The translations under genes and the position numbers were made by a program. A stretch of DNA of 38,200 nucleotides from a virus. Shown in pieces: positions 1-38,200 of the stretch; positions within the stretch are counted from its first letter, which is position 1, and every line of letters begins with the position of its first letter. The notes under the pieces are model-generated. The model was not told the origin of the DNA and did no database searches. It was given only the letters and a program-made list of their open reading frames with translations. Location: positions 1 through 38,200 of the IMG/VR virus record IMGVR_UViG_3300030106_003158; one strand, written 5' to 3'.

Positions 1-2
1 GC

Positions 3-896
3 AGATTACCTGCACTAATAAATAATACAAAACAAGGTTACACAGGAGATGGAGTAGCTGATAATATACGATTTGCTCATAGTATAAATGCTAGTTCCGA
101 TTTTGAATTTGAAAGTGAATTCATTGTAAACGACCCTACAATTTCTTTACAAGCAGTATTTTCAGCTACAGGAAGTACAACCAACGACAGAGGTATGTTT
201 ATAAGATATGAAGTAGGTAGTACAAGATGGTTAATAAAATTAGGAGATACTACTTATTATATTAGTAGTCATTCAATAGCTAGAGGAGATGAATATAAGT
301 TTAATATGAAATATCATTCTAGTACACAGAAAGTTACATTAACTATGACTAAAAATGGAACAACTACCACACCTATAGATAATCAAGCTGTTAGTAATGT
401 TCCTGATTTTAATGGTCAAGCAGCATTAGGTGCATTACGTTGGTCAACATCTTATTCAGGATTTACATTTAAAACTTGTAAATTTATACAAGGAACTACA
501 ACTAATGTAGAACTCGATATTGATAATAGTGCAGGGTTATCTACTGTTGCTGACTTATCAGGTAATGGAAACGATGGAACATTACAAAGTGCTACTCTTA
601 CATTAAATTGGGCTAAAAGAGTTATTGATACAAGTGGAACTTTAGTTAACTGTAACTACACAGGTGGAGATACTTCTATTCCAAATCCAACAGGTCATGT
701 TCATAATAATAGTGAGTGTGGTTTAGATTTAATTACAACAGATAGAACTGCTGCACAAATTAAAGCTATTAATAATGCAAGTGCTACACAAACATTTGCA
801 AAAAGAGAAAGTGCAGAATTAGCAAGTCAAATATTACAGTACAGTAGTGCCATTAGTGGTGGAGATTTAACAAGGACTAGAAGATATGTCGGCTAG
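3..896 (+). CDS. Tail fiber / LamG-like protein, 3' part (copy 2)
   Basis: This reading frame is open from the first bases of the window, so the gene is cut at its 5' end; the visible 297 residues are its C-terminal part. The first residues (RLPA) align with residues of the fiber at 35785-37998, and both end with the shared motif DTSGTLVNCNYTGGDTS followed by a similar histidine/asparagine segment (HNNSEC). The protein is rich in Thr, Ser, Asn and Gly, with the alternating pattern of beta-sandwich (LamG/concanavalin-like) adhesins. It overlaps the next gene by 11 bases, as the other copy does with its partner. Inferred role: virion-bound receptor or glycan binding. The family is assigned from composition and from the paralogue; no catalytic site is visible. 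Confidence 0.7.
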   Translation, partial: RLPALINNTKQGYTGDGVADNIRFAHSINASSDFEFESEFIVNDPTISLQAVFSATGSTTNDRGMFIRYEVGSTRWLIKLGDTTYYISSHSIARGDEYKFNMKYHSSTQKVTLTMTKNGTTTTPIDNQAVSNVPDFNGQAALGALRWSTSYSGFTFKTCKFIQGTTTNVELDIDNSAGLSTVADLSGNGNDGTLQSATLTLNWAKRVIDTSGTLVNCNYTGGDTSIPNPTGHVHNNSECGLDLITTDRTAAQIKAINNASATQTFAKRESAELASQILQYSSAISGGDLTRTRRYVG

Positions 897-1278
897 AGGT
901 GAAATAAATACTAGTGAAAACGTACCACATAAGTACGATAAGTTTTTACACAGCAACAATGTGCCTTATGCTTATCTTGAAGTACCTATAGCATTTTTAG
1001 CTGAAGAATTACCAACAGATGCAACGTGGTCAATTAAAGAAGATGAGTCACAAAAAACCATAGAAGAATATGCTATATGGATTAAAAAATCTAATGATGA
1101 AACCAAAGCTATTATATGCTTAATGGCTACAGTTGCACCTACTTATCGTGTACCTAAATTTACTTATGATGATTTACAAGATTGGGAAACTTGGTTGGAT
1201 ACCAAAGGACATACTATAGATACATGGCTTACTATAGAAGAACGAAACACTTTACTAGAATCAGAAGACTATGAGTAA
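886..1278 (+). CDS. Conserved fiber-partner protein (copy 2)
   Basis: This 130-residue soluble acidic protein is nearly identical over residues 15-70 to the partial protein at 37985-38200. About 90 bases of the DNA are virtually unchanged between them (from about 1010 to 1100). The start ATG overlaps the stop of the fiber gene by 11 bases, and the gene overlaps the next one by 8, so it is translationally coupled to the fiber. The constant pairing with a fiber gene suggests a tail-fiber attachment or assembly (chaperone) role, which is inference. I recognise no named domain. The C-terminal third (residues 90-130) contains a Trp-rich stretch (DLQDWETWLDTKGHTIDTW). Confidence 0.75.
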   Translation: MSARGEINTSENVPHKYDKFLHSNNVPYAYLEVPIAFLAEELPTDATWSIKEDESQKTIEEYAIWIKKSNDETKAIICLMATVAPTYRVPKFTYDDLQDWETWLDTKGHTIDTWLTIEERNTLLESEDYE

Positions 1279-1882
1279 GAAATCACAAGGTGAAAAAGTT
1301 ATTATCGAAGGTATACTCTACAAAGATGGAGATAAAGTATCTTTTAAGAAAGAAGATATTTATAATTCAAAAGATAAAAGTAAACTTCCAAAATTTGATG
1401 AAGCAGGAAAAGAAGCAGTTGTTGGGGAAGTCGCTAGCCAAACTACTAGTTCAGGAATCCAAGCTGTTGTTGCTCAAGTACAAACTCAAGCGGCAAATCT
1501 CGGAGCTTCAGGATTAATAGCAGTTGGTAGTGCAGGTGCATTTCAAGTAGAACATATGAATGATAATTATGAAGCTGCAATGGAAATAGCTACACCTATA
1601 GTAATAGAGTTAGTAGAAACAGGCACTATATCACAAGAAACTATAACAGCAGTATTACCACCTGACTCAAAGTTTCAAGGTAAAGAATTACCTGTAACAG
1701 AAACAGTATTGGGTAAACCTGTAGGGGAATACAAAAAAACATTAGATGCTGAAAAAGCTAAATCAGATGAGCAGAAAGCAATAGAAAAAGCTATTCAAGA
1801 AGCTACATCTCCGCCTAATCCAAGTGATGGAGAGAAAGATGGCAGTATGACTTTTATTGAAAAAGATAGGACTGCAACATGA
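1271..1882 (+). CDS. Hypothetical virion-region protein, 203 aa
   Basis: A 203-residue protein I do not recognise. Residues 1-45 are charged and rich in Lys, Asp and Glu. Residues 50-85 are Ala, Gln and Ser rich with weak hydrophobic character (IQAVVAQVQTQAANLGASG). The C-terminus is charged and proline-rich, ending in a disordered tail. There is no signal peptide. It overlaps the upstream fiber-partner gene by 8 bases and the next small membrane gene by 4 (ATGA), so it belongs to the same late operon. Its position just after the fiber module suggests a tail or fiber-associated component, but that is only context. Confidence 0.7.
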   Translation: MSKKSQGEKVIIEGILYKDGDKVSFKKEDIYNSKDKSKLPKFDEAGKEAVVGEVASQTTSSGIQAVVAQVQTQAANLGASGLIAVGSAGAFQVEHMNDNYEAAMEIATPIVIELVETGTISQETITAVLPPDSKFQGKELPVTETVLGKPVGEYKKTLDAEKAKSDEQKAIEKAIQEATSPPNPSDGEKDGSMTFIEKDRTAT

Positions 1883-2028
1883 TTTATTTAGAAGTAATAT
1901 GGCAAGCAATTAAAGCTAATGCTATTGGTATACTAATTGGTTTAGGTGGTTTGATATGTACATTGAGTATGTTCATGCCAAGACATTGGAAAATATTTAA
2001 ACTTATAAAATGGATTAAAAAGAAATGA
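1879..2028 (+). CDS. Small membrane protein, 49 aa
   Basis: A short gene of 49 residues starting at an ATGA overlap with the upstream stop and ending in an ATGA overlap with the following PEP-CTERM-like gene. One hydrophobic segment (AIGILIGLGGLICTLSMFM, residues 14-32) is followed by a strongly basic tail (IKWIKKK), giving an N-out or N-in single-pass topology with a cytoplasmic basic end. Size and layout fit a holin or spanin-like accessory lysis protein, but nothing proves it. The perfect overlaps on both sides support that it is a real gene. Confidence 0.65.
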   Translation: MIYLEVIWQAIKANAIGILIGLGGLICTLSMFMPRHWKIFKLIKWIKKK

Positions 2029-2585
2029 AGAAAATAATTATATGGATAGCGTTTATAATAGTGTTAATGTTAGCTAGTATTACTAGAGGTGACTTATACA
2101 TATATAATTTAGAAGCTACACTTACAGAAAGTAATGTTACTTATGTAGACCAAGAGCCATTTTATTATGATATATTTCATATACAAACAGATGGGTATGC
2201 AACTTTAGCATTTGATAACTATGATGCTGATTTAGGTTCAAGTAATCCTAACTATGATTATAATGACCCATACCTTTATTTATATACAATAGAAGAACCT
2301 GCGTTTGTTGGGTTTGGTAGTGGGTCAGTACAACTTGTTTTGTTTGATGAAGATGACGATAGCAATGAAGATAGCCCTGAAGGATTATATTTCTTTTTAG
2401 ATGATGTTTTAATGCACAATCAATTAGTAGCAGTAGTATCTAGTTATGACCCATACGTTGTAGGTACAGTAGATTTTACAGTAACAAGCGACCAACCATT
2501 AAGTATTATACCCGAACCTGCTGCTTTAAGTTTAATAACATTAGGTGGTATAGGTTTATTGTTTTTAAATAGGAAATTAAGATAA
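2025..2585 (+). CDS. Secreted protein with PEP-CTERM-like sorting signal
   Basis: A 186-residue secreted protein. Residues 1-22 form a signal peptide (Lys-Lys, long hydrophobic core, ITRG). The middle (25-158) is a Tyr/Asp-rich beta-strand domain with an acidic run (DEDDDSNEDSPEG), resembling pre-peptidase C-terminal (PPC)-type domains. The C-terminus carries the tripartite exosortase signal: the motif PEP at residues 163-165 within IPEPAALSLITLGGIG, a hydrophobic segment, then the basic end NRKLR. In bacteria such signals direct processing by exosortase (EpsH family) and surface or exopolysaccharide association. The gene is locked into the late operon by ATGA and TAATG overlaps, so it is a phage gene and not a stray insert. 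No exosortase is in the window; the host would have to supply it. Confidence 0.75.
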   Translation: MKKIIIWIAFIIVLMLASITRGDLYIYNLEATLTESNVTYVDQEPFYYDIFHIQTDGYATLAFDNYDADLGSSNPNYDYNDPYLYLYTIEEPAFVGFGSGSVQLVLFDEDDDSNEDSPEGLYFFLDDVLMHNQLVAVVSSYDPYVVGTVDFTVTSDQPLSIIPEPAALSLITLGGIGLLFLNRKLR

Positions 2586-2788
2586 TGCCAAAACAAGACG
2601 GAGAGTTGACAGTTAAAGAAAAAGAATGGTTAGAAACTGCTCAAAAATATATTAGTAGCAAACATCTTCCTGTTCTTGGTAAAATACTTCGAGTAGTAGA
2701 TGATATGTCTTTACTTATAGGTAGAACATTATTTATTGGTTTGGTATTAGCAGCATTAACTGCATTAGGTTGGAGATTGTGGAAGTGA
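2585..2788 (+). CDS. Small C-terminally anchored membrane protein, 67 aa
   Basis: A 67-residue protein with a charged N-terminal half (residues 1-43, amphipathic helix) and one C-terminal membrane segment (GRTLFIGLVLAALTALGWRLW, about residues 46-66). The start overlaps the stop of the PEP-CTERM-like gene (TAATG), and its own stop overlaps the GTG of the next gene (GTGA). A tail-anchored protein with a cytoplasmic domain in a late operon could be a holin, antiholin or a virion membrane protein. I do not recognise the family. Confidence 0.7.
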   Translation: MPKQDGELTVKEKEWLETAQKYISSKHLPVLGKILRVVDDMSLLIGRTLFIGLVLAALTALGWRLWK

Positions 2789-3006
2789 GAAACTACAAAC
2801 AAGAATATAACAGATACCATAAACAACTCAAACAAAAGAAACGTAGAGCAGGTAGAAATAAAGCAAGAAGAATGATGACTAAAAAAGTTGGAAAAGCTAA
2901 ACTTAATGGTAAAGACGTTGACCATAAAGATAGAAACCCAAACAACAACAGTAAAAGTAATTTAAGAGTAATAAGAAAGACTTTGAATAGGAGTAGAAAT
3001 GGCTAA
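2785..3006 (+). CDS. Small basic HNH-like protein
   Basis: A very basic 73-residue protein with the segment KDVDHKDRNPNNNSKSNLRV near residues 43-62, an HNH-like finger (D-H ... N-N-S-N-L) without the flanking zinc cysteines. Similar small proteins recur in marine T4- and T7-like phages. I place the start at the GTG at 2785, which overlaps the upstream stop (GTGA); a TTG 15 bases upstream would also be in frame. The role is unknown; DNA or RNA binding is likely from the charge and the finger. It heads a group of five small basic genes (2785-3811). Confidence 0.75.
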   Translation: MRNYKQEYNRYHKQLKQKKRRAGRNKARRMMTKKVGKAKLNGKDVDHKDRNPNNNSKSNLRVIRKTLNRSRNG

Positions 3007-3274
3007 AAAATATACCAAAAAAGGTGTTAGTATGCGTAAAGAGCATAAGAATCCTACAGGTGGTTTATCTGAAAAAGGTCGTAAATACTACAATGCAAAA
3101 ACAGGTAGTAATTTAAAACGACCTGTAACAGGTAAAGCAAAAGCAGGAAGTAAAGATGCTAAAAGACGTAAATCATTTTGTGCAAGAATGGGTGGAATGA
3201 AAGGTGCTATGAAAGATAGTAAAGGTAGACCAACTAGAAAAGCATTAGCATTAAGAAAATGGAAATGTAGATAA
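2999..3274 (+). CDS. Small basic protein, DUF6321-like
   Basis: A 91-residue protein rich in Lys, Arg and Gly. The pattern RKEHKNPTGGLSEKGRKYYN and the tail MGGMKGAM...KGRPTRKALALRKW is the conserved layout of a family (DUF6321, as I remember it) common in cyanophages and other marine phages. Two cysteines lie in the C-terminal half. The start overlaps the previous stop by 8 bases and the stop overlaps the next start by 1 (TAATG). The function is unknown. The high basic charge would fit packaging DNA condensation or a virion-internal protein. Confidence 0.75.
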   Translation: MAKKYTKKGVSMRKEHKNPTGGLSEKGRKYYNAKTGSNLKRPVTGKAKAGSKDAKRRKSFCARMGGMKGAMKDSKGRPTRKALALRKWKCR

Positions 3275-3465
3275 TGGCAAAATATACTAAAAAGAAATCA
3301 AGAGTAAATGAAGCAGGTAATTATACTAAACCTAGTATGCGTAAAGCATTGTTTAATAGAATAAAAGCAGGAAGCAAAGGTGGTAACGCAGGACAATGGT
3401 CTGCTCGTAAAGCACAGATGTTAGCTAAAAGATATAAAGCAGCAGGTGGGGGATATAGGTCGTGA
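3274..3465 (+). CDS. Small basic phage protein, 63 aa
   Basis: A 63-residue, strongly basic protein whose C-terminal part (KPSMRKALFNRIKAGSKGG ... AGQWSARKAQMLAKRYKAAGGGYRS) belongs to a recurring marine-phage small-protein type. It begins in a TAATG overlap with the preceding DUF6321-like gene and ends in a GTGA overlap with the next. Function unknown. The conserved tail, which looks like an amphipathic helix plus a Gly-rich end, suggests nucleic acid or protein packing. Always found next to its basic neighbours here. Confidence 0.75.
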   Translation: MAKYTKKKSRVNEAGNYTKPSMRKALFNRIKAGSKGGNAGQWSARKAQMLAKRYKAAGGGYRS

Positions 3466-3698
3466 AAAAACCTCAACGTTCATTAAAAAAATGGACACAA
3501 CAAAAGTGGAGAACAAAGTCGGGTAAAAAGTCTGCTGAAACAGGAGAAAGATATTTACCTGAAGCAGCAATTAATGCATTATCTAGTGCTGAATATGCAG
3601 CAACAACAAGAGCAAAAAGAAAAGGAAAAAAAGCAGGTAAACAATTTGTAAAACAACCAAAAAATATTGCTAAAAAAACTAAATCATATAGGAGATAA
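3462..3698 (+). CDS. Small basic protein, DUF5872-like
   Basis: A 78-residue basic protein starting at a GTG that overlaps the upstream stop (GTGA). The signature SLKKWTQQKWRTKSGKKSAE followed by GERYLPEAAINALSSAEYAATTRAKRKGKKAGKQF matches what I know of the DUF5872 family, seen in many marine phages and some bacteria. Its role is not established. It is followed by a 36-codon basic gene with a GGAG ribosome binding site. The tandem arrangement of four Lys-rich small proteins suggests that they are made together, late in infection. Confidence 0.75.
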   Translation: MKKPQRSLKKWTQQKWRTKSGKKSAETGERYLPEAAINALSSAEYAATTRAKRKGKKAGKQFVKQPKNIAKKTKSYRR

Positions 3699-3700
3699 TT

Positions 3701-3811
3701 ATGCCAAATGTAGGGAAAAAAAAGTTCAAGTATACAAAAGCAGGAATGAAAGCTGCTAAAAAAGAAGCTAAAAAGTCAGGCAAAAAAATGTCTATGACTA
3801 AAGGATACTAA
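3701..3811 (+). CDS. Tiny Lys-rich protein, 36 aa
   Basis: A 36-codon gene preceded by the strong site AGGAGATAATT, 2 bases after the previous stop. About a third of the residues are lysine (KKKFKYTKAGMKAAKKEAKK). It ends 1 base before the next start. It continues the run of very basic small proteins. No domain is recognised; binding to nucleic acid is likely from charge alone. Confidence 0.6.
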   Translation: MPNVGKKKFKYTKAGMKAAKKEAKKSGKKMSMTKGY

Positions 3812-3812
3812 A

Positions 3813-4238
3813 ATGCCTGTAGAAATATTGGCAATGTTAGGTGGTAGTATTAGTGGATTTGTTATGAAGCTTATAGCTAGTCAAGCACAAGCACAGTCAG
3901 CACAATTAGAATCTATTCTTAAGAAACAAGCAGTTGCTGATGATAGTGCAGACCGAGCAGCTAAAAGAGATGGTAAAGCAGGACAAATAGTTAGAAGAAC
4001 TATTGCTTTGTGTACATTGTTTGCAGTTATATTTGCACCTTTTATTATGGCATTTTTTAATGAACCTATTACAATAGAAGCAGATAAAGGTAGTGGATTA
4101 TTTAATTTTTTATTTGGAAATACTTTTGCTAAAGGTAATGGTTGGATAGAACTTAATGGGTATGTATTATTACCTGAAGTAAGACAAACCATGTTAGCTT
4201 TAGTAGGATTTTACTTCGGTAGTTCTCAAGTTAAATAA
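3813..4238 (+). CDS. Putative 3-TM holin-like membrane protein
   Basis: A 141-residue protein with three candidate membrane segments: about residues 5-23 (ILAMLGGSISGFVMKLIA), 64-83 (TIALCTLFAVIFAPFIMAFF) and 117-137 (VLLPEVRQTMLALVGFYFG). Between the first two lies a charged Gln/Ala/Lys helical stretch (24-60). Layout and length resemble three-segment holins such as those of gene-transfer agents, and similar proteins occur in marine phages. It is the last substantial late gene before the convergent junction. The cell-wall lytic enzyme is in the early block (11289-11648), so this is the best candidate for its release. The holin function is inference. Confidence 0.6.
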   Translation: MPVEILAMLGGSISGFVMKLIASQAQAQSAQLESILKKQAVADDSADRAAKRDGKAGQIVRRTIALCTLFAVIFAPFIMAFFNEPITIEADKGSGLFNFLFGNTFAKGNGWIELNGYVLLPEVRQTMLALVGFYFGSSQVK

Positions 4239-4243
4239 AGTTA

Positions 4244-4314
4244 GAAAGTAACCTTGAGGGTATCATTTCCCTATTCTCTGTAGCGTGACTCTACAGTAAA
4301 ACTTTCATAGTCAC
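4244..4314 (+). ncRNA. Candidate pseudoknotted 5' leader RNA
   Basis: Between the holin-like gene and the small gene at 4348 four helices can be drawn by eye. P1 is GAAAGT 4244-4249 with ACTTTC 4301-4306. P2 is AGGG 4257-4260 with CCCT 4269-4272. P3 is CTGTAG 4278-4283 with CTACAG 4291-4296. The P3 loop GTGACT (4285-4290) pairs perfectly with AGTCAC at 4309-4314, outside P1, giving a pseudoknot. It ends about 25 bases before the AAAGGAG ribosome binding site of the 52-residue gene, so it could act as a regulatory leader. I do not match it to a known riboswitch class, and short pairings can arise by chance. Confidence 0.35.
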
Positions 4315-4347
4315 ATCATTTATTCACATTTAAATTATAAAGGAGTT

Positions 4348-4506
4348 ATGTCTATGTATCGTATTGTTCACAAGGAAAGTGGTAAAGAAACAACAGTTGA
4401 AGTAAAAGGTTTTGATAGAGATGAAATGATAAGAAAGGCTAGTGAACAAATTGGTATAGAAATAAGCCCCACCGAAGTAGGGCATATACGCATACTACCT
4501 CTTTAG
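4348..4506 (+). CDS. Small protein, 52 aa, last gene of the late strand
   Basis: A 52-residue protein with the strong site AAAGGAGTT 5' of the ATG (a second ATG is two codons on). It reads as a small mixed alpha/beta fold: YRIVHKESGKETTVEVKG, then a helix DRDEMIRKASEQIG, then a strand HIRILPL. I do not recognise it. It lies 109 bases after the holin-like gene, following the candidate structured leader. Its last 12 bases overlap tail-to-tail with the end of the riboswitch-controlled peptide gene on the other strand. Possible role: a small regulator; nothing in the sequence settles it. Confidence 0.6.
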   Translation: MSMYRIVHKESGKETTVEVKGFDRDEMIRKASEQIGIEISPTEVGHIRILPL

Positions 4507-4551
4507 GATTTTTTTGTATGCTACTCCTCGATAAGTAAGGATAACTTCCAT
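4495..4551 (-). CDS. Riboswitch-controlled 18-aa peptide, DUF4278-like
   Basis: Only 18 codons long, reading MEVILTYRGVAYKKILKR. The core ILTYRGVAY is the DUF4278 signature, found in the short 'downstream peptides' that follow glutamine riboswitches in cyanobacteria and cyanophages. The ATG has a good site (GGGAG, 4558-4562) 6 bases upstream, just after the aptamer. A longer in-frame GTG at 4584 lies inside the aptamer and is rejected. The stop overlaps the end of the plus-strand gene 4348-4506 by 12 bases. The peptide's target is not known. In cyanobacteria related riboswitches control nitrogen-assimilation genes, so an effect on host glutamine metabolism is a reasonable inference. Confidence 0.75.
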   Translation of the reverse strand: MEVILTYRGVAYKKILKR

Positions 4552-4567
4552 GTCACTCTCCCATGTT

Positions 4568-4620
4568 AGCGTTCCTTCGGTCACTTTGACCTACTTCCGA
4601 CCATACAGGTTGAACGAGTT
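4568..4620 (-). promoter_or_regulatory. Glutamine riboswitch (glnA / Downstream-peptide class)
   Basis: On the minus strand the segment shows the conserved aptamer core of this class: CGUUCA, then CGGAAGUAGG, then CCGAAGGAACGC. Three helices form. P1 is CGUUC (4612-4616) with GAACG (4570-4574). P2 is ACC-UGUAU-GGU. P3 is GGUC-AAAGU-GACC. Downstream is the GGGAG ribosome binding site of an 18-codon DUF4278-like peptide, the typical target of the Downstream-peptide variant. The aptamer binds L-glutamine in known members. The sequence match is by memory of the consensus, and ligand binding here is inferred. Confidence 0.88.
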
Positions 4621-4628
4621 ATAGTACG

Positions 4629-4657
4629 TCATTACATGAATTGTAAAAAATTGTCAA
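4629..4657 (-). promoter_or_regulatory. Sigma70-like promoter of the riboswitch transcript
   Basis: A perfect -35 box TTGACA (4657 to 4652) is followed after 17 bases by TAATGA (4634 to 4629). Transcription would start near 4622, right at the 5' edge of the glutamine aptamer. The -35 overlaps the stop codon of the zinc-ribbon gene, so the riboswitch peptide can be expressed independently of the early operon. Confidence 0.6.
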
Positions 4658-4797
4658 GAAAATTTATGATAAACTTCTATATGTGTTTGACAGTTAGGAC
4701 AAGATAAATTTGTAACAATATCAAAATCTTCTGATTCTTCTTCTATGTCGTGGTCAGCACCCCATATTAGTTCTGTATTACAATGCCAACAATTCAT
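4654..4797 (-). CDS. Small zinc-ribbon protein, 47 aa
   Basis: A 47-residue protein with two CxxC knuckles: C3-W-H-C6 and C33-P-N-C36. The first is followed by NTELIWGADHDIEEE and the second by a short strand (HIEVYH). This layout recurs in cyanophages and other marine phages. Its start is within an ATGTAATG junction with the preceding gene (1-base overlap), and its stop codon lies inside the -35 box of the riboswitch promoter. It probably binds one zinc ion; the partner (nucleic acid or protein) is unknown. It is the last gene of the long early operon. Confidence 0.75.
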   Translation of the reverse strand: MNCWHCNTELIWGADHDIEEESEDFDIVTNLSCPNCQTHIEVYHKFS

Positions 4798-4991
4798 TAC
4801 ATTCCCTCTGCTTCTAGCACAGGTACTTCAGTAGTAGATTTTTGTTTAGCTTTAACAGATATTTCAACTTCAGAACCAAAGAATTTATTTAATGCGGTTT
4901 CAAATACAGATACTGTATCTTCTAACGTCCAACTGTGTTTATCTTTTACACCTACTAATTCTTGCTCATCTTCTATTGTTATTTTTATCAC
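4797..4991 (-). CDS. Small acidic protein, 64 aa
   Basis: A 64-residue acidic protein of unknown function, probably alpha/beta (IKITIEDEQELVGV, a helix TLEDTVSVFETALNKFFG, a strand EVEISVKAK). It begins at a GTG overlapping the upstream stop (GTGA) and has an AAAGGAGAAACAA ribosome binding site, the box used by many early genes here. It overlaps the zinc-ribbon gene by one base. I do not recognise it. Confidence 0.65.
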   Translation of the reverse strand: MIKITIEDEQELVGVKDKHSWTLEDTVSVFETALNKFFGSEVEISVKAKQKSTTEVPVLEAEGM

Positions 4992-5347
4992 TTGTTTCTC
5001 CTTTTAAATAATTCAATTAATGGCAAAAGTATACCATGTGATGTATTATTGTCACCACCTTTTATATCTGATTTTGTTTTATATAAAGGTCGTAACATTT
5101 GTTTTAACTTTTCTGTAGCTATAAGTATATAAATATCATCAACAACAAAACACCAATAGTCAGCTTGTGTTGTACTAATACCACTAGGTTTTCCTCTTGA
5201 AAAATATTCAATAAATAAATTACCTGTATTTAATGCTTTTAAATCGTTTTTAACTTCTACTGTTTTGTTTTCTATTATATCAGCAAGTGCCTTCTCTGCT
5301 AACTGACCAACTTCTAAATCATGTCTAAAGTCAGAGCAGAAATCCAT
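4988..5347 (-). CDS. PD-(D/E)XK-like phage nuclease, 119 aa
   Basis: A 119-residue protein with the features of a compact PD-(D/E)XK nuclease family found in phages: an N-terminal acidic residue in GQLAE (E18), the ExK motif in VEVKND (E31-K33), and the conserved segment GNLFIEYFSRGKPSG (about residues 42-56) followed by STTQADYW. The C-terminal part is a less conserved helix-rich tail. Likely role: cutting DNA in replication, recombination or host DNA breakdown. It ends in a GTGA overlap with the next gene and starts just after the pyrophosphohydrolase-like gene. Substrate specificity cannot be told. Confidence 0.65.
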   Translation of the reverse strand: MDFCSDFRHDLEVGQLAEKALADIIENKTVEVKNDLKALNTGNLFIEYFSRGKPSGISTTQADYWCFVVDDIYILIATEKLKQMLRPLYKTKSDIKGGDNNTSHGILLPLIELFKRRNK

Positions 5348-5348
5348 T

Positions 5349-5615
5349 TTATTTCTCCTCTAATTTTTTTTCAAGGTTAGCTAAAGCTCGCCAAGCAACT
5401 GCGTCCCATTCTTCATCTAGTATATGACGCATCATAGAGTCTAGTTCATTCTTTGATTTGTTTCTATCCCAATGCATTGGCTCGTCGGGGTGTAGTTGTT
5501 TGCTACCTGCCGCTGAACGTAATGCTACTGCACATAACGCTCTTGGAAAGTATTTGATAACACCTGAATAAATGTTTATCTTTTTTCTTTCGTTGTCGTC
5601 TTTAGGTAGAATCAT
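5349..5615 (-). CDS. dATP/dGTP diphosphohydrolase-like (DUF5664/MazZ-type) protein
   Basis: An 88-residue protein with the pattern of the DUF5664 or MazZ-type nucleotide pyrophosphohydrolase N-terminal domain: ERKKINIYSGVIKYFPRAL, a GSKQLHPDEPMHWDRNKS segment, then SMMRHILDEEWDAVAWRALANLE. Family members hydrolyse deoxynucleoside triphosphates, and some act in the 2-aminoadenine pathway. This copy is shorter, lacking the usual insert after RHLxD, so activity is uncertain. The start at 5615 overlaps the upstream stop (ATGA) and has a GGAG site; a TTG at 5636 would add seven residues. No purZ-like gene is in the window. Name given from memory of the family. Confidence 0.6.
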   Translation of the reverse strand: MILPKDDNERKKINIYSGVIKYFPRALCAVALRSAAGSKQLHPDEPMHWDRNKSKNELDSMMRHILDEEWDAVAWRALANLEKKLEEK

Positions 5616-5707
5616 GTTATCATCTCCATTGCCCAAACAAACATCATACTTAATAAAACTATTGCTAATATATAAACTATGTATTCACTATCGTCATCAT
5701 TATACAT
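5612..5707 (-). CDS. Tiny single-pass membrane protein, 31 aa
   Basis: A 31-codon gene between the NinG-like and pyrophosphohydrolase-like genes. It overlaps the upstream stop by 8 bases and the downstream start by 4 (ATGA). An acidic N-terminus (YNDDDSE) precedes one hydrophobic helix (YIVYILAIVLLSMMFVW). The overlaps on both sides support a real gene. Function unknown; it may be a membrane peptide made during early infection. Confidence 0.5.
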   Translation of the reverse strand: MYNDDDSEYIVYILAIVLLSMMFVWAMEMIT

Positions 5708-6125
5708 TTATTAACTCCTTTATAGTTTCATAATACTTTTTTCCATAGTCTGTACCATTAGTTTTTGTATTCTCGTGAAGTTCAGCAAGCATAGGTGTAG
5801 GTATCTTCCACTTTTTTTTTGCTGCTTCCATAAGATAATGGTATCTATCGGGAAACTTTTCTTTAAACCATTCTGTTGCGTGTAGTACGTCTTTGTGCCA
5901 CCAATGTAGATGATAGTAGCTAGATAAAACTTTCATGTTGGTTGGGTCAAGTTCCATGTTCTTATGTGTACCTACATTTAAAACATGAGAAGCGTGACAA
6001 TCAGACCCCGAACATTCTTTACCCGAATATTGACAAGTATAATTGTCACGTTCTTTAACACACAACTTCGCTTTAGCCACTAATTTCTTAATGTACCAAG
6101 TTCGGTTGTGTGGTAGTTTAGGCAT
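5700..6125 (-). CDS. NinG-like recombination / HNH-type protein
   Basis: A 141-residue basic protein with zinc-binding pattern C22, C31, C38, C43-H44, followed by HVLNVGTHKNMELDPTNMKV and a histidine cluster (YYHLHWWHKD, residues 70-79). This is the layout of lambda NinG (Rap)-type recombination proteins and related HNH nucleases, which act on branched DNA. The C-terminal half (residues 82-141) is Lys-rich with PERYH-like helices. Next to SSB, a PD-(D/E)XK nuclease and the helicase, it fits a recombination or junction-resolution role. It overlaps SSB by one base. Whether it is active on Holliday junctions is inference. Confidence 0.7.
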   Translation of the reverse strand: MPKLPHNRTWYIKKLVAKAKLCVKERDNYTCQYSGKECSGSDCHASHVLNVGTHKNMELDPTNMKVLSSYYHLHWWHKDVLHATEWFKEKFPDRYHYLMEAAKKKWKIPTPMLAELHENTKTNGTDYGKKYYETIKELINV

Positions 6126-6718
6126 TAGAAAGGAATATCCTCTTTATCTTCTTCGCCATAACCCGACTCATAAGATGAGAAGTCCATAGCAATTTCGTAT
6201 AAGAAATTTTCCTGTTCTTCCCAATCCCAAACCTCTTTACCTTTTACAGTTTTCTTGGTTGGTGGTGGCATACCATTAGGTGAATCTTTGGTAAACTTCA
6301 TAGGAACATTAGTTCCATTTTGTTTAATAAACAAGAAATGACGTTCACGTTCTCGGTCATAACCTAGCCCCAAGAATAATGGTTGCGTCTTATCTATGTT
6401 CGGCATACGTTTCGCATACTGACCAAAGAATTGTGAATCTACAGGTATTTGCACTTTGAATCTTGAGCCTGTGTCATCTTCTAACTCTGTTATGTAGTTA
6501 GTTCCCCACTCTGACTCATCAACAAAAGTACCTTTGATTGTACCTTCTATACCTGTGTATTGTAATTCTTTAATTACCTTACCTGCATTAGCACCTTTCT
6601 CAAGTGTGCGTTCTACAGCTTTTTCGTCTTCTACCCCTTCGGGTAATCTAATCGTAAATTTTCCTCTTACGATTGTTACTATTTTACTTGTTCTATTAGA
6701 TGTATTTGTTAATCCCAT
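6125..6718 (-). CDS. ssb: Single-stranded DNA-binding protein
   Basis: A 197-residue protein that reads as an OB-fold: TSKIVTIVRGKFTIRLP, GIEGTIKGTFVDESEWGT, FKVQIPVDSQF, LFLGLGYDRERERHFLFIKQNG. The C-terminus is acidic and ends EEDKEDIPF, the hallmark tip (D-I-P-F) that bacterial SSBs use to recruit partner proteins. A Pro/Gly-rich linker precedes it. The start has an AAGGAGAAACAG site. It lies downstream of a strong hairpin (6762-6778). SSB with host-type C-terminal tail fits a phage that borrows the host replisome. Confidence 0.8.
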   Translation of the reverse strand: MGLTNTSNRTSKIVTIVRGKFTIRLPEGVEDEKAVERTLEKGANAGKVIKELQYTGIEGTIKGTFVDESEWGTNYITELEDDTGSRFKVQIPVDSQFFGQYAKRMPNIDKTQPLFLGLGYDRERERHFLFIKQNGTNVPMKFTKDSPNGMPPPTKKTVKGKEVWDWEEQENFLYEIAMDFSSYESGYGEEDKEDIPF

Positions 6719-6761
6719 CTGTTTCTCCTTATGTTTTTATTATTTATACTTTATTTGTTAA

Positions 6762-6778
6762 GGGGGGTCAAGCCCCCC
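6762..6778. terminator. Strong G/C hairpin between early genes
   Basis: GGGGGG (6762-6767) pairs with CCCCCC (6773-6778) around a 5-base loop. It lies between the gene at 6790-7107 and the SSB gene. There is no T-tract on either side, so it is more likely an RNA stability or partial-attenuation element than a classical terminator. The stem is the most GC-rich spot of the early strand. Confidence 0.5.
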
Positions 6779-6789
6779 ATGTTATTTAA

Positions 6790-7107
6790 TTATAGGCTTT
6801 CCGAGTTGGTCTTGTCTGCCCCATCTACTTGCTCGCTATCCAAGAAGTCAAACCATAATTTTCTAACAGATACATTTTCATTATGTGAATGAATTAATCT
6901 TTGATTTGGATATACTTCCCAATTACTTGGGCAATGTTTTCCTATAGGCTCTATGAATGAACTAATCTCATACGTTTCACAGTCTGAATATTCTATGTTA
7001 GTATGTGGATTGTTTATCCATGCTTCTAGTGGTGTTCGACCCCAACCAAAACCTCTATGATTTGAAGTTAGGTATCTTACATATTTTTTATCATTTATTT
7101 TACTCAT
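6790..7107 (-). CDS. Hypothetical early protein, 105 aa
   Basis: A 105-residue protein I do not recognise. It contains the short pattern GFGWGRTPLEAWINN (about residues 19-33), a type seen in small phage proteins of unknown function, and two Cys and several His scattered later. The C-terminus is acidic. It is the first gene after the TTGACA promoter at 7165-7193 and follows the 5' UTR hairpin. The AAAGAGAACC site upstream of the ATG is weak. It is followed by the G6/C6 hairpin and SSB. Confidence 0.6.
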   Translation of the reverse strand: MSKINDKKYVRYLTSNHRGFGWGRTPLEAWINNPHTNIEYSDCETYEISSFIEPIGKHCPSNWEVYPNQRLIHSHNENVSVRKLWFDFLDSEQVDGADKTNSESL

Positions 7108-7131
7108 TTTTTGGTTCTCTTTCTACGTTAC

Positions 7132-7152
7132 AGTCAGAAACTATTTCCGACT
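7132..7152 (-). promoter_or_regulatory. 5' UTR hairpin / possible operator
   Basis: A 9-bp stem (AGTCGGAAA with TTTCTGACT, one G.T pair) around a 3-base loop lies 12 bases downstream of the -10 box at 7165-7170 and 24 bases before the start of the 105-aa gene. It could stabilise the mRNA 5' end or be an operator. Confidence 0.4.
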
Positions 7153-7164
7153 TATTATAAAACT

Positions 7165-7193
7165 AGTCTAACACATCAAGTTTCATTTGTCAA
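7165..7193 (-). promoter_or_regulatory. Sigma70-like promoter for the SSB/recombination part of the early block
   Basis: TTGACA (7193 to 7188), a 17-base spacer, then TAGACT (7170 to 7165): the best-matching host-type promoter of the early strand. It sits in the 118-base gap after the helicase stop, so genes 7107 to 4654 can be transcribed independently of the upstream block. Confidence 0.7.
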
Positions 7194-7225
7194 GTTTTTT
7201 ATTTTAACCCTATAAACATTGGGTA

Positions 7226-8488
7226 TCATTCCCACCTAACATGACTAAATGTTTGTTTACTTTTATCAAATGAAAGACTAGCTATTGGGGAAAGTCCTTG
7301 CCTATTCTTTTGAAACTTGGCAACTACATGGTCGCCCATAATGTCATAGTCTTTCATTATTCTTTTGCCGCTTACTTCTATAACATCTACAACTTCTTCA
7401 AGATATAAGATTACATCAGCAAAGTTTTCAACATCTCTACTCCAAGCAACTTGTCCCTCTGAATTAGGGTGTGCAAGTATGATAATTGGTATGTTTAAAT
7501 CATCTCGTAAATCTCTTAACTTACGAATAAAGTAATCATACATTATTGTTTTACTTTGATAATTCTTACCTCCATCATTTATAGATAACAAGTTGTCAAT
7601 AAAGATTGCATCTACACCCTTCCTTGATTCTGATATAGCCCAACCTCTGATGTCATCTATACTCATTGCTTTATCTCTAACACATAACTCAAGTGCCTTA
7701 ATTTGTTCTACTGCTTCTTTAGACTTCTCTACTTCATTCTCTGTTGTTCTTCCTCTAGTACGCATCATGTAAGTATTTACTTGTCCAAGATTAGCAATCA
7801 TTCTAGGTAGTAGTTCAGCTTTAAGCATTTCAATACTAGCCAATGGTGTTCTCTTATTTCCACCATGAGAATTAAGAATCCATTGCAACATCAATGCGGT
7901 CTTACCTGTACTTCTTGGTGCATGAAATATCATTAGTTCGTTCTTCATCTTACCTAATTTCATTGTCCATTCAGGACACCACCAATCAAAGCTACCAACC
8001 TTTCCTTCTATACAATCTTGTATGAAGTCATCTCCCATTTCATATAATTGTTTCTCCTTATCTTTTTGTTTCTCTAATGTAAGGTTACTTATTATATCAT
8101 CAGAACATAACTCCCATTCATATAAAGACTTTAACCCTCTTTCTAATATAGAAATGTCTTGTCTTAACCTATATGCTTCTTCAACCTTTTTAGCATAATG
8201 TTGAGAATGAGAAGCAACAATTGTTGAGTCCATAAGTTGAAGCATATATTTTTCTCCACCTACTTGCTCTAACCTATCTTTCTCAATTAGATATTGTTTG
8301 ATAAGTATGGTATCTATAGTCATATTATCTACATACATTTCTATTAAAGATTTGTATAACAACTTATGTTTAGGGTGGTAGAAATAATCTGCTTTTATAT
8401 ATGAAACCTTTCCAATCTTTTCAGGGTCAAGTAACATACTTCCTAATAAGCCTTCCTCTCCCTCATCTGATATAGGTAGTTTCTTCAT
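7226..8488 (-). CDS. Replicative DnaB-like helicase
   Basis: A 420-residue protein with the DnaB layout: an N-terminal helical domain (1-105, including SDEGEEGLLGSMLLDPEK, typical of DnaB-N) and a C-terminal RecA-like ATPase with Walker A APRSTGKT (190-197), Walker B near GVDAIFIDNLLS (about 292-303), and the DnaB-4 type PIIILAHPNSE segment. It would unwind DNA ahead of the fork. It overlaps the initiator gene by 4 bases (ATGA), the usual initiator-loader-helicase pairing. As no phage primase or polymerase is visible, it most likely works with host DnaG and Pol III. Confidence 0.9.
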   Translation of the reverse strand: MKKLPISDEGEEGLLGSMLLDPEKIGKVSYIKADYFYHPKHKLLYKSLIEMYVDNMTIDTILIKQYLIEKDRLEQVGGEKYMLQLMDSTIVASHSQHYAKKVEEAYRLRQDISILERGLKSLYEWELCSDDIISNLTLEKQKDKEKQLYEMGDDFIQDCIEGKVGSFDWWCPEWTMKLGKMKNELMIFHAPRSTGKTALMLQWILNSHGGNKRTPLASIEMLKAELLPRMIANLGQVNTYMMRTRGRTTENEVEKSKEAVEQIKALELCVRDKAMSIDDIRGWAISESRKGVDAIFIDNLLSINDGGKNYQSKTIMYDYFIRKLRDLRDDLNIPIIILAHPNSEGQVAWSRDVENFADVILYLEEVVDVIEVSGKRIMKDYDIMGDHVVAKFQKNRQGLSPIASLSFDKSKQTFSHVRWE

Positions 8489-9090
8489 ATGCTTCTAACC
8501 ACCTTTCTTTCTATCTCATCTTCCCACATACGATTAGTAGGATTTATCCAACCTTGAAAATCTTTTCTAAATTGATATTCTCTACTACTTTTATATGCAT
8601 TAATGTTGTTATGAATTAATTGTCTATCCTCCTCTTTAAGTTTTTTCCAATAACGTAATGCTATTTGTTTATTACCTTTACGTTCATAATCAACCCAACA
8701 TTTTTCAAACAATTCTATGTTATATTTCTTTTGGTTATCTTTCTTTTGGTTAGTGGTCAATTCTCGCTCTAGGGTATGGTCAATTTTTGAACTACCCCCA
8801 CCACGTTTAATGAACACCATATATTCATTGGAAGAATTACCACCCGACTCTTTGTATCTGTTCTTCTTTTTAATATAACCAAGTAACTCTAATTGATTTA
8901 ATGTTTCTCTCATTGTAGTCCTTGATTTAATACCCGTTTCTTTACACAATGTAGTGTGACTTGGAAAACAAGTACCCGTCTTACTGTTGGTATGAAAAAT
9001 TAACCAACACATAATTACTTGTTGATTAGGCGTAAGCCCTACAAGATTTTTTGCAGGAAATATACCGAACTCTCCATTCTCGTATATCAT
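8485..9090 (-). CDS. Winged-helix replication initiator (O-like)
   Basis: A 201-residue protein. Residues 19-80 form a winged helix-turn-helix (LTPNQQVIMCWLIFHTN, PSHTTLCKETGIKSRTTM, LELLGYIKK). Residues 140-190 resemble the C-terminal module of phage replication initiators (FEKCWVDYERKGNKQIALRY ... WINPTNRMWEDE), thought to contact the helicase or loader. Neighbours: coupled ATGA to the DnaB-like helicase and TAATG to a coiled-coil protein upstream. Likely role: origin recognition and helicase loading. The origin itself is not marked; the control region at 14720-15514 or this gene are candidates. Confidence 0.75.
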   Translation of the reverse strand: MIYENGEFGIFPAKNLVGLTPNQQVIMCWLIFHTNSKTGTCFPSHTTLCKETGIKSRTTMRETLNQLELLGYIKKKNRYKESGGNSSNEYMVFIKRGGGSSKIDHTLERELTTNQKKDNQKKYNIELFEKCWVDYERKGNKQIALRYWKKLKEEDRQLIHNNINAYKSSREYQFRKDFQGWINPTNRMWEDEIERKVVRSI

Positions 9091-9257
9091 TACTTTACCT
9101 CACTTTCTTCAGCCATAACTTGCTTGGTAAGTTTAATTCTATTCTCCACCATTTCTAACTCAAGTTCTAATTTAGCAAGCGATTCTTTTGCCCATTGGAC
9201 ATCACGCAATTTAGAATTTTGTATATCCTCTAATCTTTTTAATTCTTCTTGTATCAT
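9090..9257 (-). CDS. Small coiled-coil protein, 55 aa
   Basis: A 55-codon gene between the HIRAN-nuclease and initiator genes. It has an AAGGAGAATAAA site before ATG and overlaps the initiator start (TAATG). The sequence is a continuous heptad-rich coiled coil (MIQEELKRLEDIQNS, SLAKLELELEMVENR). Function unknown; it may bridge replication proteins. Confidence 0.65.
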   Translation of the reverse strand: MIQEELKRLEDIQNSKLRDVQWAKESLAKLELELEMVENRIKLTKQVMAEESEVK

Positions 9258-9267
9258 TTTATTCTCC

Positions 9268-10200
9268 TTAATAATAATTACTTATGTAACAACCAACGCA
9301 CTCCATAGCTTTCTTGATATGTAAACACCCTTGATAGTTACTCTCTATTTGTTCTCTTGTTACCCACTTGGTAGCAAATCCTTGTTTTGTATCAGAACCG
9401 AATGCTACAACCATAGCACCTTCAACATCTTGCTCATCAACTTTACTGTTCATGGAATAAATACTAATTTGCATTGCGTGTTTTGTTGAGGGTCTTTTAC
9501 TAGACTTCCAATCTAACAAGCAACGAACACGTTTACCTTTATGTATGATAGTACCTGCAAAGTCGGGCTGACCCGTAACCATAAGGTCATTGTCATAGAA
9601 TCTTTCTTCGCCCCATTCGAATTTAGGCTCATACTTTTTAACAAAGTTATCCCAACCTTTAGGTAATAATTCTTCTTCATATGGTTTCTTTCTAAACCAA
9701 TTCTCTATTGCATCATGCATATTAGTACCATTCTCTGCAGCGAGATTGAGTGCTTCTTCATATGCTTCGTATGTATCACCTTGACCAAATGCCCACTTAA
9801 TTAATCCCTCACTACTTCCATATGGGTCAAAGTATTTTAGAAACTGTGTGCAACGCAAATAATTACCACCAATAATTTTACCATTATCAATTTTTACTTC
9901 TCCAATCTCAAATGTCATGGCTTGGAATTGACCGATATGTTTTTCATTCCATTTAATATCTGAATCATAATAAGCATAGTCTATAATCTTTGCCGTACCA
10001 TATTTAAGTGCTGACTTTTGTGCTGAATCTGATTTAGGAACATACCCTATATGCTCATCTTTATACATAACCTTAACAGCGTTAGGGTCGTGTTCGTTTG
10101 TTGGCTCTGCTTGAAAAGATACCACACCATTGGGTCGTAACTCTTTTAACTTTGGGTTTCTATCTGTTGCGAATGTAACTCCTGCTAATCTTAATAACAT
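9268..10200 (-). CDS. HIRAN domain fused to RecB-like PD-(D/E)XK nuclease
   Basis: A 310-residue protein. Residues 5-75 form a HIRAN domain (GVTFATDR...GVVSFQAEPTNEHDPNAV...IGYVPKSDSA), a fold that binds DNA ends and 3' tails. Residues 150-260 carry the RecB/Cas4-type nuclease motifs: GTNMHDAIE (H162, E166), PDF (D213), DWKSSK (D230, K232) and QISIY (Q244, Y248). Likely role: DNA-end processing for recombination or host DNA degradation. It overlaps the upstream gene by one base (TAATG). There is no Cys cluster for an iron-sulfur centre. A HIRAN-RecB fusion is unusual; I have not been able to check how widespread it is. Confidence 0.8.
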   Translation of the reverse strand: MLLRLAGVTFATDRNPKLKELRPNGVVSFQAEPTNEHDPNAVKVMYKDEHIGYVPKSDSAQKSALKYGTAKIIDYAYYDSDIKWNEKHIGQFQAMTFEIGEVKIDNGKIIGGNYLRCTQFLKYFDPYGSSEGLIKWAFGQGDTYEAYEEALNLAAENGTNMHDAIENWFRKKPYEEELLPKGWDNFVKKYEPKFEWGEERFYDNDLMVTGQPDFAGTIIHKGKRVRCLLDWKSSKRPSTKHAMQISIYSMNSKVDEQDVEGAMVVAFGSDTKQGFATKWVTREQIESNYQGCLHIKKAMECVGCYISNYY

Positions 10201-10547
10201 TATGACCTCCTCTTTCCGTTTATATTCTTTGGTTGTTTTGCTCGTAGTATTGCCTTTTTTAGTGGATAGCCAAGTTCATGTAATACTTTTACTAAATCCG
10301 ATTCTTCATAATCTTCTTCAACATTATATTTATATGCTCTTATATGTTTATAAACATCTGACCAATCGTAATCTTCTTTTGTTGTTTGACAATCCCACCA
10401 AACTAAACAACAAACTTTAGTCATTAGTGCGTTACTATATTTTAATTCTATCTGCGTTAAAGTAAAATCCCATGCTCCATTATTTTCTTCTCTAATGATT
10501 TGAGAAAATACTTTAGGTTTCTTTGTTTTTTGTTTATTCATAATCAT
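10200..10547 (-). CDS. Hypothetical early protein, 115 aa
   Basis: A 115-residue protein I do not recognise. Residues 1-12 are basic (NKQKTKKPK). The middle contains CCLVWWDCQTT and the helical run YDWSDVYKHIRAYKYNVEED. The C-terminus is again basic. The AAAGGAGAAACAA site precedes the ATG at 10547; an in-frame second ATG follows two codons on. It ends in a TAATG overlap with the nuclease gene, so it is likely made with it and may work beside it. Confidence 0.6.
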   Translation of the reverse strand: MIMNKQKTKKPKVFSQIIREENNGAWDFTLTQIELKYSNALMTKVCCLVWWDCQTTKEDYDWSDVYKHIRAYKYNVEEDYEESDLVKVLHELGYPLKKAILRAKQPKNINGKRRS

Positions 10548-10558
10548 TTGTTTCTCCT

Positions 10559-10771
10559 TTATATGTTATCTTGTGTATGTTCTGATATTTTATCAGCCTT
10601 TACTTGTTCTCTATCCCAATCTGCTTGAGTATATTCTTCAGCTTTAAAGGCTTTATCAAGTTCTTTAGTTTCAATAAAGAAAGCAATCTTTTTTGCTTCT
10701 TCAATTGAATACTTTAGACCACTAATATTGTACTCTTGTGTTTCTTCAATATATTCTATTTCTAGACTCAT
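10559..10771 (-). CDS. Hypothetical acidic protein, 70 aa
   Basis: A 70-residue acidic, mostly helical protein of unknown function (SIEEAKKIAFFIETKELDKA). The start follows the end of the preceding small gene by 4 bases with a GAGGGATAAATA site inside it. There is a 12-base gap to the 115-aa gene. No domain is recognised. Confidence 0.6.
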   Translation of the reverse strand: MSLEIEYIEETQEYNISGLKYSIEEAKKIAFFIETKELDKAFKAEEYTQADWDREQVKADKISEHTQDNI

Positions 10772-10775
10772 TTAT

Positions 10776-10943
10776 TTATCCCTCTCTTGATAATATTTTT
10801 TTTATCTTTTCATCATTCAATAGAAAGTTATACAACCTCCCAAAGTAATTTATTTCTCCATCAATCTCTAACAATCCATCATTATCCATAGATATTAATT
10901 CAGCTACAGATAAACATTGTACATTGTAAGTATGTTGTGTCAT
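10776..10943 (-). CDS. Hypothetical small protein, 55 aa
   Basis: A 55-codon gene whose ATG directly follows the upstream stop and whose stop is 4 bases before the next start. It reads TQHTYNVQCLSVAELIS, then DNDGLLEIDGEINYFG, then a helix LYNFLLNDEKIKKILSREG. There is no recognised domain. The gapless packing between two genes supports that it is real. Confidence 0.6.
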   Translation of the reverse strand: MTQHTYNVQCLSVAELISMDNDGLLEIDGEINYFGRLYNFLLNDEKIKKILSREG

Positions 10944-11252
10944 TTATTTATCCTCTCTTTCTAATTGTTCTGCTACATAATTATCATAAAGATAATCTTC
11001 AAGACCACCTTCATATGCTCTCGCTTCTTCATCTTCGTCTTCTTCTTTTTCTTCAATAAGTTCATTTAGATATTCTTGTAACTCTTTGAGTTGTTCAATA
11101 TCCCAAACATCTCTGATAAGATATTTTGTTCTTTGAATATAATTCTCGTGTACATATATCTCTTTTAAATGATTGTAGTCATTTACTTTATGTTCGAGTT
11201 CATCATAAATAAATCCCTCTCCCATTTCTTCATTTGTTTTCCAATGTATCAT
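10944..11252 (-). CDS. Hypothetical acidic helical protein, 102 aa
   Basis: A 102-residue very acidic protein with a coiled-coil-like stretch (DIEQLKELQEYLNELIEEKEE) and an acidic C-terminal tail (DEDEE ... LEREDK). Preceded by the TAAAGGAGAAACAA box and followed without a gap by the 55-aa gene. It could be a DNA mimic or a host-protein binder by charge, but that is only speculation from composition. Confidence 0.65.
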   Translation of the reverse strand: MIHWKTNEEMGEGFIYDELEHKVNDYNHLKEIYVHENYIQRTKYLIRDVWDIEQLKELQEYLNELIEEKEEDEDEEARAYEGGLEDYLYDNYVAEQLEREDK

Positions 11253-11288
11253 TTGTTTCTCCTTTATGTTTATTCTTTAAGTAAGGTA

Positions 11289-11648
11289 TCATTTACTGAC
11301 CATGTCGTCAATAACTATTTTACATTTATTCCAATATCTATCCGTTTTGTGTGATTTAAATATCCAACCACTCCCACCATTATGAAATCTGCAAATGTTC
11401 TCTGCCGTTAATGGTAAGTTTCTTTTCTTACACCAATACGTTGTATAGAGCATAACTATCTGTTCAGCTTTCTCTACGTTAAACGCATCTTGGTGTGTGA
11501 AGTTTGTACCTTGTGTTCGGTTTACGTCATCAATATATATCTGCCGCAACTGATACAAACCAAACGCTTGTTCTGATTCATTAATTGCATTTGGATTGCC
11601 TGAAGATTCAATCATTGCAATCGCAAATAATATTTTAGTCCATGTCAT
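11289..11648 (-). CDS. SLT-type lytic transglycosylase (endolysin candidate)
   Basis: A 119-residue protein carrying the hallmarks of a soluble lytic transglycosylase/lysozyme-like domain: catalytic Glu in AMIESSGNPNA (E14), the GLYQLRQ motif (30-36) and the later ENICRFHNGGSG motif (about 83-94). It cleaves peptidoglycan glycan strands. There is no signal peptide, so it needs a holin (candidate at 3813-4238) for release. Its placement in the early strand, far from the late genes, is uncommon but resembles T7's early lysozyme. The AAAAGGAGAAACAAAAATG-type start is used. The 36-base gap before the next gene is empty. Confidence 0.75.
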   Translation of the reverse strand: MTWTKILFAIAMIESSGNPNAINESEQAFGLYQLRQIYIDDVNRTQGTNFTHQDAFNVEKAEQIVMLYTTYWCKKRNLPLTAENICRFHNGGSGWIFKSHKTDRYWNKCKIVIDDMVSK

Positions 11649-11670
11649 TTTTGTTTCTCCTTTTATTTTG

Positions 11671-11919
11671 TTAATCTAATGTATAAATAACTGCAACGTC
11701 TACAGTCCACAGTCCTTGTTCTTTATTTACTCTAGTTATTTGATTCTCTAAAACAAGTGGCTCGTCGCCTTGTTCACTTGTTGTATGAATAACAACTTGT
11801 TCTGTATCTTTGCAACCTTCTAATAATTGTTTTAACTGACCAACTGTTAAAGGTTTTTTTTCTTCACCTTCGTAATTTTTATAACTTATTTTGTTTATTT
11901 GTTTTTCTGTGTAATTCAT
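11671..11919 (-). CDS. Hypothetical protein, 82 aa
   Basis: An 82-residue protein of unknown function with strand-like segments (EQVVIHTTSEQG, WTVDVAVIYTLD) and a helix near PLTVGQLKQLLEGC. I place the start at 11919 because it follows the standard AAAAAAGGAGAAACAAAA box; an in-frame ATG at 11955 would simply translate that box as KKGETK. Similar small alpha/beta phage proteins exist, but I do not recognise this one. Confidence 0.6.
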   Translation of the reverse strand: MNYTEKQINKISYKNYEGEEKKPLTVGQLKQLLEGCKDTEQVVIHTTSEQGDEPLVLENQITRVNKEQGLWTVDVAVIYTLD

Positions 11920-11938
11920 TTTTGTTTCTCCTTTTTTG

Positions 11939-12175
11939 TTAATTATTTTTTCCATAATGGATACCTTTTATAAAGGCTAGTATTTTTCCATACAGTTCTC
12001 TCTTGGTATTTCCAATAAGAATTGTTTTAGAATGTTCGTCTTTAATTATATGAAAATAATCGTTATCGATTTTATAAAAAGTAAATGTTCCTACTTTAAA
12101 ACAATTTAAAATATCTACTGCTTCTTCTATATCTTGTCTTGTTATTTTATCTGCGTAACTTGATGAGTTCTTCAT
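11939..12175 (-). CDS. Hypothetical protein, 78 aa
   Basis: A 78-residue protein of unknown function. It begins with a helix (ITRQDIEEAVDILNCF), followed by strands (VGTFTFYKIDNDYFHIIKD) and a final helix (ELYGKILAFIKGI). Its ATG overlaps the end of the upstream 41-codon gene (ATGA) and its ribosome binding site lies within that gene. The stop is 17 bases upstream of the next box and ATG. Confidence 0.6.
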   Translation of the reverse strand: MKNSSSYADKITRQDIEEAVDILNCFKVGTFTFYKIDNDYFHIIKDEHSKTILIGNTKRELYGKILAFIKGIHYGKNN

Positions 12176-12297
12176 TTTTGATTCTCCTTTTTATATTTCA
12201 TTTCAAAAAACCAATGCTCAATTATTGCACCTTTTTTTATTGGTTCTTGATACGGTAAATAGTTAACAACATTTAATTTTAATTTTTTAATTTTCAT
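12172..12297 (-). CDS. Hypothetical small protein, 41 aa
   Basis: A 41-codon gene with the box AAAAGGAGAAACTAAA before its ATG. It reads KIKKLKLNVVNYLPYQEPIK, then EHWFFEMKYKK. The last residues (KENQK) are encoded by the ribosome binding box of the next gene and overlap its start. Function unknown. Confidence 0.55.
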   Translation of the reverse strand: MKIKKLKLNVVNYLPYQEPIKKGAIIEHWFFEMKYKKENQK

Positions 12298-12331
12298 TTT
12301 AGTTTCTCCTTTTATTTATGATAGTATTTTT

Positions 12332-12375
12332 TAGACAGTTTTTAATCTTGTCTAGGATTTATTAATTATAGATTA
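12332..12375 (-). repeat. Intergenic inverted-repeat element, copy A
   Basis: TAGACA (12332-12337) and TGTCTA (12349-12354) form a 6-bp inverted repeat with an 11-base loop, followed by the conserved flank GGATTTATTAATTATAGATTA. On the minus strand the flank contains a perfect TATAAT, so it may be a promoter with the hairpin at the RNA 5' end. It lies between the genes 12373-12861 and 12172-12297. Confidence 0.6.
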
Positions 12376-12861
12376 TTTTTGTCCCGTCGGTCTTGCTCTG
12401 TACTTTATCTTTCTTGGTTTTGGTACAAGCTTCATTTCTTCAATGCTATAATGCATATATTCATATATATACAATCTTTTCTTTATGCCTACATAATGAT
12501 AATTTGTTATCTTGTATTCTTCTTCAAGAACATGGTTAAACGTTTCAAGAACATCTCCGAAATATGAACCACCGTAGTTGAAGTCTATAAAATATATTTT
12601 ATAATCATTATTAGTGTCAAACTTTTCACAAAATATATTTGGAAACTGTAGGTTTTGAGAGCCTATATGAAAAGATTCGTTTCCGTTTTCATGAATATAT
12701 CTCAACAAGACGTACCTTTTTGCAATCATATTATCGCTACCGATAGTCCAATCAGTTGCACATAGTATGGTTATATTTTCATACTTGTTACTTGTTTTCA
12801 ATGCTTCTTCAAACGTGGTGCTTTTTGGTAATGTGTATTCTTCTTCTTTATAATTTTTCAT
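12373..12861 (-). CDS. Hypothetical protein, 162 aa
   Basis: A 162-residue protein of unknown function, alpha/beta by appearance (ITILCATDWTIGSDN, RYVLLRYIHENGNE, IYFIDFNYGGSYFGD). The C-terminal tail is basic (PKPRKIKYRARPTGQK). It is preceded by the GGAGAAACAAA box inside the end of the upstream gene, and its stop overlaps repeat copy A. The Tyr and Asp content is high. I do not recognise a family. Confidence 0.6.
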   Translation of the reverse strand: MKNYKEEEYTLPKSTTFEEALKTSNKYENITILCATDWTIGSDNMIAKRYVLLRYIHENGNESFHIGSQNLQFPNIFCEKFDTNNDYKIYFIDFNYGGSYFGDVLETFNHVLEEEYKITNYHYVGIKKRLYIYEYMHYSIEEMKLVPKPRKIKYRARPTGQK

Positions 12862-13121
12862 TTTGTTTCTCCTTTTCTGTTAATTATTTTTTCTAATTTT
12901 TTTCTTTTTTTATTTTTTAAATACGCTCTTTCTCGTTTTAGTTCATCTTCTGTTAAGATTTCATAATTTGTACTTATCCAATCTCTTGATACCAATGTAT
13001 CTTCATCAAAATAATCAAGAGAAACTTCACCTCTATTTATTTGTTTTAGTTCATCTTCTGTTACTTCTAAACAATGTATTTCATTTATACATTCATATGT
13101 TTTTACATATATTTCTATCAT
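12858..13121 (-). CDS. Hypothetical protein, 87 aa
   Basis: An 87-residue protein with two copies of a short helix pattern (TEDELKQINRG and LTEDELKRERAYLK) and a Lys-rich tail. The last residues RKGETK are encoded by the ribosome binding box of the next gene (4-base overlap). Upstream are a GGAGAAACAAA box and repeat copy B. Function unknown. Confidence 0.55.
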   Translation of the reverse strand: MIEIYVKTYECINEIHCLEVTEDELKQINRGEVSLDYFDEDTLVSRDWISTNYEILTEDELKRERAYLKNKKRKKLEKIINRKGETK

Positions 13122-13157
13122 TTTGTTTCTCCTTTTTTTGTTTAGTTAATTAAATTA

Positions 13158-13201
13158 TGGACAGTTTTTAATCGTGTCTAGGATTTATTAATTAAAGATT
13201 A
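13158..13201 (-). repeat. Intergenic inverted-repeat element, copy B
   Basis: GACA (13160-13163) and TGTC (13175-13178) around an 11-base loop; the flank GGATTTATTAATTAAAGATTA is nearly identical to copy A. One base differs in the stem edge (G for A). It lies between 13199-13429 and 12858-13121, so again upstream of a gene and just after a stop codon. Confidence 0.6.
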
Positions 13202-13429
13202 TCTTCCTAATCTTTTGTTCATGTCTTCAAACATCATGTCAAAATTTTCTTTAACATTTAAAGCTTTAAGAACTTGATGAACCGACCACCATTTATCTTT
13301 AGCTTTTATATATTTTTTATCTTTTGCCCAATCTTCACTTTCTTCCATTGCCCGACTCATTTCTTTATCCAATGATTTCCAATAATTAGCATCAATTCTT
13401 TGTAACTTTTTAATTTCTGATTTTGTCAT
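13199..13429 (-). CDS. Hypothetical protein, 76 aa
   Basis: A 76-residue helical protein rich in Trp, Lys and Asp (ANYWKSLDKEMSRAMEESEDW, KAKDKWWSVHQVLKALN). Preceded by a GGAGAAACGAAA box. The stop lies in repeat copy B. Nothing identifies a function. Confidence 0.55.
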   Translation of the reverse strand: MTKSEIKKLQRIDANYWKSLDKEMSRAMEESEDWAKDKKYIKAKDKWWSVHQVLKALNVKENFDMMFEDMNKRLGR

Positions 13430-13440
13430 TTTCGTTTCTC

Positions 13441-13581
13441 CTATTTTATTTTATTTTTTTTTGCATCTTTTACCATACGATTAAACTTCTTTGATTGTTT
13501 CGGTGTCATACCACAAAAATAATTTAATAAGTTGCCCTCGTATTTTTCAAACAAATTATTTAATGTATCTTTTTTATTCAT
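13441..13581 (-). CDS. Small basic protein, 46 aa
   Basis: A 46-codon gene with an AGGAGAAACAAAA box before its ATG. It is helical (TLNNLFEKYEGNLLNYFCG) and then basic (TPKQSKKFNRMVKDAKKNK). It ends 11 bases before the next start. Function unknown; a helix followed by a Lys-rich tail could bind nucleic acid. Confidence 0.55.
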   Translation of the reverse strand: MNKKDTLNNLFEKYEGNLLNYFCGMTPKQSKKFNRMVKDAKKNKIK

Positions 13582-13607
13582 TTTTGTTTCTCCTATTTTA
13601 ATTTTAT

Positions 13608-13979
13608 TTATATAGATATTTCTTCTTTAATATACTTAATATCTTCTTCTTGTAAGCCTTTATCTCCGCAAAGAGTAATTAATTTACTTTCGTTTAATAT
13701 TTCTTCGCCTACAATATAAGCAAACATATTTGCGACCTTTTCAGCATTGCTAAAATCGGTTGAAACTTCACCGAAGTGGTTTTGCTCATATTCTTTTATC
13801 ATTTCGATTATATCAAAAGTTTCAGCACCTAGAAATTGCTTTGCTTTATAAGTGCCTATAATAAAGTAATCTGTATTACATAATTCGTGATGTAAATCAC
13901 AAGCATAACTATCTACTATAACATAATTATTTAATTTATTTAATATATCTTGTCTTACTTCTTCTTTTTGATTTTTCAT
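13608..13979 (-). CDS. Conserved phage protein, 123 aa
   Basis: A 123-residue protein whose central pattern YACDLHHELCNTDYFIIGTYKAKQFL, followed by EYEQNHFGEVSTDFSNAEKVANMFAYIVGEEIL, recurs in many phages of marine and other bacteria. I recall it as a DUF (possibly DUF7222) without a known function. The AAAAAGGAGAAACAAAA box precedes the ATG. The strongly patterned residues suggest a real domain that binds a partner, yet there are no catalytic motifs. Confidence 0.6.
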   Translation of the reverse strand: MKNQKEEVRQDILNKLNNYVIVDSYACDLHHELCNTDYFIIGTYKAKQFLGAETFDIIEMIKEYEQNHFGEVSTDFSNAEKVANMFAYIVGEEILNESKLITLCGDKGLQEEDIKYIKEEISI

Positions 13980-14004
13980 TTTTGTTTCTCCTTTTTTTGT
14001 TTAA

Positions 14005-14235
14005 TTAGTCTGTTATTAAATGCCAATTTAAATCTACGTAATGCTTCCAATCATAAACCTTTAGAATTGTTTTTGAGTATTCTTTAAAGTTGTACCCTGT
14101 TCTACATTCGATAATATCTGTAAGCGTTTTTTCGTCAAATTGATTGATTCTTGTTACAAGATTGATTTCTTGCCTTGTTGCAATTTTATTTATTAATAAG
14201 AAATCTCTCATATATTTTGTGTCTTCGTTTTTCAT
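14005..14235 (-). CDS. Hypothetical protein, 76 aa
   Basis: A 76-residue helical protein (RDFLLINKIATRQEINLVTRIN, FDEKTLTDIIECRTGYNFKEYS). The segment IECRTGYNF resembles small phage proteins with a 'TGY' motif. It is preceded by a GGAGAAACTAAA box and follows the cysteine protease gene by 13 bases. Function unknown. Confidence 0.55.
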   Translation of the reverse strand: MKNEDTKYMRDFLLINKIATRQEINLVTRINQFDEKTLTDIIECRTGYNFKEYSKTILKVYDWKHYVDLNWHLITD

Positions 14236-14248
14236 TTTAGTTTCTCCT

Positions 14249-14719
14249 TTATTTGTGAATTAATTCTGATGGTTTACTGTTTTTCATTTCTTCAAATTTT
14301 GCATTTGTCATTCTTACGGCTTCTTCTTTTACTTCACCGTATAACCAAACATGGTGACGGCTTTTAGTAGTCGTCCAATCTTGTGGCACACCGTCAACAA
14401 TAGCAATGGCGTGTCTTCTAATTGTTACAAAATAACGACCTTTAGGAAATCGTTTGCAAAATTGCGATATTGTCATCGTACCGTTTTTATAAGCATCATG
14501 GCTTATAAATTCGCTGCAAAGAACTTCCATAATTTCACTAAAAAACATTCCTTTACGGTGCTTTCTGTCGTAGTGTTTTCTTAATATATTATGGGCTTGA
14601 GGGTATGGAATGTGACACCCATTACTCAAGGCTCTTACTGTGCAATCGTTTGTTTCTCTAAAAGAACGAGAAAACGTCGTGCTTAATTGTGTCATGTTAT
14701 CTATATTTTGTTTGTCCAT
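14249..14719 (-). CDS. Predicted papain-like cysteine protease, first early gene
   Basis: A 156-residue protein. The pattern NDCTVRALSNGCHIPYPQAH (C26 in residues 24-43) and RYFVTIRRHAIAIVDGVPQD (H103, D109 or D114) gives the Cys-His-Asp spacing of phage papain-fold peptidases. It is the first gene of the early strand, after repeat copy C and the AGGAGAATCAAAA box, so among the first proteins made. Inferred roles: host takeover or processing of a host or phage target. The substrate is unknown, and a non-catalytic role cannot be excluded. Confidence 0.65.
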   Translation of the reverse strand: MDKQNIDNMTQLSTTFSRSFRETNDCTVRALSNGCHIPYPQAHNILRKHYDRKHRKGMFFSEIMEVLCSEFISHDAYKNGTMTISQFCKRFPKGRYFVTIRRHAIAIVDGVPQDWTTTKSRHHVWLYGEVKEEAVRMTNAKFEEMKNSKPSELIHK

Positions 14720-14748
14720 TTTTGATTCTCCTATAATTAATTAAATTT

Positions 14749-14804
14749 TAGACAGTTTGAGTTCATGTCTAGGAAGCCCCTTTCTGTTTATTGATTAAAG
14801 ACTA
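14749..14804 (-). repeat. Intergenic inverted-repeat element, copy C
   Basis: TAGACA (14749-14754) and TGTCTA (14766-14771), with the same 11-base loop as copies A and B. The flank is GGA, a 12-base insert, then TTTATTGATTAAAGACTA. Located upstream of the first early gene. On the minus strand the flank has TTTAAT in the position of a -10 box. Confidence 0.6.
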
Positions 14805-15170
14805 GAGCAATGTTAGTCGGCTCTATTACAAATCTTCATAAGGTCTTTAGAAGCTTTCAAAGGTCATGGCACGTTTTAATATTTAAAAAGGCTCGCTTAT
14901 TCTTTTGCACTTTGACTGTTGACGTGGGTTCTGACACCACTTCGCTTTCTACTAGCTCATTCCGTCATCAACAGTGTTTGTTGTTGAAAAACTCGGCTTG
15001 CTCATTCCGAAACTATGTAAGAAACTGTTTTTATACTGTCGTTACTTCTTGTACAGTTTGTTCGGTCTTACGTTTTATGTCAGTCTTTCAGTTGCTCTGA
15101 CCTTGTTAACTTACTTTATCTTGGCTACTTTGTTTCACCTCATTTGAGGAACGTTTCGCTTTGATGTTTT
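14805..15170 (-). ncRNA. Candidate structured RNA of about 360 nt upstream of the early genes
   Basis: This stretch has no credible gene and looks richer in G+C than its neighbours. On the minus strand several pairings nest or interlock. GTAAG-(7-base bulge)-AAACTGT pairs with ACAGTTT-CTTAC (15072 to about 15020), with the bulge CCGAA able to pair with TTCGG further on (15008 or so). ACTGTTGA pairs with TCAACAGT (about 14974 to 14916) around GTGG...CCAC (14940-14924). GTCAG pairs with CTGAC (about 15101-15079). A weak promoter lies just upstream (15171-15201). It may be an RNA, a leader, or a replication origin. By-eye evidence only. Confidence 0.4.
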
Positions 15171-15201
15171 AAAATATTTCATATCGGTCACTAAATGACA
15201 A
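15171..15201 (-). promoter_or_regulatory. Weak sigma70-like promoter for the early strand
   Basis: TTGTCA (15201 to 15196) with AATATT at 17 bases (15178 to 15173) or TATTTT at 19 bases. The spacing is acceptable but the -10 is poor. It would start the RNA just before the structured region and drive the early genes. Confidence 0.35.
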
Positions 15202-15494
15202 GCCTTATTTTAATTTATTTTTTTTAAAAGTTATAAACCCTTGCAAATCAACGACTTATGAAAGCAAATATTTAATATATACTATCATATATTGACCGTT
15301 TAAGGATTGTATTTAATCAATAATATGTAAGATAATACCTATAAGAATAATAAAAAGAATGTTTGCAGTTTTTCCCCGTCCTTTTTTTTTACCACTTCAC
15401 ACGCACGCACGAAGCTAGGCAGATTTTTTTTAGGGCAATATTAATTTTTAGGCAATATTTTTAAGGGGGCATCAGGAAGTAAAATTTTACAAAA
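15202..15494. other. AT-rich non-coding control region between divergent blocks
   Basis: No gene is seen on either strand. The stretch has an A/T-rich part (15205-15360), a T9 run with CCCC before it (15375-15390), CACACGCACGCACG (15399-15411), and two direct repeats GGCAATATT 17 bases apart (15434-15442 and 15451-15459). It separates early and late transcription and is a candidate origin or promoter-control region. Nothing more definite can be read from the sequence. Confidence 0.5.
15434..15459 (+). repeat. Two 9-bp direct repeats upstream of the late promoter
   Basis: GGCAATATT occurs at 15434-15442 and again at 15451-15459, 17 bases apart, about 36 bases upstream of the -10 box at 15495. 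This placement fits binding sites for an activator or repressor. Confidence 0.4.
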
Positions 15495-15500
15495 TATAAT
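15479..15500 (+). promoter_or_regulatory. Late promoter -10 with palindromic operator candidate
   Basis: A perfect -10 box TATAAT (15495-15500) is preceded by the 12-bp palindrome GTAAAATTTTAC (15479-15490), which fills the position between -35 and -10. There is no good -35, so an activator may be needed. The transcript would begin near 15507, only a few bases before the first ATG at 15515. Confidence 0.5.
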
Positions 15501-15514
15501 ATATTAATACGCTT

Positions 15515-15853
15515 ATGCCTTATAAGTGTTTTATGGAAACAGCACAGTCTATATACACACGATTAAAAGAAGCTGATAATAAAGTATTGTGGGCATTTGC
15601 ACAAGAGTTACACACAGCCAACAACAAGCTAGATAAAGTAACTAAAAAATTAAAACAACGAGCAACCAATGTAGACCTAGATGATAAAGAGGGGTTGCGT
15701 CAGTCGGTATTAGAACACCTATATGAAGAAAGCTCTAAAGGTAATGCACAGGCATCAGACAAGTTGGCTAGGTTAGCAGGGCTAGGAGAGGAAACACAGG
15801 ATATAATTATAGAAGTAGTAAACTATGCACCCAAGAAAGGTAAAAAAAAATAA
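15515..15853 (+). CDS. terS: Terminase small subunit (candidate)
   Basis: A 112-residue basic/acidic helical protein preceding the terminase large gene. The middle is a coiled-coil-like helix (KEADNKVLWAFAQELHTANN, then DKVTKKLKQRA), and the end (SKGNAQASDKLARLAGL) recalls the C-terminal region of phage TerS. Its job would be to recognise the packaging site. Neither the ATG at 15515 nor the in-frame ATG at 15533 has a Shine-Dalgarno site; the start is uncertain, and 15533 is equally good. The identity rests on position and pattern more than on any strong motif. Confidence 0.6.
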   Translation: MPYKCFMETAQSIYTRLKEADNKVLWAFAQELHTANNKLDKVTKKLKQRATNVDLDDKEGLRQSVLEHLYEESSKGNAQASDKLARLAGLGEETQDIIIEVVNYAPKKGKKK

Positions 15854-15873
15854 ACATTGAAAGTATAATAAGT

Positions 15874-16020
15874 ATGCTTCCTTATCTTATGTATATGGAA
15901 TGTACAAACTGTAAAAACTTTTTCTTTATATATGAAGAAATAGAATCACCATTAGAACATTGTGATGTACAATTTTGTCCTTATTGTGGTACAAAGTTTG
16001 AATATGAAATGGAATTTTAA
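15874..16020 (+). CDS. Small zinc-ribbon protein, about 41-48 aa
   Basis: A short gene with two CxxC pairs: CTNC near the start and CPYCG in the C-terminal half, giving a zinc ribbon. From the ATG at 15895 it has 41 residues; I give the earliest in-frame ATG (15874). It lies between the terminase subunits with two other small genes, so may be part of DNA packaging or a regulator. Function unknown. Confidence 0.55.
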   Translation: MLPYLMYMECTNCKNFFFIYEEIESPLEHCDVQFCPYCGTKFEYEMEF

Positions 16021-16022
16021 AA

Positions 16023-16163
16023 ATGTCAGAAAGATATAAAAGTTGCGAAAAGTGTTGTTGTATAGATTCAAAAGATAACCCAATCCTTGAGGAATACGAA
16101 GGAGATAAACTTATAACAACCATATGTATGATGTGTTATGCAGAAACATTAAATGAAGATTAG
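16023..16163 (+). CDS. Small Cys-rich protein, 46 aa
   Basis: A 46-codon gene starting 2 bases after the previous stop and overlapping the terminase large start by 11 bases. It has CEKCCC (C8, C11, C12, C13) and CMMC (C35, C38), suggesting a zinc-binding fold. It is acidic otherwise. Function unknown. Confidence 0.55.
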   Translation: MSERYKSCEKCCCIDSKDNPILEEYEGDKLITTICMMCYAETLNED

Positions 16164-17586
16164 AATACCCACAATAGAGCCTAGAGATTATCAAGTACCT
16201 TTTCTAAAAGCGTTTGATAATGGTGCACAATACTCTGTTATATCGTGGCATAGACGAGCAGGTAAAGATGTAACCTCATTCAACGCTATGGTAAAACGTG
16301 CCATACAAACAACAGGAAACTATTACTATCTATTTCCAACACGAGCTTGGGCACAACGTGCTTTATGGGATAACATATGCGAGTGGGCAGGTGGCAAAAA
16401 ACTTATAGATTTACTTTGTCCGCCCGAAATAGTTGCTAGAAAAAACAATTCAGATTTTTTTCTTGACCTAATTAATGGTAGTAGAATAAAGATTGATGGC
16501 ACAGACAACTTGAACTTTGTAGGGCAAGGAGGTTCAGGATATGTTTTATCAGAGTTCTCATTACACAAAGAGGAAGTATCAGGATTTCTTGCCCCTATAT
16601 TAACAGAAGGTAACGCCTTTGTAATATTCAATGGTACGTTACGAGGAAAATCAAATCACCTATGGAGATTATATGAAAATAATAAAGAAAATTCTAAATG
16701 GTTTACGCAATGGTATCAGTTGGCTGATACAAAAACTGCGTATTGGGTTGGAGAAGGTATGGATATTAATTCAGAGCTTGTTGGTAAAATTAGTCCTTAT
16801 GATGGAAAACTTTATAAAAATATTCAAGAAGATGTTGACTCGGGGATAATATCTTACTCTATGGCTCGTCAGGAATACCTAAACGAAGCTGTGTCGCAAG
16901 TAGAAAACTCTTACTATGGACACGAATTAGAGTTATTAAAGAACGAAGAAAGATATGGAAATTTTAATATAAGCAACAGTCCTGTTTATACTTTTTGGGA
17001 TTTAGGTACTAGTGATGCAACCTCTATAGTTTTTGCACAAATTCTTGATAAGAAACCTATAATAATAGATTACCATGAATCAAGTGGTAAAAAAATTGAG
17101 GACTATGCAACAATAATTAATAGCAAAAATTATAAATATGGTGGGCATTTTGCACCACATGATGTATCAAAGCGTATGTTATTTGGAGATTTAATTACTA
17201 GAGCAAAAGAAGTTGGATTAGATTTTCGTAGAGTACCTAAAACAAAGTCTGTGTTACAGGATATAGAAATATGTAGACGTATAATGCGTGATGTTTATAT
17301 ACATGAAAGATGTGAAGATTTGTTAGAACACTTAATGCACTATAGAGAAAGTCCTAGTGGTAAACCTGTACATGACAAACATTCTCATGCAGCAGATGCA
17401 TTTAGAACTATGGTTATGGGTATGCATCTTAATTTAGTATCACAATATCTTAATAACAAAAATGTAATTAATTTACCAAAATTTACATCTACAGCAGAAG
17501 AATATAGTTCTTGGAATATAGAAGAACAGACAGAAGAACCACTATGGAAAAAATTTAGAAATAAAAATAGCTTGACAAATTTTTAG
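16153..17586 (+). CDS. terL: Terminase large subunit
   Basis: A 477-residue protein, the DNA-packaging motor. The Walker A-like motif WHRRAGKD (32-39) lies in an N-terminal ATPase; EFSLHKEEVSGF (about 135-146) fits the Walker B or following segment. The C-terminal nuclease has FWDLGTSDATSIVF (first Asp) and ends in DKHSHAADAFRTM with the typical metal-binding Asp. It cuts concatemeric DNA and drives it into the prohead through the portal (18137-19768). Length and motif order fit T7-like and P22-like TerL. It overlaps the small Cys-rich gene by 11 bases. Confidence 0.92.
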   Translation: MKIRIPTIEPRDYQVPFLKAFDNGAQYSVISWHRRAGKDVTSFNAMVKRAIQTTGNYYYLFPTRAWAQRALWDNICEWAGGKKLIDLLCPPEIVARKNNSDFFLDLINGSRIKIDGTDNLNFVGQGGSGYVLSEFSLHKEEVSGFLAPILTEGNAFVIFNGTLRGKSNHLWRLYENNKENSKWFTQWYQLADTKTAYWVGEGMDINSELVGKISPYDGKLYKNIQEDVDSGIISYSMARQEYLNEAVSQVENSYYGHELELLKNEERYGNFNISNSPVYTFWDLGTSDATSIVFAQILDKKPIIIDYHESSGKKIEDYATIINSKNYKYGGHFAPHDVSKRMLFGDLITRAKEVGLDFRRVPKTKSVLQDIEICRRIMRDVYIHERCEDLLEHLMHYRESPSGKPVHDKHSHAADAFRTMVMGMHLNLVSQYLNNKNVINLPKFTSTAEEYSSWNIEEQTEEPLWKKFRNKNSLTNF

Positions 17587-17618
17587 GTTTTGATATAAGA
17601 AACGTATAAATTTATACG
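17572..17618 (+). promoter_or_regulatory. Sigma70-like promoter with 16-bp palindrome at the start site
   Basis: TTGACA (17572-17577), a 16-base spacer, then TATAAG (17594-17599). The perfect palindrome CGTATAAATTTATACG (17603-17618) covers the expected start near 17606. Overlap with the start suggests an operator for a repressor, or a hairpin at the RNA 5' end. It drives the 170-aa gene and downstream portal and scaffold. The GGAG ribosome site follows directly. Confidence 0.7.
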
Positions 17619-17627
17619 GAGATACCT

Positions 17628-18140
17628 ATGGCTACAGCAGTAAGAAATATTAACAATCAAATACTTCAACCTTATTCAGAAGCTATAAATACGCAAGGTT
17701 TATATCAAGATACTGTTCGTAGAGCAAGAAAAAAACGACAACAACAAACAGCATTACTTACTAGAGGTCAAAGTGGAGGAAATTTACCTATTGATGCTAG
17801 TCTTGCTACTGCAGCACAAATGAGTCAAATAGAAGTAGGTAAAAAAAAGAAATTACAAAAAATTGCTACTAAAGATAAAGAAGGTAGAAAAAGTTTTTTT
17901 GATTTTGCTAACACAACTATAGGCAGATTAGATAAAAGAACTAGAAGTTTTGCATCATATTTACGAAACGTAAGTCGAGATGATACTGTAGAATCTTATG
18001 CAGCAAAACAAAAAGATATGAGGTCAAATAGTAGAACAAGTAAAAGAAGAAAAAAAAGAGCAAAAACAATATTAAATATGTATAAAAACTATTTACAACA
18101 AAGAGATGCTGCAAGAAAAAGTGAAATACAATTAATATGA
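17628..18140 (+). CDS. Basic protein between TerL and portal, 170 aa
   Basis: A 170-residue basic, helix-rich protein. The N-terminus is unremarkable, with RRARKKRQQQ (about 31-40) and KRRKKRAKTI (about 139-148) as Lys/Arg clusters and an Asp/Ser-rich segment between. The GGAG site lies 6 bases from the ATG. It overlaps the portal start by 4 bases (ATGA). I do not recognise it. Location suggests a packaging or head-assembly accessory, with possible nucleic-acid binding. Confidence 0.6.
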   Translation: MATAVRNINNQILQPYSEAINTQGLYQDTVRRARKKRQQQTALLTRGQSGGNLPIDASLATAAQMSQIEVGKKKKLQKIATKDKEGRKSFFDFANTTIGRLDKRTRSFASYLRNVSRDDTVESYAAKQKDMRSNSRTSKRRKKRAKTILNMYKNYLQQRDAARKSEIQLI

Positions 18141-19768
18141 ATGTAAATTCATTAATACAAATGTATAAACGAGAAAAAGGTAGTTCTGAACGAGCTAACT
18201 TTGATGACTTATATCAATCAGCAGCAGAGTTTTGTAATCCTAAAGCAGATAACATACAACAAACTAAAAGCAAAGGTCAAAGGTCTGACCAACAAAGATT
18301 AACTGATATTGGTATTAAAGCTAGACGTATGTTTACTGCAGGCATGATGTCACATTTATTTCCACAAGGACAAAATTGGTTACGCATTGTAACGCAAAAT
18401 AGAGAGTTAATGCAAATAGATAATGTTGTTAGAGCATTAACAACTTGTAGTAAAAAATTTATAAGATATATAGAAGATTCTAATTTTTATGAAGAAATGG
18501 GACAATCTATAGACCATTGTGGTTATATAGGAACTACAGCTTTGTATTGTGAACAATCTCCAAGAAGAATACTTAACTTTCGTTCTCATTATATAAATCA
18601 ATTTTATTTTTGCGAAAACTATCTTGGCGAAGTAGATACTGTTATTCGTGAGTTTAAACTTACAGCAAGGCAGGCAGTACAACAATTTGGCGAGTCTGTA
18701 TCAACAGAAATAAAAGATATGGCTAAAGAACCTAATACATCTTCTAAAGAATATACATTTATTCATATAGTAATGCCTAGAGATAAGTTTGTACCTAATT
18801 CAGATATTAAAGAAGAAAAACCTATAGCATCTTATTATATTGATTTAAAAGCAAAACAAATAGTATTAGAGTCAGGGTTTGATGAAATGCCTTATGCTGT
18901 AGGTAGATTTTATAAAACAAACTTTGAAAAATATGGTCGCAGCCCTGCATTAGAAGTGTTTACATCTTTGCCTTTAATAAATCGCATGGAAGTATCTCGT
19001 ATTCGTGGTGCTGAAAGAGTAGCCAACCCTCCGTGGTTAGCTCCTAATGATGGAAGTGTAAGACGTATAAGCAATGAACAAGGTTCTATTATATATTGGA
19101 ATGCAGGTAATCCATTATCTAAACCTGAACAATTAAGACCTATGGATAATGTTATTGTTAATGACACTATGATTGAAAAGAAAGAACAAGAAGTATTAGA
19201 TGCGTTTTATGTACCATTATTTAATCCATTATTAAATAGAAAAAATATGACAGCATTTGAGTCACAAGAAAGATTAAATCTTTCATTACAATTTCTTACA
19301 CCTGCTGTTAATCGTATAAATAAATATTTTGTAACTCCAATATTAGAAAGAGCATTTGGTATTTTATTAAGGGCAGGAGCATTTCAAGAATTAGAAATAG
19401 ATGAATTATCAGAACAATCTCTTGAATTTGATTTAGTAGGTAAAGCATCTCTTGCTTCAAGACAGATAGAATTGTTTGGTACTATGACTGCAGTACAACA
19501 AATTGCACAAGTAGGACAAATTAATCCTGAAGTATTTGATAATCTTAATCCTGATAAAATAGCTAGGTTTATACAAGAAGTAAATATGTGTCCTGTAGAT
19601 TTACAAAGGTCTGAAGAAGAAGTTGCATTTATTAGACAACAAAGACAAGAAATGCAAGAAATGCAACAACAAAGAGAAAACATGGAAGCATCAGCAGATA
19701 TATATGCAAAAACTTCTAAAGCACCTGAAGAAGGTTCTGATGCTGAAGAAATGAAAATGGAGGAATAG
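18137..19768 (+). CDS. Portal (head-tail connector) protein
   Basis: A 543-residue protein with the T7 gp8-type connector pattern: DDLYQSAAEFCNPKADNI near the start, FTAGMMSHLFPQGQNWLRI (about 67-85), and the long ring-forming core. The C-terminus (about 490-543) has a Gln/Glu-rich helix (RQQRQEMQEMQQQRENMEA). It forms the 12-fold ring at the head vertex for DNA entry and exit, and nucleates assembly with the scaffold. Start overlaps the upstream stop (ATGA). The stop overlaps the next gene by 1 base. Confidence 0.92.
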   Translation: MNVNSLIQMYKREKGSSERANFDDLYQSAAEFCNPKADNIQQTKSKGQRSDQQRLTDIGIKARRMFTAGMMSHLFPQGQNWLRIVTQNRELMQIDNVVRALTTCSKKFIRYIEDSNFYEEMGQSIDHCGYIGTTALYCEQSPRRILNFRSHYINQFYFCENYLGEVDTVIREFKLTARQAVQQFGESVSTEIKDMAKEPNTSSKEYTFIHIVMPRDKFVPNSDIKEEKPIASYYIDLKAKQIVLESGFDEMPYAVGRFYKTNFEKYGRSPALEVFTSLPLINRMEVSRIRGAERVANPPWLAPNDGSVRRISNEQGSIIYWNAGNPLSKPEQLRPMDNVIVNDTMIEKKEQEVLDAFYVPLFNPLLNRKNMTAFESQERLNLSLQFLTPAVNRINKYFVTPILERAFGILLRAGAFQELEIDELSEQSLEFDLVGKASLASRQIELFGTMTAVQQIAQVGQINPEVFDNLNPDKIARFIQEVNMCPVDLQRSEEEVAFIRQQRQEMQEMQQQRENMEASADIYAKTSKAPEEGSDAEEMKMEE

Positions 19769-20043
19769 TGGATATAATAGATAAAGTTACCTACAATTTT
19801 GAGTGGGATAACGAGAAGGATTTATCAGAAGAAACTAGACGAGCTTTTGTAAACCTTTTCGACCCAACCAACAATGACGCATTATTAATTACAAAATTTT
19901 TAATTGGTATTTGTAAATGGCAAGACCAAACAGAATATAATGACCCTATAATTGAAGCAAAAATGAACGCTTTACGAAATGTAATATTAGGTATAAAAAA
20001 TCAAATAAATAAAAAACCCATAGAGGAGGACTCAAATGAGTGA
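19768..20043 (+). CDS. Small acidic protein between portal and scaffold, 91 aa
   Basis: A 91-residue acidic protein (NFEWDNEKDLSEETRRAFVNLF, then helices). It starts at a GTG (GGAGG site 4 bases upstream) overlapping the portal stop, and overlaps the scaffold gene by 8 bases. Not recognised. Its place suggests a capsid-assembly accessory. Confidence 0.65.
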   Translation: MDIIDKVTYNFEWDNEKDLSEETRRAFVNLFDPTNNDALLITKFLIGICKWQDQTEYNDPIIEAKMNALRNVILGIKNQINKKPIEEDSNE

Positions 20044-20911
20044 AGAACAAGAAGTAGCAACAGAGGAAGTAGTTGAAACTACTGAAGAAGTATCTAATGA
20101 GGAAGTACAAGAAACAACCGAAAATGCGTCTTTTGTTGATTCAATGTTATCGCAAATTGATAATGAAGATATTAAAAATGCAGGATTTTGGAAAAACCTT
20201 GATGGAAAAAATGCTAACGAAGTTGGACAATATATAAAAGAACTTCAATCGTTTGCAGGAAAAAAAGGTGATATACCAAAATCAGATGCTACTGATGAAG
20301 AATGGTCAGAGTTTTATCAAAAACTTGGTCGTCCTAATTCAATCGAAGGTTATGATTTTGAAATAGGTGATGAGTTTACTGAAGCAGTAGGAGAAGAATC
20401 TGTACCATATTTTGAAAAAACTGTTAATGAAATTAAAGAAGAAGCATTTAATATTGGTGCAACTCCTGAACAAGCTGAAAGTTTAGTTAATATATTTCTT
20501 GGTTCTGTAGTATCTTCAATAGAAGAATCAACTAAAGAAGATAAAGAATATGCAGAAGAAATGGATAAAGAGCTTCGTTCTGAATGGGGTGATGAATATA
20601 ATGGTATGATGAATGGCATAGAATCTATGTTATCTGCTAATGGTTTTCCTGATGAAAATTTACAATTATTAAAAGATTCAGGTATGCTTAAAGACCCTGC
20701 GTTTGCTCTTACTATGGGTAAGATAGCTAGTAAGTTTGCAGATGACCCTGAAATAGGACATCATCAAACAAAAACACAAGCAGGAGTTCGTGACCAATTA
20801 GCAGAAGTTAATATGGATATAGCAGAAATGGTTAGAACAGGTACGAAGATACCACCACATATAGCACAAAAGCGTTTAGATTTAATGGATAAGTTAGGCG
20901 ATAATTTGTAA
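20036..20911 (+). CDS. Scaffolding protein
   Basis: A 291-residue acidic helical protein. The first 45 residues are Glu/Val-rich (EEVVETTEEVSNEEVQ). The middle and end contain long helices (EKTVNEIKEEAFNIGATPEQAESL, then DKELRSEWGDEYNGMMNG). Lacking signal or catalytic motifs, lying directly before the capsid gene, it is the T7 gp9-like scaffold that shapes the prohead and is then lost. Some regions resemble other marine podovirus scaffolds. Confidence 0.85.
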   Translation: MSEEQEVATEEVVETTEEVSNEEVQETTENASFVDSMLSQIDNEDIKNAGFWKNLDGKNANEVGQYIKELQSFAGKKGDIPKSDATDEEWSEFYQKLGRPNSIEGYDFEIGDEFTEAVGEESVPYFEKTVNEIKEEAFNIGATPEQAESLVNIFLGSVVSSIEESTKEDKEYAEEMDKELRSEWGDEYNGMMNGIESMLSANGFPDENLQLLKDSGMLKDPAFALTMGKIASKFADDPEIGHHQTKTQAGVRDQLAEVNMDIAEMVRTGTKIPPHIAQKRLDLMDKLGDNL

Positions 20912-20921
20912 TTTTTTTTGC

Positions 20922-20950
20922 TTGACATATAATCCATACTTATAGTAAGT
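20922..20950 (+). promoter_or_regulatory. Candidate promoter for the capsid gene
   Basis: A perfect TTGACA (20922-20927) follows the scaffold stop. The -10 is poor: GTAAGT at 17 or TAAGTG at 18 bases. Transcription would start near 20958, right before the structured leader. A second weak option is TATAAC at 20956-20961. Confidence 0.45.
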
Positions 20951-20960
20951 GTTTATATAA

Positions 20961-21075
20961 CGAAAGGGATAACCTTTTTAGACCCCTGTAAGTTATCGTC
21001 AACCTAGACGTAAAATAGCAGGCAAGACCTCCTTGTGAGATAATCAGAGCCGATTAGTCGTGCTGTTAATTCAGC
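20961..21075 (+). promoter_or_regulatory. Structured mRNA leader before the major capsid gene
   Basis: The 201-base gap (20912-21112) has no gene and holds consecutive hairpins: GATAAC (20968-20973)/GTTATC (20992-20997), CGTC (20997-21000)/GACG (21007-21010), CAAG (21023-26)/CTTG (21032-35), TAATC (21041-45)/GATTA (21052-56), and either AGCA (21017-20)/TGCT (21061-64) closing a three-way junction or GCTG (21062-65)/CAGC (21072-75). It ends about 25 bases before an AAGGAG site for the capsid ATG. It may tune the very high capsid expression or stabilise the mRNA. Not matched to a known class. Confidence 0.5.
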
Positions 21076-21112
21076 GTAAATTATTAATTAGCCAAAACAA
21101 GGAGATAATAAA

Positions 21113-22075
21113 ATGGCTTCTACAAGTATAAGTACTGCATTTGTTAAGCAGTATGGTTCAACTTTAGACTTATTAGCTCAAACTATGGGTGGAAAATTCA
21201 CAGGCACTTGCCTTGAAGAATCTATCGAAGGTGAAGAAAAGTATTATGACCAATTAGGTTCTGTATTTGCATCAGAAGTTACTGACAGATATGCTGACTC
21301 ACCTGAAAACGACATCACTCACGCTAGACGTAGAGTAGTAGCAACACCTTATGATGTTGGTTTGATGCTTGATAAGTTCGATAAAGTACAAATGTTGGTT
21401 AACCCTGAATCTGAATATGTTCAACAACAGGTTCATGCGTTAAATCGTAAAAAAGATATTGAGTTTATTAAAGGTGCATTAGGCGACGCTCAAGTAGGTA
21501 AATCAGGTGGTACTCCCACTTCACTACCTTCAACTCAAATAATTGCACAAGGTAACACAAGTTTAACTATTGCTAAACTATCTGAAGCTCGTGGATTATT
21601 TGGTGAAAATGGCATTGATTTAGATGACCCATTAAACAAAGCATATATTGCTGTAACTCCAAAAGTTATTCAAGATATGTTAGGTTCTAATAAAACTACA
21701 AGCGTTGACTTCAATACAATTAAAGCTCTTGTTAAAGGTGAAATAACTTCATTCTATGGATTTGAATTTATTATCTCTAACTTGCTTCCTTTAACAGTAT
21801 CTGATGTTGCATCATTAAATTGGTCGTCTACTGACTCACCAACTGTTGCAGCAGGAGCTACTGCTGATGATACAGGTGCAGGTCGAGCTTGTATTGCATA
21901 CGTCAAGTCGGGCATACGTCAAGTTACTAATCCTTCTATTATGACAGAGATTAGCAAACGAGATGATAAGCGTTTCAATTACTATGCTTACTCTTGCATG
22001 AGAACAGGTGCTGTTCGTATGGAAGAAAAGAAAGTAATCCAAATTAACTGTCAAGAAGGCGTTGCGTTATCGTAA
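21113..22075 (+). CDS. Major capsid protein
   Basis: A 320-residue protein in the position of T7 gp10. The sequence pattern (TDRYADSPENDITHARRRVV, TPYDVGLMLDKFDKVQMLVNPESEY, LFGENGIDLDDPLNKAYIAV) fits the HK97-fold major capsid family of marine podoviruses. It follows the structured leader and an AAGGAG site. The gene's base usage is more even and better fitted to high expression than its neighbours, as expected for the most abundant virion protein. No frameshifted longer form is visible. Confidence 0.9.
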   Translation: MASTSISTAFVKQYGSTLDLLAQTMGGKFTGTCLEESIEGEEKYYDQLGSVFASEVTDRYADSPENDITHARRRVVATPYDVGLMLDKFDKVQMLVNPESEYVQQQVHALNRKKDIEFIKGALGDAQVGKSGGTPTSLPSTQIIAQGNTSLTIAKLSEARGLFGENGIDLDDPLNKAYIAVTPKVIQDMLGSNKTTSVDFNTIKALVKGEITSFYGFEFIISNLLPLTVSDVASLNWSSTDSPTVAAGATADDTGAGRACIAYVKSGIRQVTNPSIMTEISKRDDKRFNYYAYSCMRTGAVRMEEKKVIQINCQEGVALS

Positions 22076-22093
22076 CCATAAGGAGATTATAAA

Positions 22094-22603
22094 ATGGCAA
22101 ATTATTTCAGAGCAAATAATATTATTGGATACTTCGGTGAGGTAAGAGATGCTGATGCTAATGCAGTTGCTTTTGGCACTAGTGCTATAGATACTGCAAC
22201 TGCAAGAGTAGATGATGCTGATAGATACCCTAACAACATTGAATATGTTGAAGATTTTTCTATCAAAACACCTGCTTCTGCTTCCGATATTACTAAAGAT
22301 GACGTAATAGAACTAGCATTGTTACCACAAAATGCAGTTGTTACAGGTTATCAAATAGGTAGTGCAGGAATACCTGCTACTGACACAGATGTTACATTTA
22401 CATTAACCTTTGGAGCTGTTGCTGTAGGTTCAGGTCAAACAGGACTTCACACTTCAGGTGCAAGAAAAGGTCAATCAGGATTAGCTGTTGTTACATCAGC
22501 GTTTCCTCTTGTAATATGTACATTAAGTAGTTCAGGCTCGAACAAAGTAACTGCTGATACTGTAATTAATGGTTCAATTAGTTATTATGTACCACAAGTA
22601 TAA
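22094..22603 (+). CDS. Putative capsid decoration or head-fiber protein, 169 aa
   Basis: A 169-residue, Ala/Thr/Asp-rich protein, probably all-beta (AVVTGYQIGSAGIPATDTDV, TFTLTFGAVAVGSG, TADTVINGSISYYVPQV). It follows the capsid gene by 19 bases with an AAGGAG site and ends before a rho-independent terminator, so is co-expressed with the capsid. That setting fits a surface decoration or minor capsid protein. No motif confirms it. Confidence 0.6.
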   Translation: MANYFRANNIIGYFGEVRDADANAVAFGTSAIDTATARVDDADRYPNNIEYVEDFSIKTPASASDITKDDVIELALLPQNAVVTGYQIGSAGIPATDTDVTFTLTFGAVAVGSGQTGLHTSGARKGQSGLAVVTSAFPLVICTLSSSGSNKVTADTVINGSISYYVPQV

Positions 22604-22614
22604 CAAGTAATTCA

Positions 22615-22663
22615 GTAGGCTTCTAACCTGCCTTCTCGGTTAGTGTAAGACCTACATTTTTTT
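22615..22663 (+). terminator. Rho-independent terminator after capsid genes
   Basis: A two-part stem, GTAGG (22615-22619) with CCTAC (22651-22655) and CTAACC (22623-22628) with GGTTAG (22638-22643), is followed by ATTTTTTT. It lies between the putative decoration gene and the tail tubular A gene, so can lower transcription of the tail genes compared with the capsid. Confidence 0.85.
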
Positions 22664-22672
22664 AAGGAAAAT

Positions 22673-23293
22673 ATGGGATTATCAAAAGTAGACATATGCA
22701 ATCATGCATTATTAAAAATTGGTGCAGACACCATATCTTCATTAGACACAGCTTCAAATACAACAGAAGCAACAATTCAAAGTGCAAAGTTTTGCAACAT
22801 TCTTTTTGACCAATCATTAGAAGAAGTATTGCGTATGCATAAATGGAACAACGCAATGAAACGAGCACAACTAACTCGTTTAACAGATACTCCTGCTTTT
22901 AAATGGAAATACAAATATTTATTACCTTCTGATTGTGTAAGGGTTGTAAACTTATATGACAACACAAATGCATATGATGACCAAACACAATGGGTAGTTG
23001 AAGGTAAAAATATATTAACAGATTACGAAAAAGTATTTTTATCTTATGTATCTAAACCACAAGATGTATCAACATTAAATTCGTTTGTTACTCAATGTGT
23101 TGTACAAAATTTAGCAATTAAATTATCTGTACCTATGCAGTTAGATGAAGGATTGCAAAATAACTTAATACAAGAGTTTACTGTACAAATTTTACCACAA
23201 GCTAAAAGCATTGATGCACAAGAAAATAAATGGTGGGATATGGAAGAAAGCGATACATTACTTTCAATTTATAAAACCTCACCTATAATATAG
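22673..23293 (+). CDS. Tail tubular protein A
   Basis: A 206-residue protein with the T7 gp11-type pattern: SKVDICNHALLKIGADTISS at the N-terminus, FDQSLEEVLRMHKWNNAMKRAQL, and YKYLLPSDCVRVVNLYD. It forms a ring that joins the portal to the tail nozzle. It has an AAGGA site and is the first gene after the terminator, immediately upstream of tail tubular B, as in T7-like phages. Confidence 0.9.
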   Translation: MGLSKVDICNHALLKIGADTISSLDTASNTTEATIQSAKFCNILFDQSLEEVLRMHKWNNAMKRAQLTRLTDTPAFKWKYKYLLPSDCVRVVNLYDNTNAYDDQTQWVVEGKNILTDYEKVFLSYVSKPQDVSTLNSFVTQCVVQNLAIKLSVPMQLDEGLQNNLIQEFTVQILPQAKSIDAQENKWWDMEESDTLLSIYKTSPII

Positions 23294-23300
23294 GAGTAAT

Positions 23301-25991
23301 ATGCCTATAAATTACACACAATCTTTTCAATCAGGCGAGTTGTCAAGAAAGATGGACAGCAGGTCTGACCTTGACCAATACAAAACAGGTTGTCGTGATT
23401 TAGATAATTTTTATGTTTTACCACAAGGTGGTGTAGAAAGAAGAACAGGCACAAAATATATTAATCTTACAGGAGATGAAGATTCTATTGATGGTGCAGC
23501 ATCAGCTAGATTATTTGCTTTTGATTTTTCTGATACAGCAAAATATGTAGTAGAAGTAGGTACAAATTATATAAAAATATTTAATGGTATAGCAGAAACA
23601 GATGGCACTTATTTAGTTTATGAACCTTTAGGAACAGTACCTGCATATACAGCAACAGAATTACATGAGTTACAAGCTGTGCGTAGATATGACACTATGG
23701 TTATAACTCACAGAAATCACGAACCATTACTTTTAAGAAGATTAACTGTTGCTCCAACATTTAGTGTATCAGAGATAGATTATGTATATCCACCATTAAT
23801 GGATATGAATGTTACAGCAACAAATTTAAATCCTACATCTGCTGCTGTTGGCGATACAGAAATACAAACATATTCTGATTCAACTACTTTAGTTGCTGAT
23901 GTTATAAATAATGACCATGTAAATTCTATATGGGGAATAAATTATGTAAGAAGTTCAGGAAATAGAAAACAAGATGTAAGTATTAATGATAATACAGGCG
24001 TAAATGGTGCAAATGAAATAGATGTTAGTTTTTCTAATTTTAGTATAGGACTTATAGGTAATTTAATTGGTACTGTAACTGTTGAAAGAAAAGTAGGTAG
24101 TGGAAGTTATGAAGATTTTGTAATTTTAGGCACAAGCACAGGTTCATCTATTTTTTCTTTTTCTTCAACTGTAGCAGAAGAAGCTAATACACAAATACGA
24201 TTAAAAGTAGAAGGTTATAGTGGTACAGGAACTATGACAGGCACTATTATAGCACAAGAAAGATTTTCTAAAGGTTTAACAAAAATTAAAGATGGTTCTG
24301 ATATATTAGGTGCATCTATAACTGATGTTGCTTTTGGAACTAATGAATTAGAATTAACTTGTAATCATGGTTTATCTAGTAATGATAAAGTTACTATTAA
24401 AGGAGTTAAAAGAAGTGGTTCACTTATAGATAGTGAGTTAGTTAATTTAACAGTAACTGATGGTGCATTAGGAGGGGGAAGTACAGGTTCAAAATTTCAT
24501 GTACCTTTAACAGGAAGTTATAGCACTTCTGACTTTAGTCTTGATAATGCTATTATATATTCAGCATCAAGAATAGATGTAGAAAATTTATCAGCATTAG
24601 GAGGAACTACAGGAACTATATTTTGGGAAGAAGCAGCATTTAGTGATTATAGAAAGTTTCCTATAGCTGCAGAATTTTATCAAAATAGATTATTTTTTAC
24701 AGGGTCTAAAGATGAACCTGCTACAATATTTGGAAGTGTATTTAATGATATATTTAATTTTCTTACAGGTTCAACAAGTGATATGTCAATTAAACGTATA
24801 CCTGATACAGCAGCAGAAGCAAAATCATTAACAGGTAAAAAAGATTTATTTATGGGAACAGATGGTGGTATGGTATCTATAAGGTCTGTTAACCCTGACC
24901 AACTTATATCTCCTACAAATATTAATACAGAAATACAAAACTCATATGGTTCATCATTAGTACAACCTGTAATTGCAAATGATGTTGTTGTATATTTACA
25001 AGGTAACAAATTAAAACTACGAGAGTTAGTATATAGCAGAGATAATGATGTTTATATAGGTAATGATTTAAATTTAATGAGTGAAGAAATAACAGGCACA
25101 GGTATAAGACAAATGTTTGTGCAAAAAAATCCTAATCAAATTATTTGGTGTATAAAAGAAGATGGTACAGCTTGTATTCTTTCTTACGATAGAGCAGCAG
25201 GACTTATGGGTTGGGCTAATATTGTAACTACAGGTACTATAGAAAGTGGTACTGTATTATCTACAAGTGGAGAAGATGATGTGTGGCTTGTGGTTAAACG
25301 TGGTACTAAATATGCTGTAGAAAAATTTGAAAGCAGAAGTGATGCAACTTGGTATGTAGATAGTGGAAGTTCTGTTACAGCTAATAATCCTACATCATTA
25401 ACTGTTGGTACTCATTTAGATGGAGAAACAGTACAAATTTTATTTGATGGTTCGTTTCATTCTACTGCTACAGTATCAAGCGGTGCAGTAACTATAAGTA
25501 ATGATTTTCCTGTATGGAAAGCAAACAAAGCATATAATAAAGATGAAACAGTAATACATAGTGGCACAGTATATAATGCTAAAGCTGCATTTACAAGTGG
25601 TGGTGCATTTTCTTCAGGTAATTGGAATACTAATTCTTCAACAGCAATAGCAGGATTACAATTTATTTCTACGTTAAGACCTATGCCTATAGAACCTGTA
25701 TTAGCAGGAAAAATATCACAATCTAGAGTTAAAGCTGTAGCAAAAATGGTAGTACGTTTTGTTAATACTAAAGGTGCACAAGTAGGCGAAGCAGAAAGAC
25801 AATTAACAAGTTTTCCTGTAGTTAAAACAACAGACACTACAGGACAAGTAGTACCACTAAAAACTGATTCATTTAGATTTTTTGTAGGTTCTGATTATGA
25901 AAGAGAAAAATTAGTTGAAGTTAGGCAGGATTTACCTTATCCTATGACTGTGTTAAGTATAGCAAGTAATATAAATGTGGAGGGAGCGTAA
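23301..25991 (+). CDS. Tail tubular protein B
   Basis: An 896-residue nozzle protein like T7 gp12. The start MPINYTQSFQSGELSRKMDS and the GCRDLDNFYVLPQGGVERR segment are the typical N-terminal signature. The rest is beta-rich with Ser/Thr repeats, ending in a region with FRFFVGSDYEREKLVEVRQD. It forms the tail tip through which DNA is ejected. It overlaps the next gene by one base (TAATG). A midportion insert (about 200-320, SGN/TGS-rich) may be extra surface domains. Confidence 0.9.
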   Translation: MPINYTQSFQSGELSRKMDSRSDLDQYKTGCRDLDNFYVLPQGGVERRTGTKYINLTGDEDSIDGAASARLFAFDFSDTAKYVVEVGTNYIKIFNGIAETDGTYLVYEPLGTVPAYTATELHELQAVRRYDTMVITHRNHEPLLLRRLTVAPTFSVSEIDYVYPPLMDMNVTATNLNPTSAAVGDTEIQTYSDSTTLVADVINNDHVNSIWGINYVRSSGNRKQDVSINDNTGVNGANEIDVSFSNFSIGLIGNLIGTVTVERKVGSGSYEDFVILGTSTGSSIFSFSSTVAEEANTQIRLKVEGYSGTGTMTGTIIAQERFSKGLTKIKDGSDILGASITDVAFGTNELELTCNHGLSSNDKVTIKGVKRSGSLIDSELVNLTVTDGALGGGSTGSKFHVPLTGSYSTSDFSLDNAIIYSASRIDVENLSALGGTTGTIFWEEAAFSDYRKFPIAAEFYQNRLFFTGSKDEPATIFGSVFNDIFNFLTGSTSDMSIKRIPDTAAEAKSLTGKKDLFMGTDGGMVSIRSVNPDQLISPTNINTEIQNSYGSSLVQPVIANDVVVYLQGNKLKLRELVYSRDNDVYIGNDLNLMSEEITGTGIRQMFVQKNPNQIIWCIKEDGTACILSYDRAAGLMGWANIVTTGTIESGTVLSTSGEDDVWLVVKRGTKYAVEKFESRSDATWYVDSGSSVTANNPTSLTVGTHLDGETVQILFDGSFHSTATVSSGAVTISNDFPVWKANKAYNKDETVIHSGTVYNAKAAFTSGGAFSSGNWNTNSSTAIAGLQFISTLRPMPIEPVLAGKISQSRVKAVAKMVVRFVNTKGAQVGEAERQLTSFPVVKTTDTTGQVVPLKTDSFRFFVGSDYEREKLVEVRQDLPYPMTVLSIASNINVEGA

Positions 25992-26509
25992 TGGCACCAC
26001 AAGCAGTAGCAATGGCACACCCTATAGGTTGGGCACTAATGGGTATAAGTGCAATATCAAGTATTTTTGGTGGAAGAAGCCAAAAAAAAGCAGCTAAAAA
26101 AGCAGCAAGAGCAAGAATGGCTATGGGTCGTTATAATGCTAATGTAGCTAGACGAAATGCACAAGCTAGTTCTGATGCTTTACGCTCACAAGCTGAAACT
26201 TTATCTTTAACACAAAGAGAAATCAAAGCACAACAGCGAATGAATGTTGCAGGTCGTGGTGGTGTAGAAGCAGGAACAGATTCAATGTCTTTAAGAAATC
26301 AAGCAATTTTAATGCAACTTGATGCTATAGAAGCACAAAGAAGAAGTCAACTTGCACTTATAGCAGGTGAAGAAGAAGCTGAACAAATTTTAATGGAAGC
26401 AAAAACTAATGCACAAATAACAAGGGCTAAAGGCAAAGCAGCAGAAGTACAAGGATATTCACAAGCATTATCTACATTAGGTTCTGCATATGGACAATTT
26501 GAGGTTTAA
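25991..26509 (+). CDS. Internal virion protein, gp14-like
   Basis: A 172-residue protein. The N-terminus is Ala/Gly rich and hydrophobic (AHPIGWALMGISAISSIFGG), followed by a long basic Ala-rich helix (KKAAKKAARARMAMGRYNAN). Its small size and place after the tail tubular genes match T7 gp14, the first ejected internal protein that forms a pore in the outer membrane. One-base overlap with tail tubular B. Assigned by position and pattern. Confidence 0.75.
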   Translation: MAPQAVAMAHPIGWALMGISAISSIFGGRSQKKAAKKAARARMAMGRYNANVARRNAQASSDALRSQAETLSLTQREIKAQQRMNVAGRGGVEAGTDSMSLRNQAILMQLDAIEAQRRSQLALIAGEEEAEQILMEAKTNAQITRAKGKAAEVQGYSQALSTLGSAYGQFEV

Positions 26510-26511
26510 TT

Positions 26512-28290
26512 ATGGCAAAACAATTACCAAAATATGAACAACAATTAAAACCTGTAGCAGATACTACAGCATTAAAACGTGACCCAAATTTAACAGCACA
26601 AGCTGAATTAGCAGAAGGAGCTGTTGATGCTGCATATGCAAGTGGATTTGCTAGTGTTGCAAAAGTTGGTGCAGAAATAGCATTTAAAGTAAGAGATACT
26701 CATAATGATACTCAAAGAGCTTTAGCAGCTAAAGAGTTAGAAGCTATTTTAGCTGAATATCCTAAAGAAGCAGAAAAACAAGCAAAAGAAGAAGATTTAG
26801 AAATCTTAAAAGAAGGTGTTCTTGATAGAACTAAAAAAGTTCAAGAAAAATATGAAAATAACATTTATGGAAATAAAGCTAAAAAACAATTAGGTGCTAT
26901 GGGTCAATCAACTATTCTTTCTATTGATGCAATAGATGAAACTGCAAAACAAGGACTTGTTGATAGAGAATATGCAGGTGTATTATATGGAATGATACAT
27001 GATGCACAAGATAAAAGAAAACCTATACCATTTAATCCTAAAACAGGATTACCTTTTGAAAGTGAAATATTAGAATATGAATTTAATGAAGAAACACAAG
27101 AATTTTCTGAAATATCAATAAGTGGTAAAACAGAACCTGTATCTGCTAGACAAAAAGCATATAATTATGCAGTAAGAGAATTACAATTACTTGGTGAAAT
27201 TAATAATAAACAAGCTGCTACAATGATTAATGAATATGGTTATAAAACTAATTATATGTCTGTTATTAATGAAGCAATGATAAATCCTGATGAAGCATTA
27301 GTATTATTAAATGATTTAGATATGAGTGCAGAACAACAAATTCAAGCAACAAAAATTATTCAAGCTCAAATAGTTAAACGAGATAATGAAATTGAAAAAA
27401 TTAAAACAGATACAGCAGATGATGTAAATGAAGCAATAAAAAAAGATGAATTAAATTATGAAGAATTAGCTGAAATAAATGAAGAACAAACAGTTTTAGG
27501 AAAAACATTTAAACCATTAACAGAGGAACAAATGAAAGTTGCTGATATAAAATTAACATCAGATATTAATACACAAATTTCAGCAAGCCCTACAGAATAT
27601 AAAGCTGTACAAAATGCTATAAGAAAAATAGCACAAGAAGTTGCTAATTCCGATTATGGTCGACCTTCATCAGATTCATTAAAAGAATTTTATAAAGCGT
27701 TAAGTCAAACAAAACAAAAATCACCAACAGGTTTAGAAACTATTGATAAAAGAAAAGATTTAAAACTAGGTGAACCTATTTTTAATAGGTTATTTATTCA
27801 AACACATGAACAAATTGTACAAGAAATAATAAATGGACATCAAAATAATCCTAATTATATATCTTCTTTTGAATATGGTTCAGATATAATTACAACAACT
27901 ATGGGTAAATATTTTGACTCTGCAGCAGAAAAAAAAGATTTTCCTTTAATAACAACAGAAATTGGAAATAAACAAGTTGCATTTGCTCAATGGTTAGCAA
28001 CCTTTGAAAGTGAAAAAGGACAAAAAGCTACTATAAATGACATTAATAAATATATGGAAAATGAATTATTATCATACATGAGCAGTAATGCATATGATGA
28101 TGTTATTAAAAAATTACAAAAAGATTATGGTACAGGTTATGTCACAGCAAATGTAGGAGAAGAACAAATAGAGTATGAATCTATTATGGATATGCCTATT
28201 GATGATTTAGTAAGTGCAATTCAAATGGACTTTAATGAAACACCATATGTAATTGATGAAGCAACTAGATATTTAAAAGAAATACAATAG
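26512..28290 (+). CDS. Internal virion protein, gp15-like
   Basis: A 592-residue helical protein in the T7 gp15 position, without signal peptide or membrane segments. Start MAKQLPKYEQQLKPVADTTA. It has long Glu/Lys/Ala-rich helices and scattered Asn/Asp. In T7, gp15 forms the periplasmic tube with gp16. It sits 2 bases after gp14-like and precedes the 497-aa gene by 1 base. The sequence alone does not prove function. Confidence 0.7.
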   Translation: MAKQLPKYEQQLKPVADTTALKRDPNLTAQAELAEGAVDAAYASGFASVAKVGAEIAFKVRDTHNDTQRALAAKELEAILAEYPKEAEKQAKEEDLEILKEGVLDRTKKVQEKYENNIYGNKAKKQLGAMGQSTILSIDAIDETAKQGLVDREYAGVLYGMIHDAQDKRKPIPFNPKTGLPFESEILEYEFNEETQEFSEISISGKTEPVSARQKAYNYAVRELQLLGEINNKQAATMINEYGYKTNYMSVINEAMINPDEALVLLNDLDMSAEQQIQATKIIQAQIVKRDNEIEKIKTDTADDVNEAIKKDELNYEELAEINEEQTVLGKTFKPLTEEQMKVADIKLTSDINTQISASPTEYKAVQNAIRKIAQEVANSDYGRPSSDSLKEFYKALSQTKQKSPTGLETIDKRKDLKLGEPIFNRLFIQTHEQIVQEIINGHQNNPNYISSFEYGSDIITTTMGKYFDSAAEKKDFPLITTEIGNKQVAFAQWLATFESEKGQKATINDINKYMENELLSYMSSNAYDDVIKKLQKDYGTGYVTANVGEEQIEYESIMDMPIDDLVSAIQMDFNETPYVIDEATRYLKEIQ

Positions 28291-28291
28291 A

Positions 28292-29785
28292 ATGGAAACT
28301 CCTACAAATCAAACACCAATGTCTAGTTTATTTCAAGAAAATCCTCCTGATTTAGATACATTAGATTTAGTAGCAACAAATAAAGCATATATTGCTAAAA
28401 CATTAGATATTCCTACTAATAGTATTAATGATGTAAATTACGTTTCATATAAAAATCATTTATTTAATGAAGAAACAAATGATGTTGATGTTTATACTGA
28501 ATTTGCAAAAACAGAAAATGTTGATACAGAAAGTTGGTGGAAAAAAAATATTGTAAATAAAGGTAAAAGAATAGTATTTAAAGGAGCAGGAACTTTAGCA
28601 CAAGGTGTAAATGAATTTTTTAAATTAGAATATATGAGTCCAATAGTAACACCTGTTGCAACACTTGTTTATTCAGCTAAAGATGGAGAATGGTTAGACC
28701 CTGAAGAAGCATATTATAGAGCATGGGATATGTTTGATGAAGGTTCTGATAGAGGAAAAATGGTATCAGATGCGGCTAACAGATTTCATGATAAACCAAC
28801 TATGGTAGAAGGTATAGCCGAAACAATACAATATACACCTGCTTATATGTGGTTAGCAACTGCAAATGTAGGAATAAATTTAGCAGGAGGTGTAACTCAA
28901 TTAGTAGAAAATATTGCAGAATCTTTTGGTTTTGACCCAACTTTTGAAGGAGAAGATGTAGAAGGAAACGAAGTTAAAAGATTTTCTGATATAATTTATA
29001 GCTACAATTCTTTATTAAATTCAGAGTTACCTGAACATCATAATAATTTAGTAAACAAATATGGTGGAGATGACAGCATTACAGGGGTAACAGTAGGTAT
29101 ATTAGATAAAGTTCAATATTCTTTAACAAATATAAAAGCAAGTTTAAATCAATTACAAGCATTAGGAATTAAGTTACCATTTTCAAATAAAGGTGTAAAT
29201 AGTACAAAAATGCAAGAAATGATTGAAACATTTAAACGTGCAACAGGAATTGGAGCATATTCTTTTGTATCATCAAGTGGCACTAAAGAGCAAAGATTAA
29301 AAGCTGCAGGTGTTTCTATGGTATATATGTCTACTAGAGCATTTTCAGGTTGGTTAAATAAAAATTATCAAGTTTTTATAGCAGATTTAGCTTTAAATAC
29401 TGCATGGACAGCACACCCATTATGGAAAGAAGGTAATAGTGGATATGAAATTTGGAAAAGAGATGATTTAACAACTTATCAAAAAATGTTGTGGACGGCA
29501 GAAAACTCAACTGCTGATGTGTATTTTTCTGCATTAACTAAATCGTTTAGAAATTCTCCTGATTACAAAACAATGTCTATTGAAGATAAATTAATGTTTG
29601 AAACAGTAACTGCACAAGTAAAAAAAGATATTTTTGATAAGAACAATGTAGAACCTGCAAATATAAATAATTTTATAATAAATAAAACAGGTGCTTATGA
29701 AGGAATAAAAATAAAAAAAGAAACTGATATTGCTATAGAAAAAGAAATGAATAAATTATTTATAGAGCAAGAGGAGGGTTTGTAA
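28292..29785 (+). CDS. Internal virion / ejection-region protein, 497 aa
   Basis: A 497-residue protein of mixed character, with Gly/Ala hydrophobic stretches (FKGAGTLAQGVNEFFK, YMWLATANVGINLAGGV) in the first half and helical, charged regions later. It lies between gp15-like and the 1326-residue protein, and both boundaries are nearly gapless, so all three internal proteins are co-translated. T7 has no counterpart between gp15 and gp16; it may be a split part of one of them or an extra core protein. I do not recognise it. Confidence 0.6.
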   Translation: METPTNQTPMSSLFQENPPDLDTLDLVATNKAYIAKTLDIPTNSINDVNYVSYKNHLFNEETNDVDVYTEFAKTENVDTESWWKKNIVNKGKRIVFKGAGTLAQGVNEFFKLEYMSPIVTPVATLVYSAKDGEWLDPEEAYYRAWDMFDEGSDRGKMVSDAANRFHDKPTMVEGIAETIQYTPAYMWLATANVGINLAGGVTQLVENIAESFGFDPTFEGEDVEGNEVKRFSDIIYSYNSLLNSELPEHHNNLVNKYGGDDSITGVTVGILDKVQYSLTNIKASLNQLQALGIKLPFSNKGVNSTKMQEMIETFKRATGIGAYSFVSSSGTKEQRLKAAGVSMVYMSTRAFSGWLNKNYQVFIADLALNTAWTAHPLWKEGNSGYEIWKRDDLTTYQKMLWTAENSTADVYFSALTKSFRNSPDYKTMSIEDKLMFETVTAQVKKDIFDKNNVEPANINNFIINKTGAYEGIKIKKETDIAIEKEMNKLFIEQEEGL

Positions 29786-32700
29786 ATGAGTAAATTTAAA
29801 AAGCAAGCAAACCTAAAAACTCAACCTAAACTTGAACAGTTTGGAACACCTAAAGAAGTTAAAATTGATGAAAAAGTTATACCTGAACCAATAAAACCTG
29901 AAGTAAAAGTTGAACCAACTGTAAAACCTAAAGTAAAAGTTGAACCAACTGTAAAACCTGAAGTAAAAGCTACAGAAACTAAAGTTGACACCCCAATAAA
30001 AATTCAACCAAATGAAGCAGGCAATCAATTATTAAGAGATACATTTTTAAAGTATCAAAATTTAGGAAGTCAAGAAGTAACAAGACAATTACAATTATCA
30101 CAAGCTGCTATAGAATCTAAACAAATTGAAAGTCGTCAAATAGAAGTTAATGGAAAACCTTATGAGCAACCATTGCAAGTTAAATTAGGCGACAGAACAT
30201 ATACATATAAAGATAATGATTTTTATAGTGATAAAGGTAGAAAAATTACAGGTAAAAAAACTTTAGCAGATATACAAAAAAAGTTTGAGTTTACAATAGC
30301 ATTTAAAGATTTTGAAATAAAACAACATCAAGATGCTCAACGCAGAAATGAAAGACAAACTAAAGACCAAGCTAGACAAAAAGGTCAAGAAAAAATACCT
30401 CTACCTGATAAATCTATTCTATATAGTGATTTTGTTTTATCACAACAAACAGGTCGTGCAAGAGAAAGAGCAGAAAATAAAATAAGACGACAAGAAGTGC
30501 AAATAACAGAAGCTGTAAAAGATGCTATTCGTGGTAAAGATGTTAATGTTGGTTTTACAGGATTTAGAATTACAAATAAATCAGATTATTTAAGATGGAT
30601 TAAAGAGGTAAAATTTCAAGGATTTGATGAAAAAGGTAATAGAATAGGTCAGTTTAAACTTACTGATAAACAAATAAATAGAATATATGATAATGCTAAA
30701 AGAACAGTTAATAGAGAAGAAGCTAATATTAGACGTGTAGAACAACTTAATAATAAAGCTAAAATTACACAAGGACAATTTAAAAAACCTGAAGATAAAA
30801 TAATAGTAGACAGAGCAGTTGAATTAAAAAGACAGTTAAAGCTTGAAGCTAAAGCAACAGCTAAAGGTGTTAAGATTGGTAAAAAAGAACAACAAAAAAT
30901 ACAAAAAGAAAAAGAAGCAAATTGGAAAAAATTAAAAGACGAAGTAAAAAATTATGCAAAATCAGTTTTAGGAAATAGAACAGATGCTTACAAAGCTATA
31001 GAAGCTAGAATTGAAAGATTACAAAAACCTACTTTAAATAATCGTAATATTTTAAAAGAAAAAATTGATGAAATTAAATTAAATGCAGATAAGAAAAAAG
31101 TTATATCAAGTATTAAAAATGAAATAATTAAACTAGATAAATTAAATAAAGAAAAAAAACTTACAGGAGAACTTAAAGAAGAATATCAAAAAATAAAGAA
31201 AACAATAGACAAAACTAAAATGACAGAAAAAACAGAAGAATCAATAAAAAGGTCAAAAGAATATTTTGAACGTACAGGCAAACCTATACCTGAATCTGTT
31301 AAAAGAAAAATTGAAAGATTAGATAAAGAACCATTAAGCAAAATGGATATTACAACTTTGGACATTTTAGCAGTTAAAATATCTGATATATTTACAAAAG
31401 CAGATAGAAAAATAGAACAATTAAATATTAAATTAGAAAAACAAACTCAAAGAAATCTAAATAATTTTAAAAATCAAAGAAGTTTAATAAGCGAAACTAT
31501 TAAAAAAGGTGAAGGTGCTGAAACATTTCAAAAACTTTTAAGTGGCAAAAGATTTTTAGATTTAACTCCAAGTATGCAAGCATGGGCTATAGATGGTTTT
31601 CCAAATAAAATAGTGAATGGAGTTGAGGTTGTTGATAAAAATGCTGTTGTTCAAAAAGTGTTTGTACAAAACATTTATAAAGGAGATGATGTAAGATATA
31701 AAGTAATGCAAGATGCATATACAATTTTAAGAGTTGCAAATACAGAAGGTGTTAAGCAACAAATGCAAAAAAGAAATTTAAAAGCTATAATGGAAGGAAA
31801 AGAAGTTCAAATTTCTAAAGCAATGAGAATACAAATGTATATCGACTCGCAAATAAGACAAAATCAAAATCATCAATTAAATGGTGGATATGTTGTTTAT
31901 CCTAAAAAACGAAGTAAACAAGGTCGTGCAGTTTTTCAAGAAACTTTTGGTAAAAAGCAAGGTAAATTATTTAAACCAACTAAAGATGAAGTAAATAAAA
32001 TTATAGATAAATTAACTGCTGATGAATTTAGAATAGCAGATGCTATTTTAAAAGTTTACAAAGATGTATGTAAACCTGCTATTGATAAAGCAACAATGGA
32101 AACAGAAGGCAAAATAGTTACTTTAGGAAAAGATGAATTATATTATCCAATTAATGTTTCAAAATATTATGGAAAAGTAGGAAACAAAGGCATAGAAAAT
32201 ATTTTACAACCTGAAAGAATTGGATTTAAACAATCTAAAGATTTTTTTATTGGTCAAGAAAACTTTTTAAAAACAAGAAAATCACAAGCTAAACAACCTA
32301 TAATTTTAGGTGATGCTATAGCAAATACATACAGAATGATTGATGCTATTTCTACATATGCAGGGTATGCTAAACCATTACAACAAGCAAATAACTTATT
32401 AAAAAATGATGAATTTAGAAATCTTGTACAAACAAAAGCAGGAGATTTATATCTTAAAAGTTTAGAATCACTAGTCAAAGATTTACAAAATCCAAGAAAC
32501 CCTAATATAGCTTATCAATTAGTAGGATTAGATAAATTACAAAGAGCAGGAACTCAAGCAATATTAATGCAAAATTATAAAGTAGGAACTATGCAAAGAC
32601 TTTCTTATATACTTGCTTTAAATTATATGCCTGCAAAATATGGAAAGTTACTTTTTGATTTAATACCCCCTGCGTCTTGGGATAAAATGAGTAAATATAG

Positions 32701-33766
32701 TTCATTTGCTTGGGCAAGAGCAGAAGGTAGATTTTCTATTGCATATGGAGAAGCAACATTAGAAGGTAGAAACGCTGCAATTACAAAAAAACTTATGGGT
32801 AATATTAGTTGGGGAGATAGACAAGGTGTAGGCAGAATATGGACTAGTATTGAGTATTGGGTTCGAGATACCACTAATCTTAAAGGTGATGCTTTACAAT
32901 TTGAAGTTGGAAAAAGATGGAATGAAATAGTACGTAAAACACAGCCAACCTTTGAAGCTATAGATAGACCCTATTTAGCAAGAAGTAGAGATGTTGCTTT
33001 ACAACAAATTACTATGTTTAGTTCTCAAGGTAATAAATTAAGAGCAATAAATTTTGAAAATGATATTAGATACTTAAATACATTAAAAGGTAAAGAAAAT
33101 TTAAATGAAAGAACAAAATTAAAAAGAACTCAAGATTGGGCTAAAAGAGCAATTTTAACAAGAGTTGCAAATCCTGTTATTGTTTCGCTTCATAATTCTG
33201 TGTGGTCAGTTTTTCAAAAAGGTGGTTGGGCTTATGCTCAAGGTGTTACACCTGATGAACTTGAAATTGAAAAAATGGACGATTTTATAACAGCTTTTCA
33301 AAATAATGCATTGCAATATGGAACAACAGGAGATGGTTTAATTATAAATCAAATAGTTCAAGCAGTAAGATTTGCAGGTAATAAATGGTTAAGACGTGCA
33401 ACACAAATGGATATAAAGGCATATGCAAAGAAATTTTTACCTGCAGATATGCTTAATAGTACATATGAAGACTCAATAAATGCTCTTAAAGATATTTATG
33501 TATTAATTGCATTAAGTAACAATGATATGCCAATACAAAAAGAACATAAACGTAACGTAGGAAAAAGTATTTTAGATATAATAGATAGTGGAAGTAAGCT
33601 TGCAGGTTATGGTGTTGGTAATGTTACTAAATTAGTTACTAGTTTAGCTTATTGGGGTATATGGTTAAATAATAATAGAAAAGAATTTATAGAAAATTAT
33701 AAAGAAGAACAAATGTTAAAAGCAATATCAGAGCAAAAGAAGAAAGAAATAATACTTGACAATTAA
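29786..33766 (+). CDS. Large internal virion (ejection) protein, gp16-like
   Basis: A 1326-residue protein, the length of T7 gp16, in the same place before the fiber. The N-terminal 70 residues hold Lys/Pro/Glu repeats (KVEPTVKP). Residues 150-520 are highly charged helical. The C-terminal 500 residues are a distinct domain (QPTFEAIDRPYLARSRDVAL, ALQQITMFSSQGNK), which resembles those of large phage polyvalent proteins. I see no lytic transglycosylase motif at the N-terminus, unlike T7 gp16. The likely role is DNA ejection through the cell envelope. Confidence 0.75.
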   Translation: MSKFKKQANLKTQPKLEQFGTPKEVKIDEKVIPEPIKPEVKVEPTVKPKVKVEPTVKPEVKATETKVDTPIKIQPNEAGNQLLRDTFLKYQNLGSQEVTRQLQLSQAAIESKQIESRQIEVNGKPYEQPLQVKLGDRTYTYKDNDFYSDKGRKITGKKTLADIQKKFEFTIAFKDFEIKQHQDAQRRNERQTKDQARQKGQEKIPLPDKSILYSDFVLSQQTGRARERAENKIRRQEVQITEAVKDAIRGKDVNVGFTGFRITNKSDYLRWIKEVKFQGFDEKGNRIGQFKLTDKQINRIYDNAKRTVNREEANIRRVEQLNNKAKITQGQFKKPEDKIIVDRAVELKRQLKLEAKATAKGVKIGKKEQQKIQKEKEANWKKLKDEVKNYAKSVLGNRTDAYKAIEARIERLQKPTLNNRNILKEKIDEIKLNADKKKVISSIKNEIIKLDKLNKEKKLTGELKEEYQKIKKTIDKTKMTEKTEESIKRSKEYFERTGKPIPESVKRKIERLDKEPLSKMDITTLDILAVKISDIFTKADRKIEQLNIKLEKQTQRNLNNFKNQRSLISETIKKGEGAETFQKLLSGKRFLDLTPSMQAWAIDGFPNKIVNGVEVVDKNAVVQKVFVQNIYKGDDVRYKVMQDAYTILRVANTEGVKQQMQKRNLKAIMEGKEVQISKAMRIQMYIDSQIRQNQNHQLNGGYVVYPKKRSKQGRAVFQETFGKKQGKLFKPTKDEVNKIIDKLTADEFRIADAILKVYKDVCKPAIDKATMETEGKIVTLGKDELYYPINVSKYYGKVGNKGIENILQPERIGFKQSKDFFIGQENFLKTRKSQAKQPIILGDAIANTYRMIDAISTYAGYAKPLQQANNLLKNDEFRNLVQTKAGDLYLKSLESLVKDLQNPRNPNIAYQLVGLDKLQRAGTQAILMQNYKVGTMQRLSYILALNYMPAKYGKLLFDLIPPASWDKMSKYSSFAWARAEGRFSIAYGEATLEGRNAAITKKLMGNISWGDRQGVGRIWTSIEYWVRDTTNLKGDALQFEVGKRWNEIVRKTQPTFEAIDRPYLARSRDVALQQITMFSSQGNKLRAINFENDIRYLNTLKGKENLNERTKLKRTQDWAKRAILTRVANPVIVSLHNSVWSVFQKGGWAYAQGVTPDELEIEKMDDFITAFQNNALQYGTTGDGLIINQIVQAVRFAGNKWLRRATQMDIKAYAKKFLPADMLNSTYEDSINALKDIYVLIALSNNDMPIQKEHKRNVGKSILDIIDSGSKLAGYGVGNVTKLVTSLAYWGIWLNNNRKEFIENYKEEQMLKAISEQKKKEIILDN
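29903..29970 (+). repeat. 30-bp tandem repeat in the ejection protein gene
   Basis: The unit GTAAAAGTTGAACCAACTGT... of 30 bases is repeated from 29903 and 29933 with a partial third unit at 29963. It encodes VKVEPTVKPK/E repeats. This Pro/Lys-rich linker could be extendable. The reverse strand of the repeat yields an artefactual open frame. Confidence 0.8.
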
Positions 33767-33785
33767 AATAAAAATTGGATATAAC
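33756..33785 (+). promoter_or_regulatory. Sigma70-like promoter for the fiber genes
   Basis: TTGACA (33756-33761) overlaps the end of the ejection-protein gene; an 18-base spacer leads to TATAAC (33780-33785). The start would be near 33792, just before the GAGGG site of the fiber gene. It lets the fiber be expressed separately. Confidence 0.65.
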
Positions 33786-33802
33786 TTGAAAAGAGGGAAA
33801 TT

Positions 33803-35419
33803 ATGGCTTTATCAAATGCAGTAAATATACAAAACATAAGTGGAGATGGTAGTAACTCATATAGTTTTACTATACCATTTTTTGCTACATCAGACTTAAA
33901 ATGTTCAGTTCAATTAACTTCTACATCAACTCCTGTACAATTAGAAAAAGCAGCAGATGATACAGCATTTGGCTCATTAACCACAGGTACTGATGGCAAT
34001 GGTCAGTTTAGTATTTCTTTTACAGATAAAACAGCAGGCGGTACTATTACAATAAAAACAAGTGCAGGTGTTGCATTAGCTACAGGACAAACTGCAAGTG
34101 TTGAACGTGTTGTTCCTTTAACGCAAGAATATGATTTAAAAGAGGGTGCAGCTATAGACCCTACAGCTTTAAACACAGCTTTTGATAGAACAGTAGCACA
34201 ATCACAACAAATAGATGATAAGATTTCTAAAGCCATAACATTTCCTGCAACAGATGCTAGTACAATATCTTATGCTGTAGATGAAGCAGCAGCAAGTCGT
34301 GCAGGTAAAGTTCTTGGATTTGATGCTACAGGTAGTATTTCACCATTAACAGTTACTACTTTATCTACAGGTACTTCAACATCTATAGCAGGTGGTAATG
34401 GTATTACTAATAATGATGGAACAATAAGTGTTAATAATGACTCTGACCATATTGATTTTGATGGTAGTGGTAAATTAAAGGTTGCTACAGATGGTATTAC
34501 TTCTGTAGAACTTGCTGATAATGCAGTAGATACTGCTGCTATTGCTGATAATGCTCTAACAACTGCTAAACTACCTAACTCTACAACAACAACAGATGGT
34601 GTTACGTTAGCTAAATTACAGTTTATTGGTACTGATAAAGTGTTAGGCAGAACTACAGCTAGTAATGGAGTTGTAGAACAATTAGATTTAAAAGATGAAG
34701 ATGACATGGCATCTAATAGTGATACTGCTTTAGCAACACAACAATCAATTAAAGCATTTGTAGCAACAGAAGCAGCTAAAGTTATTCCTAGAGCAATAAT
34801 AGCTGATACAAGTGGAACAGTAACTTACGAAACATCAGGTACTAGAGCAGATGGTACTTCAGCAAGTGAAGATGCAGGTGGTGGAACAATTACTAAAAGA
34901 AATCAAGATAATCCATCAAGTATTACAGGAGCAATAAGTGGAGATTATTTAGATTATTCTGTAACAATATCAGGTAATTCATCTGCTGCTCATATTACTA
35001 ATCAAACTTTAGAAATACCATTAAGTGGATTATCAAGTTCTGTTTCAGGTGTGACTATAAATTCTACAAAAATTATTGGAATGTGGGTTAGACCTTCACT
35101 TCAAGTAGATGCACATACTGATACAGGTGCTATTGATGATGATAATCCTCAAGTAAAAATTGAATATTTTATGCCTAGAGGACACACAAGTGGTATTGCT
35201 ACACAAAATACAACAAATTATAGAATGGAAGCTATTGGTTGGAGAAGGGAAGTAGATGGTAATCAATATAGTAATATTAATATGATGACCTATATTCCTG
35301 TAAATGCAGCAGCAGGTCAAACAAGTGTACTATTTAAGTTTAATGCAAAAACTATAGGTGGTGCAGGTAATTTAAGACTTGGATTAACAATCCATGCAGT
35401 AAACATGATAACATTATAA
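33803..35419 (+). CDS. Tail fiber protein with T7 gp17-like N-terminus
   Basis: A 538-residue protein. Residues 1-150 match the pattern of the T7 tail-fiber N-terminal domain (NYSFTIPF-like: NSYSFTIPFFATSDLKCSVQ, then AGGTITIKTSAGVALATGQT, VERVVPLTQEYDLKEG, and AFDRTVAQSQQ), which fixes the fiber to the tail. The middle is a repeat-rich shaft (GTGTSTS, ADNALTT), and the C-terminus is beta-rich. It is the base to which the adhesin modules at 35785 onward might attach. Receptor specificity cannot be told. Confidence 0.88.
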   Translation: MALSNAVNIQNISGDGSNSYSFTIPFFATSDLKCSVQLTSTSTPVQLEKAADDTAFGSLTTGTDGNGQFSISFTDKTAGGTITIKTSAGVALATGQTASVERVVPLTQEYDLKEGAAIDPTALNTAFDRTVAQSQQIDDKISKAITFPATDASTISYAVDEAAASRAGKVLGFDATGSISPLTVTTLSTGTSTSIAGGNGITNNDGTISVNNDSDHIDFDGSGKLKVATDGITSVELADNAVDTAAIADNALTTAKLPNSTTTTDGVTLAKLQFIGTDKVLGRTTASNGVVEQLDLKDEDDMASNSDTALATQQSIKAFVATEAAKVIPRAIIADTSGTVTYETSGTRADGTSASEDAGGGTITKRNQDNPSSITGAISGDYLDYSVTISGNSSAAHITNQTLEIPLSGLSSSVSGVTINSTKIIGMWVRPSLQVDAHTDTGAIDDDNPQVKIEYFMPRGHTSGIATQNTTNYRMEAIGWRREVDGNQYSNINMMTYIPVNAAAGQTSVLFKFNAKTIGGAGNLRLGLTIHAVNMITL

Positions 35420-35440
35420 ACTAGAAAGGTAAGGTAAGGT

Positions 35441-35785
35441 ATGTGTGCGGTAAAAATAGCAGAAGATGTTTATCAAAATAATCTTCAATTTACTCATATA
35501 AATTGTGTGGGAACAGGTGGTAGAGGTGCAACTAATTTGTCATCTTCTACTGTATGGGACACAGGTTCAGATAGACAAATAGTAATAACTCCAATAAGTA
35601 CAGACGCTTATGTTAATATTACAGCTAATGGTGTAACAACTGTAGCAGGAAGTGATACTTCTACTGCAGGTGATGCAACAGGTAAGTTTATTCCATTTGG
35701 AAGTTCTTATACTACAATCATTAGAAAGAATGAACGTATATCTGCATCAGCAACAGTTAATGTAGTTGAACTTGGCGAAATCTAA
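35441..35785 (+). CDS. Hypothetical beta-rich virion-region protein, 114 aa
   Basis: A 114-residue Thr/Ser/Gly-rich, beta-strand protein (AYVNITANGVTTVAGSD, ERISASATVNVVELGEI). Its ribosome binding region is three tandem AAGGT copies just before ATG. It lies between the gp17-like fiber and the LamG-like fiber and overlaps the latter by one base (TAATG). Likely a fiber-associated structural protein; not recognised. Confidence 0.6.
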   Translation: MCAVKIAEDVYQNNLQFTHINCVGTGGRGATNLSSSTVWDTGSDRQIVITPISTDAYVNITANGVTTVAGSDTSTAGDATGKFIPFGSSYTTIIRKNERISASATVNVVELGEI

Positions 35786-37998
35786 TGGACGGAATCCATA
35801 CAGGTGCAGGGTTTGGTTCTTTTGGAAGCATTAGAAACACTTTAATGCCTAGTCAAAATAACTTAAACACTTGGTTAAAGACCCCAACCACAGATGGTAA
35901 AACATTAGTTAATGTTGAAGGTACTAATGCTACTCTTACAGGTATTAGTATGGCTAACTATGATGGTACTAATGATTTTACAGGTGGTACGTTTCCAACA
36001 GGATTTACAAAAATAGATGCAGGTACTAAAGTAGAATTTACCATTGAGGGTCTAACTATAGATGGTGGAGATAATGCTATAATCGAGTTAGGCTCATTAG
36101 GTGGAACAGGTGGTAACTATGCTGCATCAGGTATTGGAATATATAGTACATTTACAAGTGGAGCAGGTGATGGTCAATTAAGACTTTATGTGCAAGAAAA
36201 TGATGCAACATTTATTAGCGATAGGTTTGGTGGTACAAGTATAAATGATGGAAACCCACATACAATTTCTGTAGAATTTCCTACAACATCATCTGTTACA
36301 TATACTGTAGATGGTTCAGCAACAACAGTTGCATTTAGTGCATTTGATAATGCGTCAGGTGCAGGTGATGGTGGAGTTACTGCTTTAAGTGATTCTTTTC
36401 AAACTAATGGAAATATATATACATTGGGTGCATCAAGAAATATAGGTGGTACTGTTAATGGTTCACTTTATTCTGCTTGTAAATTATCTAATGTAAAGGT
36501 TTCACAAGGTAGTGATGTTATAGTTCATTTACCATTAGCTGAAGGAGCAGGATTAAGAGCATTTGATATTAGTGGTAATGGTGCACATGGCTCACATACA
36601 GGAACTACATATACAACACATGATGGTATTGCTTCACATAATCATCAATATGGATTTGCTACATCTCCTATAACAGAGAAGTCAGCATTTAGTGGAAATA
36701 ATTGTACAGGTGCTATAAACGCTGATGGACATTTAGTTGTAACAAGTACAGGAAATAGTAATGTACATTTTACTTTAGGTTTACCTATTCAACTAACAGG
36801 AAGTGTAACTGTTTCATATGATGCTGTTACTAGCACAGGTTCAGGTATAGCGTGTAACATGTTTTTAAATGATTCATCAGGAACTTGGCTGACTAGTGGT
36901 AGTGGTGCTAATGTAGTAAATGGTTCTTTTAGCCAAAGTGCGACTATATCAAGTGACCAAGATATAGGATTAATGTTTAATGTTTATAGTTTTTTTACAA
37001 CAGGTCAAACTATTACCTTTAGTAATTTACGTGTTACTCAAAGTGACACGTGCAGATTACCTGCATTTCCAAGTGCTACTCAACAAGGTTTAACACTTGA
37101 TGGTGCTAATGATGTAATTGGATTTGGAAGTACAATAAGTGTTACTGATTTTGTTTATACTTCAAAATTTAAACTTGAAACTACAGCAGGTAATAACAAT
37201 GTATTTTTCTCTAGTGGTAGTGACTCTAGTTCTGCAATGTATATGACACTAGATGGAAGTAGATTGGCATTTCAAATTGGTAGTAATTTAATTCAAAATT
37301 TTCCTGATGGGTCGGGAGATGGGTCAGACACTAATCAACGATTTATTGTTGCAGGTTATAAAACAAGTGCATCACAAACAGGAACAGTTAATTTAAGAGA
37401 TGGAAATGTACATACTGTAGTTTTAACAAGGTCAGGTACAACCATTGCTGTTGATATTGATGATGGAACTGTTACAGGTACATTTACAAATATGCCGACA
37501 ACTGCTATGACATTTACTCAATTTGGTAAACAAATGACAGCAGGTGCTTATGTCAATGGAACAATATATAGTTCAAAACTTGAAGCAAGTGGTAGTGTTG
37601 TTCACGAATTTAATCTTGAAGAAAATATTGGAACAACAACCATTAAAGATTCTTCTACTAATTCTAACGATGGTACATTAAGTAACGCTACATTAACATC
37701 TGCTTGGGGACAAAGAATAGTTGATACAAGTGGAACTTTAGTTAACTGCAACTACACAGGTGGAGATACTTCATTAATAGGTGAAAGTGGTACTATTCAT
37801 AATAACAGTGAATGTACTCTTAACATGGGTAGTGACACAATTTCAGGTTCTAATGCCACATCAGGTACAACACATGTAAATCATAATAACCAATTCTTTG
37901 GTAGAATTGAAGGGGGTAAAGTTACTGAAGCTTTATTTTATGGTAGTGCTATTTCAGGAGCAGACTTACAGGAGGTAGTTAATCATGTCAAGAGGTAA
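35785..37998 (+). CDS. LamG-like tail fiber/adhesin (copy 1)
   Basis: A 737-residue Gly/Ser/Thr/Asn-rich protein. Beta-sandwich (LamG or concanavalin-like) domains can be traced in at least three places: about residues 50-250, 290-420 and 440-620. The sequence FDISGNGAHGSHTG (about 263-276) is typical of LamG-like phage adhesins. It ends with the same region as the fiber at 3-896 (DTSGTLVNCNYTGGDTS). Its start overlaps the upstream stop by one base, and its end overlaps the partner gene by 14. Likely receptor-binding; ligand unknown. Confidence 0.8.
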   Translation: MDGIHTGAGFGSFGSIRNTLMPSQNNLNTWLKTPTTDGKTLVNVEGTNATLTGISMANYDGTNDFTGGTFPTGFTKIDAGTKVEFTIEGLTIDGGDNAIIELGSLGGTGGNYAASGIGIYSTFTSGAGDGQLRLYVQENDATFISDRFGGTSINDGNPHTISVEFPTTSSVTYTVDGSATTVAFSAFDNASGAGDGGVTALSDSFQTNGNIYTLGASRNIGGTVNGSLYSACKLSNVKVSQGSDVIVHLPLAEGAGLRAFDISGNGAHGSHTGTTYTTHDGIASHNHQYGFATSPITEKSAFSGNNCTGAINADGHLVVTSTGNSNVHFTLGLPIQLTGSVTVSYDAVTSTGSGIACNMFLNDSSGTWLTSGSGANVVNGSFSQSATISSDQDIGLMFNVYSFFTTGQTITFSNLRVTQSDTCRLPAFPSATQQGLTLDGANDVIGFGSTISVTDFVYTSKFKLETTAGNNNVFFSSGSDSSSAMYMTLDGSRLAFQIGSNLIQNFPDGSGDGSDTNQRFIVAGYKTSASQTGTVNLRDGNVHTVVLTRSGTTIAVDIDDGTVTGTFTNMPTTAMTFTQFGKQMTAGAYVNGTIYSSKLEASGSVVHEFNLEENIGTTTIKDSSTNSNDGTLSNATLTSAWGQRIVDTSGTLVNCNYTGGDTSLIGESGTIHNNSECTLNMGSDTISGSNATSGTTHVNHNNQFFGRIEGGKVTEALFYGSAISGADLQEVVNHVKR

Positions 37999-38200
37999 CC
38001 CTAGTACAACACCAAGTACTCCCCACAAATATGATAAGTTTTTACACAGTAATAATATGCCTTATGCTTATATTGAAGTACCTATAGCATTTTTATCTGA
38101 AGAACTACCAACAGATGCAACGTGGTCAATTAAAGAAGATGAGTCACAAAAAACCATAGAAGAATATGCTATATGGATTAAAAAATCTAATGATGAATCT
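37985..38200 (+). CDS. Conserved fiber-partner protein, 5' part (copy 1)
   Basis: The gene runs off the window end after 72 residues. It is the first copy of the 130-residue protein at 886-1278: from residue 14 on (HKYDKFLHSNN) almost every residue agrees, and the last 90 bases are nearly identical. It overlaps the fiber stop by 14 bases. The N-terminal 13 residues differ, so the copies are related but not identical. The shared sequence shows that each LamG-like fiber travels with its own partner. Confidence 0.8.
   Translation, partial: MSRGNPSTTPSTPHKYDKFLHSNNMPYAYIEVPIAFLSEELPTDATWSIKEDESQKTIEEYAIWIKKSNDES

Follow-up and report, generated by a model that had tools for sequence, protein, structure and literature searches.

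A phage glutamine-I riboswitch unit ahead of an 18-codon YRG peptide gene, with a predicted translational ON switch reaching into the reading frame

How could a gene of only 18 codons be placed under the control of a metabolite, and what might it do for a phage? This question is raised by a locus of viral DNA in which a complete, independent glutamine-sensing module of about 160 bases had been predicted on the minus strand. The answer that we favor is that the locus is a self-contained phage unit that most likely acts as a translational ON switch for an 18-residue peptide, by a mechanism that is itself a prediction. The window analyzed here, a stretch of 38,200 nucleotides, is part of a 39,162-base IMG/VR virus record from an uncultured phage. 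Its structural genes are nearest to those of the HTVC010P-type Pelagibacter podoviruses (27-39% identity), and it also encodes a DnaB-like helicase, a replication initiation protein and an exonuclease. The riboswitch-peptide unit, on the minus strand, is positioned between the gene for a 47-residue CxxC protein (4654-4797, minus strand), an upstream neighbor that stands outside the unit, and a convergent gene for a 52-residue product taken from the open reading frame list (4348-4506, plus strand), which runs across the terminator and the final codons of the peptide gene and has a homologous 52-residue reading frame in the relative L122. As clues to the host, psbA was looked for in 14 virus records and tRNA genes in the window, and neither was found; a blastn search against annotated phages matched the neighboring CxxC gene and not the riboswitch. 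Elsewhere in the window, the product of a minus-strand gene at 9268-10200 has a HIRAN domain (E 1.7e-8) and resembles exonucleases, and the C-terminus of a 186-residue protein (2025-2585, plus strand) gives a near-threshold PEP-CTERM match (18.4 bits against a cut-off of 20.7).

The aptamer and its distribution among phages

The original prediction had named two Rfam models for comparison. The glnA model (RF01739, glutamine-I) matches positions 4618-4566 on the minus strand with 50.5 bits against a cut-off of 35 (E 2.5e-8), the sole Rfam match anywhere in the window, while the Downstream-peptide model (RF01704, glutamine-II) does not reach its cut-off in the window, which assigns the element to the glutamine-I class. 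The segment carries CGUUCA, CGGAAGUAGG and CCGAAGGAACGC, as had been predicted, and its core letters match glutamine-I. The three helices that had been noted are also present, as P1 (4616-4612/4574-4570), P2 (4610-4608/4602-4600, only 3 bp) and P3 (4591-4588/4582-4579). When these helices and the terminator were placed on the family alignment, 100% of the cells in their 19 pairs were paired and seven pairs had changed on both sides, comprising all four of P3, one of P2 and two of the terminator, with P1 invariant; slid controls gave only 0-1 such pairs. The covariation score was 0.340 for the named structure and at most 0.062 for the slid controls, and P3 types alternate among the relatives, for example GGUC/GACC versus GCAG/CUGC. 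This pattern of covariation indicates that the three-way junction of P1, P2 and P3 has been retained. By its sequence, 4618-4566 is a glutamine-I riboswitch aptamer, which would be expected to bind glutamine.

Relatives were gathered from IMG/VR with two scans, an exact one for the first 25 aptamer bases and one for the motif YRGVAYKK of the peptide. Fourteen contigs besides that of the window have the unit, giving 14 distinct sequences with that of the window included, which is more than chance would produce. Major capsid proteins, matched in 12 of 14 records (the window's included), range from 67-74% down to 32-35% identity with that of the window. The unit is nearly identical while the capsid proteins diverge, which implies either strong conservation or transfer as a module. 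One relative, a contig of 62,102 bases (L122/L128/L253), holds two copies of the unit together with two major capsid genes; two related phages were probably merged in its assembly.

Looser patterns extend the picture. At least 120 stretches in viral contigs fit a relaxed aptamer pattern, and at least 120 matches were obtained with patterns that join the aptamer 3' end to a YRG reading frame. Marine Alpha- and Gammaproteobacteria (SAR11-like, SAR86 and SAR92; L133, L135, L145, L187 and others) also often carry glutamine-I-type aptamer sequences, which precede genes for glutamine synthetase, an ammonium transporter, glutamate synthase and an ATP-grasp protein; a 2018 review had described the class as restricted to cyanobacteria (PMC6316151).

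The peptide gene and its signals

The signals expected of an autonomous gene surround the aptamer. The -35 box TTGACA (4652-4657, minus strand) overlaps the stop codon of the upstream CxxC gene, and TTGAC is kept in the window and in 12 of 12 distinct relatives with upstream DNA, though the spacer diverges, so that this half of the predicted promoter stands. The other half fares less well: the presumed -10 element TAATGA (4629-4634, minus strand), 17 nt after the -35 box and with a start site expected near 4622, matches TATAAT at 2 of 6 positions, and a promoter scan did not list the window's promoter. Relatives mostly have TAnnnA at this site (TATAGA, TATGGA, TAAAGA), and the -10 element appears weak, the weakest part of the claim for a complete unit. 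Downstream of the aptamer, the Shine-Dalgarno sequence GGGAG (4558-4562, minus strand) stands 6 nt before the ATG (4551-4549), as predicted, and a similar purine run is present in all relatives. Transcription would end at an intrinsic terminator, GCCCUAC-UUCG-GUGGGGC (4483-4466; 4456-4483 with its U-rich tail, minus strand), a GC-rich hairpin followed by a U-rich tract that is conserved among the relatives and whose stem covaries. The proposal of a complete module of about 160 bases is thus borne out, and this terminator and the switch hairpin described below, both missed by the original prediction, now belong to it.

The reading frame itself (4495-4551, minus strand, stop TAG) encodes MEVILTYRGVAYKKILKR, a basic peptide with a single YRG motif, at the coordinates originally given. 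Across the 14 distinct sequences it has eight variable sites, six of them synonymous (binomial P 0.004 for the synonymous excess), and the other two together make one change, T6Y, which gives YYRG, an equally common variant in the YRG family. The frame is free of indels in all 14 sequences; the leader ahead of it ranges from 17 to 20 nt, varying by up to 3 nt, and the frame is therefore not kept upstream of the ATG. A longer in-frame candidate from a GTG at 4584 (29 residues) was rejected, as it starts inside the aptamer and the leader differs by 1-3 nt among relatives. This pattern of change argues that the 18 codons are a real gene under purifying selection, a conclusion that holds for the frame as a whole; the invariance of its last codons says little because they overlap the convergent gene.

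The peptide had been called DUF4278-like, and the likeness is one of motif and not of family membership. The PF14105 profile gives 13.8 bits against a cut-off of 25.3 (E 0.076), with the match covering positions 3-11, or 9 of 57, so that by score the peptide falls below DUF4278 membership and shows motif resemblance only. Comparison of the peptide with solved structures yielded none similar.

A predicted switch within the coding sequence

Variation within the reading frame is unevenly spread. Codons 1-5 (ATGGAAGTTATCCTT) are invariant at the nucleotide level, while 6 of the 8 codons from 6 to 13 vary; the probability of codons 2-5 all staying unchanged by chance is 0.03, and codon 4 is an invariant, rare ATC (19 of 520 Ile codons in the reading frames counted). 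Folding offers a reason for this invariance, since the bases of these codons are predicted to pair with the aptamer 3' strand, codons 2-5 doubling as an anti-aptamer strand. The predicted ligand-free OFF hairpin (4537-4577, minus strand) joins AAGGA 4577-4573 to UCCUU 4541-4537, GCU 4570-4568 to AGU 4546-4544 and CAUG 4565-4562 to CAUG 4552-4549, placing the AUG inside a stem and the Shine-Dalgarno sequence mostly in the loop. It is the predicted fold in 14 of 14 distinct sequences. The paired bases of its long helix are invariant among these closely related sequences, so that the helix offers no covariation except for a matched indel in the inner stem, which is CAUG/CAUG in 3 sequences and CAUUG/CAAUG in 11. 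Against dinucleotide shuffles the hairpin has a z of about -3 to -4.3. In the six sequences tried, it outdoes 98.6-99.3% of alternative synonymous codings sampled with phage codon use, and none of the 43 other native start regions of the phage gives as strong a hairpin when set behind this aptamer strand. Two other pairings were discarded. An 8-nt complement between the aptamer core (GAAGUAGG) and the terminator (CCUACUUC) looked like a switch and is lost in several relatives (e.g., L125, L126 and L131), which marks it as a coincidence, and a possible helix between the core AAGUAGG and CCUUACUU of codons 5-7 does not hold up in L130, L263 and L266.

The OFF hairpin uses positions 4574, 4573 and 4570, and P1 therefore cannot form simultaneously. 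By our mapping, base 4570 would correspond to the G of the C1:G59 pair, which contacts glutamine in the known riboswitch structure (PMC6698751). In all 14 sequences, then, the ligand-free fold is predicted to hide the start signals and to exclude P1, as expected of a translational ON switch. Without glutamine, the aptamer 3' strand (AAGGA and GCU, which supply parts of P1 and its ligand-contacting end) would pair with codons 2-5 (AGU and UCCUU) and lock the AUG in the OFF hairpin. Binding of glutamine to the nascent aptamer would allow P1 to form and release codons 2-5, after which only a residual stem of 4-6 bp, worth about -3 to -5 kcal/mol, would be left and ribosomes could start. Because the OFF hairpin and P1 are mutually exclusive, glutamine should favor P1 and free the AUG. 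We infer this ON direction from the modeled folds, and it agrees with the behavior of both glutamine riboswitch types, which activate on glutamine (PMC6316151); the glutamine-II type acted as an ON switch in a GFP fusion, with an alternative structure proposed to hide the ribosome binding site (PMC6698751).

In RNAfold, which leaves out tertiary contacts, the free OFF fold is favored over the aptamer fold by 4 to 8 kcal/mol, and the class is called low-affinity in the title of Ren et al. 2015 (cited in PMC11477058). The OFF fold would thus win by more than a weak ligand repays at equilibrium, so that the switch would have to be kinetic. Together, the modeled gap and the low affinity of the class suggest that control is exerted co-transcriptionally.

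Other readings of the unit must be weighed against this one. The aptamer could be real and control translation with the hairpin into the reading frame being incidental, regulation then arising from simple accessibility of the Shine-Dalgarno sequence next to P1. The loop position of most of that sequence in the OFF fold would suit such an arrangement, as would the prediction that in most other phage aptamer-YRG units, among the matches listed, the aptamer 3' strand pairs with leader bases and not with the reading frame. An incidental hairpin does not, however, account readily for the fact that codons 1-5 are invariant when codons 6-13 change synonymously, for the matched indel in the inner stem, or for a stability with z of about -3 to -4 that falls in about the 1% tail of synonymous recodings, and we regard this reading as unlikely.

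Somewhat less probable still is that the unit serves mainly as a glutamine-responsive regulatory RNA, with the short frame contributing to RNA stability or cis effects. Yfr6, an RNA of about 250 nt with a short reading frame and a Downstream-peptide motif in its 5' part (PMC2864571), provides a precedent, and the transcript of about 160 nt expected here has its own terminator. Such a role would leave unexplained the synonymous pattern, the absence of indels in the frame and the choice of T6Y, itself a common YRG-family variant, as well as the similar YRG peptides of 16-17 residues behind glutamine aptamers in other phages. The unit might finally be a non-functional relic, left over from a larger DUF4278 (IF17-like) gene of the host together with its riboswitch, in which only the N-terminal YRG motif survives, as the sub-threshold match to 9 of 57 profile positions could be read. 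Conservation of the aptamer, -35 box, terminator and peptide across divergent phages makes such a vestige very improbable. The preferred reading is still the translational ON switch for the peptide.

Known systems and possible role

The closest functional counterpart is Synechocystis gifB, which encodes IF17 and has the same aptamer family and core (RF01739) ahead of a short gene whose product starts with a YRG motif, in a known case switched ON by glutamine (PMC6316151). The present unit differs from it in being phage-borne, in encoding 18 instead of 149 residues and in having its predicted anti-aptamer strand inside the reading frame. In IF17 the N-terminal DUF4278 part is reportedly not needed for inactivation (PMC6316151), which speaks against simply equating the peptide with a glutamine synthetase inactivating factor (IF7/IF17). 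The glutamine-II units of picocyanobacteria and Yfr6 are likewise autonomous short transcripts, with reading frames of 17-100 residues and a conserved peptide motif (PMC2864571), and act as ON switches (PMC6698751), but their aptamer architecture is another one, and RF01704 stays below its cut-off in the window. Short YRG-type peptides behind such type II aptamers have already been published (PMC2864571, PMC6316151). Glutamine riboswitches in phage genomes are known as well, and viral contigs often contain aptamer-YRG units. OM43 phage Melnitz, where the riboswitch stands with a two-piece tmRNA, Pelagibacter phage Mosig and T4-like cyanophages carry such riboswitches (PMC9004378, PMC9964418, PMC9602691), and the parts of these reports consulted describe neither a short YRG peptide nor a platform embedded in a reading frame. 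The wider literature searched, which covered few subscription papers, likewise holds no description of a phage micropeptide or platform of this kind.

Among IMG/VR phages, DUF4278/YRG proteins with a (T/Y)YRGV motif are found behind the same aptamer, and one of them, the 55-residue product of L048, scores 36.9 bits and so exceeds the PF14105 cut-off. These proteins usually have 31-58 residues and two or three YRG repeats among the matches listed, in contrast to the 18 residues and single YRG of the window's peptide. Single-YRG products of 16-18 residues are, among the matches listed, those of the MEVILTYRGVAYKKILKR family and of the HMO-2011-like L086, L091 and L095, a lineage assigned from L095. 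Within the MEVILTYRGVAYKKILKR family, the partner of the aptamer strand falls in the reading frame in 16 of 16 loci folded. The features that appear new are the platform embedded in the reading frame, the minimal 18-residue peptide with a single YRG, and the switch predicted in 14 of 14 distinct sequences. If true, this would show plainly that an expression platform can be accommodated within a very short reading frame, and the predicted switch could be broken by synonymous changes alone.

The unit may let the phage respond to host nitrogen status, as originally suggested, and its peptide would have a target in the host, perhaps one of nitrogen metabolism. The 23-residue sP26 modulates glutamine synthetase in Methanosarcina mazei (PMC7760959), and by analogy an 18-residue modulator of a nitrogen enzyme is possible. 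More tentatively, phages of several lineages might independently carry stand-alone, glutamine-responsive YRG micropeptide genes whose products bind a target in the nitrogen metabolism of the host, for instance glutamine synthetase, and retune the infected cell as glutamine rises, with the coding sequence here serving as the switching strand; we consider this broader scheme less likely than not. With a gene of about 160 bases that is conserved across divergent phages, the function of YRG (DUF4278-type) micropeptides becomes directly testable, and the unit adds to the evidence for RNA sensing of a host metabolite by phages.

Variations on this arrangement occur in other contigs. Tandem glutamine-I aptamers stand ahead of YRG reading frames in L048, L158 and L267, and short phage reading frames of a non-YRG type (e.g., MTKRFTHLFK... 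and MNFKWDLTKF...) lie directly behind glutamine aptamers in L006, L007, L011, L012, L025 and L046, the product of L006 matching phrog_32989, of unknown function. In L254, a phage glutamine-II aptamer (6183-6236, plus strand; RF01704, 52.9 bits) precedes a small protein that ends in LRYRGVAYKK, indicating that phages use both aptamer types with YRG products.
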